Part shown: piece after piece, positions 1 through 35,928 of the stretch
Position numbering within the stretch: position 1 is the first letter of the stretch
Layout of the letters: every line of letters begins with the position of its first letter
IMG/VR virus record: IMGVR_UViG_3300009172_000022
Location: 1 to 35,928 of that record
DNA length: 35,928 nucleotides
Direction: 5' to 3' (one strand)
Source of the DNA: a virus
Made by a program: the position numbers and the translations under genes
Notes under the pieces: generated by a model
Database searches by the model: none
What the model was told of the DNA's origin: nothing
Seen by the model: the letters and a program-made list of their open reading frames with translations, nothing else

Positions 1-1
1 A

Positions 2-286
2 GGTATGAATGCATATGTTGGATTAGAACAATACATTGATTGGGAAGACATTGGTATTACTAAAGGTATTATTGAAAAAGGTGAGAAGATTCCTAAAGCA
101 ACTTCAAGAAATTGGATATGCAAACACTTAGATCACACTGTACCAAACAAAGAATTTTTCACAGATAAAGTATTTACACAAGAGGTTTTAGAGAAGATTG
201 AAGGTAGAATCAAACATGTGTTTAATTACAATACAGAAGAGAGAGAACTTGATTTAGAAACATTATTAGAATCAGATGAAGATTAA
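2..286 (+). CDS. C-terminal part of a phage protein, possibly UvsX-like recombinase (5' end outside window)
   Basis: The frame is open to the left edge, so this is probably the 3' end of a longer gene; the first visible ATG is at 5. The visible 93 residues are mixed charged/aromatic and end in an acidic tail (ESDED). In T4 the recombinase gene uvsX lies just upstream of genes 40 and 41, and the helicase gp41 follows here after one small gene. An acidic C-terminus is also compatible with a UvsX/RecA-type protein. No ATP-binding motif is present in the visible part, so the identity rests on synteny and is tentative. It overlaps the next gene by 11 bases, which suggests translational coupling. 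Confidence 0.4.
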   Translation, partial: GMNAYVGLEQYIDWEDIGITKGIIEKGEKIPKATSRNWICKHLDHTVPNKEFFTDKVFTQEVLEKIEGRIKHVFNYNTEERELDLETLLESDED

Positions 287-575
287 TGATGATAAGTTAC
301 CTATAAAATATGTATTAGGCATTGAAAAGGACTTACCAGATTATCCAACTTCATTTGATATATTATTAGCTGAAGTTAAATTGTGTGTTAGAATGCCCGA
401 CAGACACAAAGGTAATTTTACTTTACATGCACTAAAAACATATAGGTTTCCAGAAACAAGCGAAGAACATTTACTTAACTCTATTAAAGAATTAATGGAG
501 TTAGATTTAGTTAAAGAATTGAATTCGGATCAAGGCAAAGAATCTTGGAGTATAATAACTAACCCATTTGGGTAA
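276..575 (+). CDS. Hypothetical protein, 99 aa, between putative recombinase and helicase genes
   Basis: A small acidic protein whose ATG lies inside the end of the preceding gene (11-base overlap), the usual arrangement for coupled genes in this cluster. It occupies the position of T4 gene 40 (uvsX-40-41), but I see no convincing sequence similarity to gp40. The C-terminal half reads as two helices (around residues 58-80) followed by a short strand, which could be a small winged-helix-like fold; that is a guess. A role in replication or recombination is suggested only by its neighbours. Confidence 0.6.
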   Translation: MKINDDKLPIKYVLGIEKDLPDYPTSFDILLAEVKLCVRMPDRHKGNFTLHALKTYRFPETSEEHLLNSIKELMELDLVKELNSDQGKESWSIITNPFG

Positions 576-579
576 ACAA

Positions 580-596
580 TATGTGAATTTCGCATA
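580..596 (+). other. Small inverted repeat before helicase gene
   Basis: TATGTG and CGCATA pair over 6 bases (one T-G) around a 5-base loop in the only gap of this operon. It has no T-run, so it is not a convincing terminator. Confidence 0.25.
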
Positions 597-622
597 CAAT
601 AATAAATAACAAAAAAACATAA

Positions 623-1939
623 ATGGAATTCGGACAAGATTTTGAAAAGATTTTCTTTAGACTTTCTCTAGAAAAGCCTAAATATTTACAAAGCATTAAA
701 GCTGGTTTTTATACTTCTGAAGAAATCGACATCTTGAGTAGAATATCCAATCAATTTTATAGTAAATATAACGAAACACCTAGTAAAGAAAATTTAGTTT
801 TATTAACTCAACGAAACGAAAGAGCTAAACAAAAAATATCAGATAATATATTAGATATTTTATTTCAAGTTGACTTAGATCAATATGATGAAGATTGGTT
901 AACTGCTACTGCTGAATCTTGGATTAAATGGAGAACATTTGATACATCATTAGTAGATACTATAGAATTTATTAAAACTACACAGGTTACACCAGACAAT
1001 GTAGATAGTATAGTTACTAAAGTTAAAGGATTAATTAACGATAGAAATAATTTATCATTTAATTCTGATTTAGGTTTAGATTTCTTTGACGTAGACTCTC
1101 ACGACCAAAAAGAAACAGAAAAAGTTAGCACAGGATATAACTTCATCGATAGAATGCTTAATGGTGGATATGACAAGGGTGGTAATCTTATAGTATACGC
1201 TGGTGAACAGAATATTGGAAAATCAATATATCTGGCAAATGATGCGGCCAACTTTGTAAAAATGGGAACAAACACAGTTGTTGTTACAGCGGAAATGGCA
1301 GCACATAAATTTGTAAAACGTATTGGTGCAAACTTACTGACTATTCCAATCAATGAATATGGTGAGAAGGCAAAGAACAAAGATCATATTAAAAGAAAAC
1401 TAGAAACAGTAGGTGATGGATTTACCCCACCTGGTTCCTTATTTGTAAAACAATTCCCAACATCACAAGCGACGGTACTTGATATCGAAGCATATGTTAG
1501 TCAGATTGAAGAAGAACGACAAATTAAAGTAGGCGCAGTAGTTATTGATTACATTAATATCTTAGCCAACTATAGAAACCAGAACACAGAAAATACTTAT
1601 ATGAAGATCAAGCAAATTGCAGAAGATCTTAGAGCTATGGGTATTAGAAACGATTGGTTAATAACAACAGCAACACAGATCACCAGATCTGGATATAATT
1701 CATCAGATATAACAATGACAGATATTGCAGAATCAGCTGGTCTTTCTCATACAGCAGATGTCATGTATGGTATTATCCAAGACGATTTGATGAGAGCAAA
1801 TAATGAATATTGGTTAAAGGTCCTTAAAATAAGGGACGGAGAAGGTAAAGGAACAAAATGTAAACTTAACATTAATTGGAACTACATGCGATTAGTCGAA
1901 ACAGACGATATCACTAATTCTAATTTACATAGCATATAA
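623..1939 (+). CDS. 41: Replicative DNA helicase, DnaB family, T4 gp41-like
   Basis: Hexameric 5'-3' helicase that would unwind the replication fork and work with a primase. The RecA-like core follows an N-terminal helical region of about 170 residues. The P-loop GEQNIGKS is at residues 194-201 (T4 gp41 has GVNVGKS), followed by a TAEM segment. Further on, VVIDYINI is the Walker B strand, and a TATQ segment plus DIAESAGLSHTADV closely match T4 gp41 (TAAQ; DIAESAGLPATADF). The 438-residue length is close to T4 gp41 (about 475). Its ATG follows an A-rich leader without a Shine-Dalgarno sequence. The next gene starts two bases after the stop, so it is co-transcribed with the gp47/gp46 block. I did not find a primase (gp61) in the window. 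Confidence 0.93.
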   Translation: MEFGQDFEKIFFRLSLEKPKYLQSIKAGFYTSEEIDILSRISNQFYSKYNETPSKENLVLLTQRNERAKQKISDNILDILFQVDLDQYDEDWLTATAESWIKWRTFDTSLVDTIEFIKTTQVTPDNVDSIVTKVKGLINDRNNLSFNSDLGLDFFDVDSHDQKETEKVSTGYNFIDRMLNGGYDKGGNLIVYAGEQNIGKSIYLANDAANFVKMGTNTVVVTAEMAAHKFVKRIGANLLTIPINEYGEKAKNKDHIKRKLETVGDGFTPPGSLFVKQFPTSQATVLDIEAYVSQIEEERQIKVGAVVIDYINILANYRNQNTENTYMKIKQIAEDLRAMGIRNDWLITTATQITRSGYNSSDITMTDIAESAGLSHTADVMYGIIQDDLMRANNEYWLKVLKIRDGEGKGTKCKLNINWNYMRLVETDDITNSNLHSI

Positions 1940-1941
1940 TT

Positions 1942-2379
1942 ATGGCAAAAAACGATAAAATATTTAACAATTCATTTGATTCACCAGATTTTGAATTAAC
2001 AAACATAACATTTGATTTAGATCCTTCAGTAAAACAGGTACAAGATCAAGAAGAAAAGATCCACTACGACATGATAGCTAGAAGAATCCATGAATTAATT
2101 GGATTGTCTAGATTTAAAGTTTTTAATGAAGTAGATGAATTAGGGAAATGTAATAACTTAAAAAAGGCTGATATCAATGCAGTATATGGATTTATAGTAG
2201 ACGAGATGGGGCCAATAAACAGTCGCATAGATCTGTTTAGTGAAATGTGTGTTTATTTTGATATAAATCCTTCTAAATTTTATAGTTCACTATCTAATGT
2301 ATATAAAGAAGATCTTATACAAGAACTCGATGACAAAACAGGCATATTAGAAAGAAAAAACATAAAAAGATTATTTTAA
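1942..2379 (+). CDS. Small helical protein, candidate late-transcription coactivator (gp33-like)
   Basis: A 145-residue, mostly helical, acidic protein with no catalytic motif. Its second half (about residues 80-140) has the layout of T4/cyanophage gp33: a helix ending in DEMG, then an ID..S.MCVYFDINPSKF stretch comparable to the gp33 region around TAFLEENSIPETQF, then a basic/acidic helix (DLIQELDDKTGIL). gp33 bridges RNA polymerase carrying gp55 to the sliding clamp through a hydrophobic C-terminus; this protein ends in IKRLF, which could serve that purpose. The resemblance is by eye and weak. Two bases separate it from gp41 and none from gp47, so it is translated with the replication genes. 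A replication accessory factor is the alternative. Confidence 0.45.
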   Translation: MAKNDKIFNNSFDSPDFELTNITFDLDPSVKQVQDQEEKIHYDMIARRIHELIGLSRFKVFNEVDELGKCNNLKKADINAVYGFIVDEMGPINSRIDLFSEMCVYFDINPSKFYSSLSNVYKEDLIQELDDKTGILERKNIKRLF

Positions 2380-3495
2380 ATGATTGAACCGATTATCTTA
2401 AGAAAGGGCGCAAAGCGTGTTTGGATTCTTGGAGATTTGCATTTTGGTGTTAGAGCTAATTCCGTAGAATGGCTAGAGATACAAAAGCAATTCTTTGAAG
2501 AAGTGTTTATTCCAACATTAAAAAAACACGTTCAACCTGGAGATGTTTTAGTACAAGTAGGTGATACTTTTGATAACAGACAAAGTATTAATATCAAAGT
2601 ATTAAATTATGCAGTAAATCTATTTGAGAAATTGGGTAAAATTCTTCCAGTACACATCATATGTGGTAATCATGACATTTGGGCAAAAGGTTCAAACGAA
2701 GTAACCTCGATAGATTCATTAAAATGGATTCCCAATATACAGATCTATAAAGAACCAAAACTGATGGAATGGTCGGGTAAGAAAATATTAATGATGCCAT
2801 GGAGAAGAGATGCAGAACACGAAGCAGAAACACTTGCAGAATATCCAACAGCAGATATAGTATATTGTCACTCTGAAGTCAGAGGTATTTATCTTAACGC
2901 TAAAGTTAAAAACGATCACGGTACTGATTCTAACATATATGACAAATACATGAGAGTGTATTCTGGACACATACACTTTAGACAAAATAAAGGTAAATTA
3001 TTAATGGTAGGTACACCGTATCAATTGACTAGATCTGATTCAAATAACACCAAAGGATTTGATCTCGTTAATTTAGAAGATCTGTCAGAGACTTTTTTCC
3101 AAAACGATGTATCACCTAAGTTCCTTAAATATAACTTAACGCAGTTATACGATATGCCACTTGGACAGTTTAAAAATCAAATAAAAAATAATTTTATAGA
3201 TTTATTCGTTCCTTCTAAAATTGCAACCACAAATGCATTAGGAAAGTTAATTAATAAAATCCAACAAATTGGTAGAAAGTTAGAACCTAACATATACCAA
3301 GAAGAGAATTATATTGATAAAGATTTTCACGACATGGATCAAGTTGAGGAAATGTATAAAGATTACAACATCCTCAACTTATGTAACATGTATGTAGATG
3401 GTTTAAATGAAGATCCTCAAGCTAAGGAAAGATTAAAAAATAAGTTAAAACAATTGTACACACAATGTGCATATAATTACGATATCGAACAATGA
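2380..3495 (+). CDS. 47: Recombination endonuclease subunit gp47 (Mre11/SbcD family)
   Basis: Metallophosphoesterase subunit of the gp46/gp47 complex, which processes DNA ends for recombination-dependent replication. All the metal-binding motifs are present in order: GDLHFG (D19, H21), GDTFDNR, GNHDIW, a CHSE segment and SGHIHF. The 371-residue length fits T4 gp47 (about 339) with a somewhat longer C-terminal part that should hold the gp46-binding region. Its ATG directly follows the preceding stop codon, and its own TGA overlaps the ATG of gp46 (ATGA), so the two subunits are translationally coupled as expected for a fixed-ratio complex. Confidence 0.95.
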   Translation: MIEPIILRKGAKRVWILGDLHFGVRANSVEWLEIQKQFFEEVFIPTLKKHVQPGDVLVQVGDTFDNRQSINIKVLNYAVNLFEKLGKILPVHIICGNHDIWAKGSNEVTSIDSLKWIPNIQIYKEPKLMEWSGKKILMMPWRRDAEHEAETLAEYPTADIVYCHSEVRGIYLNAKVKNDHGTDSNIYDKYMRVYSGHIHFRQNKGKLLMVGTPYQLTRSDSNNTKGFDLVNLEDLSETFFQNDVSPKFLKYNLTQLYDMPLGQFKNQIKNNFIDLFVPSKIATTNALGKLINKIQQIGRKLEPNIYQEENYIDKDFHDMDQVEEMYKDYNILNLCNMYVDGLNEDPQAKERLKNKLKQLYTQCAYNYDIEQ

Positions 3496-5162
3496 GAATA
3501 GATTATATTGAATTTAGAAACTTCTCATCTTATGGTAATCAAACACAGAGGTTAGAATTTGAAGAAAATGAATCAAAGTTATATTTAACTTTAGGTAAAA
3601 ATGGCGATGGTAAAACTACTATCGCTAATGCTATTATATATGCATTATATGGAAAAGTAGAAGGTGTTAAATTATCAGATCTTCCTAATAGAATCAACAA
3701 AGAACTCTATGTTAAAATCGGTTTAAAGTGCGGTACAACTACAATTGAAATAGAAAGAGGTTTGATGCCAAATAAATTTAGTGTTAAATTAAATGGTGTT
3801 GAATTTGATAAAGCCGGAAAGAAATCAGTACAGGATTATTTAGAAGAAGAGGTTTTTGGTATACCATACCATGTCTTTAAGAATATTATTATTTTATCAG
3901 TAAATGATTTTAAATCATTTTTAACCATGTCTAATCAGGATAAGAAGCAGATCATTGACAAGATGTTCGGTTTCTCTATTCTTAATGATATGCAAAAACA
4001 AATCAAAGACGAGAGAAGAGATATAAAATATGACATAGATTCATATGAAAGTGAATTGAATCAAATCATGGATTCTATTGGATCTGTTAAGGGTAAACTT
4101 AATACTCTTTTAGAAGAATCCAATACAGCTAATAAATCAAAGATTGAAGAATTAAAAACAGGTTTATTATCTCTTAAGGCAGATGTTGATAAATTAAATG
4201 AAGACAGATCTTCGGCTGCTAGTGAAATGAATAAATTTAATACTCAATATAACGACAAACATTCAGACGCTAAAGATATTAAAAGAGAAATAGATTATCT
4301 AAATAAAAAGCTTAAGCTATATGAAAGCGGTCACTGTCCAACGTGCGAGACTAAATTAGATTCAGAATGGCACACAAATCAAAAATGTGAATTTGAAGAA
4401 AATATTAAAACAAACATGGATAATATTAAATCTCTTAAAGTTGAGATGGATATTTTATCAGAAAAGGTAACAGATGCAAGATCATCCAAACTAGATTTAG
4501 AAGGACAAATATCAGATCACAAGGTAACAATGGGCCAATTAAAATCTGAATTACTCAAAATAAAAAATACACCTGCAGGTTCAGATTTTGACCACATGCG
4601 AAATTTAATTCAAGAATTCGAAGATAAAGAATCTGAAAAATCTAAAAACGTAGGAGAATTAAATGCCAACTATAATTTCATGGAAATTGTAGAACAGGTT
4701 TTAGGCGAAGATGGTGTAAAGAATTTGGCAGTTAAAACCATTTTACCAGGGCTTAATACCAATATAGCGGCAATGGCACAAACAATGCACTTGCAATTCC
4801 ATATTAGATTTGATGAAAAGTTTAATTGTATTATTAATCATTTAGGTGAAGAAATAAATCCAATGACTCTCTCAACAGGAGAACGTAAAAAAGCAGACTT
4901 CATTATCATTATTGCAATTATTAAAATCTTAAAATTAAGATTCCCACAACTGAATTTATTATTTTTAGACGAACTGTTATCATCAGTTGATCATGACGGA
5001 GTTTACAATATTCTTAAAATATTAAATCAAGTTATTAAAGAAAATAAAATAAATACATTCGTCATTAATCACTCTGTACTACCACATGAAATCTTTGATA
5101 AAAAGATTCAAATCTATAGAGAAAATGGGTTCTCTAAATTTACAATAGAGAACATAGAATAA
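3492..5162 (+). CDS. 46: Recombination endonuclease subunit gp46 (Rad50/SbcC-like ATPase)
   Basis: ATPase partner of gp47. The N-terminal Walker A GKNGDGKT is at residues 35-42. Two long charged coiled-coil arms flank a zinc hook CPTC at residues 282-285. The C-terminal lobe has the ABC signature LSTGERKK and the Walker B LLFLDELLSSVD, followed by a His-switch-like INHS. The 556-residue length matches T4 gp46 (560). The ATG overlaps the gp47 stop (ATGA). It appears to be the last gene of the replication/recombination block, since a late-type promoter motif follows at 5167. Confidence 0.95.
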   Translation: MRIDYIEFRNFSSYGNQTQRLEFEENESKLYLTLGKNGDGKTTIANAIIYALYGKVEGVKLSDLPNRINKELYVKIGLKCGTTTIEIERGLMPNKFSVKLNGVEFDKAGKKSVQDYLEEEVFGIPYHVFKNIIILSVNDFKSFLTMSNQDKKQIIDKMFGFSILNDMQKQIKDERRDIKYDIDSYESELNQIMDSIGSVKGKLNTLLEESNTANKSKIEELKTGLLSLKADVDKLNEDRSSAASEMNKFNTQYNDKHSDAKDIKREIDYLNKKLKLYESGHCPTCETKLDSEWHTNQKCEFEENIKTNMDNIKSLKVEMDILSEKVTDARSSKLDLEGQISDHKVTMGQLKSELLKIKNTPAGSDFDHMRNLIQEFEDKESEKSKNVGELNANYNFMEIVEQVLGEDGVKNLAVKTILPGLNTNIAAMAQTMHLQFHIRFDEKFNCIINHLGEEINPMTLSTGERKKADFIIIIAIIKILKLRFPQLNLLFLDELLSSVDHDGVYNILKILNQVIKENKINTFVINHSVLPHEIFDKKIQIYRENGFSKFTIENIE

Positions 5163-5166
5163 AGAT

Positions 5167-5175
5167 GATATATAA
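5167..5175 (+). promoter_or_regulatory. Putative late promoter GATATATAA (before gp15-like gene)
   Basis: Exact copy of the nine-base motif found upstream of many virion genes here. It ends only three bases before the ATG at 5179, so if it is a -10 element, transcription would start at or inside the start codon. Confidence 0.55.
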
Positions 5176-5178
5176 CTA

Positions 5179-6243
5179 ATGGCAACATACAATTTAAAAT
5201 TCAACAAAGACGATTCAGTTATTAGACACCTTGTCGTTGGACTGCTTGCAGATCTAAATAGTAAACTTAGTTTTTGGAGACAGATTTCCAATGACGAAAG
5301 GGCAATAATTGATGTACCTTTCTTTTATTCGGTCACTGGGGATGAAAACTTTTTAAAAGATAGTTTTTTATTTTCAAATGCAAATGGACCAGGATGTGAT
5401 CCTGACGGAGCATTTGTAGACGGTAATTATGATAAAATACCTAGAGGAATAGTAAACTTAACATCATTCAATGTTGATCCTTCAAAATTAATTAATAAAA
5501 GAAATCTTGGTAATTATTCTATGATGAATGAACAGGGTTTAATGGAAGGATATGTAGCTGAATTTGAAATGATTCCAGTTGTACTGGGTGTTGATGTTGA
5601 AATATTAGTGTCGAGTCAATTAGATTTATTTAAAATAACAGAAGCTATCGTTAAAAAAATGTATAAAGCTAATTTTTATCATGTAGATGCAGGCCACTTA
5701 GAAGATGGAACATATAGAATCAGCTCAGAATATATGATGCCGGATGATTATACACAAGAAAGGCCAGTAGAATATAGTTTTGATGATAAAGAAAATCATA
5801 AAATTACATTTAGCTTAGAAATAAATTCTTTTATACCAGCTTTTGATTTTGAAGAAGATATTTATCAAAAACTTACAAAAAACTCATTTGCAGACGCTAC
5901 TACTGGAAATTACACTGATCCAAATGGATTCTTAGATCCTACAGTAATTCCTTTTGTGTATTATGATTGTGATACAAATTCAAAATGGGTATCTGATGGA
6001 AAACAATGGACATTAGCTGAAACAGATATAGATTGTAGTGCGTTAGACTTGGGTAATCAATTAAATACTGAAACACACTTAAAGAGAATCAGCCGAAGAA
6101 GAAAACAATCTAATAGAATGTTCACAATAGGTAATAGCGGATTAAATGAAAAGGGATATAAAGATGAAGAAATTCAGAAAAATAATTCTCTATTAGAAGA
6201 CAACTATAGCGTCACTGGAACTGAATTGCCATTCGACGAATAA
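5179..6243 (+). CDS. 15: Tail completion and sheath stabiliser protein, gp15-like
   Basis: T4 gp15 forms the hexameric ring that caps the tail and joins it to the head. The 354 residues follow the gp15 plan: an N-terminal helix (IRHLVVGLLADL) then a polar strand and IDVPFFY; a central EMIPVVLGVDVEILV strand followed by a helix (LFKITEAIVKKMY), the counterpart of the gp15 segment with IVEQILPYF; then a PDDYTQERPVEYSF segment and a closing strand (KITFSLEINSFIPAFD). T4 gp15 is about 272 residues, so there is an extra C-terminal tail of about 100 residues. In T4, gene 15 lies between 14 and 16; here it sits far from them, behind gp46. Assignment is by fold pattern, not by long identical stretches. 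Confidence 0.7.
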   Translation: MATYNLKFNKDDSVIRHLVVGLLADLNSKLSFWRQISNDERAIIDVPFFYSVTGDENFLKDSFLFSNANGPGCDPDGAFVDGNYDKIPRGIVNLTSFNVDPSKLINKRNLGNYSMMNEQGLMEGYVAEFEMIPVVLGVDVEILVSSQLDLFKITEAIVKKMYKANFYHVDAGHLEDGTYRISSEYMMPDDYTQERPVEYSFDDKENHKITFSLEINSFIPAFDFEEDIYQKLTKNSFADATTGNYTDPNGFLDPTVIPFVYYDCDTNSKWVSDGKQWTLAETDIDCSALDLGNQLNTETHLKRISRRRKQSNRMFTIGNSGLNEKGYKDEEIQKNNSLLEDNYSVTGTELPFDE

Positions 6244-6249
6244 AATAAA

Positions 6250-6258
6250 GATATATAA
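6250..6258 (+). promoter_or_regulatory. Putative late promoter GATATATAA
   Basis: Exact motif copy in the 35-base gap before the ATG at 6279, leaving a 20-base AT-rich leader without a Shine-Dalgarno sequence. Confidence 0.65.
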
Positions 6259-6278
6259 TTAAAATCAAAGACCGAAAA

Positions 6279-7466
6279 ATGGGAAAATTAAATAAAGCAA
6301 TTTTATCACCAGTCATAAAAGATCAGGAATCAACCCTGTTTAATGTAGCTGGACATAATTTTAAAATGACAGGCGAAAATATAGAAAGAGTCAATAATAT
6401 TGATCCTATATTTACATCACTTGTTGAAGCTAAAGATTCGTTTACATTTGAAGAAAACTCTATTTCTTTCTATTATGACTATAACAATAAAACTAGAATT
6501 TTTAAAGTAGAAGATGCTGCGTTAGAATCATTTAACGTACTTGTAGATTTAGAAAAGAAAGTTAAATTTTTAAATGAAGCTAGAAAGAAGGTAAGTTTAA
6601 ATTCTACTACTAAAATAGCAGTTTCGAGCGTTGAAGAAGAATTGAAATTAACGGAATCGAAAATAGAAAAAATTAAAAAATCAAACATTGCAATCAAATG
6701 CACGTATAATGTAACTGAAAATAAATATTTCATCAACAACATGGAACTTTTAATCGGTACTGAATTAAGTTTAGCAGAATCAGTATTTACTTCAGGTTAT
6801 ATTAAATATGAAGATAAAGGTATTTTTAATTTATTTGAACTAGCAAGTAAAAACTTTTCACTTTTTCAAACTCTAGACTTTGTTACTGAAACAAAAGACG
6901 ACGATGTTGTTTCAATTGCTATGAGATCAGGTAATAGCACGTATGTTTTTGATTTAAATGAATCTACCAAAATTACTGCATTTAAAAAACTATTAGCAGA
7001 CGAAGCAATAGAATACATAGCTGAAAGAACAGGTGCAGATATCACATTTATGGTAGAAGACATAGTAGAATCTTTTTCATCTAGAAGAGAATCTAAAAGA
7101 AACAAATTGGCTTTAATGCAAGAAATGATTTTCTTTTTAAAAGATCAAAAGGGTCGTTTAGCTGAAGCTAATAGAAATTTACCAGATATCAAAGCTGCAG
7201 ATAATTTACTAAACAGCGAAATAGAAAGAATATCAGAAGACATGTACGATTTAGAAAACGAAGAGTTTTTAACAAAGGCCGATGGTTATATTGATGCAAC
7301 TTTAGGTAGAGAAATTAATGGATTCCCACAAGGTACTCAACTCAAAGTAGATGCACTCGAATACACAGGCTCTGGAAAATCAGATATATTAACAGTTTTC
7401 ATAGATGACGAACCATCTAGAATTGAAAAGTATGCGATTAAAATTCCTAGTAGCGATACTATATAA
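6279..7466 (+). CDS. Hypothetical virion-associated protein with coiled coil, 395 aa
   Basis: I do not recognise this family. The protein is charged, with a probable coiled coil around residues 85-135 (EKKVKFLNEARKKV...EEELKLTESKIEKIKK) and another around residues 265-325. A short C-terminal beta-rich end (GFPQGTQLKVDALEYTGSG...) could be a small SH3-like barrel. It has its own late promoter motif and is followed by a strong terminator, so it is the last gene of a two-gene late unit with the gp15-like gene. That setting suggests a structural or assembly protein. No enzymatic motif is visible. Confidence 0.7.
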   Translation: MGKLNKAILSPVIKDQESTLFNVAGHNFKMTGENIERVNNIDPIFTSLVEAKDSFTFEENSISFYYDYNNKTRIFKVEDAALESFNVLVDLEKKVKFLNEARKKVSLNSTTKIAVSSVEEELKLTESKIEKIKKSNIAIKCTYNVTENKYFINNMELLIGTELSLAESVFTSGYIKYEDKGIFNLFELASKNFSLFQTLDFVTETKDDDVVSIAMRSGNSTYVFDLNESTKITAFKKLLADEAIEYIAERTGADITFMVEDIVESFSSRRESKRNKLALMQEMIFFLKDQKGRLAEANRNLPDIKAADNLLNSEIERISEDMYDLENEEFLTKADGYIDATLGREINGFPQGTQLKVDALEYTGSGKSDILTVFIDDEPSRIEKYAIKIPSSDTI

Positions 7467-7489
7467 TACAATTTAAATATTTAAAATGA

Positions 7490-7519
7490 AGCCCGTTTGG
7501 AAACAATCGGGCTTTTTTT
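7490..7519 (+). terminator. Rho-independent terminator
   Basis: AGCCCG and CGGGCT form a perfect 6-bp stem around a 12-base loop, followed by T7. It closes the 5179-7466 unit just before the gp55 gene. Confidence 0.85.
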
Positions 7520-7520
7520 C

Positions 7521-7527
7521 GTATAAC
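7521..7527 (+). promoter_or_regulatory. Possible host-type promoter (GTATAAC) for gp55
   Basis: GTATAAC preceded by a T-rich stretch (part of the terminator tail), about 20 bases before the gp55 start. The same GTATAAC element precedes the clamp loader gene. Placement right after a terminator implies the sigma gene needs its own promoter. Confidence 0.35.
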
Positions 7528-7547
7528 TATAAATTAAAACTATACAC

Positions 7548-7928
7548 GTGCCCAGAAAAAAGAATTACTTAAACAATAAAGATTTATACAACGCGATTGT
7601 AGAATCTAAACAAGACGACAAGTTAACACAAACTGCAGAAAAAATGCTAGTGCTTTTAGCCGAACGTACAATTAGAAAATTAACATACGTCAGTGAAGAC
7701 GATAGAAATGATTGTTTACAATTTGCTCTATTGGACCTTTTGAAGTATTGGCGTAATTTTAATCCAAAATATACTAATGCATTTGCATACTTTACAGAAA
7801 TTGCAAAGAGAGGTTATGCTAAGGGTTGGAATAAAATTCACCCACAAAAATATAAAGGAACAATGTCCATTGATAGGATTACTACAGGAAAAGGTGGTGA
7901 TGATGGAGGTGGCATGTTTAACATCTAA
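7548..7928 (+). CDS. 55: RNA polymerase sigma factor for late transcription, gp55-like
   Basis: Divergent sigma subunit that redirects host RNA polymerase to late promoters. The N-terminus YLNNKDLYNAIVESKQ matches T4 gp55 (YVNNKELLQAIIDWK). The body has sigma-2-like helices (AERTIRKL...DDRNDCLQFALLDLLKYWRNFNP) and FAYFTEIAKRGYAKGWNK, like the T4 [20 protein letters not shown] segment. At 126 residues it is much shorter than T4 gp55 (185). It lacks a clear copy of the T4 C-terminal clamp-binding tail (SLDFLYE), ending instead in a glycine-rich linker and GMFNI. The start is GTG with no Shine-Dalgarno; there is no ATG upstream before the terminator. It would be expected to read the GATATATAA motifs in this window. 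Confidence 0.88.
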   Translation: MPRKKNYLNNKDLYNAIVESKQDDKLTQTAEKMLVLLAERTIRKLTYVSEDDRNDCLQFALLDLLKYWRNFNPKYTNAFAYFTEIAKRGYAKGWNKIHPQKYKGTMSIDRITTGKGGDDGGGMFNI

Positions 7929-8402
7929 ATGTCAATAAAAAACTTAAAACCTTCTGGAAATTCAGGGTTTATTCAAGGTTATTTTAAACCAACTAATCCT
8001 GATAAATACATTGGACCAACACCGATCATATATAGATCATCATGGGAACGCAAGTTCATGATCATGTGTGATACTAAAGATAGTGTTGTAAAGTGGTCCA
8101 GTGAGCCTGTAGAAATAAAATACATATGGTCAGCTGATAAAAGAGAACACAGATATTATCCAGACTTCTATATGAAAACAAAAACAGAAGAAGGATTTGA
8201 AGAATTTTTAATAGAAGTAAAACCAGAGGCCCAAATTAGAAAACCGGAGCCTCCTAAAAAAAGAAGTCAAAAGGCATTAAAATCATACAAATTTTTAGCT
8301 GAACAATTTATTAAAAACAGAGATAAGTATGCATATGCTAAAGCATGGGCAGAAAACAGAGGTTGGAGATTTGTAGTTTTAACTGAAAAGACACTTAAAT
8401 AA
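7929..8402 (+). CDS. 4: Head completion protein gp4 (gp50), nuclease-like fold
   Basis: In T4, gp4 is needed to finish DNA-filled heads before tail joining. The N-terminus (GYFKPTNPDKYIG...IIYRSSWERKF) and YYPDFY match T4 gp4 strongly. The residues form a TnsA/PD-(D/E)XK-type set: E40 (SSWE), D79 (YYPDFY), and E96-V-K98 (LIEVKP), suggesting an active or formerly active nuclease. Length (157) matches T4 gp4 (150). The ATG immediately follows the gp55 stop, and the next gene overlaps its stop (TAATG), so gp55, gp4 and the following gene form a tight operon. Confidence 0.92.
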   Translation: MSIKNLKPSGNSGFIQGYFKPTNPDKYIGPTPIIYRSSWERKFMIMCDTKDSVVKWSSEPVEIKYIWSADKREHRYYPDFYMKTKTEEGFEEFLIEVKPEAQIRKPEPPKKRSQKALKSYKFLAEQFIKNRDKYAYAKAWAENRGWRFVVLTEKTLK

Positions 8403-9007
8403 TGGGTCAAATCAAAAAAGATATAAAGCAATTAACTAAAGCAGCCGGTGGAAAAACACGAGCTAGGAGAAATGCTGAAGATTGGTTTTTTAAATCTTCT
8501 AAATCTATTAGAGAAAATTCAGTTTCAAATCACGCGAGGCCATTTAAAACTGGAATGATTCATGTTTTTAGATATGATAAACCAAAACACATGGAAAAAC
8601 TTCCGTGGTGGGATTCTAATCCAGTTGTTCTTGCACTAGATCCAACTGAATTTGGAAATGACTTAGGAATTAATTTAAATTTATTACCAGTCGCTATTAA
8701 AGAAGATATGTTAGATATGGTATATGACAGAATGAAAGGTGAAATACAATCACAAACAAAGGGAAAAAGTAGTGGCAATGCCAAAAAGCAAGGGCAAATT
8801 AAATTCACATATGAAGGTGCTAAAAAATATCTAGAGAGATTTGGATTAGATTTTGCAATTAGACAATATATTCCCCAACTTAAAACAAATCAAAAAATAG
8901 TGTCGTACGAATATTGGGCACAGATTGTCCTTTGTGACTTTATTGATTTAAATGGGACTACTCTAGGCAAGATAAAATATGCGTTTAGAAACCACCTTAA
9001 AAAATAA
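8402..9007 (+). CDS. Conserved phage structural-type protein of unknown function, 201 aa
   Basis: Start codon overlaps the gp4 stop (TAATG). A basic N-terminal 45 residues precede a motif I associate with an unassigned family in marine T4-like phages: a GMIHVFRYDKPKHMEKLPWWD segment split as GMIHVFRYDKP then LPWWDSNPVVLALDP, followed by LGINLNLLP and a helix. The C-terminal part (residues 150-200) is helical and basic. I cannot attach it to a T4 gene with confidence; position between gp4 and the portal suggests a head or neck role. No catalytic motif seen. Confidence 0.65.
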   Translation: MGQIKKDIKQLTKAAGGKTRARRNAEDWFFKSSKSIRENSVSNHARPFKTGMIHVFRYDKPKHMEKLPWWDSNPVVLALDPTEFGNDLGINLNLLPVAIKEDMLDMVYDRMKGEIQSQTKGKSSGNAKKQGQIKFTYEGAKKYLERFGLDFAIRQYIPQLKTNQKIVSYEYWAQIVLCDFIDLNGTTLGKIKYAFRNHLKK

Positions 9008-9016
9008 GATATATAA
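9008..9016 (+). promoter_or_regulatory. Putative late promoter GATATATAA (portal)
   Basis: Exact motif copy, starting one base after the preceding stop codon, followed by a 24-base A-rich leader to the portal ATG at 9041. Confidence 0.7.
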
Positions 9017-9040
9017 AAAAGAACATAATAATAAAACAAT

Positions 9041-10633
9041 ATGGCAGGATTTACCGATAGAAACGGACCATTAAGCAATAGTTCAAACCCGTTTAGCCTT
9101 TCAAACTCATTGAAAACGCTATCTAGTTTTGGTATGCGTTATGACGATTTAGTACTTAGACAGTCTCAGGCAATTGGCCCAATGGAGGCAGAAATAGGAT
9201 ATAACCAAATGAATCCGTATGGAGTCGACAATGACGACATATATGGAGCATTTGCTGCAATGTCCATGACAGATACTAATCTTAAGAAAAACATTCCGTT
9301 TTTTGATCAAGATTATCAAGCAAAAAGAGATGAACTAAGATCATTTTCATTAAACGATGAAGTAGAAGATATTCTTGACATTTTATGTGATGAGACAATT
9401 GTATACGATGAGAAAAACTTCTTTTGTCAACCTGAAATATTAGGATTAGATGTATCAGATGATGTTGAAAAGGACCTTAATAAATATTTTAGACAAATAT
9501 ATCATTATTTTGGCTTTAATTCAGACCAATCAGCATGGTATTATTTTAGAAAATTCTTAATCGATGGTTATCTTACATTTGAAATAATTTATTCCCCCGA
9601 TCAACAAGAAGTAATAGGATTTAAAGAACTAGATCCCGTTACCTTGATCCCTGGATATAACCACGATGATGGTAAGAAAGTATGGATTCAATACAAAGAT
9701 GATCCAGTAAAAGAAAGAAAACTATATGATTCACAAATAATCTATCTTTCATATTCATCTATAACTACTGCCTCAAGAGTTTCATATATTGAAAGGTTAA
9801 CTAGATCATTTAATCTACTTAGAATCATGGAACATACCAGAGTAATCTGGGCTGTAACAAATGCTTCGTTTAGAATGAAGTTTATTATTCCGGTAGGTGG
9901 TAAATCTAAAACTAGAGCAAAACAATCTCTTGCACAGTTAATGAACTCATATAAAGAAACTGTAGATTTCGATTGGGAATCAGCGACTCTTGCAACAGAT
10001 GGTAAACCGATGCTACAATTCTCCAAAGAATATTGGTTACCTTCTAAAGATGGTGAAACACCTGAAATAGAAACATTAGGTGGAGAAGGACCAGATCTTT
10101 CAGATACAGAAGCACTTAAATACTTTTCGGACAAATTAAAACACGTCTCTAAAATTCCTTACTCAAGATTCTTATATGAAGATGGTGGTGGAGATTTTAA
10201 TTTAGCGGCCGATGGTATGATTAGAGACGAGATCAAGTTTGGTAAATTTATTAAGCGACTTAGATCAGTGTTCATGGAAATTATGGTTAAGCCATTATAC
10301 ATTCAAATGTGTCTTAAATACCCTGAATTTGTTAATGATCCTCAGTTTAAAACTCAAGTTGCAATTCGATTTAATGAAGAAAATGTATTTGCGGAGTTAA
10401 AAACAATGGAAATAATGGAACGTAGATTAGATTTTATTGGATCTATGAGAGACAGTCTAATGACAACTAATCAAGAAACAATGGAAGAAGAATATTACTT
10501 CGATCAAGAATACTTAGTTAAAAAATATCTTAAATTAACTGACGACGAAATTAGAGCTAATAACGCTGCTAAATCTAAACAAGCTAAGGATGATGCTGAA
10601 GCACCAGAACCTGAAGATCCATTTGCAATGTAA
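9041..10633 (+). CDS. 20: Portal vertex protein gp20
   Basis: Dodecameric portal of the capsid through which DNA is packaged. Matches T4 gp20 in length (530 vs 524) and along its course: DDEVEDILDILCDETIVYD (T4: NAVSEIVSDAIVYED), the YFRKFLIDGYLTFEIIY strand, IKELDPVTL-type segment (FKELDPVTLIP), RLTRSFNLLRIMEHTRVIW, the helix-tunnel region with ETLGGEGPDLSDTEALKYF (T4: DTLPGADNTGNMEDIRWF), IPYSRF, and a helix with FAELKTMEIMERRLDF (T4: YFAELKEAEILERRINM). The C-terminus is acidic (AEAPEPEDPFAM), as in T4. It heads the head-gene cluster in the T4 order 20-67-21-22-23. Confidence 0.96.
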   Translation: MAGFTDRNGPLSNSSNPFSLSNSLKTLSSFGMRYDDLVLRQSQAIGPMEAEIGYNQMNPYGVDNDDIYGAFAAMSMTDTNLKKNIPFFDQDYQAKRDELRSFSLNDEVEDILDILCDETIVYDEKNFFCQPEILGLDVSDDVEKDLNKYFRQIYHYFGFNSDQSAWYYFRKFLIDGYLTFEIIYSPDQQEVIGFKELDPVTLIPGYNHDDGKKVWIQYKDDPVKERKLYDSQIIYLSYSSITTASRVSYIERLTRSFNLLRIMEHTRVIWAVTNASFRMKFIIPVGGKSKTRAKQSLAQLMNSYKETVDFDWESATLATDGKPMLQFSKEYWLPSKDGETPEIETLGGEGPDLSDTEALKYFSDKLKHVSKIPYSRFLYEDGGGDFNLAADGMIRDEIKFGKFIKRLRSVFMEIMVKPLYIQMCLKYPEFVNDPQFKTQVAIRFNEENVFAELKTMEIMERRLDFIGSMRDSLMTTNQETMEEEYYFDQEYLVKKYLKLTDDEIRANNAAKSKQAKDDAEAPEPEDPFAM

Positions 10634-10649
10634 TGCTTAATATAAAAAG

Positions 10650-10658
10650 AATATATAA
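10650..10658 (+). promoter_or_regulatory. Variant late promoter (AATATATAA)
   Basis: One-mismatch copy of the late motif (A for G at the first position). It ends three bases before the ATG at 10662, the same tight spacing as at 5167. Confidence 0.4.
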
Positions 10659-10661
10659 ATC

Positions 10662-11009
10662 ATGAGAATAATTAAAACATTTGAAGAATATACATCAACT
10701 CTTTCAGAAGATGCTCTAAAAGCAGGAGAAGATTCGAAGATATATGTCGACGACATGAAATTGGATTCAGGTCCAGAAATAAAATCAGCAGAAATTTTAG
10801 GCGCTGTTACTGCATCTAAAACTGAACAAGAATTTAAGGATTATTTTTACGCAGAATACGGTGAAGCTGCGTTTGCAGAAGGAGAAATGGACGTTATTGT
10901 TGGTTACTATTTAGACAAAGCTGCTGAAGATGCAGAAGCCGAAAAGGAAGCCGAAAAAGAGGATGAAGAGGCTGAAGAAGGCGGCGATGATCCGCTTGCA
11001 GATTTGTAA
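10662..11009 (+). CDS. 67: Small acidic prohead core protein, gp67-like
   Basis: A 115-residue protein with a very acidic alanine/glutamate C-terminal third (EDAEAEKEAEKEDEEAEEGG), located between portal and protease as T4 gene 67 is. T4 gp67 is likewise a short acidic core protein. The N-terminus MRIIKTFEEYTSTLSE resembles the capsid-targeting peptide of T4 internal proteins (MKTYQEFIAE) and ends in L-S-E, the gp21 cleavage consensus (L/I-X-E). This suggests the protein enters the prohead and is trimmed there. Identification is by synteny and composition. Confidence 0.65.
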   Translation: MRIIKTFEEYTSTLSEDALKAGEDSKIYVDDMKLDSGPEIKSAEILGAVTASKTEQEFKDYFYAEYGEAAFAEGEMDVIVGYYLDKAAEDAEAEKEAEKEDEEAEEGGDDPLADL

Positions 11010-11033
11010 TAAGATATTTCAATAATAAAATAG

Positions 11034-11042
11034 GATATATAT
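11034..11042 (+). promoter_or_regulatory. Variant late promoter (GATATATAT)
   Basis: Late motif with T for the final A, 22 bases before the ATG at 11065 and preceded by AG as in other copies. Confidence 0.5.
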
Positions 11043-11064
11043 TAAAAATAGAAAAACTATCAAT

Positions 11065-13197
11065 ATGAAAAATACAAACGATTTATTAATCGTCGAGGTT
11101 GCGTCATCTGCTCTTAGTTCAGTAGTGAATGAAGAAAAGGCGTACATTTTAGAAGGTGTTTTCGGTCAAATCGACCAAAAGAACAAGAATAACCGTATCT
11201 ATACGGAGTCAGAATATGTACCTCAGATTGAGGCGCTTCAGGCTAAAATTTTAGCTTCTAAACTTTTAGGTGAATTAGATCATCCTACATCATTCGACAC
11301 ATCACTTAAAAACGTATCTCACATTATCGAAGAACTTACTTATGACAAAGACTCAAAAGAAGTAAGAGGTAAGATTAGATTATTAGACACAGACGCAGGT
11401 CGTCAAGCTAAAGCATTAGTAGATGCTGGTATTCCTTTACAGATTTCATCAAGAGCTGCAGGTGCAGTAGAATCTAATGGTAAAGTAAAAATCAAACAGT
11501 TATTTACTTATGACCTGGTTGCTGATCCTGGCTTTGAAAATGCAGAATTAAAAAGAGTTAACGAATCTTATGGTTTCGATAATGATTCTGGATTATGGAT
11601 CTACGAAATGAATAGTGAAAGTAAAATCACAAAAGAATTAGAAAACAATACAACACAAATAAAAGAAAATAAAAACATGGCAGAATTTGTAAAGGCTGAC
11701 GACTTCAACAAGTACTCAGAGTATTTAGCGAACGAAATCAAGTCTATTAAAGAAGGTATCAACGCTAAAGAAGAAACTTCTAGTGAAGATACAACAGTAG
11801 AGAATTTAACTTCTCATAACGACCACATTGTCGAAAGCGTTAATAAGCTATCGGAGTATGTTGGTTATTTAGCAGAAAAATTGGATGAATCTATTCAGTA
11901 TTCAGAACACGTTGCTGAAAAAACAGATCAAAGTATATCTTATACTGAAGAAGTTGCTGGAAAAGTAGATAAGGGTATTCAATACTCAGAACATTTAGCA
12001 GAAGCAGTAACTAAAGTTAAAGACTTCTCTAATTATTTAGCAGAATCATATAACGAAGGTGCTACTACTCATGAAAGTCTAGTAAGTTATGTAGAATATT
12101 TGAAAGAAAATTTACAATCTGTTTCAGAGTATGCTGAATATATTGCAGAGTCTATTAATGAAACTGTAGTTACTGAAGAAGACAACGCTGAAAACCCAGG
12201 CATTGAAGAAGAAGATGTTGAATCAGCTGAAGAGATTGCAGATAATGATGAAGAAGGTGATGTTAAAGGCGAAGAAGTTGCTAAAGAAGGTGACGAAGAT
12301 GCTGATGACGCTGAAGATGTAACTGAAGTTGGACCTGAAGGTGTAACTAAAGAATCTGCCGATAATGCAAAAGATATCGAAGACATTGAAGACGAAGAAG
12401 TTGAAGCTGGAGATAATTCAGTAGAAGGCGATGTATCAGATGCTGGAGAAGGTAAAGATGTTGAAGAAATTGAAGGTGAAGAAGTTGAAGCTGGAGATAA
12501 TTCAGTAGAAGGCGATGTTAAAGGTGAAGAAGTTGCTAAAGAAGGTGACGAAGATGCTGATGACGCTGAAGATGTAACTGAAGTTGGACCTGAAGGTGAA
12601 ACTGAAGAAGCAACTGCAGGTGAAGGTGAAGAAGAAGCCGAAGGTGAAGAAGGAGCACATGATCCATTAGAATCTTACAAAAACGAAATTTCATCTAAAT
12701 TAGATGCATTAGTTGAAAATGCACAAATTAAAGAAAATGAAAATCCTTCATTCTTTAAAGTAGTTTCATCTACAACTAGAGACGCATATATTCAATTAAA
12801 CGAAGATGCAAAATCAAAAGTAAGACACGCTATTTCAAAAAGAGGATTTATGACTGAAAAAGAAATCTTATCTAAAATTAACGAATCACAATTGATAGTT
12901 GAAAGTGCAAACGCACAACCAACATTCATTTCTCTTATGCCAACAGAATATACAGAGGCATGGGCTAATTTATCTGAAGCTAAAAAGAATCAAATAACAG
13001 CTCAATCTAAATACAAAACATTGAACACAGAATATCAAGTTACTAATTTCTGGCAAACCAGAGACTTGAGAGAAGCACCTGTTAGAATGGAAAAAGTAGA
13101 AATGGTAAAAGAATCTAAAGTAGTAGATGCTAAACCAACTTTAGGATATGATGTATCTGGAATGGCAGACGCATTTAAAAAGAGATTTAACAAATAA
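11065..13197 (+). CDS. 21-22: Prohead protease fused to scaffold protein (gp21-gp22 fusion)
   Basis: Residues 1 to about 190 are a T4 gp21-type prohead protease: catalytic His in LLGELDHP (H73), VSHIIEELTYD, GKIRLLDTDAGRQAKALVDAGIPLQ split over two strands, and the ISSRA serine motif (S128/S129), then a DLVADPGF segment. From about residue 205 the chain becomes a scaffold-like rod: five near-tandem 14-residue repeats (265-334), a very acidic Glu/Asp/Gly region (about 370-540) with a duplicated 29-residue block, then a helical C-terminal domain ending in MADAFKKRFNK. T4 has two separate genes, 21 and 22, in this place. An internal ATG at 11677 (Met205) after an A-rich stretch could start a scaffold-only product. 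It lies directly upstream of the major capsid gene. Confidence 0.9.
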   Translation: MKNTNDLLIVEVASSALSSVVNEEKAYILEGVFGQIDQKNKNNRIYTESEYVPQIEALQAKILASKLLGELDHPTSFDTSLKNVSHIIEELTYDKDSKEVRGKIRLLDTDAGRQAKALVDAGIPLQISSRAAGAVESNGKVKIKQLFTYDLVADPGFENAELKRVNESYGFDNDSGLWIYEMNSESKITKELENNTTQIKENKNMAEFVKADDFNKYSEYLANEIKSIKEGINAKEETSSEDTTVENLTSHNDHIVESVNKLSEYVGYLAEKLDESIQYSEHVAEKTDQSISYTEEVAGKVDKGIQYSEHLAEAVTKVKDFSNYLAESYNEGATTHESLVSYVEYLKENLQSVSEYAEYIAESINETVVTEEDNAENPGIEEEDVESAEEIADNDEEGDVKGEEVAKEGDEDADDAEDVTEVGPEGVTKESADNAKDIEDIEDEEVEAGDNSVEGDVSDAGEGKDVEEIEGEEVEAGDNSVEGDVKGEEVAKEGDEDADDAEDVTEVGPEGETEEATAGEGEEEAEGEEGAHDPLESYKNEISSKLDALVENAQIKENENPSFFKVVSSTTRDAYIQLNEDAKSKVRHAISKRGFMTEKEILSKINESQLIVESANAQPTFISLMPTEYTEAWANLSEAKKNQITAQSKYKTLNTEYQVTNFWQTRDLREAPVRMEKVEMVKESKVVDAKPTLGYDVSGMADAFKKRFNK
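11677..13197 (+). CDS. 22: Candidate internally initiated scaffold product (in frame with protease-scaffold)
   Basis: The in-frame ATG at Met205 begins MAEFVKADDF after an A-rich stretch (AAAATAAAAAC) that looks like the leaders of true genes here, such as portal and major capsid. Translation from it would give a 506-residue scaffold without the protease domain, as Nu3 arises inside the lambda C gene. The start is inferred; the reading frame itself is certain. Confidence 0.4.
   Translation: MAEFVKADDFNKYSEYLANEIKSIKEGINAKEETSSEDTTVENLTSHNDHIVESVNKLSEYVGYLAEKLDESIQYSEHVAEKTDQSISYTEEVAGKVDKGIQYSEHLAEAVTKVKDFSNYLAESYNEGATTHESLVSYVEYLKENLQSVSEYAEYIAESINETVVTEEDNAENPGIEEEDVESAEEIADNDEEGDVKGEEVAKEGDEDADDAEDVTEVGPEGVTKESADNAKDIEDIEDEEVEAGDNSVEGDVSDAGEGKDVEEIEGEEVEAGDNSVEGDVKGEEVAKEGDEDADDAEDVTEVGPEGETEEATAGEGEEEAEGEEGAHDPLESYKNEISSKLDALVENAQIKENENPSFFKVVSSTTRDAYIQLNEDAKSKVRHAISKRGFMTEKEILSKINESQLIVESANAQPTFISLMPTEYTEAWANLSEAKKNQITAQSKYKTLNTEYQVTNFWQTRDLREAPVRMEKVEMVKESKVVDAKPTLGYDVSGMADAFKKRFNK
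11857..12066 (+). repeat. Five near-tandem 42-base (14-residue) repeats in scaffold domain
   Basis: Units begin YVGYLAE, YSEHVAE, YTEEVAG, YSEHLAE and FSNYLAE (residues 265-334). Each spans two heptads, fitting a coiled coil, and four of five carry an L/V-A-E triplet that resembles the T4 prohead protease consensus. The DNA is degenerate while the protein pattern is kept. Confidence 0.75.
12256..12342 (+). repeat. Acidic block, copy 1 of a duplicated 87-base repeat
   Basis: Encodes 29 residues starting GDVKGEEVAKEG and ending VTEVGPEG; nearly identical DNA recurs 255 bases downstream. Confidence 0.85.
12511..12597 (+). repeat. Acidic block, copy 2 of the duplicated 87-base repeat
   Basis: Same 29 residues as copy 1 with only a few base differences. 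A second shorter repeat (EEVEAGDNSVEGDV, at 12394-12435 and 12478-12519) abuts it, so the region grew by more than one duplication. Confidence 0.85.
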
Positions 13198-13203
13198 TAA
13201 AAG

Positions 13204-13212
13204 GATATATAA
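13204..13212 (+). promoter_or_regulatory. Putative late promoter GATATATAA (major capsid)
   Basis: Exact motif copy followed by the longest leader in the window (96 bases) before the major capsid ATG at 13309. Confidence 0.75.
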
Positions 13213-13220
13213 TACTATAA

Positions 13221-13262
13221 TCGACGATAGGGTGACAGAAGCAGAAAACCCAAGTATGTCGA
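13221..13262 (+). promoter_or_regulatory. Structured 5' leader of major capsid mRNA
   Basis: TCGAC pairs with GTCGA, then after one bulged G, ATA with TAT, then GGG with CCC across a small internal bulge. The stem starts 9 bases after the promoter motif, so it would sit at the very 5' end of the transcript. Downstream is an unstructured CAA-repeat/A-rich stretch up to the ATG. Confidence 0.45.
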
Positions 13263-13308
13263 GTTTTTAACTAAACAACAACAACAAACAAAAAAAACGA
13301 TCATTAAA

Positions 13309-14718
13309 ATGGCAAATTTATTAAACGAAGCTGAGATCAGAAATACTTGGGCGCCAATCATTGAAGAGGCAACAGGTATTAATGAATCAGAAAAATTAGC
13401 GTGGATGTCGACTTACTGTCACAACCACAAACTGTATGAAGACGCGAACATCATGTCTTTATCAGATAACCCTGGACCTATGAACCTTTCAGGTATGGGC
13501 GCAGTAACATTACCAAGTGCTTATACACAAGGTGGTGCTGGTGCAACTGGATCTGGAGATAAAGCTCCAACATTATTACCTTTAGCAATGCAAGTTGCTG
13601 CACAAACTATCGGTTTAGACTTAGTACCAGTAGTACCAATGGCTGGACCAATGGGATTATTGTCTTACTTAGACTTTACTTATCAAGGTGGTACAACTAC
13701 AACTGCGCAGGCTCCAACTTATGTTAAGACTGCAAAAGCTCCAGCTGACGCTTTAAAAGAAGTTGAAGTAGGTACTTCAAGAATCGATGGTTCAAAAATC
13801 TATTCAGTAGGTACTGAATTAGCTGCAGGTGAAACTGTTCTAGATTTATTTACTGGCGCTGAAGCTGGTGATGTAGAATTAGTTGCTGCACTAGAAGATC
13901 ATATTCCTGGATTCTCAGGAGGTACTGATGTAAAAGATGGTGCAGATGTTCTTTACAGAAAGCCTTTCTCAAGAGAAGCTGGTGAATCAACTGCTGACAA
14001 AGTAATGGGTCTATCTTTATTCTCTAAAAGCGTTGCTGCTGAAACTTTCCAAGTTGCTGCTGCCGTAACAAGAGAGCAAATTCAAGATCTTAAACAATTC
14101 GGTGTAGATGCTGTTGCTCAAGTTGAGTCAGTATTAACTAACGAATTAACTCAGTCAATCAACCAACACATCTTAGGTAAAATGAGAGAAATAGCTAAAA
14201 CGGATTTATTCGGAGCTGGATTTCTTGACTTAACTTTAGATGCTGGTGAAACTAGAGGTGATGCACACAGAAGAATCTTAACAAACCTTTTAGCTGCTGC
14301 TAACATTATCGCAATTAACGGAAGAAGAGGTGCTGGTAACTTCGCTGTCGTAGGTGGTAAAGTTGCATCTGCATTACAAGGTGTTGCAGGATTTGTACCA
14401 AACCCAATGTCTAACACTTTCAACCAAGTTGCAGGTGCTATTTTCCCAGTAGGTTCGGTTGCAGGTATCAATGTATACACTGATCCTAACTTAGCATTCG
14501 CTGAGCCTGAGATCTTAGTTGGTAGAAAAGGTGACGGAAACGGTCCTGGTCTAGTATTCATGCCTTATTTAATGGCAGAATCAGTACAAGCGATCGCTGA
14601 AGGAACTATGGCTCCTAAAGTAGCTGTGAAATCAAGATATGCTTTAATTGAAGCTGGTTTCCATACTGCTGAGCAATACCAAAAGTTCTCTTTAAATGCT
14701 TTGGCATTTACACTATAA
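13309..14718 (+). CDS. 23: Major capsid protein gp23
   Basis: HK97-fold capsid protein of the T4 gp23 family. Supporting segments: an N-terminal helix (LLNEAEIRNTWAPIIEE), LVPVVPMAGPMGLLSYLDFTYQGG (compare T4 CGVQPMNSPTGQVFALRAVYG), AAVTREQIQDLKQFGVDAVAQVES (T4: IELAQDLRAVHGMDADAEL), INGRRGAGNFAVVGGKVASAL (T4: RQTGRGEGNFIIASRNVVNVL), GINVYTDPNLA and a VKSRYAL end (T4: FKTRYGI). These are quoted as short separate matches. Length 469 vs 521 in T4, mainly a shorter N-terminal delta region. Protease-type sites L-N-E|A and I-N-E|S lie in the first 30 residues. Own late promoter, structured leader and strong terminator fit very high expression. Confidence 0.96.
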   Translation: MANLLNEAEIRNTWAPIIEEATGINESEKLAWMSTYCHNHKLYEDANIMSLSDNPGPMNLSGMGAVTLPSAYTQGGAGATGSGDKAPTLLPLAMQVAAQTIGLDLVPVVPMAGPMGLLSYLDFTYQGGTTTTAQAPTYVKTAKAPADALKEVEVGTSRIDGSKIYSVGTELAAGETVLDLFTGAEAGDVELVAALEDHIPGFSGGTDVKDGADVLYRKPFSREAGESTADKVMGLSLFSKSVAAETFQVAAAVTREQIQDLKQFGVDAVAQVESVLTNELTQSINQHILGKMREIAKTDLFGAGFLDLTLDAGETRGDAHRRILTNLLAAANIIAINGRRGAGNFAVVGGKVASALQGVAGFVPNPMSNTFNQVAGAIFPVGSVAGINVYTDPNLAFAEPEILVGRKGDGNGPGLVFMPYLMAESVQAIAEGTMAPKVAVKSRYALIEAGFHTAEQYQKFSLNALAFTL

Positions 14719-14752
14719 TTTATAGTTTAAATTAGACTTTTAAATATTAAAA

Positions 14753-14779
14753 GGCCCTCAATTCGAGGGTCTTTTTTTT
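14753..14779 (+). terminator. Rho-independent terminator after major capsid gene
   Basis: GGCCCTC and GAGGGTC form a 7-bp stem (one G-T pair) with a 5-base loop, followed by T8. Confidence 0.9.
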
Positions 14780-14805
14780 GCTTGTAACTTTCGTAAAATT
14801 AAACG

Positions 14806-14814
14806 GATATATAA
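14806..14814 (+). promoter_or_regulatory. Putative late promoter GATATATAA
   Basis: Exact motif copy between the capsid terminator and the ATG at 14852, giving a separate transcription unit for the next gene. Confidence 0.7.
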
Positions 14815-14851
14815 TCTATAATTAAAATTAAAGTTTTAAAAAAAATACATT

Positions 14852-16540
14852 ATGATGAAATTAACAAAGAAATTATTTTTGTTTGAAGAATTTGCAGCAA
14901 ACGCTTCAGATACAAACAATACGCAGGCTAGTGCGCCAACAACCGCAAACTCAGTCTCACTAGACAAAACTAAAAATTCTGAAGGAACGCCAGAGGCAAT
15001 TAGAACAGAAGTTTTAAAAGACGTAGACTCTATATTAACAAGATTATCTGAATTGTCAGATAACATTAAAGAAGGTTTAGATATACATGTTGGTTTTAAC
15101 AAGTATGAATCTTTATTAGAGGATTTAATGCAATATTCTTCTAAAGCATATGGCATAGAATCAATAGAATCTATAGATGAAGGATTTCTTGATGCCTTAG
15201 GTAGTGTAGGTGCATTTGCAAGTAACCCAATAAAATTCACCAAAATCAAAAACAATATCAAAAAATATAAAAAAGCATTGATACAAATATCTATCAATGA
15301 CGTTGATTTTGCAAAAAAGAAACAAGCGTCTGACGATGACGGTAAAGATAAACGACGAGCTGATACTTTAGATGCATCTAATAAAGCAAAAAACAAAGCA
15401 TTAAAAGATCAAGCTGATGCTATTTCAGATAGAATGACTCAATTGGCTTCTACTGAACCTCTTAAAAAATATGTTTCTATTTCTAAAAATGGAGCTAAAA
15501 TGGAAGCTGCTCAAATAGTATTGAAAGCAACATCAGGTGAAGAAGCAAAACAATTAAAATTAAAAATCGAAACTCTTGCTGATAGAATTGCAGATGATGG
15601 TAAATCATTGAAAGATTACGCAAAAGAAGATGGTAAAGAAACAGCACAAGACACTTCTATTGATGGAGGTTCTAAAGGTGAAGGTTCTAAAGGTGAAGGT
15701 TCTAAAGACAAAGGTGATAAAGGTGAAGGTGCTAAAGGTGAAGGAAAACCAAAAGTTGACACTGAGAAATTAGATGCAGCTGTAACTACAGCAGAAGAAG
15801 CAAAGACTAATTTACCGGAAGATGCAAATAAACAAGACAAAGCTAAAGCAGATGTAGTGATAATCACTGCAAAAATCGCAGCAGCTGACGCTAAGGGTGA
15901 AGATACTAAAGATCTTAAAATACAATTAGCAGCTGCAAAATTAACTGCCGCGATGGTACCACTTCCAGGAGGCGCAAACAATACTGGTGGAGCAGACGAG
16001 CTTACTCAAGATCAAAAAGATAGAATCAAAGCGGAAGAAGATCAGATGGCCGAACGTGAGCGTGAAATTGCAGAAGAGGAAGCTAAGGATGAACCAAATC
16101 AAGCTGCAATTGACGGTAAAAGAAAGGGTATTGAAAAGAACAAAAAAGACATTGCAGATATTAAAGCTGAAGTAGATGACAGTCAGAGCATAAATACTGA
16201 AGGTACATTAGTTGAAGCATCATTAAACGGTTTAATGGCAATTGACACAGATGAAGATGACTACGCATATCTAAAACAACAGGCTAAGAAATTAGGTGTT
16301 AAAGTTAGTGTAGATAAAGATCCATTCGGAGACGGTTATGATGAATTAGATTACAGTGGTGATAAAGCAGCTCTCTTAAAACTAGCTAAAATATCAGGTC
16401 ACGATGCAGATCTTACAGGTGGACCAGATGAAGGTGGTTACTGGATTACTGAAACCGAAGTAGTAGAATTACCTAAAACTATTAAATTAGACGAAAATTT
16501 ATCAGTTGCAGAGAAATTCGCAATCTTAATGAATAAATAA
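14852..16540 (+). CDS. Large low-complexity head-associated protein, probably internal/virion, 562 aa
   Basis: I do not recognise a T4 counterpart; T4 has the vertex protein gene 24 in this position, but no similarity is visible. The N-terminus MMKLTKKLFLFEEFAANASD resembles the F-E-E-[YF] start of the gp67-like protein and T4 capsid-targeting peptides. Residues about 145-275 are Lys/Asp/Ala-rich helix. Residues about 273-299 are a Gly-Glu-Lys repeat (SKGEG units). Another Ala/Lys/Glu helical region with likely coiled coil (about 390-445) precedes a folded C-terminal domain (about 455-562). Single-gene unit with its own late promoter and terminators. A packaged internal or decoration protein is my inference. 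A double ATG (14852/14855) leaves the start uncertain by one codon. Confidence 0.65.
   Translation: MMKLTKKLFLFEEFAANASDTNNTQASAPTTANSVSLDKTKNSEGTPEAIRTEVLKDVDSILTRLSELSDNIKEGLDIHVGFNKYESLLEDLMQYSSKAYGIESIESIDEGFLDALGSVGAFASNPIKFTKIKNNIKKYKKALIQISINDVDFAKKKQASDDDGKDKRRADTLDASNKAKNKALKDQADAISDRMTQLASTEPLKKYVSISKNGAKMEAAQIVLKATSGEEAKQLKLKIETLADRIADDGKSLKDYAKEDGKETAQDTSIDGGSKGEGSKGEGSKDKGDKGEGAKGEGKPKVDTEKLDAAVTTAEEAKTNLPEDANKQDKAKADVVIITAKIAAADAKGEDTKDLKIQLAAAKLTAAMVPLPGGANNTGGADELTQDQKDRIKAEEDQMAEREREIAEEEAKDEPNQAAIDGKRKGIEKNKKDIADIKAEVDDSQSINTEGTLVEASLNGLMAIDTDEDDYAYLKQQAKKLGVKVSVDKDPFGDGYDELDYSGDKAALLKLAKISGHDADLTGGPDEGGYWITETEVVELPKTIKLDENLSVAEKFAILMNK
15668..15747 (+). repeat. 15-base SKGEG-type repeat tract
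   Basis: Imperfect repeats of TCTAAAGGTGAAGGT, coding for (S/A/D)KGEG pentapeptides; a flexible, collagen-like or linker tract. Confidence 0.8.
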
Positions 16541-16541
16541 T

Positions 16542-17051
16542 TTAAAGAGAGCGCTTAGCGCCCTTTTTTGCAAGTTTAAGAAACTCCTCTCGTTCTTCGA
16601 GTAGGAGTTTTTTGCATTCCTTTCGAAACTCAATTGAACTTTTTAGAATGCGACTATCTACCATAGGAGCAGACAGTGTATCATGATATTCTGGATGTAC
16701 AAAGTTTTTTAGATCAAAATTCATAAACTTAGCTTTTATTGGTTTTAAACTAATTGCACATATCCATTTTATAGTATTGTAATTGGATTCTAATGTTCTA
16801 TAATTAACTAATGTTTGAGATTCTCTATCCCAATATCCACGCTCGTTTAATTTTACCTGTTTAACTGGTCTTTGTGTTTTAAGAATACACTCTATAACCC
16901 TGTCGTCTTTAGCCCACTTTCTAACATGCCTGTGTTCTACTAAAAATTTACGATAAAACTTTTGTAAAGGTGCAAGTATAATACCATATCGATTGCGAGG
17001 ATTTGGACCGTTTGTTCGATTAAGAATAATATGTAAATATGATTTTGCCAT
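16542..17051 (-). CDS. Hypothetical basic protein, 169 aa, only minus-strand gene
   Basis: Convergent with the preceding gene (one base apart) and divergent from the clamp loader gene. The protein is basic, with aromatic and arginine-rich N-terminal half (RNRYGIILAPLQKFYRKFL, HRHVRKWAKDD) and a charged helical C-terminus (KECKKLLLEEREEFLKLAKK). The composition would suit nucleic-acid binding, but no known motif is seen. Upstream on its strand is AGATAAATATAATATAT, a 17-mer also found before the gene at 28830. Its 3' third carries strong terminators for the opposite strand. The lone opposite orientation suggests separate regulation or later acquisition. Confidence 0.75.
   Translation of the reverse strand: MAKSYLHIILNRTNGPNPRNRYGIILAPLQKFYRKFLVEHRHVRKWAKDDRVIECILKTQRPVKQVKLNERGYWDRESQTLVNYRTLESNYNTIKWICAISLKPIKAKFMNFDLKNFVHPEYHDTLSAPMVDSRILKSSIEFRKECKKLLLEEREEFLKLAKKGAKRSL
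16551..16569 (+). terminator. Weak terminator hairpin for the 14852 gene
   Basis: GCGC-TTA-GCGC then CC and T6, starting 11 bases after the stop codon. The stem is only 4 bp, so efficiency is doubtful; a stronger hairpin follows at 16581. Confidence 0.45.
16581..16613 (+). terminator. Strong plus-strand terminator inside the minus-strand gene
   Basis: AAACTCCT-CTCG pairs with CGAG-(T)-AGGAGTTT: 12 bp with one bulged T, 5-base loop TTCTT, T-run T6 on the plus side only. It stops transcription coming from the 14852 gene while encoding part of the C-terminal helix of the minus-strand protein. Confidence 0.8.
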
Positions 17052-17066
17052 ATATTATATTTATCT
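17050..17066 (-). promoter_or_regulatory. Shared 17-mer upstream of the minus-strand gene
   Basis: Read on the minus strand it is AGATAAATATAATATAT, identical to 28792-28808 upstream of the RHH gene. Here it runs into the start codon. Confidence 0.4.
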
Positions 17067-17090
17067 CTGAAACAAATCAGCGCTTATTTA

Positions 17091-17097
17091 GTATAAC
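17091..17097 (+). promoter_or_regulatory. Possible host-type promoter (GTATAAC) for clamp loader
   Basis: GTATAAC preceded by GCTTATTTA, 19 bases before the ATG at 17117; same core as before gp55 (7521) and at 35843. Confidence 0.4.
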
Positions 17098-17116
17098 CAG
17101 TAAACAATATAACTAT

Positions 17117-18073
17117 ATGCAATCAGTGAATCAACTTTTTACAGAAAAATACAGACCAAAGAATTTAGAAGAGTTAATATTACCAGATAGAGTAATGTCT
17201 AAATTTAAAGACGGATTAGTTCAAAACATGCTATTATCAGGATCACCTGGTACTGGTAAGACATCGTGTGCAAAAGCAATTGTCAATCAATTTGAATTAC
17301 CATATCTTTATATCAATGCATCCACAGATACATCGGTAGACGTTATTCGTACAAGAATAACAGATTTCTGTTCCACTGTTTCTATTATGGATAAGCCTGG
17401 TATGTTTAAAGTAGTTATACTTGATGAGGTTGATGGTGTATCGGATCAATTTTTCAAAGCATTGCGTGCTACTATGGAAACATTTGCATCCAATTCTAGA
17501 TTTATTGCAACATGTAATTATATTAATAAATTACCAGATCCTATTTTATCTCGTTTTGAAGTTATTGATTTTGATTTTGACAAAGAAGAAGAAACAGAAT
17601 TAACTAAAAAATACATTCGAAGAGTTTATGAGATTTGTGGTAAAGAAGAAATGACTATTGAAAAACCAGCATTAGTTGAGTTTGTTCGTAGAAACTTTCC
17701 AGATCTAAGATCTACTTTAAATAAATTACAAGGATATAAAACACAAGGAACAAAAAAAATAACGCTAGAGGATGTTAAGAAATTTAATTCAGTTTACAAA
17801 GATGTGTTTGAATTAGTGTTTAATGAATCTGATCCAGCTAAAAACTATCAATTACTTGTTAGTAATTATGCAAATAGAGTAGATGATGTTCTACAATCAA
17901 TGGGCGAGGAATTTGTAGAATATATACAACAAGAACAATTACAATCAGTCAAACATATACCACAGATTATTATATCTGTCGCTAAGCATCAAGCACAAAG
18001 AGTACATGTGATAGATCCAGTAATTACAATGTTAAGTTGCATTTATGAGGTACAAGGAATAGTTAAAGGTTAA
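17117..18073 (+). CDS. 44: Sliding clamp loader large subunit gp44 (AAA+ ATPase)
   Basis: ATPase that loads the processivity clamp onto primed DNA. Start chosen at ATG 17117 (MQSVNQLFTEKYRP): the EKYRP box is the usual beginning of clamp loaders, and an upstream extension to 17039 would overlap the divergent gene. Motifs in order: EKYRP, Walker A GSPGTGKTSC, Walker B VVILDEVDG, sensor-like ATCNYINKL, arginine-finger LSRFEV (SRC in other loaders), and a lid/collar domain with RNFPDLRSTLNKLQ (T4: KNFPDFRKTIGEL). About 318 residues, as in T4 gp44 (319). No clear small subunit gp62 or clamp gp45 gene is recognisable in this window. Confidence 0.93.
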   Translation: MQSVNQLFTEKYRPKNLEELILPDRVMSKFKDGLVQNMLLSGSPGTGKTSCAKAIVNQFELPYLYINASTDTSVDVIRTRITDFCSTVSIMDKPGMFKVVILDEVDGVSDQFFKALRATMETFASNSRFIATCNYINKLPDPILSRFEVIDFDFDKEEETELTKKYIRRVYEICGKEEMTIEKPALVEFVRRNFPDLRSTLNKLQGYKTQGTKKITLEDVKKFNSVYKDVFELVFNESDPAKNYQLLVSNYANRVDDVLQSMGEEFVEYIQQEQLQSVKHIPQIIISVAKHQAQRVHVIDPVITMLSCIYEVQGIVKG

Positions 18074-18098
18074 AATAAACAGTAAATAATTTTACCAA

Positions 18099-18121
18099 GT
18101 CAAATAATTTTAGTATATTGG
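18099..18121 (+). promoter_or_regulatory. Possible host-type promoter for RNase H gene
   Basis: GTCAAATAATTTTAGTATATTGG matches the stretch at 35818-35841 at most positions; TATATTGG fits the Bacteroidetes -7 box TAnnTTTG at seven of eight bases. It lies about 24 bases before the ATG at 18145. Confidence 0.5.
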
Positions 18122-18144
18122 CTAGGTAATATAATCATAAGAAT

Positions 18145-19398
18145 ATGAGAGTGGGAAAACACACATTATTAATAGACGGAAACTACTTTGTTTTTAGTAG
18201 ATTATTTGTCTTACCAAAGCCAAAAAGTGGCAAATTACTAGGTGACGATAAACAAAAGTCACAATTCATGAGAAAGTTATCAATTGACTTTGCATCAGAA
18301 ATGCGCAAACTAAAAATGTTTGTCGATGATGTTGTATTGACAGTAGATTCTAAATCATGGCGAAAGGATTTATATCCTGAAGCAGAATACAAAGGTACAC
18401 GAAAACAAAGTTCTAATGTAGATTGGACTGCAGTGTATTATGTGTATGAAGAATTTCAAAAAATACTAGCAACACATGGCGTTACTGTACACCAAATACA
18501 AGGAGCAGAGGCAGACGATGTTATTTTTGGATGGTCTACTGCGCTTAACAACAGAGGTAAATCATGTATCGTATGGTCAGGTGATAGAGATCTTATACAA
18601 TTAGTTAATTATTCTAAAACCAACGATGCGCATACAATATGGTACTATAATACTAGAAAATCATTATATGCATATCAAGGATTCGAACAAGACATGATAA
18701 CTTCAGCCGCAGCAGAATTATCTAAAGACGATATGTTATTTAATATGGCAGGTGAACATATGTCTAGGGATCAATATCAAGACAATATACTAGGTTGGGT
18801 TCAAGCTAACAAAGTAGGCATTACAGAAATAGATTGTGATGAATTTATCTTTAAGAAAATATTAACAGGTGATAAATCAGATAATATACAATCAGTCGTT
18901 ACTTGGCAGAAAGAAATGAAAACAGGTAAACTTAGAACATATTCAATTACTGATAAAACCGCAGATGCAATTTATAGTCAGTTTATTAAAGAATGTGATA
19001 ATTTTACAATAGATCATCTGTTCAACAACGAACTTAAAGATAAGTTAGCAGATATCATTTATAGAGTAATTGGACACAGTAGCATTGGTTTAATCAAGAT
19101 AGCCATTCAGAGTAATATTAATTTAATGTTACTTCATGTTAAAACCATTCCAGACCCAATTCAAAAGGCTATATATGCTGCCATAGAGAATGACTGGGAA
19201 GGCGCACTCGATAATATAGATAATGTAATGGACATGGAAAAGATCTTAAAGGACACAGCGTGGTTAAACAAGGACGCGTCTTTTGCACCTGATCCATTCG
19301 CAGGCATGGATATTCCAACTGAAGCAGCACCTCCGATGAAATTAGTAGGTACAAAAACTAAAATAGTTGATAAACCTAAATCTAAGAAATTATTTTAA
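18145..19398 (+). CDS. rnh: RNase H / FEN-type 5'-3' exonuclease (T4 rnh-like)
   Basis: Removes RNA primers and flaps during lagging-strand synthesis. The FEN/PIN-like nuclease acidic motifs are all visible: LLIDGNYF (D11), VVLTVDSKSWRKDLYPEAEYKG split as LTVDS and RKDLYP, GAEADDVIFGWS, WSGDRDLIQL and the helix-hairpin-helix approach LTGDKSDNIQS (T4: LKGDKKDNVAS). At 417 residues it is longer than T4 RNase H (305), mainly in the middle (about 170-215) and in a C-terminal tail. The tail ends in KPKSKKLF, a basic-plus-LF end that could contact the sliding clamp. Own promoter candidate just upstream. Confidence 0.9.
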   Translation: MRVGKHTLLIDGNYFVFSRLFVLPKPKSGKLLGDDKQKSQFMRKLSIDFASEMRKLKMFVDDVVLTVDSKSWRKDLYPEAEYKGTRKQSSNVDWTAVYYVYEEFQKILATHGVTVHQIQGAEADDVIFGWSTALNNRGKSCIVWSGDRDLIQLVNYSKTNDAHTIWYYNTRKSLYAYQGFEQDMITSAAAELSKDDMLFNMAGEHMSRDQYQDNILGWVQANKVGITEIDCDEFIFKKILTGDKSDNIQSVVTWQKEMKTGKLRTYSITDKTADAIYSQFIKECDNFTIDHLFNNELKDKLADIIYRVIGHSSIGLIKIAIQSNINLMLLHVKTIPDPIQKAIYAAIENDWEGALDNIDNVMDMEKILKDTAWLNKDASFAPDPFAGMDIPTEAAPPMKLVGTKTKIVDKPKSKKLF

Positions 19399-19399
19399 A

Positions 19400-19570
19400 A
19401 TGAAAGCTAAAGAATTAAGCGTAGAACAACAAATAGAAGAAATATTAGCAGAGGCAAACGCATATGGCCTTAGGATTGAAGTTGCAGACAGAGCGATTAA
19501 GATAGAACTACTCCATAATATGTCAAAGTTAGATGCACATCAAGAGGCATATAACGCTATCATAGGGTAA
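19400..19570 (+). CDS. Hypothetical small protein, 56 aa
   Basis: Start taken at ATG 19400, one base after the RNase H stop; a longer reading from 19367 would sit inside the RNase H gene. The short chain is mostly one or two helices (VEQQIEEILAEANAYG, LDAHQEAYNAI) with a middle strand. No known family recognised. Tight spacing implies co-expression with RNase H. Confidence 0.6.
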   Translation: MKAKELSVEQQIEEILAEANAYGLRIEVADRAIKIELLHNMSKLDAHQEAYNAIIG

Positions 19571-19576
19571 ACTTTA

Positions 19577-19584
19577 CTATATAA
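19577..19584 (+). promoter_or_regulatory. Weak late-like motif (CTATATAA)
   Basis: Resembles the late motif (TATATAA shared) but lacks the leading GA; 15 bases before the ATG at 19600. May be chance in AT-rich DNA. Confidence 0.25.
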
Positions 19585-19599
19585 TAACATATAACTAAT

Positions 19600-20028
19600 A
19601 TGCTAGACGAAACAAAATTATTTGACTTTGTAAAAATAATGTTTACGAAGAAGTCACTTTATTCTAAAATAAAGAATCATAATAAAAAAAGGCACCATTT
19701 TATGATCAACCGCTTTATGGCTATTAAATATCCATCAAATGCTAATCATTTTAATATAAATGGAATAAATGGCGCAAACGTAGTCGAATCTTGGGCAATG
19801 GTAGCCCAAAGATTTAAATCTGTTCCAGGGTGGTTTTATACTAAAACTAAAAAAGCTCAAAAAAAACAAAAAGATAGATATACTCCTGGTGATAGAGCAA
19901 TTCAATTATTCTTAGATAAGAATGAAATAGGTATGAGAGAATTCAATGAATTAAAACACTTTGCCAAAAAAGAGCTTTATGCTGATTTACAAAAAATCGA
20001 AGAACAAATAAATGTCTACAGAAATTAA
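19600..20028 (+). CDS. Conserved phage protein of unknown function, 142 aa
   Basis: A basic protein with a recognisable pattern seen in other T4-like phage unknowns: KRHHFMINRFMAIKYP, NINGINGANVVESW, and VPGWFYTKTKKA. The C-terminal third is helical (REFNELKHFAKKELYADLQKIEEQI). No catalytic motif. It lies next to RNase H and the clamp loader and could be a replication accessory protein; position resembles that of small loader/accessory genes, but I cannot match it to gp62 or gp59. It overlaps the next gene by 17 bases. Confidence 0.7.
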   Translation: MLDETKLFDFVKIMFTKKSLYSKIKNHNKKRHHFMINRFMAIKYPSNANHFNINGINGANVVESWAMVAQRFKSVPGWFYTKTKKAQKKQKDRYTPGDRAIQLFLDKNEIGMREFNELKHFAKKELYADLQKIEEQINVYRN

Positions 20029-20662
20029 AGATACTTTTACAGAGATAGTTGATATTACATTATATAAATATAATTCAATTGATTTAAAATTATGGGGCAT
20101 TATGTCAAGAGACACTGGTGCAAAAAAAGTATCTGACGATGCACTTTTAATAAGCGTCGAAGCACTAAATAAATATTTACTAAAACATTTTAGAACAGAG
20201 ATTAATAGGTTTCAATCTGTTAGCGATATCACCATACATAAGGAAGCTACTTCAGTTTATTTTCTTTTTCAGTCTCTGAAAACTATGCCTAACTTAACTT
20301 GGATCAAATGTAATCTTAATAAAAATTCAAGTTACAATAGAGTAGTAAACATTGATCAAATAAAAACTATAAAATATAGTATTAAAATCCTTAGAGGTAG
20401 TTTAAGATTATTTGATATATTTAATGAACATGAGATGTATTTGGCTAATAAAATACTTGATCATTGTGGATTATTGAAAGAAGAAGAACACTATGCTGTT
20501 CTTAAAGTCAAGCGTTTTTTAAATATATTAGACGTTTATCTTTCCGAAAATAATACAGCAGAACTTTTTACTATATTAAACGTTTTAATACAGACGTTAG
20601 AGCCATATGAACCTGATGACCCTGAAATGTATTTAATAACTGATAGAAAATCAGATATATAA
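20012..20662 (+). CDS. Hypothetical protein, 216 aa, possible tail/neck factor
   Basis: Not recognised. Mostly helical with several strands in the middle; no membrane segment, no known motif. Starts 17 bases inside the previous gene, so translation is coupled. Its stop codon (TAA) lies inside the late promoter motif GATATATAA at 20654, marking the junction between this block and the neck/terminase/tail block. Its position directly before the gp14-like gene corresponds to T4 gene 13 (neck, about 309 aa), but I cannot show similarity. Confidence 0.65.
   Translation: MSTEIKDTFTEIVDITLYKYNSIDLKLWGIMSRDTGAKKVSDDALLISVEALNKYLLKHFRTEINRFQSVSDITIHKEATSVYFLFQSLKTMPNLTWIKCNLNKNSSYNRVVNIDQIKTIKYSIKILRGSLRLFDIFNEHEMYLANKILDHCGLLKEEEHYAVLKVKRFLNILDVYLSENNTAELFTILNVLIQTLEPYEPDDPEMYLITDRKSDI
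20654..20662 (+). promoter_or_regulatory. Putative late promoter GATATATAA (neck/terminase block)
   Basis: Exact motif copy whose final TAA is the stop codon of the previous gene; it extends into TATAAATA, the T4 late consensus. A 31-base leader follows to the ATG at 20694. Confidence 0.65.
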
Positions 20663-20693
20663 ATAAAAATAAGACATTGCGTCATCAATTTTA

Positions 20694-22664
20694 ATGGTAA
20701 ATAATTTCACAGCCGATGAAATCGGAGATATTCTTTTTGCTAAATTAGTAGAACCATACGAAAACGTAACAGGTATTAATTCATGGTCTGTTTTAATAGG
20801 ACTTAGTAATTCAAATACAATAGGAGGTTTGACTATGGTTGGAGGAACTAATATCATATATGGTATTAATACTAATCTTAATTTACAACCAGGTCATAAA
20901 ATTATAGTAGTTAACCATATATTAACAGTAGACAATATATTAAGCGCTACTGAATTTACAACTGTGGAACCTGCACCATTTTCAGCGCAAAGCATCCAGT
21001 TTTATTTGATGCCTGATCCAAACAATCAGTTTGAGATAGAATTCAGATGGTCTCAAAATCCAATCACATCAGACGGGGGACAAATGTCAGAATTAAGACC
21101 ATTGAACATAGGTGTAGGACCAAGAGATCTTTTAGGTTTAACTTTCGATCCGACAAAACCATTATGGATAGATCTTAAATTAACGGTAGATAGATTATCA
21201 TCTCTTAGTAGTTTAACTTTAATTTCTACTGAATTTGAAATTCAACAAGAAAACGGACAAGTAACATCATGTCCTCAGTTCTGTACAGAGTGTGTTGATC
21301 CTTTTTTGGCAAACGGTTGTGCAAATATAGTAGCTGAATGCACAGACGACATGTTTAATCCATACAATTTAAGCAAACCTTCTAAAATGTATGCACAACT
21401 TAGTGATATTTCTACAGAAATGTGGGGACACGAAGTTAAATATTTTAGAGTAGAACCAGATAAAAGAACAAGTGATGTTATATTAATGGAATATTCTTTA
21501 TATAATGTCAAAGAACAGGGGCAATTAAAAGTAATGGTACCAGATAATGAAATGCCATCTCAGATGTTTCAATATGATATCTTTGGAATGGGATTTGAAG
21601 ACTTTGAAATTCATATTACCAAAACACAATTTGAATCAGCATTCGGTACCGATTTAAATCCTATAAGTAGAGATTATCTTTATTTTCCATTAATGAACAG
21701 GATGTATGAAGTAAGTTCAGTTGCATTTGCAGACGAATTCAACATGGATATGACATATTGGAAAGTAATGCTTAAAAAATATGAAGAGCGCACGAGTACT
21801 TTGTTTAATTCCGGAGATACATCGGTAGATGCAATTCTAGAACAAGAATTAGATAATTTAACAACTGGCATAGAAGAGGTATTTGGAGAAGAAATTCAAA
21901 AAGAATATACACAAACTAGTAAACCCGAACAATACCAAACTGTATTTTCACCAGTAGGTGATGGAATTAGAGATAGAATTCATAATCAATTATTAATTAC
22001 AGATAAGCAGATTAGAAATAAATGGACTATAATTAGCAAAAATTATTATGATTTAAGTACCATTAAAGATAAAGGAATCGAAGCATTGGTATATACAAAA
22101 AAATCTACAGTATCTACAAATGAAGATTTATCAATTACAATGTGGTTTAGACCTAAGTTTGTTGCTAATAACGCCACAGATGTTTTAATATCTGGAAAAA
22201 TAGCAAACGAAGGATTAGAATTATCAGTAAACGAATCTGAATTAAATATTAAAATAAACGGAGATACTGAAACCTATACATTAGATTCAGCATTAGAAAA
22301 TGGCACATGGTATGGATTAGTATTTAATTTAAATAACAAGTACGGAACAATGACAACGGATTTATATAGATTAGATCCTATGAATAATTGGGAAACTGCA
22401 AATTCTACTAAAAAAACAATAACAAGCGTTTTACATAAAACTAAAGATTTTACACTTCCATATTCTTGGAATATTAATAAACAATGGTCATTGATGCCAG
22501 GTAATTTAGAATTAACAAATGTCAGATTATTCTCAAAACCTATAGAATTAGAACAACATACAAACATACTTCAACAGTATGTGGTAAGAGATAATCATTT
22601 GGCAAAGATCATCGATAACGCAATCCCTTCTATTCAATTAAGAAGATACAACCAAAACAGATAA
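20694..22664 (+). CDS. 14: Neck protein gp14-like with added C-terminal lectin-like domain
   Basis: The central part (about residues 220-370) follows T4 gp14: FNPYNL, an E-W-G-H-E-V-K-Y-F strand (T4 MRGVECYYVPR), DVILMEYSLY, FQYDIFGMGFEDFEIHIT (T4 FFSNFGMQVQDEVTLSI) and a DYLYFPLMNRMYEVSSV segment (T4 GDLIYFPMDNSLFEINWV). At 656 residues it is far longer than T4 gp14 (256). An N-terminal extension of about 200 residues includes a cysteine cluster (C193, C197, C200, C209, C216). Residues about 480-625 look like a LamG/concanavalin-type beta sandwich (SITMWFRPKF ... GLELSVNESELNIKI ... NGTWYGLVFNLN ... LTNVRLFSKPI). It heads the block that also encodes gp16 and gp17. Confidence 0.75.
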   Translation: MVNNFTADEIGDILFAKLVEPYENVTGINSWSVLIGLSNSNTIGGLTMVGGTNIIYGINTNLNLQPGHKIIVVNHILTVDNILSATEFTTVEPAPFSAQSIQFYLMPDPNNQFEIEFRWSQNPITSDGGQMSELRPLNIGVGPRDLLGLTFDPTKPLWIDLKLTVDRLSSLSSLTLISTEFEIQQENGQVTSCPQFCTECVDPFLANGCANIVAECTDDMFNPYNLSKPSKMYAQLSDISTEMWGHEVKYFRVEPDKRTSDVILMEYSLYNVKEQGQLKVMVPDNEMPSQMFQYDIFGMGFEDFEIHITKTQFESAFGTDLNPISRDYLYFPLMNRMYEVSSVAFADEFNMDMTYWKVMLKKYEERTSTLFNSGDTSVDAILEQELDNLTTGIEEVFGEEIQKEYTQTSKPEQYQTVFSPVGDGIRDRIHNQLLITDKQIRNKWTIISKNYYDLSTIKDKGIEALVYTKKSTVSTNEDLSITMWFRPKFVANNATDVLISGKIANEGLELSVNESELNIKINGDTETYTLDSALENGTWYGLVFNLNNKYGTMTTDLYRLDPMNNWETANSTKKTITSVLHKTKDFTLPYSWNINKQWSLMPGNLELTNVRLFSKPIELEQHTNILQQYVVRDNHLAKIIDNAIPSIQLRRYNQNR

Positions 22665-22670
22665 TATCTT

Positions 22671-22688
22671 ATGACAGATACTTGTCAT
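22671..22688 (+). other. Hairpin between neck and small terminase genes
   Basis: ATGACA and TGTCAT pair perfectly around a 6-base loop; outer arms ATATCTT (22664-22670) and AAGATAT (22697-22703) can pair too and overlap the late promoter. No T-run follows, so it is not a classic terminator. Confidence 0.4.
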
Positions 22689-22698
22689 GATAAAATAA

Positions 22699-22707
22699 GA
22701 TATATAA
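22699..22707 (+). promoter_or_regulatory. Putative late promoter GATATATAA (terminase)
   Basis: Exact motif copy 16 bases before the gp16 ATG at 22724. Confidence 0.65.
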
Positions 22708-22723
22708 AATATAATATGATATT

Positions 22724-23392
22724 ATGAGTGAAGAAAATAATAAAAAACGAACTATCTCTGCACAGGCAGATGAAATTCGCAAAGAGTTGGATGATTTAAT
22801 AGGAGATAACATAATGTTAGATGTTGAAAGCGATCCAAAAGATTTACCCATAAAATCCAAACCAGCTGATACATTACCAGCAATAAGCTATAGCCAATTA
22901 AAGGCTAGCGCTACAACGAAGGCCCAAAAAACTATTACATCATTGATGAAGTTTTATTTGGATGCAGATATTATTGAAAAAGATGAATACATTGCAGCCA
23001 AAAAGAAAATGGATGAAATGACAATGTCATCTTTGATTTATCAATTACAGGCAGGTGAAAGAGCATTAACTACACTTTTACAAACTATAGAAGATGGTGA
23101 ATTAGCCCCTAGAATGTTTGAAGTTCTTGCAACTTTACAAAAATCTATGCTAGATATTATTAAATCGCAGACGATGTATTTAATGGCAGCCGAAGAATCT
23201 ACTAAAAGAATTGCCAGAGATATTGAGATTTACAAAAAACGAGATGATACTAGAGAAATAGAAGAATCTGGAGGATCAACAGAAAATAAAAATATTCAAA
23301 GAGGTACTAAAGATTTGATGGCAGCAATTCAGGCAGGTATTAAAAATTCGCCAGAAGAAGACATCGAAGACATAGAAGAAGCAACAGAATAA
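22724..23392 (+). CDS. 16: Terminase small subunit gp16
   Basis: Forms the ring that stimulates gp17 and helps choose the DNA for packaging. The central helical pair is recognisable: LTTLLQTIEDGELAPRMFEVLATLQ split as ELAPRMFEVLATLQKSM (T4: ADSPRHMEVFATLMGQM) and a second helix DIIKSQTMYL; the C-terminal GTKDLMAAIQ corresponds to T4 SPTELMDEI. At 222 residues it is longer than T4 gp16 (164) because of an N-terminal charged extension. It lies three bases upstream of gp17, in the T4 order 16-17-18-19. Confidence 0.85.
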   Translation: MSEENNKKRTISAQADEIRKELDDLIGDNIMLDVESDPKDLPIKSKPADTLPAISYSQLKASATTKAQKTITSLMKFYLDADIIEKDEYIAAKKKMDEMTMSSLIYQLQAGERALTTLLQTIEDGELAPRMFEVLATLQKSMLDIIKSQTMYLMAAEESTKRIARDIEIYKKRDDTREIEESGGSTENKNIQRGTKDLMAAIQAGIKNSPEEDIEDIEEATE

Positions 23393-23395
23393 TAT

Positions 23396-25225
23396 ATGAG
23401 TGATTACGTAGGAGATAATAGATGGATTCCCAAGGAAGAAGGCGCTCAAGCCACTTCTGATAGAATAGTATGGTCTACGAAACAGGTTAATGATTTATTG
23501 TTAGCAATGGACCAAGGTTATAGACCTAAAATTGCTATGCCATTTTATGAAGGTAAACAATTCTTACGCAAAGGCCAGATTGTATTTGAATACACTGATG
23601 AAGAAGTTTCTGAATTGGCTAGATGTGCACAAGATATTGTTTATTTTGCAGAAAAGTATGCAGTAGTCATGACTGATGAAGGTATAAAACAAGTTAAACT
23701 AAGAGATTATCAAAAGAAAATGCTTAGAAACTTTCAACATGAAAGATTCAACATAGTTTTAGCCTCACGTCAAATGGGTAAAACAGTAACTGCATCTATA
23801 TTTAACGCATGGTATTTAACCTTTCATACAGATAAAAACACATTATTATTAGCAAATAAATCTGATTCAACAAAAGAGATCATAGACAAGGCAAAAACAG
23901 TGGTTGAAAATCTACCATTCTTTATGAAACCTGGTATTATCAAATACGATGTCATGAATGTTAGATGTGATAATGGTTGCCGTCTTATTGGACAATCAAC
24001 TACAGCAAAGTCAGGTATTGGATTTACTATCCATAATTTATATTTAGATGAGTTTGCACACATACACCCGTCTATTGCAGATTCATTTTATGAAAATGTA
24101 TACCCTACACTTTCAGCGTCTCAGGTTTCAAGAATTACAATTACATCCACACCAAATGGATTTAATAAATTTTATCAAATATATGCAGACGCAACTAAAG
24201 GAACTAACGAGTACAATCCAATGCGTATTGATTGGTGGGAACACCCAGACAGAGATGACGCATGGTATAAAAGAGAATTAGGAAACTTAGGATCTATAGA
24301 AGCATTTAATAAACAATATGGAAATGAATTCGTATCATCTTCAAATTTATTATTAGATCCAGTAGATATGAAGAAGATGAGAAAGAGAATGAAAGATTAT
24401 GTTTTTCATGATTTTGAAGAATTTGAAAATATTTCTATTGAAACTGAAGGTTTTTTAAAGTGGAATCCTTCCTTTGAAACTGAAGAAACCAAAAGTAAAG
24501 GTAATTTTTGGTTATTTTCCGTAGATATCGCAGAAGGAAATGGAGGAGATGCATCTGTTATTAATATATTTCAAGTAGTTCCTATGAACAAAACAGAAAT
24601 AGAAAATACACAAAATCCAGGTGCAATGTACGATTTCTTTAAATTAGAACAGGTTGCTGTTTTTAGATCAAACGAACATGTTATAGAAGATTTCGCAAAA
24701 GTCTTATATACACTGTCAGTTGATATCTTTTATTCAGAAAACGTGAAGATGATAGTAGAATACAATACATATGGATCCGTTTTATTCCAATACTTAAAAT
24801 CTGTATTTCCACAAAAGAATGATTTTGATGATGAAATGATAGTTAAATTTAGACATAGGCATGATGCCAAGACATTAAAACCAGGTATAAAAATAAAATC
24901 AGATAATAAAGCAATATTCTGCCAGAATTTTGCAAAACTTTACAAGATAAATAGATTAGATCTTACAGAAGATGAAACCATATCTGAAGCCAGTTTATTT
25001 GGAGCATTACCAAGAGGCGGATATGGAGCACAAATGGGAAATGACGACATAATAATGACAGTTATTAGTTCTACTGAATTTTTTAACACGACTGATTATG
25101 CCGATTATATTGAAGAATTATTGGATTTTATAGACCCGGATCTTCATAATACTATGGAAACCGTACTATATAAAGACAGTGCAACAGATGGAGATTTACA
25201 ATATGACATTTATGATCTCATATAA
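23396..25225 (+). CDS. 17: Terminase large subunit gp17 (packaging ATPase-nuclease)
   Basis: Packaging motor. ATPase domain: Q-motif-like KLRDYQKKML, Walker A SRQMGKT at residues 124-130, Walker B YLDEF with D218 and catalytic E219, and a coupling STPNGFNKFY motif. Nuclease domain (RNase H fold): SVDIAEGNGGD with the first acid D377, VEYNTYG with a second acid, and a third acidic segment MGNDDIIM near the end. Length 609 equals T4 gp17 (610). An N-terminal ATPase followed by a headful-type nuclease indicates T4-style headful packaging. Three bases separate it from gp16. Confidence 0.97.
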   Translation: MSDYVGDNRWIPKEEGAQATSDRIVWSTKQVNDLLLAMDQGYRPKIAMPFYEGKQFLRKGQIVFEYTDEEVSELARCAQDIVYFAEKYAVVMTDEGIKQVKLRDYQKKMLRNFQHERFNIVLASRQMGKTVTASIFNAWYLTFHTDKNTLLLANKSDSTKEIIDKAKTVVENLPFFMKPGIIKYDVMNVRCDNGCRLIGQSTTAKSGIGFTIHNLYLDEFAHIHPSIADSFYENVYPTLSASQVSRITITSTPNGFNKFYQIYADATKGTNEYNPMRIDWWEHPDRDDAWYKRELGNLGSIEAFNKQYGNEFVSSSNLLLDPVDMKKMRKRMKDYVFHDFEEFENISIETEGFLKWNPSFETEETKSKGNFWLFSVDIAEGNGGDASVINIFQVVPMNKTEIENTQNPGAMYDFFKLEQVAVFRSNEHVIEDFAKVLYTLSVDIFYSENVKMIVEYNTYGSVLFQYLKSVFPQKNDFDDEMIVKFRHRHDAKTLKPGIKIKSDNKAIFCQNFAKLYKINRLDLTEDETISEASLFGALPRGGYGAQMGNDDIIMTVISSTEFFNTTDYADYIEELLDFIDPDLHNTMETVLYKDSATDGDLQYDIYDLI

Positions 25226-25246
25226 ATAAATTCGAGAATTAGAATA

Positions 25247-25255
25247 GATATATAA
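25247..25255 (+). promoter_or_regulatory. Putative late promoter GATATATAA (sheath)
   Basis: Exact motif copy, then a 31-base A-rich leader without Shine-Dalgarno to the sheath ATG at 25287. Confidence 0.75.
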
Positions 25256-25286
25256 TAAAAGAACAAAAAAATAAAATAGAACAACT

Positions 25287-28142
25287 ATGGCATTAAGTCC
25301 TCAATTACAACAGTTCAAAAGCTCAGGCGTGTATCGCTTAGAGTTTGACAAATCACAGACAGTTAATATCCCTGCGGAGACTATTAGATTAGTTGTAGGT
25401 AGATCTAAAAAAGGTCCTTACAACATTCCAGTCTACATCGAAAACGTTGAACAATTCATTCAAATTTTCGGAAGCATCGATAAGTCATTAGAAAAAAAGG
25501 GAATGTATTTCCACAGATCAGCGATTGAAACTCTTTCGAGAGGGCCAATTTTAGCTTTAAACTTAACAGTTGCTGATGCTTCAGATAGAGTTGCAATGGT
25601 ATCACCAGTAACCAACTCTTCACAAGAAGGTTTAGGAGATATTCCACAGAGTGTACAATACAGTACAGTTTTCGATACCGATAAATTCTGGGTTCCTTCA
25701 GATTTAAAAGTATTACAAACTGCTGGAAACACAACTTCTGGTTCAAACAACGCTATAACATTCACAAACATCAAACAAGATCCTATTACAATTATTGTAA
25801 GACAAGCTGCTAACACATCTGGATTTGAAATGACAGCAAGAGAATGGTACGGTGAAGCTAATATTCCTGAAGGAATTGACGCACTAGAATATGTGTCAGA
25901 TTACATGGTAGATATATTTATCTTTAAAGGTAAATTCGATGCCGTTGAATTAAATAACGATCCTACATATGGTGGAATGTTTACAGATAAAGGTTTATTA
26001 AGATCTGAATTTGCTAAATTCGCTGGATTAAGAGAAGTTACTTTATTAGCACAATACACAGGATCATTGATTCCAGAATTTATGGATAGTGAAGGTCGTC
26101 AATTATATATTGAAACCTTAGTTAACATAGAAGCTAGAAGAACTGGTTTATTCTGTGCAGTTAATGAAGATGCATTAGCACAAATCGATTTAGTAGGTAA
26201 TTCATTTGATGTATATCAAGATTATCAAGTACTTTCACACAGAGTTGATCAAAAAATTGCACCTAATGCAATTGCTGGTTTAAATAAAGTTATTAACGTA
26301 GCTGGCTCTTCAATAGTTATTGAAGCTTATGATGGTTCAGGTGCAGGTGCAGATATTCTATTAGGAAGTTGGTTATATGGATCAGTTTCTGGAGAATATG
26401 TACAAGTTACAGATATAGATTACGACGGTGCTAATACAACATATACTTTATCAGGAACACCAAGTTCTTCATACGAAGAATATTCAACTGCAGGACAAAC
26501 TGCAACTCAAATTGGTAGTTCAGTTGCTGTTTCTGTTGATGAAAACGGAAAAATAGTTATCGATATAGCTAGCTTAAGTGCAGCAAACGGACTAGCCGGT
26601 GGAGGAAAATTCTTAAAAAGTGTCAATAGCGGCGAATTCGTAGAAGTTGCACTAGGCGGTATTGCTGAAAACGTTGATTATGACGGTGTTGCAAAAACAG
26701 TAATCTCTCCAGCAGGTTCAATAGGATTTGATCCAACTGAGTATACTGGTAATTTAACACAGATTTTACCGTTTGCTCACGTTCCAACTCCAAACCTTGC
26801 TCAATTCGATATAGGTGAAAATGACAGAGCAGTATTATTCCCAGCAGGTGGAGGAGCATATGCTTATGATAACACTTCAGCTGGAGAATTTACAATTACA
26901 GTAGCAACAACATCTAACGTATTTGATTGGACAACAATCAAAGTAGGCATGTATATACAAGCTGATAAAGATGACGGTACTGCAATTAAAGCTGCAAGAA
27001 TTACAAGAATTAAAAAAGAAACAGAAGGAGCTAACACATTATATAGATTCAGTGTTTCTAGACACAATGTTGTAAGACCTAAATATGCTCTTAAGAGATA
27101 TGAAGATTCTACATCAACATATACTATGTTCCCATTAGTTGGTGCAACTCAAACTGAGAAATCAATTAAAGAATTATTAGATGTAATGATTCCAGGAACA
27201 GGTTTAGCAAATACATTAGTTGACAAAGACGCGATTACGTTTAGATATGTAATTGATACATTCGGTTCAGAAGGACTTGGAGGTACAATTCTTAATAAAG
27301 AACAATTATCTCAACTTTGTAAAGAAAGACAAAACGCATCTGCAATTCTTAATGCACCAATGGTGAAAGAATTTAAAGCTGCTACTAATCCTTCTTTTAA
27401 AGATAGCTTAGGTGTATTCCAAGCAAGATTAGTTTCAACTGGAGGTAATTTAGATCTTAACCCAGACTCAATTTATACATTACCAAGCATCAATGAAGGT
27501 GCAAACTTCGGATTCTATTATGGTCCTGGTTTAAATGTATTAGAAAACGGAAGAGTTAAGGTAATTCCACCAGCTGCATACGTTTCTAACAACTATATCG
27601 ATAAATATTTAGACGCATTACCATGGTCTATCATCGCAGGACCAAGAAGAGGTGTTGTAGGTGGAACAGGTGTACAAGGTCTAGAATTTGCATTCGATAA
27701 AGCAGATAGAGATTTCTTAGAGCCATTCGGATATAACCCAATCGTCTTCGAAAGAGGCGTTGGTTTAACTATCAAAGGTAATAAGACTGCACAACAAGGT
27801 ATTCAATCAGCATTGTCTTCAGCTCACGTGAGAGAAGCGATGATCTACATTGAAGACGGTTTAGCAGAAATCTTGAAAAACTATTTATTTGAATTTAACA
27901 ATGCTCAAACAAGATTAGAGATTAAAACTTTAGCAGATTCATTTATGGAATCAGTTAAAAAAGACGGAGGTGTATACGACTATAGAAACATTATGGACGG
28001 AACAAATAACACTAACGAAGTGATCGATAATAATATGGGTATTTTAGATACATTTGTTGAGCCAGTTAAAGGACTTGAAATCTTAGTATCAAGAGTAACT
28101 ATCCTGAACACAGGAGAAATCGCAACTGGAAACTTTGCATAA
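25287..28142 (+). CDS. 18: Contractile tail sheath protein gp18
   Basis: Forms the contractile sheath around the tube. The N-terminus (SPQLQQFKSSGVYRLEFD, then VVGRSKKGPYNIPVYI and FIQIFGSIDKSLEKKGMYFHRSA) and the C-terminal domain (LPWSIIAGPRRGVVGG, ERDFLEPFGYNP-like DRDFLEPFGYNP, NVLENGRVKVIPP, ALSSAHVREAMIYIEDGL) are typical of the family. At 951 residues it exceeds T4 gp18 (659) by about 290, matched by a beta-rich Gly/Ser/Thr region at roughly residues 335-630 that looks inserted between conserved parts. Own late promoter; the tube gene follows at once, as in T4. Confidence 0.95.
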   Translation: MALSPQLQQFKSSGVYRLEFDKSQTVNIPAETIRLVVGRSKKGPYNIPVYIENVEQFIQIFGSIDKSLEKKGMYFHRSAIETLSRGPILALNLTVADASDRVAMVSPVTNSSQEGLGDIPQSVQYSTVFDTDKFWVPSDLKVLQTAGNTTSGSNNAITFTNIKQDPITIIVRQAANTSGFEMTAREWYGEANIPEGIDALEYVSDYMVDIFIFKGKFDAVELNNDPTYGGMFTDKGLLRSEFAKFAGLREVTLLAQYTGSLIPEFMDSEGRQLYIETLVNIEARRTGLFCAVNEDALAQIDLVGNSFDVYQDYQVLSHRVDQKIAPNAIAGLNKVINVAGSSIVIEAYDGSGAGADILLGSWLYGSVSGEYVQVTDIDYDGANTTYTLSGTPSSSYEEYSTAGQTATQIGSSVAVSVDENGKIVIDIASLSAANGLAGGGKFLKSVNSGEFVEVALGGIAENVDYDGVAKTVISPAGSIGFDPTEYTGNLTQILPFAHVPTPNLAQFDIGENDRAVLFPAGGGAYAYDNTSAGEFTITVATTSNVFDWTTIKVGMYIQADKDDGTAIKAARITRIKKETEGANTLYRFSVSRHNVVRPKYALKRYEDSTSTYTMFPLVGATQTEKSIKELLDVMIPGTGLANTLVDKDAITFRYVIDTFGSEGLGGTILNKEQLSQLCKERQNASAILNAPMVKEFKAATNPSFKDSLGVFQARLVSTGGNLDLNPDSIYTLPSINEGANFGFYYGPGLNVLENGRVKVIPPAAYVSNNYIDKYLDALPWSIIAGPRRGVVGGTGVQGLEFAFDKADRDFLEPFGYNPIVFERGVGLTIKGNKTAQQGIQSALSSAHVREAMIYIEDGLAEILKNYLFEFNNAQTRLEIKTLADSFMESVKKDGGVYDYRNIMDGTNNTNEVIDNNMGILDTFVEPVKGLEILVSRVTILNTGEIATGNFA

Positions 28143-28150
28143 CAAAATTA

Positions 28151-28159
28151 GATATATAA
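28151..28159 (+). promoter_or_regulatory. Putative late promoter GATATATAA (tube)
   Basis: Exact motif copy that continues into TATAAATA, 21 bases before the tube ATG at 28181. Confidence 0.7.
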
Positions 28160-28180
28160 ATAAAATAAGAAATTAAAGAT

Positions 28181-28738
28181 ATGGCTTTACCACATTATTC
28201 AGAGGACCAAACGTCCAAAAAAGGCAAAAATTTTGAACCAGTACAGGCTAACCTGTTTGAGGTGACAATATTACCACCAGACGGAGTTTCCGGACAGGAA
28301 TTGTTATTACAACATGTTAAATCTATATCAGGTTTAGATGCTATGCATAAAGATGTTGCAGCAATTGAACAAAAATATAAATTTGCTACTAGATCTTACG
28401 CAGGAATGACAGATCAAACAGCATTAGATATTACTGTTGCATTTACATTAAACTTAAATGATTCTAACCAAGCTTACTTGTATAAAACACTAAGACAATG
28501 GTATAGATCACAATACAATCCAGAAACTGGCGAAATGGGTCTTAAAAAGAACTATGTCGGTACTATGGTAATTGTACAATTCAACAGAGAAGGTGACATC
28601 TATAGAAAGATTACACTTGATGATTGTTTCATCATATCTGGTTTACCAATGACTGGTACATTAGATTATTCAACACCTGATGCTGCAGAATTAGAAGTTC
28701 AATGGAGAGCTGATGTTTGGGCAGAAGAAATAAACTAA
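28181..28738 (+). CDS. 19: Tail tube protein gp19
   Basis: Subunit of the inner tail tube. The 185 residues (T4 163) follow the gp19 fold: an N-terminal strand with ANLFEVTILPP, a central KYKFATRSYAGMTDQTALDITVAF strand pair (quoted here in two parts, KYKFATRSYAGM and TALDITVAF), a helix AYLYKTLRQWYRSQYNPETG, and the closing strands KITLDDCFIISGLPMTGTLD and EVQWRADVW. It follows the sheath gene with its own late promoter, so tube can be made in equal or higher amount than sheath, and a strong terminator follows. Confidence 0.95.
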   Translation: MALPHYSEDQTSKKGKNFEPVQANLFEVTILPPDGVSGQELLLQHVKSISGLDAMHKDVAAIEQKYKFATRSYAGMTDQTALDITVAFTLNLNDSNQAYLYKTLRQWYRSQYNPETGEMGLKKNYVGTMVIVQFNREGDIYRKITLDDCFIISGLPMTGTLDYSTPDAAELEVQWRADVWAEEIN

Positions 28739-28754
28739 TTACAATTAAATTTAA

Positions 28755-28788
28755 AATAAGAAGGTGTTTCGACATCTTCTTATTTTTT
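28755..28788 (+). terminator. Strong rho-independent terminator with UUCG loop
   Basis: AATAAGAAGGTGT and ACATCTTCTTATT pair over 13 bp (one G-T) around a TTCG tetraloop, followed by a T-run. Confidence 0.92.
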
Positions 28789-28791
28789 GTA

Positions 28792-28808
28792 AGATAAATA
28801 TAATATAT
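28792..28808 (+). promoter_or_regulatory. Shared 17-mer upstream of the RHH gene
   Basis: AGATAAATATAATATAT, identical to the sequence preceding the minus-strand gene at 17051. It follows the tube terminator and precedes the ATG at 28830 by 21 bases, a sensible promoter position with TATAAT inside. Confidence 0.5.
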
Positions 28809-28829
28809 TATTAACATAATCAAAATATT

Positions 28830-29051
28830 ATGACAAATCATAAATTAACAAAAAAACTCCAAGTCCTCCTAACAGAAGATGAGGTGTCTCGGGTTAATCG
28901 CGTCATTCTAAATGAAGCGCTAGAAACCGAACAGAGACCAGTATCAGTGAGCGCATGGATTAGACAGTTGATTCAAGCGGAACTGAGCAAACAACATATA
29001 GAACAAAAATCATTTATTAAACAAACTGTCAAAAACTTAAATAAAAAGTAA
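28830..29051 (+). CDS. Small ribbon-helix-helix-like DNA-binding protein, 73 aa
   Basis: A basic 73-residue protein. The pattern KLQVLLTEDEVSRVNRVI (strand then helix A) followed by PVSVSAWIRQLIQAEL (turn then helix B) is that of ribbon-helix-helix (CopG/Arc type) proteins, which bind operators as dimers through the N-terminal strand. The C-terminal tail is Lys-rich. It is placed between the tube terminator and the tail-assembly gene (two bases before gp26), with a promoter that differs from the late motif. It may regulate neighbouring genes or host genes. The fold call is by eye. Confidence 0.65.
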   Translation: MTNHKLTKKLQVLLTEDEVSRVNRVILNEALETEQRPVSVSAWIRQLIQAELSKQHIEQKSFIKQTVKNLNKK

Positions 29052-29052
29052 T

Positions 29053-30054
29053 ATGAGCGATAATAACAAAAAGAAAGATAGCGATGCTATGAAAGCTTTA
29101 GATGCTAAGGATCAAATCAATCAAAGAACTCAAGATTCTCCACAAGATACCGGAGCCGATGCAATGCTTGAAGAAATTTCTTCAACTGGATTAGGCAAGG
29201 TAAAAATGGATAATTTTGGTCAAGCAAGACCTGAAAAATCTGCAGATGCTACTTTAGGGTGGCATGTTCTAGATAAGTCAACGCTTCCGTCGACTGGTAA
29301 ATTTTATCCTGAAAATCTATTAATTCAGATTAGATCTGCTAAGGCTAAAGAAATTAGACATTTTTCAACAATGGACGAAAATAACTATATCGATATGGAA
29401 GATAAGTTAAATCATATTGTAGAATCATGTACTCAGTTGATATACGATAATCAAAGATTATCATATAAAGATCTTTTAGAAGAAGATAGAATTATTATTC
29501 TATTAAGTATTAGAGATTTATCATTTCCGGAACCTGAAAATAAAATTATTTTAAAAGGTAAAACCGAAAAAACAAAAAAACATGTAGACATTGATCTTTC
29601 TGTTGCAAACTTAGTCCCATCTGTAGTCCCTAGCGAAATAGAAGCATACTATAGTTCTAAAGAAAGAACATATATCATCAAGACAAAATCAGCTGGTGTA
29701 GTTAGAATGAAGCCACCCACAATTGGTGTTATGGAAGAAGTAACTTCATATTTAAGAGATAGACAAGAAAAGGATATTGAATTAGATAAAGCATTTGTAC
29801 AAGTTTTACCATACATCGCAGATGACTGGAGAAAATTAAACCTTCCAGGTATTTTTAACCTAGAAGTTGATTACAAATCATGGAACGAAAAGAAGTTTAT
29901 GGTAATTTATAGGCTAGCAGAAAAAATGAAAATAGGAGTTGAAACAACACTTGAAATGGAATTCGACGGGGAGATTGCAAAAGCCCCTCTTGATTTCCCA
30001 GGTGGCATCAAAAGTCTTTTCATTATTTCAGATCTCGCTGGAGAATTACTTTAA
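29053..30054 (+). CDS. 26: Baseplate hub/tail assembly protein gp26-like (frameshift upstream part)
   Basis: The core matches the gp26 family: LPSTGKFYPENLLIQIRSAKAKEIRHFS split as LPSTGKFYP and IRSAKAKEIRHFS, then an IDMEDKLNHIVESC helix, DLLEEDRIIILLSIRDLSF and later a segment on recognition of the tube/baseplate (FNLEVDYKSWNEKKFMVIYRLA). T4 gp26 (208 aa) helps assemble the baseplate hub. At 333 residues it has an N-terminal polar extension of about 70. The gene ends ...GAA TTA CTT TAA G, a sequence like the RF2 +1 frameshift site, and a second frame encoding a gp51-like tail begins right there. Starts two bases after the RHH gene. Confidence 0.75.
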   Translation: MSDNNKKKDSDAMKALDAKDQINQRTQDSPQDTGADAMLEEISSTGLGKVKMDNFGQARPEKSADATLGWHVLDKSTLPSTGKFYPENLLIQIRSAKAKEIRHFSTMDENNYIDMEDKLNHIVESCTQLIYDNQRLSYKDLLEEDRIIILLSIRDLSFPEPENKIILKGKTEKTKKHVDIDLSVANLVPSVVPSEIEAYYSSKERTYIIKTKSAGVVRMKPPTIGVMEEVTSYLRDRQEKDIELDKAFVQVLPYIADDWRKLNLPGIFNLEVDYKSWNEKKFMVIYRLAEKMKIGVETTLEMEFDGEIAKAPLDFPGGIKSLFIISDLAGELL

Positions 30055-30055
30055 G
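30040..30055 (+). promoter_or_regulatory. Candidate programmed +1 frameshift site (CTT TAA G)
   Basis: Codon CTT (30049-30051) followed by stop TAA and G. Slippage by +1 puts tRNA-Leu on TTT and continues with AAG (30053). GGAG lies at 30040-30043, five bases upstream, in a genome that otherwise lacks such Shine-Dalgarno-like sequences. The arrangement copies prfB (CUU UGA C with an upstream Shine-Dalgarno). Confidence 0.65.
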
Positions 30056-30301
30056 ACTAAGTTCTACCTGGGTATACATCTTAGAATGCAGCCCTCGGAG
30101 ATTGAAGAAATGTATTACTATGAATATTGGTATTATGTTCAGAATCTCCAAGAGTATATTAAAACTAAGAATAAGCAAAACGAGGATCAACAAGAACAGG
30201 CGAATGAACAACAGAACACAATGAGTTCTAAGTATAAAGCGCCCACGATGCCCAAGATCCCATCAATGAAAGCACCTTCTATGAAGATGCCGAAATATTA
30301 A
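30053..30301 (+). CDS. 51: gp51-like tail assembly extension, read in +1 frame after gp26
   Basis: The +1 frame is open from before the gp26 stop to 30301 and encodes KTKFYLGIHLRMQPSEIEEMYYYEYWYYVQNL (here split: KTKFYLGIHLRM, then QPSEIEEMYYYEYWYYVQNL), a pattern typical of the second half of tail assembly chaperones (a P-x-E-I-x-x-M-x-Y-x-E-Y motif as in lambda T / gp51-like proteins). The Leu-Gly-Ile-His region before the first internal ATG (30086) looks part of the domain, supporting fusion with gp26 rather than separate initiation. The fusion would be 415 residues. The C-terminus is Met/Pro/Lys-rich (APTMPKIPSMKAPSMKMPKY). Alternative: a separate 71-residue protein from ATG 30086. Confidence 0.65.
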   Translation, partial: KTKFYLGIHLRMQPSEIEEMYYYEYWYYVQNLQEYIKTKNKQNEDQQEQANEQQNTMSSKYKAPTMPKIPSMKAPSMKMPKY

Positions 30302-30302
30302 A

Positions 30303-30311
30303 GATATATAA
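30303..30311 (+). promoter_or_regulatory. Putative late promoter GATATATAA (tape measure)
   Basis: Exact motif copy starting one base after the gp51-like stop; a perfect hairpin begins 12 bases downstream. Confidence 0.7.
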
Positions 30312-30322
30312 TACAGTAGTAG

Positions 30323-30346
30323 GAAACACCACGCAAGTGGTGTTTC
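30323..30346 (+). promoter_or_regulatory. Perfect 10-bp GNRA hairpin at 5' end of tape measure transcript
   Basis: GAAACACCAC and GTGGTGTTTC pair without mismatch around a GCAA tetraloop. There is no real T-run after it (TATATATTTAAAAAA). Lying just downstream of the late promoter, it would cap the mRNA 5' end; it could also act as an upstream terminator. Confidence 0.7.
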
Positions 30347-30375
30347 TATATATTTAAAAAATACTTAATATACAT

Positions 30376-33300
30376 TTGCAATTTCCAAAGTTTTTACAAA
30401 GCGCCTTTGATAGACTAGGTAACGATCAAGAATCGATGAAGTCAGTAGCAGCTAATACTGCAACAACTGCCGCTTCGGTTACTGTGGGCGGTGATCTCTA
30501 TGAAAAATTAGATCACTTAGTAACCGCTATTGAAAACATGAAAGGTGGTATCGGAGGTACCACAAATCTTAAAGAAGCATTAGCACTTAGAATAGTTACA
30601 CCTGCACTAAAGCCAATAGGTTTAGGTTTAGGTTTTATTATTGATGCATTAAATAATGCACCTGGTGGTAAAGAATTAGGCAAAAAAATGGACGCCATAG
30701 TTGGTGGATTAGTTAAATTAGGCCAAGTCGGTAAGGCTATTTTATCATTTGCAGGTTATATTATATTAGCAATACCATTTCTTATGGTAGCTGCCGCAAC
30801 TATTCCAATATGGGCACCCTTAATATTTATTATTACTAAAACATTAATGTGGGCTGCTAAATCATTAGATAAGAAAACACTAAAATCGTTAAATGATTTA
30901 GGTGAAGTAGGTATTAATCTTTTAGTATTAGCTGGTTCACTAGCATTAATTGGACTAATAGCAGTTCCTGCAATTAAAGGGGCGCTTACAGCTGCTGTAA
31001 TAATATTAGCAGTAGGTGGAATATTTAAATTGTTACAAACAATGGATATTGCAGAAACACTAGAAGAAGTTGGACAAAATTTAATATCTGCAGGTTTAGG
31101 TATATTAGGTCTAGTGGTATTTTTAGCATTGTCTGGATTTATTTTAGAAGCAGTTGGATTTGAACCTTTAATGAAAGTTTTAGCGGTCGTTGGAGCAACA
31201 GCATTAACATTTTTTATAGTAGGTCTGTTTTCAAATCAAATAGAAAAAGGAGCTAGAGCGCTTATGTATGCCGCAGGTTCAATAATAGTCTTAGGGTTAT
31301 CACTTTTATTTATTAAATATGTATTAGGAGAATTAGGAGGCGGTGCTGGCACTGGTGATTCTATGGATCTAATGAATGCGTTACCATCATTGGGTGTAAT
31401 TATTGCAATTGGACTTATTTTTGCCATAGCTGGACAAGCAGCTGAGAGTATCGCTAAGGGTGCTTTAGCTATGATCGTTGTAGGTATTTCATTAATAGTA
31501 CTTTCATTTGGTCTAGATTTTATTAAAGATGCTGTTCCAGATTTTGACACAGGACTTGGTATATTGGCAATGGTTGGAGGATTAGCTCTTGTATTTGGTA
31601 TTGCCGGTGCAGGTCCAGTTCCCATGGCCATCGCACTAGGAGCAGGTGCATTGGCGTTAGTTGGGCTTTCTTTATTAGTAATTAGCTTAGGTTTAGCTGT
31701 AATAGGACCAGTTGTTAGTAAAATGACACTGCCACAAGCTGGCATGATTGCAATCATAATCGGTGGGTTAGCCGCTGGATTTGCAGCTGCAGGTCTCGCA
31801 TCACCTTTGATTATATTAGGTTCAGTCGCGATGATTCTAGCAGGAGGCGCAACTGTTATATTAGCAGGTGCATTAAAACTACTTTCTTTCTTAGATTTTT
31901 CATCCCTTGGTTCAATTAATGAAACAGGTAATAAAGCCTTTAATTATTCTGGACAAGTTAGTGAAGGTTTCTTAGGATTCGGTGCTGGTAGAAAGAAAAC
32001 AAATTTTGAAGTCGCGATGGATGCAATTGCAACGGGTATGTCACTCGGTCCATTACAAATAATGGGAATTTTAGCTGGAGCACCCACTTTAATTTTAGCT
32101 TCAACTGCATTAATAGGAATTGCAACAGGTCTTAGAGTATTTAAAATGATTATTGGTGATGCTGATTTACCTAGTCTTAAAACAAATATGAATTTTATTG
32201 TTTCTGGATTAGCAGAAGTATTTGCTAACGTCGGTGAAAAGTATGGAGGTGGAGGCGGTGGATTCATGGCTGCACTAAGAGGAAGTGGCGGAGAAGGTAC
32301 ATCAGTTGTAGCACAAGGTATTTCTGCAGTCGGCGGAATGGGTAGAGCACTTAAAGGTATTGCTAGAGGCGTTCAAGCCATGGCAGATCTTAAATTTCCT
32401 ACAGGATATGATAAAGATGGAAATCCAACGGGATATGAAACTATTAATTTAACAAAAGCTATTCCAAATTTAGTTGCTAATACTAAAGAGATCGTTATTG
32501 GTCTTAGTGGAGCATTTGCAGAAGTCGGCGGTGCAGAAGCTGCAAAAGGTGGTGGATGGTTTAGTAAAAACCCATATGAAAAAGGTATAGCCGTAGTTAA
32601 AAAAATGGGTGAGCCTCTTGCTAATTTAGCTAAAGGTGTTCAAGCCATGGCAAATCTTAAATTTCCTACGGCATTTGATAAAGATGGAAACCCAACTAAA
32701 TACGAAGCTATTGGTAATATACAAAAATTAAGTGGTAATTTAAAAACAAACACTAAAGCTCTTGTATTAGCATTATCTGGTGTATTTGAAGAGATTGGTA
32801 AATCAGATGCTGGAAAAGGAGGCGGCTGGTTTAGTAAATCTGATTTCGAAAGAGGTATTATGATTACAGAAATGTTATCTTCACCTTATTCTAGTTTAGC
32901 TGATTCTGTTAAAGACGTTCAGGAAATTGTTAAAGGTGTTACGAATCCTACTGAAATTAAAGAAAAAGTCGGTGCAATGATACAAGCAATCACAGCTGGC
33001 GAAGAAGATGATGTAAGTGTTATTGAGGCTAAAACAGGTTTCATTAGAGTTTTAGGTAACGTATATGAAAAGCTAGGAAAAGCTATACCATCAATAGTAG
33101 ATTCTATTGCTAAATTTACAATAGACAAAGCAAAAGCATTTGCAAGTATATTTGGAGGTGAATCACCCGCTAAATTATTTGAATCTAAAACTAAATTTAT
33201 GAACTCGTTACAGACTTCATATCTTAGAATGGCGATTGCTATTCCATTAATAGTCGGTTCCATTAATTCAGTAGAGGCTGAACAATTAGAATCGTTTTCT

Positions 33301-33987
33301 TCAGTATATGGTGGATCTATGGCAGGCGTTGAAGACGCAACATTAACTACAAGAAACAACTTATTTACTGCAGTTGGAAGTGCTTATGAAAAAGTCGGTA
33401 CTGCAAGTGGTAAAATAGCAACAGCTATAAATTCACTAGATGAAGATAAATTAGTAAAATATAAAGGACTATTTATAGGTGATGTTAGTAGACTTAGACC
33501 AATCGCGGGATATGAAGCACAAACAGAACTATGGGAGGCAATAGGTGAAAATACAGGAAAGGCTTCCAGTAGTATGCCTGGTATAACAGAAGCTATTAAT
33601 AATCTAGATATGTCTAAATTAGTTGAATCTAGAAAAATGTTTGAAGCTCTTGGAGTATTAGCAAATGGAGGTTCAGCATCTGATATATTAGAAAAAATGG
33701 GAGAATCTTTAGAAGATGCAATGGAAAGATTGGCAGATATTTTAATGGAATTCCAAACTTCTGTCGGTGAAGCAAGTTCAGGACAAGAAGGTATGTTAAC
33801 TCAATTGGCTAGTATGCCTGGAGATTTCTTAGGAGCTATAAGGCAAGGTGCTGGCGCTGGTGGCTCTGGAGACAGCGGCAAAATTACTAAAGCAATTACT
33901 GATCTTCGTAGAGCATTACAAGATACTGGAATTAAAGTAAAAGAATTACCTTCTAGTAATGCGTTAGATATACTGAATAGAGGATAA
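30376..33987 (+). CDS. 29: Tail tape measure protein (gp29-like position)
   Basis: At 1203 residues this is the longest gene in the window and follows the tail assembly pair, the usual place of the tape measure. Residues about 70-505 contain at least ten hydrophobic segments (e.g. LLVLAGSLALIGLIAVPAIKG split at IGLIAV, and many Gly/Ala/Ile stretches), typical of tape measures that insert into the host membrane. The C-terminal half is helical with two copies of an 89-residue repeat. T4 gp29 is only 590 residues, so the tail may be longer. No ATG exists between the upstream stop (30355) and residue 21; TTG at 30376 is the likely start, ATA codons (30361, 30370) or ATG 30436 are alternatives. 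T4 similarity is by position and type, not sequence. Confidence 0.8.
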   Translation: MQFPKFLQSAFDRLGNDQESMKSVAANTATTAASVTVGGDLYEKLDHLVTAIENMKGGIGGTTNLKEALALRIVTPALKPIGLGLGFIIDALNNAPGGKELGKKMDAIVGGLVKLGQVGKAILSFAGYIILAIPFLMVAAATIPIWAPLIFIITKTLMWAAKSLDKKTLKSLNDLGEVGINLLVLAGSLALIGLIAVPAIKGALTAAVIILAVGGIFKLLQTMDIAETLEEVGQNLISAGLGILGLVVFLALSGFILEAVGFEPLMKVLAVVGATALTFFIVGLFSNQIEKGARALMYAAGSIIVLGLSLLFIKYVLGELGGGAGTGDSMDLMNALPSLGVIIAIGLIFAIAGQAAESIAKGALAMIVVGISLIVLSFGLDFIKDAVPDFDTGLGILAMVGGLALVFGIAGAGPVPMAIALGAGALALVGLSLLVISLGLAVIGPVVSKMTLPQAGMIAIIIGGLAAGFAAAGLASPLIILGSVAMILAGGATVILAGALKLLSFLDFSSLGSINETGNKAFNYSGQVSEGFLGFGAGRKKTNFEVAMDAIATGMSLGPLQIMGILAGAPTLILASTALIGIATGLRVFKMIIGDADLPSLKTNMNFIVSGLAEVFANVGEKYGGGGGGFMAALRGSGGEGTSVVAQGISAVGGMGRALKGIARGVQAMADLKFPTGYDKDGNPTGYETINLTKAIPNLVANTKEIVIGLSGAFAEVGGAEAAKGGGWFSKNPYEKGIAVVKKMGEPLANLAKGVQAMANLKFPTAFDKDGNPTKYEAIGNIQKLSGNLKTNTKALVLALSGVFEEIGKSDAGKGGGWFSKSDFERGIMITEMLSSPYSSLADSVKDVQEIVKGVTNPTEIKEKVGAMIQAITAGEEDDVSVIEAKTGFIRVLGNVYEKLGKAIPSIVDSIAKFTIDKAKAFASIFGGESPAKLFESKTKFMNSLQTSYLRMAIAIPLIVGSINSVEAEQLESFSSVYGGSMAGVEDATLTTRNNLFTAVGSAYEKVGTASGKIATAINSLDEDKLVKYKGLFIGDVSRLRPIAGYEAQTELWEAIGENTGKASSSMPGITEAINNLDMSKLVESRKMFEALGVLANGGSASDILEKMGESLEDAMERLADILMEFQTSVGEASSGQEGMLTQLASMPGDFLGAIRQGAGAGGSGDSGKITKAITDLRRALQDTGIKVKELPSSNALDILNRG
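32371..32440 (+). repeat. Tape measure repeat, copy 1
   Basis: Encodes VQAMADLKFPTGYDKDGNP; the same segment recurs exactly 267 bases (89 codons) downstream with few changes, and a GGGWFSK motif trails each copy. Confidence 0.75.
32638..32707 (+). repeat. Tape measure repeat, copy 2
   Basis: Encodes VQAMANLKFPTAFDKDGNP, 267 bases after copy 1; trailing GGGWFSK recurs as well. Confidence 0.75.
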
Positions 33988-34006
33988 ATTCTAAATTTTG
34001 AAACTT

Positions 34007-34030
34007 TTTATACTTATTGTGGTATAATTA
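34007..34030 (+). promoter_or_regulatory. Possible host-type promoter before small-gene cluster
   Basis: TTTTTATACTTATTGTGGTATAATTA; the TTGTGGTATA core is identical to that at 35828-35837 and is preceded by a similar T-run. It lies 14 bases before the ATG at 34044. Confidence 0.55.
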
Positions 34031-34043
34031 CTAAACAAAATAA

Positions 34044-34328
34044 ATGAGAACATCGACTACTTCATATTATGATTCATCTACAATCACACATGCATCATAT
34101 AATTTTACAACCAAAGACTTAACAGTACATTTTAATCATGCTACATATGTTTATGAAGATGTGCCATTAGAAGACTTTTATTCTTTTGAAGGGGCAAAAT
34201 CTCAAGGAAAGGCTTTAAACGAATTTATTAAACCTAATTTTAAATTTGAGAAACTAACTAATCCAAACACAGTTCCGGGTAGTTTATTAAATGAATTACC
34301 ACCGGCTGATTATCAATTAGACAATTAA
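34044..34328 (+). CDS. KTSC-domain protein, 94 aa
   Basis: Residues about 8-65 show the KTSC domain pattern: an S-S-T-I-x-x-A-S-Y start, a TTKDLTVHF strand, a Y-V-Y-E-D-V-P strand, then a helix with F-E-G-A-K-S-Q-G-K-A-L-N-E-F-I. This domain is small, occurs in bacteria and phages, and its role is unknown (it was linked to lysyl-tRNA synthetase C-termini by name). The C-terminal 25 residues are proline-containing and unfolded. First gene of a cluster of small genes after the tape measure, with its own host-type promoter candidate. Confidence 0.75.
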   Translation: MRTSTTSYYDSSTITHASYNFTTKDLTVHFNHATYVYEDVPLEDFYSFEGAKSQGKALNEFIKPNFKFEKLTNPNTVPGSLLNELPPADYQLDN

Positions 34329-34333
34329 TACAC

Positions 34334-34534
34334 ATGACAAAAGCAAGTATTGTACAGAGATTATTAGATCAGAAGCATATCACAGCGGAAGAAGCAGTGA
34401 TTTTGTTACAAAACGAATCTTCACAGATTCCAATGTACAGGCACGGACCTAATCCATATTTTACAGATCCAGCATGGACCGGATCTCCACCGGATATTTA
34501 CTGTGAAACTAGTACAACCGAGAATATCGATTAA
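34334..34534 (+). CDS. Hypothetical small protein, 66 aa
   Basis: Five bases after the KTSC gene. The N-terminal half is helical with a repeat-like HITAEEAVILLQ (resembling SHOCT-like or small helical hairpins), and the C-terminal half is proline-rich with PYFTDPAWTGSPPDIYCE. The pattern Y-R-H-G-P-N-P-Y is distinctive, but I do not recognise it. Confidence 0.65.
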   Translation: MTKASIVQRLLDQKHITAEEAVILLQNESSQIPMYRHGPNPYFTDPAWTGSPPDIYCETSTTENID

Positions 34535-34545
34535 ATAGTATACTA

Positions 34546-34698
34546 ATGAAAAAACGCAGCAATTCGCGTGAGACAGATTTCAATCCTGAGGATAGAAAAC
34601 GTAATTTGAATTTTAAAAGAAAAAAACAACGTGATCAAGAAAGAAATATCGATCATAAAAAAATGTCTAATTTAAAAGATTTTGATGAGTACGAATAA
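34546..34698 (+). CDS. Hypothetical basic protein, 50 aa
   Basis: ATG at 34546, stop TAA at 34696-34698. Strongly basic (KKRSNSRET..., RKRNLNFKRKKQRDQERN) with an acidic tail (DFDEYE). The composition resembles small nucleic-acid-binding phage proteins. Its end overlaps the next gene by 14 bases. Confidence 0.55.
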   Translation: MKKRSNSRETDFNPEDRKRNLNFKRKKQRDQERNIDHKKMSNLKDFDEYE

Positions 34699-34918
34699 CA
34701 CATCTAAAGAAGAACGTGATTTTATTTACAAACATATTGAGAGCATCTTAGATGTTCCTGGTGATCTTAGTTCTGGGATCAATGGTTGTATACTCGCAAG
34801 TGCATATAGCAGAGCCTGTAACATCTTAGAATCCAATGGTTCTAATAAACCTAACATCGTCCACACAATAGATGATCCGGAATGTGAATTAACATATTTA
34901 GTAGAAAATGGACAATAA
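34685..34918 (+). CDS. Hypothetical protein, 77 aa
   Basis: Start taken at ATG 34685 (MSTNNTSKEERDF); it overlaps the end of the 50-residue gene. The chain is helical with an acidic end (TIDDPECELTYLVENGQ). Not recognised. Confidence 0.6.
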   Translation: MSTNNTSKEERDFIYKHIESILDVPGDLSSGINGCILASAYSRACNILESNGSNKPNIVHTIDDPECELTYLVENGQ

Positions 34919-34919
34919 A

Positions 34920-35051
34920 ATGATATTCTGGGATGAAATGTGGAATCAAAGTGCTCCCGTGCCAAATTCAGTTGATGGTATATGTTGTGGTAAATGGGAT
35001 AAAGAAGGTAAATGTAATTGTAAAAACAAAAACAATGAAAATACAAACTAA
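34920..35051 (+). CDS. Hypothetical cysteine-rich peptide, 43 aa
   Basis: ATG at 34920, one base after the previous stop; TAA at 35049-35051. Contains CCGKWDKEGKCNC, four cysteines in 13 residues, possibly a metal-binding or disulfide knot. The C-terminus is Lys/Asn-rich. The next gene starts 17 bases before its end. Confidence 0.5.
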   Translation: MIFWDEMWNQSAPVPNSVDGICCGKWDKEGKCNCKNKNNENTN

Positions 35052-35256
35052 AAACACAAAGTGGAACTTTAACTTTTCAATACCAACTATACTATTTGCA
35101 GTACCAACTGCATTAATAGGACATCATATTCATGGAAGTCTTTTTTGGGCATTTATAGATCTTTTATTCTGGCCGCTGGTTTGGATTAAATGGCTTATTT
35201 ACCACGAAGTAACAGTTACAATAATTAAAGAAACATTTAGCTGGTTTTTCGTATAA
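35035..35256 (+). CDS. Hypothetical membrane protein, 73 aa, two membrane segments
   Basis: Start taken at ATG 35035 (MKIQTKNTKWNF); an earlier ATG at 34933 would run through the preceding gene. Two hydrophobic helices are visible: IPTILFAVPTALIG and FWAFIDLLFWPLVWIKWLIY, joined by HHIHGS. A small inner-membrane protein; possible roles include holin-like lysis or superinfection exclusion, but the sequence does not decide. No lysozyme gene is seen next to it. Confidence 0.65.
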   Translation: MKIQTKNTKWNFNFSIPTILFAVPTALIGHHIHGSLFWAFIDLLFWPLVWIKWLIYHEVTVTIIKETFSWFFV

Positions 35257-35261
35257 CATAT

Positions 35262-35471
35262 ATGATACTAGATTATTCCAAACTTAATACTGAATACATT
35301 GCGTGGTCAATTGATATTGGTAATGGTAGAAATAAAGAGGATCAAAGATTTGGTCAACACTTATGGGCTAAATATGACAATATGAAAGACTTTACTGACG
35401 TGTTTCATAAAGAATCATGCGAAGAAGCATATTCTATATTATTAAGAGACTTATATAAATTAGAAAAATAA
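35262..35471 (+). CDS. Hypothetical protein, 69 aa
   Basis: Five bases after the membrane protein gene; its stop overlaps the next ATG (TAATG). Charged, aromatic-rich, with a C-terminal helix (EEAYSILLRDLYKLEK). Not recognised. Confidence 0.6.
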   Translation: MILDYSKLNTEYIAWSIDIGNGRNKEDQRFGQHLWAKYDNMKDFTDVFHKESCEEAYSILLRDLYKLEK

Positions 35472-35803
35472 TGGGACTACTGCAAAAAATAGCATGGCGA
35501 ACACGTAAGTGGAATGTTAAGATCAATTTATTAGATATCTTTTTACATGATGGAGACGGATGTTGGGGATTTACATTTTTTGAAGTTGTACATAATTTTG
35601 AAACAAGGGCTTTATTTTCTTTTGAGTTCAGATTACCTAACGGTGGCAATGTTAAACAATTTTCTATCGACAATTGGGATATTTTATTCACTAGACGTTT
35701 TTTATATAATTATTGGGAAAAGCTAGATGACAGAAACATGTGGCAAGGTAATCTCTCTAAAAGCGATATGTTTAAATTAAAAATACTTAGAAAAATACTT
35801 TAG
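35471..35803 (+). CDS. Hypothetical basic protein, 110 aa
   Basis: Start overlaps the previous stop by one base. A beta-rich aromatic protein (LLDIFLHDGDGCWGFTFFEVVH, here cited as DIFLHDGDGCWGFTFFE) with a basic C-terminus (KLKILRKIL). The layout resembles small unassigned phage proteins of early regions. No motif recognised. Confidence 0.6.
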   Translation: MGLLQKIAWRTRKWNVKINLLDIFLHDGDGCWGFTFFEVVHNFETRALFSFEFRLPNGGNVKQFSIDNWDILFTRRFLYNYWEKLDDRNMWQGNLSKSDMFKLKILRKIL

Positions 35804-35817
35804 CCAAAGTTTTTTTA

Positions 35818-35849
35818 TGTCAATTATTTGTGGTATATTAGTAGTATAA
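35818..35849 (+). promoter_or_regulatory. Possible host-type promoter before the last, truncated gene
   Basis: ATTTGTGGTATATTAG shares TTGTGGTATA with 34014-34026 and GTATATT with the RNase H promoter; a second GTATAAC lies at 35843-35849. It is preceded by a T7 run. Confidence 0.5.
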
Positions 35850-35867
35850 CAAATAAATAATAGCAAT

Positions 35868-35928
35868 ATGGACATTCACACACAAACAAGCATTGAGATT
35901 GATTTTAGTAGAGGACAAGAGTATACAC
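35868..35928 (+). CDS. Start of an unknown gene cut by the window end
   Basis: ATG at 35868 after an A-rich leader; the frame MDIHTQTSIEIDFSRGQEYT is open to the right edge. Too short to assign. Confidence 0.5.
   Translation, partial: MDIHTQTSIEIDFSRGQEYT

Follow-up and report, generated by a model that had tools for sequence, protein, structure and literature searches.

How the gp51-like sequence that follows a gp26-like tail assembly chaperone gene is translated is the question raised by this locus, which lies in a 35,928-base IMG/VR fragment (record IMGVR_UViG_3300009172_000022; hereafter the window). The first-pass annotation proposed an RF2-like +1 frameshift at the CTT TAA that ends gp26, stimulated by an upstream GGAG and sensitive to release factor, giving the junction ...SLFIISDLAGELL-KTK.... 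Comparison with relatives and with other T4-like phages indicated that a shift into the +1 register very probably joins gp26 to gp51, as proposed; its placement at the stop was not supported.

The end of gp26 overlaps a gp51-like reading frame

The 3' terminus of gp26 reads GAA TTA CTT TAA G and the +1 frame is open there, as first described; the extension frame reads TTT AAG at this place (Phe-Lys) and continues as KTKFYLGIHLRMQPSEIEEMYYYEYWYY... immediately after the stop. The GGAG was also found where reported, 5 nt upstream of CTT (30040-30043), and the genome is indeed poor in Shine-Dalgarno sequences, with GGAG, GAGG or AGGA within 20 nt of the start in none of the 34 forward genes of the window. 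The +1 frame was open from approximately 39 codons upstream of the gp26 stop through position 30301. Among the window genes, gp26 alone showed a long +1 opening on either side of its stop, 39 codons before it and 82 codons after it. Since this opening starts upstream of the stop, it changed our reading of the junction.

The gp26/gp51 pair is flanked upstream by sheath and tube genes, assigned by family matches, and downstream by an ORF with the position and length of a tape measure gene (Table 1). No tape-measure family match was found for this ORF among the Pfam and PHROG families. Zero-frame gp26 scored 19.3 bits against Pfam T4_baseplate (PF12322), below the cut-off of 24.5 bits, which was passed by gp26 of the relatives LR756500, PAU and LR756502. 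A PDB sequence search using gp26 and T4 gp51 as queries gave no match. Between the extension and the downstream ORF, the window contains a strong terminator-like hairpin, GGAAACACCAC-GCAA-GTGGTGTTTCT (30322-30347).

Table 1 Features of the gp26/gp51 locus in the window.
Feature	Position	Strand	Description
Tail sheath gene	25287..28142	+	phrog_34521 tail sheath, 1.6e-117; PF17482, 2e-8
Tail tube protein gene	28181..28738	+	phrog_45 tail tube, 3.6e-7
gp26-like tail assembly chaperone ORF	29053..30054	+	Zero-frame product of 333 aa; PF12322, E=0.001; phrog_36717, 2.5e-22
Candidate cis stimulator	29983..30015	+	Almost no synonymous change; AGGTGG ~10 nt before the slip codon; putative function
Predicted slip site CTT TTC	30016..30021	+	Would move ribosomes into the +1-equivalent frame; 36 nt upstream of the gp26 stop
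gp51-like extension, +1-equivalent frame	30020..30301	+	93 residues from TCA 30020; stop TAA 30299-30301; phrog_634, T4 gp51
Dual-coding overlap	30022..30051	+	Zero frame IISDLAGELL; +1 frame (S)LFQISLENYF
Zero-frame gp26 end CTT TAA	30049..30054	+	CTT 30049-30051, TAA 30052-30054; CTT-stop kept in the close clade only
ATG in extension frame	30086..30088	+	Internal Met, not the extension start
1203-aa ORF, tape-measure position	30376..33987	+	Position and length only

The extension frame is kept in all lineages found

Close relatives were collected in two overlapping fetches of 80 loci each, the first with 65-82% identity to the window, giving more than 100 close loci overall. In the first fetch, every locus reaching the gp26 stop carried ...CTT TAA GAC (1 of the 80 ended before the stop), and those with continuing sequence read KTKFYLG(I/V)HLRMQPSE in the +1 frame after it; in the second fetch, the junction was conserved in 78 of 80 loci. 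The distant set was made of MA9V-2, MaF61, LR756500, PAU, PTm1, Lak phages, LR756502, LR745206, LR756504, LR756501 and pT24, and a huge-phage clade contributed 64 loci with 36 unique junctions. Using gp26 of LR756500, MA9V-2 or PTm1 as a query returned no additional relatives. A tblastn search with the 82-aa extension alone gave no match, whereas the LR756500 extension as query did find matches. The window comes from a Bacteroidota-type phage: the recorded hosts of the relatives are Bacteroidota, several metagenomic phages, including the window, having no recorded host. PAU is filed under Sphingomonas, but its host is a Sphingobacterium (PMC3738902).

A gp51-like extension in the +1-equivalent frame was present in the close clade, the huge-phage clade and nine further lineages, that is, in all lineages found. 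The gp26 junction is therefore real and not a chance opening, and the same extension frame in all relatives makes a frameshift fusion well supported. The close-clade overlap contained only five variable sites or alleles among 51 unique relatives: three nonsynonymous in the zero frame and synonymous in the +1 frame, one the reverse, and one synonymous in both. With so few variants, three of them silent in the +1 frame while changing the zero frame, constraint acts on both frames, which is what synthesis of both products would predict. In the same clade, the +1-frame codons between the gp26 stop and ATG 30086 varied almost only at synonymous positions.

Conservation of the +1 protein begins upstream of the stop

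Alignment of the relatives for CTT-TAR, the check suggested by the first-pass annotation, gave a split answer: CTT TAA is nearly invariant in the close clade and lost in distant relatives, whose stop contexts were ATT TAA, GAG TAA, CTT TAA, TCT TAA, TTA TGA, GAA TAA and AAA TAA. The GGAG was missing from distant relatives that keep the extension frame. Two elements were conserved across lineages instead: the +1 motif (V/I)FSLFQ(I/V)xLxNxF, encoded before the stop, and, just ahead of this motif, the zero-frame codon pair NTT TTY. NTT TTY was found at the homologous place in nine lineages, and LR756501 kept it although the following SLFQ is lost. The exceptions were pT24 (ATT GTC) and the Lak phages (ATA TTC), which shows that not every lineage has the slip motif. 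In pT24 (L159), which keeps the extension frame, ATT GTC TTT takes the place of NTT TTY, and an AAA_A just upstream offers an alternative slip. Over all window coding sequences, ATT TTT was counted 5 times as a codon pair (13.8 expected) and CTT TTC once (2.0 expected), this single occurrence being the candidate slip site.

Selection on the +1 protein was assessed in seven lineages by shuffling zero-frame synonymous codons (4000 randomisations). Conservation of the +1 protein after NTT reached z=8.5, a value attained by none of the 4000 randomisations, and +1-frame stops in the overlap numbered 0 against 3.5 expected (P=0.0085). It was weak just upstream of the slip motif (z=2.3) and absent 12-24 codons upstream (z=0.3). 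Conservation of the +1 protein thus begins at the slip motif, 11 codons upstream of the gp26 stop. The residues concerned, SLFQISLENYF, were conserved far above expectation and match the T4 gp51/phrog_634 family. Their selection argues against a shift at the stop, which would leave them untranslated. Nucleotide constraint alone is unlikely to cause this conservation, because the +1 residues stay alike between lineages whose DNA differs widely, and because phrog_634 and T4 gp51 match the same residues.

Collectively, these comparisons make it highly likely that a gp26-gp51 fusion is produced by a frame change at CTT TTC, 36 nt before the stop, even though this site is not a canonical tandem slip heptamer. 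Other candidates were rejected. As a slip site, AAA_A (30010-30013) was found among the lineages only in the window, pT24 and LR756504; a run of four T is short for transcriptional slippage; and CTT TAA was discarded on conservation and homology.

The predicted fusion matches gp51 through its junction

The fusion matched phrog_634, 'baseplate hub assembly catalyst', at 8.2e-7, starting at the Ser after the slip site. We built a profile HMM from -1 fusions and T4-type gp51 proteins, leaving out Bacteroidota phages. The window product of a -2 shift at CTT TTC scored 24.1 bits, that of a +1 shift there 19.6 bits and that of a shift at the stop 11.7 bits, while the post-stop part alone gave 10.3 bits and gp26 alone -1.2 bits. 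The site preference was the same for L033, L058, L083, L084 and L085; in the LR756502 clade, LR756504 and LR756501 scores were too low for the HMM to separate the sites. By both the phrog_634 and the independent HMM match, the extension belongs to the gp51 C-terminal family. Profile comparison by hhalign aligned the fusion with gp51 over its full length, without a break at the junction (one comparison gave E=1.7e-5 at a probability of 55%).

The same gene pair was examined in other T4-like phages. In P-SSM2, gp26 and a phrog_634 ORF overlap in the -1 frame, and T TTT TTC was found in register, 3 nt before the stop, in all 65 unique cyanophage junctions. Phages of Desulfovibrio, Rhizobium, Vibrio and Aeromonas and another Synechococcus phage have the extension in the -1 frame at (T/C)TT TT(C/T/G); in Aeromonas phage phiA8-29, a -1-frame stop immediately upstream limits the shift to CTT TTC and the next two codons. 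A zero-frame motif, G/S-(I/L/V)-x-x-(L/F/I)-F, is common to these T4-like phages and identifies CTT TTC of the window as the homologous site. Sequence comparison shows the frame relation, protein-level selection from the slip site on, the slip motif and the homology to -1 sites.

A candidate stimulator lies upstream of the slip site

Across 22 non-redundant relatives, the same-codon fraction in 29983..30015 was 0.94-0.98, compared with 0.60 in the gene body. In the close clade, the last 24 gp26 codons were synonymously near-frozen (0.94-1.00 versus 0.60); the corresponding stretch of the second clade was its last 30 codons (0.80-0.96 versus 0.56). Both large clades have 12-16 codons upstream of the slip site with nearly frozen synonymous codons, making a cis element likely, and 29983..30015 is a probable stimulator of the shift. 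No consistent fold was found when conserved RNA structure was sought as a stimulator across relatives, z-scores being mixed, and Rfam gave sub-threshold matches only.

SD-like purine runs occur approximately 10 nt upstream of the slip site in several lineages. Spacing of this order between Shine-Dalgarno and slip site is that of backward shifts (dnaX-type sites), which counts in favour of a -2 slip. A stimulator of Shine-Dalgarno type is doubtful, because conserved Gly codons underlie these purine runs and the anti-Shine-Dalgarno of Bacteroidota ribosomes is concealed (PMC8710568). Chryseobacterium, the host group of MA9V, has an altered anti-SD and lacks the prfB frameshift (PMC8710568); MA9V keeps the slip site despite this host, which argues against an SD-dependent, prfB-like mechanism. 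The LR756502 clade (L088-L157) carries a perfect SD-like sequence, GAGGAGGTC, nearly invariant in DNA, approximately 42 nt upstream of the slip site, too distant for a usual stimulator.

Direction of the slip and alternative explanations

On the model we favour, most ribosomes on gp26 would continue past CTT TTC to make gp26, the counterpart of lambda gpG, and a fraction would slip there into the +1-equivalent frame to make the gp26-gp51 fusion, the counterpart of gpGT, which would help tail assembly around the tape measure. We infer from the comparisons that the fusion is very probably made, as well as its direction of slip, the product ratio and its role. A -2 and a +1 event at CTT TTC end in the same frame, so sequence alone cannot tell them apart. 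We lean towards a -2 slip, in which the peptidyl-tRNA-Phe would move from UUC to UUU within NUUUUC. Re-pairing on UUU by tRNA-Phe is possible whatever the N (A, C and G were seen), homologous sites in other T4-like phages shift backward, and the -2 product scored above the +1 product in most HMM-resolved lineages. The predicted -2 junction peptide is ...GGIKSLFSLFQISLENYFK, with Phe present as in ...GIKSLFSLFQ..., which only a -2 event gives.

At this CTT TTC, the tRNA on CUU (or AUU/GUU) could instead slip by +1, with the predicted peptide ...GGIKSLSLFQISLENYFK; such a slip appears rather unlikely. In its favour, the CUU tRNA is able to pair anew with UUU, phage examples of forward shifts are Listeria PSA tsh and, very likely, HSTV-2 (PMC5009743), the +1 product of PTm1 scored 19.9 bits against 15.9 bits for -2, and UAA is preceded by UUU or CUU in Lak-type relatives. 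Several lineages have AUU, however, and one locus GUU, and the tRNAs for these codons are poor partners for UUU; nothing obvious would stall the A site, UUC being an ordinary codon; and both the usual HMM ranking and the backward movement at homologous sites run against a forward slip.

A shift at CTT TAA itself has in its favour that CTT TAA G, the open +1 frame and the upstream GGAG are all present and invariant in the close clade, that F. johnsoniae prfB works by the same logic (PMC8710568), and that Lak-type relatives end TTT TAA T or CTT TAA T. The loss of CTT-stop and GGAG in distant relatives keeping the frame, the reach of +1 selection and phrog_634/T4 gp51 homology 11 codons upstream, and a GGAG spacing of 5 nt rather than 3 nt make it very improbable for the window, and the proposed release-factor mechanism finds no support in stop contexts that vary. 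The Lak-type phages (L086, L087, L346) have the extension in the +1 frame without the SLFQ motif before the stop, and a stop-codon +1 shift could operate in them. It also seems improbable that no frameshift occurs and that the extension is made separately, by ribosomes that reinitiate past the gp26 stop or start internally in the extension frame. ATG 30086 lies downstream of the stop, the LR756502 clade has an in-frame ATG within the overlap, and the second ORF is annotated as its own gene in PAU, PTm1, MA9V-2 and P-SSM2; in P-SSM2, an ATG 2 nt after the gp26 stop also permits reinitiation. Against this, extension-frame selection starts well upstream of ATG 30086, contradicting the idea that gp51 is made only from that codon, which the first-pass annotation had named as fatal to its junction. 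No extension-frame start codon is conserved across lineages, the canonical -1 heptamer stands at the same site in every cyanophage junction, and T4 gp51 is an in-frame two-domain protein.

Returning to a -2 slip at CTT TTC, we tentatively suggest that a T4-related Bacteroidota phage lineage may have moved an ancestral -1 shift to -2 at the same NUUUUC site, with one Phe tRNA, aided by an upstream non-Shine-Dalgarno element. This would fit the hidden anti-Shine-Dalgarno of the hosts.

Comparison with known systems

The comparisons suggest that many T4-family phages use a tail-chaperone frameshift. Its direction would differ by lineage at one homologous site, being -1 in phages of cyanobacteria and proteobacteria and in a Desulfovibrio phage, and +1/-2 in Bacteroidota phages. 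A series of this kind lends itself to studying what determines the direction of a frameshift and whether properties of the host ribosome play a part. The comparisons further imply that ORFs annotated as 'gp51' or 'baseplate hub assembly catalyst' would in many cases be truncated halves of a fusion; none of the papers searched linked the latter name to frameshifting.

The CUU-stop at the gp26 end resembles that of prfB (RF2), whose frameshift is common in Bacteroidia and in F. johnsoniae has an SD-like element 3 nt from the slip codon, AGGAGGUAUCUUUGA (PMC8710568). Here, the CUU-stop lies away from the supported shift site, neither the stop context nor the SD-like element is conserved, extension-frame coding starts upstream of the stop, and the genes are unrelated. 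In phage Mu, a -2 net shift is described in the contractile-tail chaperone gene (Xu et al. 2004, as reported in PMC2628397). A -2 slip at CTT TTC would share its net direction and the contractile-tail setting, and here the shift would be a Phe tRNA movement from UUC to UUU.

T4 is given as the exception to the G-T frameshift rule (PMC5009743). Its gp26 and gp51 both match PF12322, and gp51 and the fusion align collinearly through the junction, but they are encoded by two separate paralogous genes on opposite strands (L091 5803-7229). T4 gp51 resembles the in-frame 'GT' form, which suggests that gene duplication replaced the frameshift in T4. P-SSM2 and related cyanophages (L177-L257) share the gene pair, the slip position and an extension overlapping gp26 in another frame. 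They differ in having a canonical U_UUU_UUC heptamer, the -1 frame and a GGAGGG approximately 10 nt upstream, and so resemble a canonical -1 pair though annotated as two genes.

As with lambda gpG/gpGT, the chaperone gene of the window lies between the tail tube gene and the gene in tape-measure position, with a short product and a putative frameshift-extended one. Overlap of the two ORFs in different frames is conserved across relatives, and a conserved slippery site, NTT TTY, stands at the start of the overlap in nine lineages (pT24 and Lak excepted). The lambda shift is -1, whereas here the family is that of T4 gp26/gp51, the target frame is +1/-2 and the slip site is NUU UUY. From these sequence comparisons, gp26/gp51 very probably represents, within the T4 gp26/gp51 family, a G/GT-type frameshift of tail chaperones and a variant of the lambda type.
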